Shown here: one piece after another, positions 1 to 17,355 of the stretch
How the letters are laid out: each line of letters begins with the position of its first letter
How positions within the stretch are numbered: position 1 is the stretch's first letter
Source: a bacterium
GTDB lineage: Bacteria > Blakebacterota > Blakebacteria > Blakebacterales > Blakebacteraceae
Assembly (NCBI GenBank): GCA_025774615.1
Contig: JALGVQ010000043.1
Location: forward strand, 1-17,355
DNA: 17,355 bases
Reading direction: 5' to 3'
Notes under the pieces: generated by a model
The model's database searches: none
Told to the model about the DNA's origin: nothing
Seen by the model: the letters and a program-made list of their open reading frames with translations, nothing else
Translations under genes and position numbers: made by a program

Positions 1-2
1 AA

Positions 3-131
3 GTGGCCAACCGGGCTACCCAGCATCTCTACATCGTCAATCCGATCAAGTCGTTCGAGGAACGGGCGAAGAAACTCTTCAGCACCCACCCGGCTATCAA
101 TGACCGTATCTCCCGCCTCAGCAGCATGTGA
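3..131 (+). CDS. M48-family (HtpX-like) zinc metalloprotease, C-terminal fragment
   Basis: Only the last 42 codons lie in the window; the gene begins upstream. The readable tail contains ATQHLYIVNP, then LFSTHPAINDRISRL, ending in Met and TGA. A small-residue/His/hydrophobic-IVNP segment followed by LFSTHP-x-x-x-x-RI is the usual C-terminus of HtpX and related membrane-bound M48 peptidases, which degrade misfolded membrane proteins. The catalytic HExxH helix would be upstream and cannot be checked. The TGA overlaps the start of the next gene as TGATG, so the two are probably translationally coupled. Family assignment is fairly confident; whether it is HtpX proper or a periplasmic M48 relative (BepA/LoiP type) cannot be decided from the tail. 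Confidence 0.78.
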   Translation: MANRATQHLYIVNPIKSFEERAKKLFSTHPAINDRISRLSSM

Positions 132-916
132 TGAGAACACCGATTTTCCGCGCCTTCATTCTGGCAGGCAACATCCTTGGTCTATCCGTACTTTTCCTCG
201 CGCTGCTGCCTGGCCCGGTCGGAGCGCAGATCGTCAATATCGAGAGCATCCTCGTCGATGAACCGAAGGATGGGGTCGAAGGTGCCGTGCAGATCGGATT
301 CACTCTCATGGAGGGGAATTCGGAATATCGTCAGCTGGACGGCAACAGCATCATCCGCTGGAAGGGGGGGGAGCATATCTTCCAGCTGGTGGTGGGAGGC
401 TCATACAAGGCGACCGGTGATAAGAAGGTGGCCGACAACAGCATGGGACATTTCAGGTATGGTTATGCTGTCTCGAGCAGGGTCCGCCTGGAGGCTCTCC
501 TGCAGGTTCAGCGGAACGCCTTCGTGCGGCTCAATCGACGGGTGCTGGCCGGAGCCGGCTTCAGAGCCAACCTTCTCTCATCAGACCCCACTCGACTCGA
601 CCTGGGAGTCATCCTCATGCGCGAGGATGAAGTACTGCACAATGCCCCCTCCGAGCCCGGCTGGCGGGCGTCTCTTCTGCTGAGTGCCGGCTGGAAGCTC
701 ACACCCTCTGCGCAGTTGAGTGGCCAGATTTATTTCCAGCCCCTCCTCAGTGATACAAGGGACTTCAGGATCCTCAACGATACCGGCCTGACAGTCAGGG
801 TACTCGGCCCGCTCTCACTGCAGGTGAGCCTTCGATTGGCGCATGACAGCCGTCCACCGGCGGGTGTGGAAACGACCGATCTCTCGTTTCGCAATACGCT
901 GGCAATCTCCTTCTGA
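131..916 (+). CDS. DUF481-family outer-membrane beta-barrel protein
   Basis: The protein has 261 residues from the ATG at 131; a GTG one codon earlier (128) is an alternative start. The N-terminus is a Sec signal peptide: Arg at positions 2 and 7, a hydrophobic run, and likely cleavage after Val-Gly-Ala32. The rest is an alternation of short amphipathic strands such as GAVQIGFTLMEGNSEYRQLDG, a distant version of the DUF481 pattern (gxvelGf...tGNte...) seen in YdiY and 'salt-induced outer membrane protein'. It ends in Ile-Ser-Phe, an aromatic C-terminus typical of BAM-assembled barrels. The role of DUF481 proteins is poorly known. The gene overlaps the protease gene upstream and lies 24 bases before the TolC-family ATG, so the three form one operon. 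Family call is moderately confident. Confidence 0.72.
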   Translation: MRTPIFRAFILAGNILGLSVLFLALLPGPVGAQIVNIESILVDEPKDGVEGAVQIGFTLMEGNSEYRQLDGNSIIRWKGGEHIFQLVVGGSYKATGDKKVADNSMGHFRYGYAVSSRVRLEALLQVQRNAFVRLNRRVLAGAGFRANLLSSDPTRLDLGVILMREDEVLHNAPSEPGWRASLLLSAGWKLTPSAQLSGQIYFQPLLSDTRDFRILNDTGLTVRVLGPLSLQVSLRLAHDSRPPAGVETTDLSFRNTLAISF

Positions 917-940
917 TAAACCCGGAGGTGTTTGTACCTG

Positions 941-2506
941 ATGACCGGAAAATTGATTCACGTGATCCCGATGTTTGTGCTCTCGATGCTCCTGCTCAAC
1001 ACTCCGCAGGTATCCGCCGCTGCCGCCCCTCAACAGGACCCATCAGCGTACCGGCCAGGAGAGATCATCGTCCTTGACCGTGATCTGTCTTTGAGACTGG
1101 CTCTTGACCAGTCATGGCGGATCGAGGAGATGAGGCTGCATCTGCGACGTGACAACTGGAATCTTGAAGCCAGTCGCGCGGCGTTGAGATCGAATGCCAG
1201 CATGAGTTTCACGGTGCCGAATTTCGACCAGTCGATCAAGGAGATCATCGATCCTGCGACAGGAGATCCGATCGTCCTCGGTACCCGGTCGGCCCGGTAT
1301 TCCGGCAGTGTCACGGTCAGGCAGCCGTTGCCGACCAATGGGGTCGTCTCATTGAACGGTGCCTTCAACCGCACCTCTGACAAGCTCTTTTCCTATACAC
1401 CGGGTCGGAAGGCCTATTACGGGAGAGTGTTCCTGAGGTATGAGCAGCCGATCCTCCAGCCGAACCGCATCCAGGTGGCGATCAGACGCGCAGAGCTGAA
1501 ACTGGAGAGTACCGAACTCGATTTTCTCGGCAAGCAGATCGATATCATCAGGGACATCTCACGTGGCTACTTCGATCTGTACGACCGCACCTATCAGAGT
1601 CAGCTGGCCAACGAGGAGCAGCAGCGGCTCGAGTCGCTGTATGAAGCCGGCCGGCGACGGTTCCAGCGGGGCGATCTCACCGAGACCGACCTTCTCCAGC
1701 TTGAAGTGGATCTCTACGACAAGCGGAACCGCTCCTCCAGCAGCGCGGGAGCGCTGGCCCGCCAGAAGAGCGGATTCAAGAACTCGCTCGGTCTCTCCCA
1801 GGATGTGGACATCATGGTTGAACCGGAACTGACTTACACACCGGTGGCCATCGATGTCGATGTCGCGATCCAGCATTCCCTCGAGCATCGTCCCGATATC
1901 AGGCGGAATGAGATGTGGCGGGAAGGTCACGAGATGAGCCTGGAGGAGACCCGATCCCGCGGTTCGATGACCGGCACAGTGAGTCTCACTCTCGGGTTCG
2001 AGGGACGGGGTGATGAGATGGAACAGTTCACCCGGAATATCCTGGATCCCGATCAGGCGAGAGGCGCCGCCATCAACTTCACCATACCACTCTGGGACTG
2101 GGGCCGGAACACGGCGTCTCTCAATGCCCAGCTCGCTGACATGGAACGGATCATTCGATCGGGAGAAGAGACCCGCAAGAACATGGAGCGGGGAGTGCGG
2201 AACGTGGTCGACCGGGTGATGGAGGCCCAGGGGCGTCTCGATCTCCTGGTACGCAGTGTCGATGCCGCGGAACGGTCGTATCACCTCGCGGTTCAGCAGT
2301 TCGAATCCGGTTCGCTCAACGTCCAGGATCTCCTGCTGACCCAGGGCAGACTGGCCAGTTCGAGACGCAGTTACCTCTCATCCTACATCGACTACCGGAA
2401 GGCGCTCATCGATCTGTTGCGGAACACATACTGGGACTGGGAGCGGGACCAGCCGCTGACCAGAACGCTCGCGACCTTTATCGTGGCTGAGAACGATGAT
2501 TTCTGA
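941..2506 (+). CDS. TolC-family outer-membrane efflux protein
   Basis: The product has 521 residues from ATG 941. The frame is open to a TTG at 932 and a CTG at 938, and GGAGGTG at 924-930 is rather far (10-12 bases) from the ATG, so the start is uncertain by three codons. A signal peptide (hydrophobic VIPMFVLSMLLL, then Ser-Ala-Ala-Ala) leads into two outer-membrane-efflux (OEP) halves. Typical long-helix segments are visible: the region around RRAELKLESTELDF and the stretch ending ERSYHLAVQQFESGSLNVQDLL, whose F-x-x-G-x-x-x-x-x-D-L-L pattern is a TolC-family hallmark. Length fits the family (about 420-520). TolC channels form trimeric tunnels spanning the outer membrane and periplasm and pair with inner-membrane pumps. 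No pump gene adjoins it. It is last in the protease-DUF481-TolC operon. Confidence 0.9.
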   Translation: MTGKLIHVIPMFVLSMLLLNTPQVSAAAAPQQDPSAYRPGEIIVLDRDLSLRLALDQSWRIEEMRLHLRRDNWNLEASRAALRSNASMSFTVPNFDQSIKEIIDPATGDPIVLGTRSARYSGSVTVRQPLPTNGVVSLNGAFNRTSDKLFSYTPGRKAYYGRVFLRYEQPILQPNRIQVAIRRAELKLESTELDFLGKQIDIIRDISRGYFDLYDRTYQSQLANEEQQRLESLYEAGRRRFQRGDLTETDLLQLEVDLYDKRNRSSSSAGALARQKSGFKNSLGLSQDVDIMVEPELTYTPVAIDVDVAIQHSLEHRPDIRRNEMWREGHEMSLEETRSRGSMTGTVSLTLGFEGRGDEMEQFTRNILDPDQARGAAINFTIPLWDWGRNTASLNAQLADMERIIRSGEETRKNMERGVRNVVDRVMEAQGRLDLLVRSVDAAERSYHLAVQQFESGSLNVQDLLLTQGRLASSRRSYLSSYIDYRKALIDLLRNTYWDWERDQPLTRTLATFIVAENDDF

Positions 2507-2534
2507 GACCTGAGGTATCCGACATACATGAGCA

Positions 2535-2558
2535 GGGGGCCTGACGGGCCCCCTTTTT
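2535..2558 (+). terminator. Intrinsic terminator after the TolC-family gene
   Basis: The arms GGGGGCC and GGCCCCC are perfectly complementary around the loop TGACG and are followed at once by five T residues. It lies 28 bases after the TolC-family stop codon and before the sigma-factor gene, so it separates the two transcription units. Confidence 0.93.
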
Positions 2559-2614
2559 CATGCAACAATTCGGGGTCTGGTACCGCCATTACTGGTAGAC
2601 CGATGGGAGGAACG

Positions 2615-3184
2615 ATGGCACTGCCGGATGAACAGCTGATCGAAAGGACTCTCGCGGGAGACCTGGAGGGGTTCGGTGAACTCCACCGTCGGTACTTCGC
2701 GCGGGTCGTGGGGGTCGTGGAAGGGATCCTCACCGATCGATCGGGAGCCGAGGATACCGTGCAGAACGCATATATGTCTGCGCTTCAGGCTCTTCCCCGT
2801 CTTGCCGACAGGGATCGGTTTTATCCCTGGCTGCGCAGGATTGCCGTCAACCGTGCCATCGAAGAGAAACGCCGCGTCAGCCGGAAGGATCGACTCCACT
2901 CCTCCTGGGTCGAAGCCGGACGTACCGACGCGGATGCCTCTTCAGATTCACAAGCTCCTCTCGCATCCCTGATGCGGGAGGAGAGGGCCGGGCGGGTGAG
3001 AGAAGCCCTGGAGGAGCTCCCGGAAGGAATGAGGGCAGCGGTGGTACTCCGGTACTTCGACGAACTGTCGATGAGCCGGATAGCCGAGGTGCTGGGTTGT
3101 GAAGAAGTGACCGCGAGGACCCAGGTGTTCCGGGGGCTCCAGAAACTCGGCAGGATACTGGGTGACATGACCAACGATGACTGA
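2615..3184 (+). CDS. RNA polymerase sigma factor, ECF (sigma-70) family
   Basis: The protein has 189 residues. ATG 2615 is chosen because GGGAGG lies 4 bases upstream and the sequence then starts with the usual ECF opening (D-E-x-L-I-x-R-x-x-x-G-D). The frame is open further upstream through the terminator, which cannot be coding. Region sigma-2 covers about residues 23-89 (AEDTVQNAYMSAL; FYPWLRRIAVNRAIEEKRR). A variable linker follows, and region sigma-4 covers about 127-181 with the helix-turn-helix around LSMSRIAEVLGCEEVTARTQVF. ECF factors direct RNA polymerase to a stress or envelope regulon and are held inactive by an anti-sigma factor. The next gene, 17 bases downstream, is such a factor, so the pairing is strong. 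The target promoters are unknown. Confidence 0.93.
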   Translation: MALPDEQLIERTLAGDLEGFGELHRRYFARVVGVVEGILTDRSGAEDTVQNAYMSALQALPRLADRDRFYPWLRRIAVNRAIEEKRRVSRKDRLHSSWVEAGRTDADASSDSQAPLASLMREERAGRVREALEELPEGMRAAVVLRYFDELSMSRIAEVLGCEEVTARTQVFRGLQKLGRILGDMTNDD

Positions 3185-3201
3185 GCGAAGGTGGCATAAT
3201 C

Positions 3202-4074
3202 GTGCGTGAACATGACGGGTATGAAGCCTGCCCCGATCGTGAACCGGTTCTTGAGCAATACCTGTTCGGGACGATGGAAGGCAGGGAGAAGGCGGACCTT
3301 CTGGAGCATCTTGAAGGGTGTCGGGGATGCCGGCAGGCGCTCGCGGATGCCGGCTCCGGGCTGGAAGCGCTGGATGATCTGGAAGACCCACCGCTTCCCT
3401 TCGGAGCCCCATCCCTGTTGCCCGAAATCCAGGTCGAGTCGGAGAGAGCGTGGCGGACTTTTGTGGCTGGATCGATCGGGCATGAGAGCCGTGGACACTC
3501 ACTGTCCGGGATGCGTGCGGTTGCCGCGGCAGCACTCATCCTTGTCGGTATCGGGATCGGCTACTGGGCCATTCCCGGCAATCAGGGAATGGTTGAGAAC
3601 CTGGTTGCAGTCGACAGGATGGAGGTCGATTCAGAAGCGGTTGAGGCGCTTGTACGGGCCGAGTTCCTGGCCGACCTGGGGCTGCCCTATATCGATGGCG
3701 TACTCCAGCTGGTCTCGGCGGTGATGGAACTCGAATCAGGTGATGTGACGATCGGCAGTCTGGAATCGATCAGGGCACAGGCTCTCGATCTGCTGCGGGA
3801 CGGGCGTCTTCTGCAGAGACGTCTGGAGCCGGAACGTGACCAGACCTTCCTGGCGACGATCCACCGGGCGGCATTCTTCCTCGAGGATGTCGCCATCCTG
3901 GGAGGTCAGGGAGAGGAAGAAGGATCACTGCGAGAGCTGAGGGAGACCCTTCAGCTGACCGGTCTCGGTGACCGGCTTGTGGCTCTCGATGTTGACGGGG
4001 CGGTGTCCGAGGCTCTTGAAGCATCGGGGTGGATAGGCGAGGAATACGCACTCAGCAGGGAGGCAGGACGATGA
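3202..4074 (+). CDS. Transmembrane zinc-finger anti-sigma factor
   Basis: The product has 290 residues from GTG 3202, preceded by AAGGTGG 8-9 bases upstream. Residues 10-43 form an anti-sigma zinc-finger (ZAS/zf-HC2) module: Cys10, then His36-x3-Cys40-x2-Cys43 in the stretch LLEHLEGCRGCR. A single membrane helix spans about 104-123 (AVAAAALILVGIGIGYWAI). This puts the zinc finger in the cytoplasm, where it would bind the sigma factor, and about 165 mainly helical, acidic residues outside the membrane. The outer domain is long for this class and has no recognised fold. The gene follows the sigma factor by 17 bases and overlaps the HEAT-protein gene by ATGA, so all three are probably one operon. 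Confidence 0.88.
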   Translation: MREHDGYEACPDREPVLEQYLFGTMEGREKADLLEHLEGCRGCRQALADAGSGLEALDDLEDPPLPFGAPSLLPEIQVESERAWRTFVAGSIGHESRGHSLSGMRAVAAAALILVGIGIGYWAIPGNQGMVENLVAVDRMEVDSEAVEALVRAEFLADLGLPYIDGVLQLVSAVMELESGDVTIGSLESIRAQALDLLRDGRLLQRRLEPERDQTFLATIHRAAFFLEDVAILGGQGEEEGSLRELRETLQLTGLGDRLVALDVDGAVSEALEASGWIGEEYALSREAGR

Positions 4075-6056
4075 GGATCGGGAAAGATGTTCGACGGCCG
4101 CTCGGCCGCGTGATGACGCTGGCATATTTGGGAGCGCTGCTGGTGTCTCTCTCTCCTGTACAGGCGCAGGAAGAGGCCAGCACCATGTATCTGGAAGCGA
4201 GGGAACACCTGATAGAAGAACGGTTCGAGCATGCGCTTGTGCTGTTCAGGGAGGTAGTGACCGATCACGGAGAGAGCAGCAGGGCTGATGATGCCCAGTA
4301 CTATATCGGGTACACGCTCGAGCGGATGGGACAGAGCAGTGAGGCTGTCACAGCATTCGAAGAACTGATCCGCCGCTGGCCTGAATCATCACGGGTCGAG
4401 TCGGCGCGTTCTCACCTGGTCGATCTTCACGGAGTGCAGGGCGGGATGAGCCGGCAGGTACCACTCGAAGAGCTGCTCTCGAGCGGATCATCGTGGGAAT
4501 CGAGGAGGGACCTCGTCTTCGCCATGGCTCGCGCAGGCGATTTCTCAGGTGTGTCGGTCCTCGAAGATGTGATGCGGCGGGAATCTTCGAGTCGCCAGCA
4601 GGAATTGATCCGGATCCTGGGTGGTCACCTCTCGAACCAGTCGGCGAGAAGGGTGCTTGCCCTGGCGCTCGAGCCGAGCAGGTCTTCAAGTGTCCAGCTC
4701 CTGGCTCTGAAGACTCTGCAGCCGGTCGCGGGTCAGCAGGATGTGGCAGGCATGATCGAGATGGCACTGGCCCGGAACAATTCATCGAGCGTCCAGCTCG
4801 AGGCGATCAGGGTGCTCAGATCCTCAGCGAACGCGCCCCACGTACAGCGTGTGTTGGTGATGGCTCTTGAATCGGGTATCGGCTCCTCGGTCAAGATATC
4901 TGCGATCAGGGCATTGGATGGGTACCTGCTTGATGAAGCGGTCCGCCCATCAGTGGTACGACTCTTCCAGCAATCGGAATCGTCCAGTGTGCTGCTGGAA
5001 GCGCTCAAGGGTCTGGATGGAGATGTCGAACGGGCGGAGATCGCGGAGATCCTCTCGGTGGCCGCGCACAACCGGAACACATCGAGCGTCCAGATAGCCG
5101 CCATGCGGCTGGCCCGCAGCTCTGGCAATCCTGTCGTCAGGCAGGCAGCCGGACATGGTCTGGCCCGCGGAACGTCCTCCAGTGTGCAGATCGAGGCGGC
5201 ACGGGCACTCGCTGGAGGGGAGAACGAGGAGGCGGCAGCCGAAGCGCTCGAGTCGATGCTGAGGGAACGCTCGACCTACTCCTCGGTGATGATCGAAGGT
5301 CTGCGGTCGCTCACCCGTCATATGGGAACAGCTGCCGCGCCGCGCGCGGTGGCCGCAGCCCTGCACAGCTCCCTGTCGAGCTCGGTCCTGCTCGAGGCGC
5401 TCGACCTGGCCGAGCCGTTCGCGCTGGTCGAGCCGGTGAGGACGGCTCTCAGAGATATCCTCAAGCCCGGATCCGCGCCCTCATCGGTGAAGCTGAAGGC
5501 GATCAAGGTGCTGGGCCGGCGCATCTCCGAGGGTGAGATCCGAGCTCTCATCGCGGTGGCGATTGATCATTCCAATTCATCGAGTGTACAGCTTGCAGCG
5601 ATCGAGACGCTTGAAGACGCGTCAGATCAGCGGGATACGCGTGAACTGCTCTTCAGGGGCCTTGACCGCCGCAGCTCCAGTTCGGTGATACTCTCCGCGG
5701 TCAAAACACTCGAACCCTGGGTGGCTCGCGACCAGCAGATTAAGGAGCGGTTCATCGAGGTCATGGAGGAGCGTCAGATCTCATCGAGTGCGCGGGTAAG
5801 GACCGCTGAGGCACTCCTTCCAGGAGCTGACAACGGTCTGAAGCGTGGTATCGTGGCGGCCATGGAGGATGTGTGCCAGCGGCGATGGGAACAGTCGCGA
5901 AGGAACCGTATCCGGTTCAACGATAACACGATCAGGGACGCGATCGCCATCGTCGGAGAGATCGATCCAGAGAAGGCACGGGAACTTAAGCGGAAATACG
6001 GAAGACCGCCCTCACTTCTGCAGTGGATATTCGGGGCTGCCAACAGTACGGAGTGA
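4071..6056 (+). CDS. Exported TPR/HEAT-repeat protein with a 33-residue SSV repeat array
   Basis: The protein has 661 residues. ATG 4071 is chosen for its AGGGAGGCAGG ribosome site and its 4-base overlap with the anti-sigma stop. Residues 1-33 look like a Sec signal peptide (Arg/Lys-rich start, LAYLGALLVSLS, then Val-Gln-Ala). Residues 38-120 hold two TPR-like hairpins resembling BamD/YbgF repeats. Residues about 138-585 are helical HEAT-like repeats. Most carry Ser-Ser-Val followed by x-[LI]-x-[AG]-[LIM]-[RK], with the anchor position at residues 142, 175, 208, 241, 274, 307, 340, 372, 406, 439, 473, 506, 539 and 574. The C-terminus (590-661) is basic and non-repetitive. Such solenoids are protein-binding scaffolds. 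Its place beside the sigma/anti-sigma pair suggests a periplasmic sensor or adaptor, but the function is unknown. Confidence 0.85.
   Translation: MRIGKDVRRPLGRVMTLAYLGALLVSLSPVQAQEEASTMYLEAREHLIEERFEHALVLFREVVTDHGESSRADDAQYYIGYTLERMGQSSEAVTAFEELIRRWPESSRVESARSHLVDLHGVQGGMSRQVPLEELLSSGSSWESRRDLVFAMARAGDFSGVSVLEDVMRRESSSRQQELIRILGGHLSNQSARRVLALALEPSRSSSVQLLALKTLQPVAGQQDVAGMIEMALARNNSSSVQLEAIRVLRSSANAPHVQRVLVMALESGIGSSVKISAIRALDGYLLDEAVRPSVVRLFQQSESSSVLLEALKGLDGDVERAEIAEILSVAAHNRNTSSVQIAAMRLARSSGNPVVRQAAGHGLARGTSSSVQIEAARALAGGENEEAAAEALESMLRERSTYSSVMIEGLRSLTRHMGTAAAPRAVAAALHSSLSSSVLLEALDLAEPFALVEPVRTALRDILKPGSAPSSVKLKAIKVLGRRISEGEIRALIAVAIDHSNSSSVQLAAIETLEDASDQRDTRELLFRGLDRRSSSSVILSAVKTLEPWVARDQQIKERFIEVMEERQISSSARVRTAEALLPGADNGLKRGIVAAMEDVCQRRWEQSRRNRIRFNDNTIRDAIAIVGEIDPEKARELKRKYGRPPSLLQWIFGAANSTE
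4488..5825 (+). repeat. Protein-level tandem array, about 99-bp period (HEAT-like units)
   Basis: About fourteen units of 33 residues (99 bases) run through the TPR/HEAT gene. The anchor position recurs at intervals of 33, 33, 33, 33, 33, 33, 32, 34, 33, 34, 33, 33 and 35 residues. The DNA of the units has diverged: the equivalent Ser codons use both TCN and AGY. The array is therefore conserved at the protein level and is not a recent DNA duplication. Confidence 0.8.
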
Positions 6057-6120
6057 GGTGTGGCCCGCTGTCGCGTTACTCCGCTATTCTGAGAAGTGCT
6101 TGTTTGCGCCGCTCCGGATT

Positions 6121-6132
6121 TCAGACGTCTGA
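6121..6132. repeat. Perfect 12-bp palindrome TCAGACGTCTGA
   Basis: The site is self-complementary over 12 bases and lies 64 bases after the HEAT-gene stop. With no spacer it suits a protein-binding site better than a hairpin. No T-tract follows, so it is not an intrinsic terminator. The role is unknown. Confidence 0.5.
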
Positions 6133-6168
6133 GAGTTCAGCCGTCTCCACCCACCACTCATACATTAC

Positions 6169-6256
6169 ATTATGCAGTCCAATACCATTGATTATTGTAG
6201 TTTACTAATAATGTATTGTGGAGTCTGAATGTGTTGAATAATGGATTATCCAGTCC
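6169..6256. repeat. 12-bp direct repeat pair, ATTATGCAGTCC / ATTATCCAGTCC
   Basis: Copies at 6169-6180 and 6245-6256 match at 11 of 12 positions, 76 bases apart start to start. The second copy fills the promoter spacer and abuts the -10 element, and it overlaps the small palindrome GGATTATCC (6243-6251). This arrangement is typical of an operator pair for a repressor. Confidence 0.5.
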
Positions 6257-6262
6257 TATTAT
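6234..6262 (+). promoter_or_regulatory. Sigma70-type promoter for the AAA ATPase
   Basis: The -35 element TTGAAT (6234-6239) and the -10 element TATTAT (6257-6262; 5 of 6 to consensus) are separated by exactly 17 bases. Transcription would start near 6269, leaving a leader of about 50 bases before ATG 6319. The spacer contains the operator-like repeat described separately. Confidence 0.6.
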
Positions 6263-6318
6263 TGTTATGGATACTGAGTTTGGTCGAGAGACATACTACC
6301 AGTCAAAGAGACTTCATC

Positions 6319-7566
6319 ATGTATCAGGCACGGGTTGTTGACGGTGAATTGAAGAAACGCCTTACCTCCATGGGGGCGGTGGTTCTCGTGGGTCCCAGGG
6401 CCTGTGGAAAGACGGCTACAGCCCGTCAGTTCGCCAGTAGTGAAGTACTGTTGGATGTAGACCGGAACGCCCGCATGGCCATCTCAGTTGATCCGGCTCT
6501 GGTGCTGGAAGGAGCGGTACCACGGCTTATTGATGAATGGCAGATAGAACCGGATATCTGGAACCACATTCGCCGCGCTGTTGATGATCGTGGAGTGCCG
6601 GGCCAGTTCATCCTTACAGGATCAGCCATTCCCGCAGATGATGTCACCCGTCACACCGGGGCAGGTCGTCTGACTAGAATTCGAATGCGCCCCATGTCCC
6701 TCTTTGAGACCGGAGCTTCCACAGGTGAGATTTCCCTGAAGGCGCTTCTCGATGGTGCGTCACCACATAGCCCGAATCCCGGGCTGACGGTGCCCGAACT
6801 GGCGGAGAAAGCTGCGGTCGGTGGCTGGCCAGGACACCTGAATCTGAGTGCATCCGAGTCTCTTGATGCGGTGCGTGCCTATCTGGATGAGATACGTCGA
6901 GTTGATTTGGTTCAGGCAGACCAGAGGGAGAGAGATCCGGTGAAAGTCGGCCGGCTGCTTGCGTCCCTCGGACGTAATGTGGCTACCTATGCCAGCATAT
7001 CGACCCTGGCAGCAGATTCCGGAGGTACAATCGGTGAGATGGCGCGAACCACGGTACATGCGTATCTGTCAGTTCTGGATCGGCTCATGATTATCGAAGA
7101 CCAGCCGGCCTGGTCACCGCACCTGCGCTCAAAATCCCGGATGCGAAGTGCGTCGAAGCGCCATTTCGTTGACCCCTCCCTGGCTGTTGCTGCCCTGCGG
7201 GCTTCACCGGACCAGCTGTTGAAAGATCTGGAACTGTTCGGATTTATTTTCGAATCCATGGTCATACGTGACCTTCGAGTCTATTCTCAGGCAGCCGATG
7301 CCGCAGTTTTCCAATACTTGGACAACACCGGGCTTGAAGTGGATGCGATTGTGCAGGCAACTGATGGTCGCTGGGCTGCGTTCGATATCAAGTTGGGACA
7401 GGGTTATGTGGAGGAGGGGGCCAGGAATCTGCTGAAGTTCAGAGATCGTGTGGATACCAGCCGGTGTGGTGAACCCGGCAATCTGGCCGTCATTGTCGGC
7501 ACAGGCTATGGCTACACCCGTGAAGACGGTGTTTCAGTTATCCCCGTGGGAGCTCTGGGACCATAG
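6319..7566 (+). CDS. ATP-binding protein, AAA_14/DUF4143 family
   Basis: The product has 415 residues from ATG 6319, with a weak AAAGAG ribosome site 8 bases upstream. The frame is open further upstream but would run through the promoter. The Walker A motif is GPRACGKT (25-32), Walker B is RLIDEW (Asp72, Glu73), and LTGSA (99-103) is a sensor-1-like strand. A winged-helix/DUF4143 region follows (about 190-360). It ends in Glu340-Val-Asp342, then FDIKLG with Asp356 and Lys358, the degenerate nuclease-like core seen in this family. These ATPases are widespread, often mobile, and have no settled function; some behave as toxin/antitoxin-like or defence-linked genes. It stands alone with its own promoter in an AT-rich island, which suggests horizontal acquisition. 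Confidence 0.88.
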   Translation: MYQARVVDGELKKRLTSMGAVVLVGPRACGKTATARQFASSEVLLDVDRNARMAISVDPALVLEGAVPRLIDEWQIEPDIWNHIRRAVDDRGVPGQFILTGSAIPADDVTRHTGAGRLTRIRMRPMSLFETGASTGEISLKALLDGASPHSPNPGLTVPELAEKAAVGGWPGHLNLSASESLDAVRAYLDEIRRVDLVQADQRERDPVKVGRLLASLGRNVATYASISTLAADSGGTIGEMARTTVHAYLSVLDRLMIIEDQPAWSPHLRSKSRMRSASKRHFVDPSLAVAALRASPDQLLKDLELFGFIFESMVIRDLRVYSQAADAAVFQYLDNTGLEVDAIVQATDGRWAAFDIKLGQGYVEEGARNLLKFRDRVDTSRCGEPGNLAVIVGTGYGYTREDGVSVIPVGALGP

Positions 7567-7573
7567 AGCAGAA

Positions 7574-7600
7574 CTGGCGGGGTAAGGGCTCCCCCGCCAG
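7574..7600. terminator. Hairpin between convergent genes, probable bidirectional terminator
   Basis: The perfect 9-bp arms CTGGCGGGG and CCCCGCCAG flank a 9-base loop. The hairpin lies 8 bases past the ATPase stop and 52 bases from the end of the oppositely oriented asparaginase gene. No T-tract follows on either strand, so termination efficiency is uncertain. Confidence 0.6.
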
Positions 7601-7651
7601 GATGGAAGCACGGATTATACGGATGTCCGGCTCAGATCGATTACGCGGCGA

Positions 7652-8704
7652 TCACCTCTGGATACGCTGCTGGCCGTCAGGATTGTGGATCGTGTAGTTG
7701 ATCCGGCCGCTGACGGTGAAAGAGCCATGCTCCCCCTTCGCGTTGATGGCGACGGCATTGTCGCTGAAGTTGGCGTTGCCGTCGTTGGTCTCCTCCACCA
7801 TCCGCCGGATCGCCTCCCGGCCTGCCTCGGTGGGAGACATGCCCCGACGCATCATCTCGCACACCGTGAACGAGCCACAGATACGGATCACCTCTTCACC
7901 ACGACCGGTGAATCCGGCCGCGCCGACATCCCGCAGGACGTAGAGTCCAGCACCGACAATCGGGGAATCGCCGCACCGGCCGGGGATCTTTCCCGAGAGC
8001 CCCGAAGTGGTGGTACAGCCGGCCACCTGACCGTTGACGTCCACAGCCAGAACGTTGATCGTGCCGTAAGTGTGTTCGAGCTCCCTCTGACGGCGTCCCC
8101 GTTCGCTCGGGGGGAGAGGCCGCTTCATCTTGATGGCCGACTCCTCCTCGGAGAGCCAGTCGTCCGTGTCGCTCCGACGCGCCACCCATCTGCGGTACCA
8201 GCTGCGACTCGCTTCATCCGAGATGTCGGTGACCTGATGCCCCATCTTCACGGCGAACTCGGTCGCGTAGTGACCGACGATCATGCAGTGGTCGGTATGT
8301 TCCATGACCGCGCGGGCCACCGATGAGGGGTGTTCGATCCCCTCGATGCAGCCAACCGCGCCACACTGCATCGATTTGCCATCCATAATGGTGCAATCGA
8401 GCTGTACTACACCCTCTTCGTTGGGCAGGCCGCCGACGCCGACGCTTGTATCGCTGGGGTATACTTCAGCCGCCATGGCACCTGCATGGACCGCGTCGAG
8501 GGCGTCTCCGCCATCCTTGAGAACCTCCCATGCGGCGTTGGATGCCCAGGTTTTTCCGCCTGAAACGAGCACCATGGGAAGCCCTGCGGGGGATCCGGTC
8601 CCGAATCCCAGGTTCAGGTGCGGGAATTCTCCGATCACCGCCGCGCCCGCCGCGACACCCGCAGCCTTTTCCAGGAATCCTCGACGACTGACGTTCTTGC
8701 TCAT
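7652..8704 (-). CDS. N4-(beta-N-acetylglucosaminyl)-L-asparaginase (Ntn hydrolase, Tat-exported)
   Basis: The protein has 350 residues. The start at 8704 is chosen because AAGGAG lies 8 bases upstream; a longer open frame adds 12 non-conserved codons. The N-terminus is a twin-arginine signal (SRRGFLEKAAG, residues 6-16, then an Ala-rich stretch), so the enzyme is exported folded. The body matches glycosylasparaginase: HTYGTINVLAVD places the self-generated N-terminal nucleophile at Thr215, followed by CTTTSGLSGKIPGR, GDSPIVGAGLYV and GAAGFTGRGE, which form the substrate-binding part of the beta subunit. The enzyme hydrolyses the amide joining GlcNAc to Asn, and some relatives act on other beta-aspartyl amides. 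It is the second gene of an operon, 48 bases after a P1-family peptidase. Confidence 0.93.
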   Translation of the reverse strand: MSKNVSRRGFLEKAAGVAAGAAVIGEFPHLNLGFGTGSPAGLPMVLVSGGKTWASNAAWEVLKDGGDALDAVHAGAMAAEVYPSDTSVGVGGLPNEEGVVQLDCTIMDGKSMQCGAVGCIEGIEHPSSVARAVMEHTDHCMIVGHYATEFAVKMGHQVTDISDEASRSWYRRWVARRSDTDDWLSEEESAIKMKRPLPPSERGRRQRELEHTYGTINVLAVDVNGQVAGCTTTSGLSGKIPGRCGDSPIVGAGLYVLRDVGAAGFTGRGEEVIRICGSFTVCEMMRRGMSPTEAGREAIRRMVEETNDGNANFSDNAVAINAKGEHGSFTVSGRINYTIHNPDGQQRIQR

Positions 8705-8752
8705 CTTGTGTTCTCCTTGATCGTTGATGTCTGATCCCACCGGCGAGGTATC

Positions 8753-9970
8753 TCAGTCGCCGGGGGGAAGGATCCGGTATTCATTGCAGACCTCCATCAG
8801 GAGGTCTATCGGTATCGCCCGGCTCGTTGAACCGCTCTGTCCGGTGACGGTCGTTGCCCGCAGAACGCTGTTCAGGATCGCTTCTTCGGTTGCGTCCATC
8901 ACTGCCGTGAAGAGGCCGCTCATGGCTGCATTACCCAGGTAAGGCCCCTCTCTCAGCGTGTCACCATGTTCCCCATCCACACGTACCTCTTCGGCGCTCG
9001 AGAAAGCGAGCACGTAATCGCCGGAGCCATTGCTGAAACTGGCGCCGACCCGCGCCATCCCGCCCAACGCTCTGAAGGCGAGACGTTTGAGATTGCGGGT
9101 CTCCAGCGGCGCATCGGTTGCCACGATGATCATGCACGAGCCCTCATCGGGCGATTCATCCAGCTCGATATCAGGTTCCCGCTCCCGCATGAGACGCCGC
9201 ACCTCCCGGCCGACCGGGGAACCATTCACCCGCAGGGTGCCTCCAAAATTGGACTGGACCAGCACCCCGACGGTGAAAGTCCCCACATTGTTGATAGTCA
9301 CCTGGCGGCTGCTCGTACCGATCCCCCCCTTGAATCCGAGAGCCCTCGTGCCCGTTCCCGCCCCGACCGACCCCTCATCCATTGGTCCGACCCCCGCGGA
9401 CCTGATGGCTTCGAAGACCTCCTCATCACCGATGTGACGTCCCCTGATGTCGTTCAATCCCCCGTCGTTGGTCTCACCCACCACGGGATTGATCGATCTG
9501 ACATTTTCCATGCCGGGCAGCGCCAGCATCCAGGAAATGAGGGCATCAGCCACGCGCGAGACATTCAGTGTTCCGCACAGCAGGATGGGGGTCTCGATGG
9601 TGCCGAGTTCCTCGATCTGGGTGGCTCCCGCCAGTTTCCCGAATCCGTTCCCGACAAAAAGCGCCGCCGGTACCTTCTCGAAGAAGAGGTTCCCTCCGTG
9701 CGGCAGGATGGCGGTCACGCCGGTCCTGATATCCGCCCCCTCCATCAGGGTGAAGTGCCCCACCAGCACTCCCGGAACATCAGTGATGGCGTTCTCCGGA
9801 CCAGTGGGGTAGCGGCCGATCTCGATGCCGATATCGCGGGCCCGGGGCCGCTCGGTCCCGCTGGAACCCTGAGCGAGGAGAGTGGAGGGGCATAACATGA
9901 TCATAATCAATCCCGCTCCTCGTAAGACATTCCGGTACGATCTGTCGGTTGCTATACGGTTGGTTGGCAT
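8753..9970 (-). CDS. P1-family peptidase, DmpA/BapA-like (family S58), exported
   Basis: The product has 405 residues. The start is the ATG at 9970, although its ribosome site is poor; in-frame Met23 and Met25 are alternatives but would lose the basic part of the signal peptide. That signal runs through GAGLIMIMLCPSTLLAQ, so the enzyme acts in the periplasm or outside. Conserved family segments are ITDVPGVLVGH (62-72), NPVVGETNDGGLND (161-174), GSVGAGTG (200-207), GFKGGIGTSSR (212-222) and DEGSCMIIVATDAPL. In DmpA and BapA the precursor cuts itself before a Ser; the matching site here is Gly277/Ser278. Family members release N-terminal D-, L- or beta-amino acids. It is the first gene of a two-gene minus-strand operon with the asparaginase. 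Confidence 0.92.
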   Translation of the reverse strand: MPTNRIATDRSYRNVLRGAGLIMIMLCPSTLLAQGSSGTERPRARDIGIEIGRYPTGPENAITDVPGVLVGHFTLMEGADIRTGVTAILPHGGNLFFEKVPAALFVGNGFGKLAGATQIEELGTIETPILLCGTLNVSRVADALISWMLALPGMENVRSINPVVGETNDGGLNDIRGRHIGDEEVFEAIRSAGVGPMDEGSVGAGTGTRALGFKGGIGTSSRQVTINNVGTFTVGVLVQSNFGGTLRVNGSPVGREVRRLMREREPDIELDESPDEGSCMIIVATDAPLETRNLKRLAFRALGGMARVGASFSNGSGDYVLAFSSAEEVRVDGEHGDTLREGPYLGNAAMSGLFTAVMDATEEAILNSVLRATTVTGQSGSTSRAIPIDLLMEVCNEYRILPPGD

Positions 9971-10034
9971 GACGGCATCGTATCAGCGGTTCACCGGCAG
10001 GGGCAACCGGGAAGCCGTCACTATCGGTTGGGTA

Positions 10035-10064
10035 TGGACAATTCAGCGCCGTGTGACTTACAAT
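10035..10064 (+). promoter_or_regulatory. Candidate promoter for the diguanylate cyclase gene
   Basis: TGGACA (10035-10040; 5 of 6 to the -35 consensus) and TACAAT (10059-10064; 5 of 6 to the -10 consensus) are 18 bases apart. The predicted start near 10071 leaves a leader of about 44 bases. The gene lacks a clear Shine-Dalgarno sequence before ATG 10115. Confidence 0.5.
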
Positions 10065-10114
10065 TATAGATTGGTTGATGTGAGTGATTCAATCTGGCCG
10101 CTTATACATGTGAT

Positions 10115-11422
10115 ATGACGAACGAACAAGTAACACGCCTGAGAACTCTGCTTCACGATCTGGAAACCGTCGATTCTGTCGATGGCGTGTTCCAGCGTCT
10201 GGTAGAAGGAGCGGCAGAACTTCTTTCCGCAGAGAAGGTGTCGGTTGTCGCCCGGACAGAGACCGGCCTGCTGCAGGTGTGCGCGCTCCACTGGCCGACA
10301 GTCGAATCCACCGAAGGGATAGCCGGTCAGGTGCTGGCAACCGGTGATCCGATCCTGGTCACCGACATCTCAAAGGATCCCCGACTCCTCAGCTTTCGTG
10401 CGGCGCGCTACGCGAGTTCCTCATTCATGAGTATACCGGTGGTTTCTGCCGGCAAACCGGTGGCTGTCCTGAATGTGACCGACAGCCGGACCCGGGCTCC
10501 CTTCACGCAGGCAGACCTCGAACTGGCCGGTCTGACCGCGCAACTGGCGGGCATGAGTCTTGAGCGGCACCGGTTCCTTGCAAATATCGATCAGCTGCAG
10601 AAGGAGTCTGTCACCGATGCCCTCACCGGTCTCGGCAACAGGCGTCATTTCGAACAGCGGATGATCAGTGAGCTCGGGCGGGCACGTCGTTTCAGCCAGC
10701 CGATGAGTCTTATCATGCTCGATATCGACGATTTCAAGGTCTGGAATGACACCTTTGGCCACCCGGCGGGTGATGCCGCCCTCAAAGCTCTTTCAAGCGC
10801 CATGCTGGTGAATGTCCGTGCGATCGATGATGTCATCCGGTATGGCGGTGAAGAATTCGCAGTCATCCTGCCACAGACACCGATCGATCTTGCCACGGTG
10901 GTTGCCGAGCGTATCAGGGCAGCGGCCAACCGGATCGAACTCGAGATGACAGCCGGATCGGACCAGGGACAGTTCAGCGTCTCCATCGGAGTTGCCGCAT
11001 ACCCGAGGGATTCAAGGGATGAAGAGGAGTTGCTGAACCACGCTGATATAGCGCTCTATATGGCCAAGGCTGACGGCAAGGACCGGGTCGTGGTCTTCGA
11101 ACATCTCGACGAGGACGATCGCCGGATCCATCGCAGGATCCCCATCCGGCTCAGCACGGTTCTCAGCGGTGAGGATACCAGCGGTACTTTTGAAGAGCAG
11201 ACGATGATCCGGAACATCTCATCAGGTGGTGCGCTGCTCAGCTACCGGAGGGATATCGTTCTCAATACTCCACTTCAGCTTGAGATCCAGAGCCCCTTTG
11301 TCTCGCTCGAGGGGGCACCGCTCTTTCTGGAGATCGATGGAAGCCTGGTGCGCGAAGAACGCACCGAGGAGGGGCTGTTCGGCGCGATTGCCTTCAACAG
11401 GGAATTGACGCGATTCTCCTGA
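10115..11422 (+). CDS. GAF-GGDEF-PilZ diguanylate cyclase
   Basis: The protein has 435 residues, with no membrane helix or signal peptide, so it is cytoplasmic. Residues about 15-155 form a GAF sensor domain (SVVARTETG; IAGQVLATGDPILVTDI; SFMSIPVVSAGKPVAVLNV). A GGDEF domain follows at about 160-330: DALTGLGNRRHF, the metal site LDIDDFK (Asp203) and an intact GGEEF at 244-248. The inhibitory I-site RAID (235-238) sits five residues before it, exactly as in PleD. The C-terminus (about 336-435) is a PilZ domain with RRIPIR (RRxxxR) at 340-345 and NISSGG (NxSxxG) at 367-372, both needed for cyclic di-GMP binding. The enzyme should condense two GTP into cyclic di-GMP. It is a single gene, divergent from the peptidase operon. 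Confidence 0.93.
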   Translation: MTNEQVTRLRTLLHDLETVDSVDGVFQRLVEGAAELLSAEKVSVVARTETGLLQVCALHWPTVESTEGIAGQVLATGDPILVTDISKDPRLLSFRAARYASSSFMSIPVVSAGKPVAVLNVTDSRTRAPFTQADLELAGLTAQLAGMSLERHRFLANIDQLQKESVTDALTGLGNRRHFEQRMISELGRARRFSQPMSLIMLDIDDFKVWNDTFGHPAGDAALKALSSAMLVNVRAIDDVIRYGGEEFAVILPQTPIDLATVVAERIRAAANRIELEMTAGSDQGQFSVSIGVAAYPRDSRDEEELLNHADIALYMAKADGKDRVVVFEHLDEDDRRIHRRIPIRLSTVLSGEDTSGTFEEQTMIRNISSGGALLSYRRDIVLNTPLQLEIQSPFVSLEGAPLFLEIDGSLVREERTEEGLFGAIAFNRELTRFS

Positions 11423-11483
11423 GTGGTTACCAGGCATCTTTTCCATTCACCAATCATCTCTCGATCACCCATCTTGGGATCCT

Positions 11484-12683
11484 ATGAATGACATGATACA
11501 CGAGACCGCGCTTCCGCGGATCGACATCAAACCGGGGCATGACCGTCGTGTCCTCAAAGGGCATCCGTGGATCTTCAGTAACGAGCTTGCCTCCAGCCCC
11601 GCCGGTCATACACCTGGAGAGCTTGTCCGGGTGCATGACTCAAAAGGACGATTTCTCGGGACGGGGTTCGTCAATCCCCAATCCCTGATAGCCGTCAGGC
11701 TGATCAGACGGACTGAAGGGGCGATCGACGGGGAATACCTGGAAGGCAGGATCGATGCCGCGCTCGCACTGCGTGATCGCCTCTACCCGGGTGAAGAAGC
11801 CGTCAGACTTGTCTATTCGGAGAGCGATGGCCTGCCCGGTCTGGTTGTGGACAAGTATGGAGACCACCTGGTGGTGCAGGTCACGACCGCCGGCATGGAA
11901 CTGCTGCTGCCCGGGATCCTCGATCATCTCGAACTGCGGACCGGTGCCCGCTGCATTGTTGCCCGGAACGATGTCGGTATCCGTAAACTGGAAGGGCTTG
12001 AAGAGCGGGTGGAGATCCTCAGAGGAGAGCTCAACCCGGCTCTGGAGGTCGGGTATGAGGGACTGCGACTGAACGTGGATCTGCTGAGGGGCCAGAAGAC
12101 AGGACTCTTTCTCGATCAGCGGGATAATCAGAGGACGCTGCTGCCGTATTGTTCGACCGGTGAGGTACTCGATTGTTACTGCTATCAGGGGGTCTGGTCT
12201 CTCCTGGCGCTCAGGCACGGTGCTTCGCATGTCACCGGTATCGACTCTTCGGCTGACGCCCTCACCCTTGCCGCTGCTCACGCGGCGGTGAATGAGCTTA
12301 CCGAAAAGACCGAATGGGTCCGCAACGAGGTCCTCGAGGAGTTGAAGGGATATCGCACGCTGAAGCGCACCTTCGACCTGGTGATCGTCGATCCGCCGGC
12401 ATTCGTAAGAAGCAGGAAGCACCTGAAGGCGGGTCTGCGGGGATATCTCGATCTGAACCGGAAGGCACTTGAGGTAGTTGCGCCCGGTGGTGTCCTGGTG
12501 ACCTGCTCCTGCAGTCATAACGTCAGGCCGGAGGCATTCCTCGAGATCGTCTCCCATGCAGCAGGGCTTGCCGGAAGGCATGTCAGGATCCTCGCCGCGC
12601 TCGGCCAGAGCAGAGATCATCCGCCACTGCTGACTGCTCCCGAGACCTCTTACCTGAAGTGCCTCGCCCTCCATGTGGAGTAA
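11484..12683 (+). CDS. rlmI: 23S rRNA (cytosine-C5) methyltransferase, RlmI type
   Basis: The protein has 399 residues, close to the 396 of E. coli RlmI. Residues about 11-80 form a PUA RNA-binding domain (KPGHDRRVLKGHPWIFSNEL; GTGFVNPQSLIAVRL). The middle domain leads to the family signature GQKTGLFLDQRDNQ (203-216). The SAM-binding domain shows VLDCYCYQGVWSLLA (228-242), an acidic residue at Asp254 in TGIDSS, the DPPAF loop (303-307), and CSCSHNV (341-347) with the cysteines expected of an m5C enzyme. RlmI methylates C1962 of E. coli 23S rRNA. The ribosome site is weak (GGGATCC), and no overlap with the cyclase gene is seen. The endonuclease IV gene follows by 9 bases. The exact rRNA position in this organism is inferred from the family. 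Confidence 0.92.
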   Translation: MNDMIHETALPRIDIKPGHDRRVLKGHPWIFSNELASSPAGHTPGELVRVHDSKGRFLGTGFVNPQSLIAVRLIRRTEGAIDGEYLEGRIDAALALRDRLYPGEEAVRLVYSESDGLPGLVVDKYGDHLVVQVTTAGMELLLPGILDHLELRTGARCIVARNDVGIRKLEGLEERVEILRGELNPALEVGYEGLRLNVDLLRGQKTGLFLDQRDNQRTLLPYCSTGEVLDCYCYQGVWSLLALRHGASHVTGIDSSADALTLAAAHAAVNELTEKTEWVRNEVLEELKGYRTLKRTFDLVIVDPPAFVRSRKHLKAGLRGYLDLNRKALEVVAPGGVLVTCSCSHNVRPEAFLEIVSHAAGLAGRHVRILAALGQSRDHPPLLTAPETSYLKCLALHVE

Positions 12684-12692
12684 GATCGTACA

Positions 12693-13589
12693 GTGAAAAG
12701 GCTCGTGACGGAGGAACCGGGGCTGGCTGTCGCAACAACGGGGGGCCTGCTGCTGGGCAGCCATATGTCGATCTCCGGTGGCGTCTCACTTGCATTCGGT
12801 CGTGCCGAGGAAGTCGGGTGTGCGGTCGCGCAGATCTTCGTGAAAAACAACAACCGCTGGCGGGGAGTGCCACTGACCACAGCCGAGATCGACTCTTTCT
12901 GGATGGAGCGGGAGCGGACAGGGATCTGGCCGGTCATCGCGCACAATACCTACCTGGTTAACCTCGCATCGGCCGACCCGGCGATCAGGGAGCGATCGAT
13001 CGCCTGCACTGTGGATGAGCTTGAGCGTTGTCAGAGCCTCGGTCTGCCCGGACTCGTGATACATCCCGGAGCTCATATCGGAGCAGGGGTTGAAGAAGGG
13101 GTACGCCGGGTGACCGCAGCCATCAACCGCGTATTCGACCAGACACCGGATGTGACGACCAGGATCCTGCTTGAGACAACAGCCGGACAGGGCACCACGC
13201 TGGGACGGAGTGCTGAAGAACTGGCGTTATTGCTGGAAATGATCGATGCGCCCGATCGTACCGGAGTCTGCCTCGACAGCTGTCACATTTTCGCCGCCGG
13301 GTATGAATTGCGCACCCCCCGTGGTTACGAACATACGATCCGGGAGTTTGACACGACAGTCGGACTGAAACGAATCAGGGCGATCCACCTGAACGACAGC
13401 AAGAAACCGCTCAGCTCGTTCAGGGATCGGCACGAACACATCGGAGAGGGTGAGATCGGTGATGCGGGTTTCCGCAACATCATGAACGACAGGCGCCTTC
13501 GTGATATACCCAAGATCCTCGAGACCCCCAAGGAGGGGGATGCGGACGTGGTGAATCTGGCACGCCTGCGCCATCTTGCGGTACTGTAG
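12693..13589 (+). CDS. nfo: Endonuclease IV (AP endonuclease)
   Basis: The protein has 298 residues (E. coli Nfo has 285). All nine metal ligands of the tri-zinc site can be placed by motif and spacing: His84 (IAHNTYLVN), His124 (VIHPGAH), Glu161 (LLETTAGQG), Asp195 and His198 (CLDSCHIF), His232 (AIHLND), Asp245 and His247 (DRHEHIGEGE), and Glu277 (ILETPK). The enzyme nicks DNA 5' of abasic sites in base-excision repair. The start is GTG 12693, with GGAG 12 bases upstream. This gives about 17 residues more than E. coli before the conserved GSHMSISGG, so the true start could be later. It lies 9 bases after rlmI and is probably co-transcribed. Its stop codon lies inside a perfect 17-bp palindrome. 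Confidence 0.95.
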   Translation: MKRLVTEEPGLAVATTGGLLLGSHMSISGGVSLAFGRAEEVGCAVAQIFVKNNNRWRGVPLTTAEIDSFWMERERTGIWPVIAHNTYLVNLASADPAIRERSIACTVDELERCQSLGLPGLVIHPGAHIGAGVEEGVRRVTAAINRVFDQTPDVTTRILLETTAGQGTTLGRSAEELALLLEMIDAPDRTGVCLDSCHIFAAGYELRTPRGYEHTIREFDTTVGLKRIRAIHLNDSKKPLSSFRDRHEHIGEGEIGDAGFRNIMNDRRLRDIPKILETPKEGDADVVNLARLRHLAVL

Positions 13590-13600
13590 ATAATCTACAG
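13584..13600. repeat. Perfect 17-bp palindrome across the nfo stop codon
   Basis: CTGTAGAT-A-ATCTACAG is fully self-complementary around its central A and contains the TAG stop of nfo. It could fold as a 7-bp stem with a TAA loop, but no T-tract follows. It may be an operator for the efflux operon starting 86 bases downstream. It resembles a LexA box with one extra central base. Confidence 0.65.
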
Positions 13601-13685
13601 AACATCTGGAACATCTCTGGAGACTCTTCCGTACCATGTGATGTTTCTGATACCCCTAAGCACCTGAGAGCAGCGAGAGAGACAC

Positions 13686-14936
13686 GTGGATATTGTTCGA
13701 GAGCCCAGAAAGAAAACGGGCCGCTACATCTGGATAACAGTGGGAGTGCTGGCGGTGATCGCCGTCACACTCTGGCTGCGCGGGCTGGAACCAGCGGCGC
13801 CGACGGTGGACGGGGCGATCATCTGGACCGACATCGTCAAGCGGGACGATATGCTCCGCCAGGTGCGGGGTACCGGGAACCTGCGTCCGAAGAACATCCT
13901 GCTCATCACTGCGACCACTGGTGGCAAGGTCGAGAAGATCTTCGCCGAACCAGGTCTGGTGGTTGTGCCTGAAACCGTCCTGCTCATCCTCAGCAACCCC
14001 GATGTCGAACTCGACGCCCTCCAGGCCAAGCAGGTGCTTGTCGCCGCGGAAGCGAATTTTGAAAATCTCAGAGGTACACTCGAAACCAGTCTGCTGAATC
14101 AGCAGGTCACCGTTTCGAGCGTTCGGAATCAGCTGCGGGACGCCCAGCGGCGGCTCGATTCATACAACGAAGTGAAAGAAGAGGTCTCCCGTCTCGATCT
14201 GGAACGGACACAGGATGAGGTCGAAGAACTCACCTCACGTCTGGAGATCGAGCAACGGACGCTGACACTGCGGACCGAAGGGATGGATCGTACCCTGAAC
14301 GCCGAGCAGGAGGCTGTGGAGCGGCTCCGTGATCTGGCTGAGTTCCAGCAGGACCGGGTGAAAGCGCTGCAGGTGAAGGCGGGAACGGAAGGGACACTGC
14401 GGGAACTGCAGCCCGAAACGGGACAATGGATCCCGGCGGGACAGACCCTCGGTGTCATCATCCAGCCGGGTGCGCTGGAAGCAGTGGTCGGGATTCCGGA
14501 AGTCCAGGCGAAGGACGTCCTGGTCGGACAGGATGCGACTGTCGATACTCGCGCCGCGGGCGGGCGTGCCGTACCCGGACGTGTGACGCGCATCGACCCC
14601 TCAGCCTCCGGCGGACTGGTGACTGTTGACATTGAAATACTGGGTGAACTTCCCCGTGGCGCGTTGGCCGATCAGAGCGTGGAGGGGATCATCACCATCG
14701 AGCGACTTGAGAATGTGCTGAACATGAAACGGCCGACGGTCGGTCAGGCAAACAGCAGAGTCGGGATGTTCAAGATCGTGGACGATGGGCAGTATGCCGT
14801 ACGCATCACTGTTCAGATCGGACAGACCTCAGTGAACAGTGTCGAGATACTAGGCGGCCTGCAGGAGGGGGACGTGGTGATTCTCTCTGATATGGCCAGA
14901 TGGGACGAATTTGACCGTGTGAGGATCCGGAGATAG
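13686..14936 (+). CDS. Efflux periplasmic adaptor (HlyD/MacA-like membrane-fusion protein)
   Basis: The product has 416 residues from GTG 13686, with an AG-rich ribosome site (GAGAGAGA). One N-terminal membrane helix (13-31) anchors it, with the rest periplasmic. The order fits a membrane-fusion protein. A first lipoyl half (about 71-104, GGKVEKIFAEPGLVV) is followed by a long coiled-coil hairpin (about 107-228, rich in Glu, Arg and Leu). Then come the second lipoyl half (about 230-258, GTEGTLRELQPETGQWIPAG), a beta-barrel domain (about 262-340) and a membrane-proximal domain (about 350-416). Such adaptors link an inner-membrane pump to a TolC channel. It opens an operon with two ABC ATPases and a TolC gene, so a MacAB-type exporter is likely. 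The substrate is unknown. Confidence 0.9.
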   Translation: MDIVREPRKKTGRYIWITVGVLAVIAVTLWLRGLEPAAPTVDGAIIWTDIVKRDDMLRQVRGTGNLRPKNILLITATTGGKVEKIFAEPGLVVVPETVLLILSNPDVELDALQAKQVLVAAEANFENLRGTLETSLLNQQVTVSSVRNQLRDAQRRLDSYNEVKEEVSRLDLERTQDEVEELTSRLEIEQRTLTLRTEGMDRTLNAEQEAVERLRDLAEFQQDRVKALQVKAGTEGTLRELQPETGQWIPAGQTLGVIIQPGALEAVVGIPEVQAKDVLVGQDATVDTRAAGGRAVPGRVTRIDPSASGGLVTVDIEILGELPRGALADQSVEGIITIERLENVLNMKRPTVGQANSRVGMFKIVDDGQYAVRITVQIGQTSVNSVEILGGLQEGDVVILSDMARWDEFDRVRIRR

Positions 14937-14944
14937 TCCGGATC
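14924..14944. repeat. Perfect 8-bp inverted repeat across the adaptor stop codon
   Basis: The arms GATCCGGA and TCCGGATC enclose the loop GATAG, whose last three bases are the adaptor's stop codon TAG. There is no T-tract, so it may act as an RNA hairpin at the gene junction, limiting read-through or protecting the upstream message. Confidence 0.5.
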
Positions 14945-14969
14945 GTACGAAACTCTGGAAGGGAAGAGA

Positions 14970-15710
14970 ATGGATAACGTCGCAAAGCAGCCACTGATCA
15001 GACTGGAAGGTGTGAGCAAGGTCTTTTACACCGAAGAGGTGGAGACCCACGCGCTTCACACCATACAGCTCGAGATCCAGTCGGGAGAATACGTCTCCAT
15101 TGCCGGTCCTTCCGGTTGTGGAAAGACGACTCTCCTGTCGATCCTGGGTCTCCTCGATACGCCTTCAGATGGAACGTATCTGCTGGATGGAGATCCGGTT
15201 CAGAACCTGACGCTTGCCCAGCGGGCGCGGATCCGTAACCAGGCGATCGGCTTCATTTTCCAGGCCTATAACCTGATCGGTGATCTGACGGTCTTCGAGA
15301 ATGTGGAACTGCCCCTCACCTATCGCGGCATGCCGTCGGCGGACCGCAAGAAGCGGGTGCAGGAATCACTGGAGCGGGTCGGGATGGAACATCGGATGAA
15401 GCATTACCCTTCCCAGCTCTCTGGTGGTCAGCAGCAGCGGGTTGCGGTGGCACGCGCTATCGCGGGACGCCCGCTGATCCTGCTTGCCGATGAGCCGACG
15501 GGGAACCTTGACTCCACCAATGGCGAAGCCGTGATGGATCTGCTGGACGAGCTGCACCAGGATGGTGCCACCATCTGCATGGTGACACACGATCCCCGCT
15601 ATGCTCACCACGCGGAGAACCACATCAATCTCTTCGACGGGCAGATCGTTTTGGATACCAATGGGGAGAAGGTCACTCAGCTGGAAGAGAGCGGTTTCGA
15701 CGTCGCATAG
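14970..15710 (+). CDS. ABC transporter ATP-binding protein (MacB/LolD type)
   Basis: The protein has 246 residues, starting at ATG 14970 after a good GGAAGGGAAGAG ribosome site. All ATPase motifs are intact: Walker A GPSGCGKT (46-53), the Q-loop in FIFQAYNLI (95-103), the signature LSGGQQQR (150-157), Walker B LILLADEP (169-176) with Asp174 and Glu175, the D-loop GNLDS (178-182), and switch His207 (VTHD). The spacing and the FIFQxYNL and DEPTGNLD wording are those of the LolD/MacB/FtsE class, which works with FtsX-like permeases on envelope substrates. The protein has no permease domain of its own. It lies 33 bases after the adaptor gene and is presumably the main energy source for this exporter. 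Confidence 0.94.
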   Translation: MDNVAKQPLIRLEGVSKVFYTEEVETHALHTIQLEIQSGEYVSIAGPSGCGKTTLLSILGLLDTPSDGTYLLDGDPVQNLTLAQRARIRNQAIGFIFQAYNLIGDLTVFENVELPLTYRGMPSADRKKRVQESLERVGMEHRMKHYPSQLSGGQQQRVAVARAIAGRPLILLADEPTGNLDSTNGEAVMDLLDELHQDGATICMVTHDPRYAHHAENHINLFDGQIVLDTNGEKVTQLEESGFDVA

Positions 15711-15713
15711 AAA

Positions 15714-15734
15714 TTGTTCCTCCAGCCGGAACAA
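15714..15734. repeat. 7-bp stem-loop just after the first ABC ATPase gene
   Basis: The perfect arms TTGTTCC and GGAACAA flank the loop TCCAGCC, starting 3 bases past the stop codon. A T-rich stretch lies about 18 bases further on (15751-15768) and not directly after the stem, so any terminator activity would be weak. Confidence 0.4.
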
Positions 15735-15768
15735 CCGAATCCATACGGACTCATTTTCCTTATTTTCC

Positions 15769-15797
15769 GTGGCGCGGCGGCAGAGCCGCCGCGCCAC
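15769..15797. repeat. Perfect 13-bp GC-rich hairpin between the two ABC ATPase genes
   Basis: The arm GTGGCGCGGCGGC is followed by AGA and then its exact complement GCCGCCGCGCCAC. It lies in the 165-base gap between the ATPase genes. No T-tract follows on either strand. It looks like a REP-type intergenic palindrome or a strong RNA structural block. Confidence 0.75.
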
Positions 15798-15875
15798 ACC
15801 GGGCAGGCTGAAGATACCGGTGAGAATCAGTCGCCGGTCTTCGGCTACGTATGACATAACGGCAGGTGGGAGCCG

Positions 15876-16551
15876 ATGATCAGACTCAGGGAACTCGAAA
15901 AATTTTACCAGAATGGTCCGACCCGGACCTATGTGCTCAGACGGATCGATCTCGACCTGAAGGAGGGAGAGTTCATCACGGTCATGGGCCCCTCGGGATC
16001 CGGGAAAACAACTTTGCTGAGTATTCTCGGGATGCTCGATGGGGAGTGGAATGGAGAATTCCATTTCTTCGACCACCCGGTGCATTCCATGAAGCCGAAA
16101 GAACGGGCGGCCCTCAACAAGCAGTACATCGGTTTTGTCTTCCAGCAGTACCACCTGCTGGAGAGTCTTACCGTATATGAAAACCTCGAGATTCCGCTCT
16201 CCTACCGGAATGTGAAGCAGTCGAAGCGGGCCGGCATGGTAGCGGATATTCTTGACCAGTTCCATATTGTCGGGAAGAAGGACCTCTATCCCAGTCAGCT
16301 CTCGGGGGGACAGCAGCAGCTCGTGGCCGTCGCCAGGGCCGTTGTGGCAAGCCCGGAAGCTGATCCTTGCCGATGAGCCCACCGGTAATCTCCACTCCCG
16401 GCAGGGGCAGGAGGTCATGGACCTTCTCAAATCACTCAATGATGATGGCACCACGGTCATCCAGGTCACCCACAACGAGAAGTGGGCCGGCTATGGAGAC
16501 AGGATCATCGATCTCCTTGACGGGTGGATCGTGGACGAGCCTCACACCTGA
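15876..16551 (+). pseudogene. Second ABC transporter ATP-binding protein, broken by a one-base insertion
   Basis: Translation starts at ATG 15876 (GGTGGGAG upstream) and is a clear MacB/LolD-class ATPase: Walker A GPSGSGKT (38-45), FVFQQYHLL (87-95) and LSGGQQQLVAVARAVVASP (142-160). The frame then slips to Glu-Ala-Asp-Pro-Cys-Arg and a stop at 16374-16376. The next frame resumes at once with KLILADEPTGNLHS, an intact Walker B, and VIQVTHNEKW with the switch His, ending at 16551. Removing one base within CCGGAAG (about 16353-16359) restores a normal 224-residue protein. As written, the product is truncated before Walker B and cannot hydrolyse ATP. The signature also has Leu in place of the usual Arg after QQQ. 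This is either a true recent pseudogene or a sequencing or assembly error. Confidence 0.9.
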
Positions 16552-16582
16552 TGCTGAAGAAACGGCCCACAAGGGGGCTACC

Positions 16583-17355
16583 ATGATGAGATCGAGAGAA
16601 CGGGAATCCCGAATGAGAAGCGTCGCAAAGGGTCTGATTGCAGGCGTGGTGATGCTCATGATCACCGGAATGATCTCGATTTCTGCATCGGCACAGCAGG
16701 GGGAGGTCGAGCTCGGACCGTCGGGGGAGATATTCACCCGGGATGACGCTGACCAGGTCTTGACCCTGCAGGACGCGGTCGACCTGGCTCTGGAGCACTC
16801 CTTTTCGATCTATGTTCTGAAACAGCAATACCTGCAGACTTCATATCTGCTTGAAAACGCCAAAAGGCAGCTCCGAACCCGGGTCGACTGGAATTCCACA
16901 CTGCCTGGAATCAACCAGGGGATCACACCCGAACTGCTGAGCACTGGGGGTGGGGCCCCTGAACTCGTGTTTCTGCGCAATAGCTCCAAGTGGCTTCACG
17001 GCGAGCTGAATATTATCCAACCTCTGATCACGAACGGACAGATCATTCTCTCCAGCGGGGTAGTGGGATTTGACGCTTTCCAGAAACTCCCGAACCTCCA
17101 GGTGGATGCCCGGTCTGTACAGCCCTCAGTCGGTGTGCAGTTCAATCAGCCTCTCTTCCAGTACAACCAGGTCAAGGGAGCACTACAGAACGCCGAACTC
17201 TCCCTGGAAGGCCTGCAGCTCAGCTATACCGAGGACGAGCTGCAGCGCATCAATCAGGTAACGAGGCAGTTCTATGCGCTCTTTGCCCAGCAGACAGCGC
17301 TCGGTCTGGCTGACACGCTCTATCAGCAGAGTGAGCGGAACCATCAGTCCGGTGT
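16583..17355 (+). CDS. TolC-family outer-membrane efflux protein, N-terminal part (runs off the window)
   Basis: The frame is open from ATG 16583 to the end of the window, 257 complete codons, with no stop. AAGGGGG lies 5 bases upstream; ATG 16586 and an ATG ten codons in are alternatives. An Arg-rich start and a hydrophobic run end in Ala-Ser-Ala37, a Sec signal peptide. Then LTLQDAVDLALEHSFSIYVLKQ is the classic first helix of OEP/TolC proteins, and later VQFNQPLFQYNQVKGALQNAELSLEGL matches the strand-then-helix turn of the first repeat half. It lies 31 bases after the broken ATPase gene. Together with the adaptor it would complete the outer part of a tripartite exporter. It differs clearly from the TolC-family gene at 941. 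Confidence 0.88.
   Translation, partial: MMRSRERESRMRSVAKGLIAGVVMLMITGMISISASAQQGEVELGPSGEIFTRDDADQVLTLQDAVDLALEHSFSIYVLKQQYLQTSYLLENAKRQLRTRVDWNSTLPGINQGITPELLSTGGGAPELVFLRNSSKWLHGELNIIQPLITNGQIILSSGVVGFDAFQKLPNLQVDARSVQPSVGVQFNQPLFQYNQVKGALQNAELSLEGLQLSYTEDELQRINQVTRQFYALFAQQTALGLADTLYQQSERNHQSG

Follow-up and report, generated by a model that had tools for sequence, protein, structure and literature searches.

Gene neighbourhood and domain architecture

The window, that is, the whole 17,355-nucleotide stretch of DNA analysed here, carries a gene for a TPR-HEAT protein that lies immediately downstream of an ECF sigma factor gene and a zinc-finger anti-sigma factor gene. The features are:

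128..916, + strand: DUF481 outer-membrane protein gene, 5' of the sigma cluster (Pfam DUF481, 7.4e-27)
932..2506, + strand: TolC/OEP-family protein gene, 5' of the sigma gene (Pfam OEP, 2.2e-33)
2528..3184, + strand: ECF sigma factor gene, 218 aa from the called start, which may be internal
3202..4074, + strand: anti-sigma factor gene (Pfam zf-HC2, 2.6e-05)
4071..6056, + strand: TPR-HEAT protein gene, 661 aa, the subject of this study
4071..4169, + strand: predicted signal peptide of that protein, residues 1-33, with LVSLSPVQA before the cleavage site and QEE after it
4170..4418, + strand: TPR domain of the CpoB/BamD type, residues about 34-116 (Pfam TPR_6, 3e-07)
4485..5846, + strand: HEAT-like array, 14 units of 32-35 residues

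The four upstream genes are all in the same orientation as the TPR-HEAT gene, whose ATG overlaps the stop codon of the anti-sigma gene as ATGA. The sigma factor was recognised by Pfam Sigma70_r4_2 (1.3e-14) and Sigma70_r2 (3.1e-11), and by NCBIfam sigma70-ECF at 1.4e-23, which exceeds the family cut-off. The anti-sigma factor has one transmembrane (TM) helix (residues about 106-124) followed by an extracytoplasmic region of ~166 aa that is acidic (14 K/R vs 33 D/E), and a Pfam scan of this region detected no HEAT repeats. The same gene order, including the DUF481 and TolC/OEP genes, is found in the congeneric genome G001 (locus L032); the observation that the array stands beside a sigma/anti-sigma pair, made from the sequence-only reading, is thus true of both genomes. 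On the other side of the HEAT gene, an AAA_14/DUF4143 ATPase gene (6241-7566) separates it from an asparaginase gene, which in the congeneric genome (L031) directly adjoins the HEAT gene, so that the ATPase gene looks like an insertion, or a loss, in either lineage. Besides the TolC-like gene of the sigma cluster (932-2506), the window has a HlyD-like and ABC ATPase gene pair at 13686-15710, 11 kb downstream, which might belong with it to a single efflux system.

The stretch that first drew attention (4488-5825) is inside a single open reading frame (4071-6056, +). The signal peptide of its product is predicted from hydropathy only, with a hydrophobic peak of 1.93 over residues 14-28, and the cleavage site, read by eye, appears to be of the AxA type. 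The TPR domain also matched TIGR02795 at 1.8e-09, which is under that model's cut-off. The proposal that the repeats form a HEAT-like solenoid is supported, with a Pfam HEAT_2 (PF13646) match of 48.3 bits against a gathering score of 27.7 (E 1.3e-12). The 661-aa protein itself gave no zinc-finger match in a Pfam scan. Signal peptide, CpoB-like TPR domain and HEAT array are all present, and with the sigma and anti-sigma genes immediately upstream the protein has the full plan of the TPR-HEAT proteins encoded in sigma/anti-sigma operons.

A serine pair fixed in 13 of the 14 units

A Ser-Ser-x mark recurs 14 times in the array. The third residues of the 14 marks are at 142, 175, 208, 241, 274, 307, 340, 372, 406, 439, 473, 506, 539 and 574 (gaps of 33, 33, 33, 33, 33, 33, 32, 34, 33, 34, 33, 33 and 35 residues), and 11 are exactly SSV, the other three being SSW, SSR and SSA. 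When the array region was shuffled 20,000 times with its composition preserved, SS dipeptides spaced 31-35 residues apart formed chains of at most 5, compared with the 14 observed; for exact SSV, the shuffle mean was 0.7 and the maximum 6, compared with 11. The claim of 14 spaced serine marks therefore stands as to number and spacing, with one reservation: at the first mark (SSW, 142) the predicted helix begins at W142 and not at a serine, which puts this mark out of register, and it was left out of the in-register set. The remaining 13 units (residues 173-574), unit 175 with its SSR among them, have Ser-Ser where helix B starts. The strict 33-residue period, which had been read as special, is ordinary, as the period in relatives is mostly 32-33.

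Counting from the third residue (V), positions V-2 and V-1 are Ser in all 12 of the best-aligned units (entropy 0), as they are in unit 175. The hydrophobic core positions vary among these 12 units, while both serines do not. The preceding position, V-3 (the N-cap position), is variable (S/G/T/Y/P), and a single aligned unit has Arg at V+1. The Asp/Asn-x-x-Val-Arg turn, typical of HEAT repeats and not strictly required, is absent from the array, where a turn reads SSSVQLEA. V+6 is K/R in 10/14 units, forming a basic stripe.

Outside the SSV, the units share on average 20% amino-acid identity (maximum 41%) and 41% nucleotide identity, and therefore are no recent copies of one another. The switching of serine codons between TCN and AGY is borne out by the counts, with the second serine encoded by AGY in 7/12 units and by TCG in 5/12. 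Recent duplication was considered as the origin of the mark and rejected, given the low identity between units and the switching of codon class.

Conservation between congeneric genomes

The four genomes compared within the phylum are all incomplete and fragmented, and only one of the others is congeneric. Its HEAT gene is split across two contigs, L031 (G001:C143) and L032 (G001:C169), and the C-terminal part shifts frame twice, at about residues 541 and 610 in window-protein numbering, which may be either assembly error or decay. Four units could be aligned without frame problems. Across them, all 12 marked residues are kept, compared with 106/126 residues elsewhere (20/126 differ), and the same stretch has 42 synonymous codon changes, some of them at the marks themselves. 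Units 539 and 574, seen in another frame, retain their SSV and SSA; at unit 142 the sequence is TSW. The mix of TCN and AGY codons, together with the persistence of the mark in the single congeneric genome compared, therefore argues that the serines have been selected, as had been suggested. Judged by these comparisons, the mark predates the divergence of the two congeneric genomes and is under selection.

Structure models

A full-length AlphaFold2 model built from a shallow alignment was of mediocre quality (pLDDT 72.6, pTM 0.45). A model of three units, made from the array's own repeats, reached pLDDT 84.4 and pTM 0.79 and is a two-helix solenoid, as expected of HEAT. Its best matches by VIA-align were alphaRep, DOHH and PR65 HEAT structures (Z about 10-12), including the HEAT/alphaRep solenoids PDB 3ltj and 1b3u (Z about 10, rmsd 2.5-2.6 A). 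These solenoids keep the usual Asp...Val-Arg turn, whereas the window array has Ser-Ser-Val-(Gln/Lys/Leu/Met/Ile) instead. With Foldseek, the three-unit model gave no match at E <= 0.001; full-length matches were long helical-repeat proteins with a TM of about 0.1-0.3 and were discarded. Querying PDB sequences with the unit profile returned chance-level matches only.

In the full-length model, helix B begins at the first serine in 12/13 in-register units; in unit 340 it begins a residue sooner. The helix B start agrees in the three-unit model. The serines would thus be helix positions N1 and N2, at the edge of the intra-unit turn. The expectation that the serines occupy one place on the solenoid is matched by the models, which have all 13 in-register marks at the helix B start. 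The Val of SSV would be N3 and is probably buried. By helical wheel, V-1 would face outward near the partly basic V+6 stripe, itself placed on the outward face of helix B, and V-2 would face the neighbouring unit.

TPR-HEAT relatives and the distribution of the mark

In the other genus of the same family, genomes G002 and G003 have a TPR-HEAT gene without an SSV array. In G002 it directly follows sigma and anti-sigma genes, and the G003 contig begins within the gene. The same operon plan (sigma, zinc-finger anti-sigma, TPR-HEAT) occurs at L033 in that genus, in Calditrichota (L051, L054), in Aminicenantes (L052) and in G047. The turns of the Calditrichota, Aminicenantes and G047 arrays are of the Asp/Asn/Glu type or carry other lineage signatures, such as KAALYA in Calditrichota (L051/L054) and EKALFWLGQ/EKAVFWISQ in G047, and none has SSV. 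As a set, the TPR-HEAT proteins (L033/L050, L034, L038, L051, L052, L054) share with the window protein the operon position, predicted secretion, the CpoB/YbgF-like TPR domain and a HEAT array of ~32-residue units. They differ in that their turns are mostly Asp/Asn/Glu/Ser-x-x-Val/Leu/Ile-Arg/Lys, without the SSV mark, and their HEAT sequence is nearer to generic HEAT_2/PBS-type repeats than the window array is. Since homologues keep both fold and operon without SSV, the mark is not supported as a family-wide functional signature, an outcome that the sequence-only reading had itself named as telling against its proposal.

Of 193 genomes, only the window's own contained a DNA pattern of four SSV marks exactly 33 codons apart, although this pattern misses arrays with 32/34 spacing and the contig-split congeneric copy. 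A first contig scan of genomes with a single protein as query gave no matches. On the evidence at hand, the SSV mark appears to be genus-specific.

Some features of these loci lie apart from the mark. The N-termini of two of the TPR-HEAT proteins (L050 and L034) and a separate HEAT gene (L054:7303-8121) have a repetitive acidic-hydrophobic segment (DIEFDF..) that is absent from the window protein. The same phylum also has a second operon of similar plan (L035, G000:C191; L036, G001:C224; L114, G003:C225), which comprises a DsbD-like protein, an ECF sigma factor, a zinc-finger anti-sigma factor and a TPR protein with a GWxTD domain; a similar set is found in KSB1 (L053).

HEAT-tailed anti-sigma factors as the nearest relatives of the array

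Profiles of one unit had too little power to rank HEAT subtypes, so three-unit blocks were used. A search of 386 genomes with a profile of the three-unit SSV block gave matches beyond the genus in just three, G004 (2.2e-10), G355 (1.6e-4) and G114 (3e-3). In all three, the matched gene encodes an anti-sigma factor that has a zinc finger at the N-terminus, a TM helix and HEAT at the C-terminus; a sigma gene adjoins it and a DUF4097-type gene follows (Pfam-confirmed for G004). Further surveys found 15 matching genomes around G355 and 17 around G047, and a survey around G004 added none. Among all 28 loci read, at least 21 have a zinc-finger motif together with HEAT, usually with a sigma gene upstream; the rest are a few more probable HEAT anti-sigmas, two other HEAT proteins and one unclear case. 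In the reverse search, the HEAT tail of the G004 anti-sigma found the window gene at 1.5e-11, ranking fourth in 145 genomes. Profile searches for the SSV version of the repeat thus reach, outside the genus, almost only HEAT-tailed anti-sigmas, and the SSV array appears to be confined to the genus.

By profile, then, HEAT-tailed zinc-finger anti-sigmas (zf-HC2, TM and HEAT_2; e.g. L037:5380-6369, L060:976-1950, L117) have the closest HEAT units. They share with the window array a 33-residue spacing in places, an N/S-x-G/S-V-R/Q-L/I-x-A turn and an adjacent sigma gene. The nearest turns are NSGVQIEA (L117) and NSSIRILA (G004), compared with SSSVQLEA in the window protein. The likeness is weak at the single-unit level (16 bits for G004) and clear at the three-unit level. 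They also differ: these anti-sigmas have 3-4 units, whereas the window array has 14, on a separate secreted TPR protein with invariant Ser-Ser and without zf-HC2 and TM on the same polypeptide. Within the window genome's phylum, matches to a HEAT-tailed anti-sigma span the zinc finger and TM only. The genes of HEAT-tailed anti-sigmas often lie between ECF sigma and DUF4097 genes, whereas no DUF4097 gene was found among the window genes scanned. HEAT-tailed anti-sigmas occur in many distant genomes (L037:4793-7650, L059, L060, L062, L063, L091, L098-L110, L117-L127), and several have a common unit order of SSxxRL / NVRLAA / SPLVQIAL. Within open-access coverage of the literature, no paper was found on HEAT-tailed anti-sigmas or on a serine ladder in HEAT proteins.

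What the serines may do

The Ser-Ser at N1-N2 would replace the usual Asn/Asp-Pro/x-x start of helix B, with the Arg after the Val lost too, which makes a structural role in starting the helix at least as likely as a ligand-binding or modified surface. Most likely, at odds that we would put close to even, the pair serves to start helix B and pack the turn, repeated along the solenoid of this genus. Next in likelihood, and tentatively, the serines might instead form a dedicated binding strip, in which 26 hydroxyls and 13 helix N-termini are presented along one edge of the solenoid to an extended or repeating ligand. Such a ligand could be an anionic polymer of the envelope or an acidic peptide, for instance the tail of the anti-sigma. 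The invariance of two non-core positions over 13 units, beyond the conservation of the hydrophobic core itself, would fit such a strip, as would the outward basic stripe at V+6 and the acidic extracytoplasmic region of the anti-sigma. However, homologues in the same kind of operon manage without the serines, and over the whole HEAT array the charges balance (56 K/R, 55 D/E).

That duplication or homogenisation of units left the mark as a side effect, without selection of its own, gains some plausibility from the lineage-specific signatures of related arrays, but the divergence of the units outside SSV, the switching serine codon classes and the fixation of all 12 marked residues amid 20 other replacements and 42 synonymous changes make such drift very unlikely. 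Covalent modification by O-glycosylation or phosphorylation, at about one site per repeat, is more improbable still. Serines at a helix start in a predicted extracytoplasmic protein could in principle be targets, and O-glycosylation in Bacteroidetes uses the sequon Asp-Ser/Thr-x. That sequon is absent here, where V-3 is S/G/T/Y/P and V-2 always Ser, and no kinase or glycosyltransferase was seen among the window genes scanned.

A proposed periplasmic partner of the anti-sigma factor

The most likely role of the TPR-HEAT protein is that of a periplasmic co-regulator of the adjacent anti-sigma, bridging it to an envelope ligand bound by the TPR domain, the HEAT array or both (probability about 0.5). 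A scaffold of signal peptide, CpoB-like TPR and HEAT solenoid would be translated with the ECF sigma and the membrane-spanning zinc-finger anti-sigma. In several other phyla, the anti-sigma itself ends, on its extracytoplasmic side, in a fused HEAT module of the nearest type; here the module would sit on a separate secreted partner and have expanded from about 3-4 to 14 units. As the module belongs to the anti-sigma itself in those phyla and to the secreted product of the next gene here, it is likely to work together with the anti-sigma beyond the cytoplasmic membrane. The solenoid would contact the extracytoplasmic domain of the anti-sigma and/or an envelope ligand, and so set the release of sigma. 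Several points count against this reading: the arguments from operon and fusion are indirect, HEAT repeats occur promiscuously and single units score weakly against those of the anti-sigmas, the window genes scanned include no DUF4097 neighbour, and the full-length model is mediocre. RseB, the co-regulator of sigma-E, is likewise a periplasmic partner encoded beside an anti-sigma gene; the likeness is one of proposed role, and no resemblance of sequence or fold is claimed. The fullest version of this idea, a split sensor in which the HEAT tail acts in trans from a secreted scaffold and the genus-specific ladder of serines is also the strip that binds the ligand or the anti-sigma, is doubtful as a whole.

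The window protein links two arrangements that are unconnected in the papers found, namely HEAT-tailed anti-sigmas, and secreted TPR-HEAT proteins encoded beside HEAT-less anti-sigmas. This link suggests a testable swap between in-cis and in-trans sensors, and the invariant Ser-Ser offers a clean natural case of the effect of a repeat-wide change at the HEAT turn.
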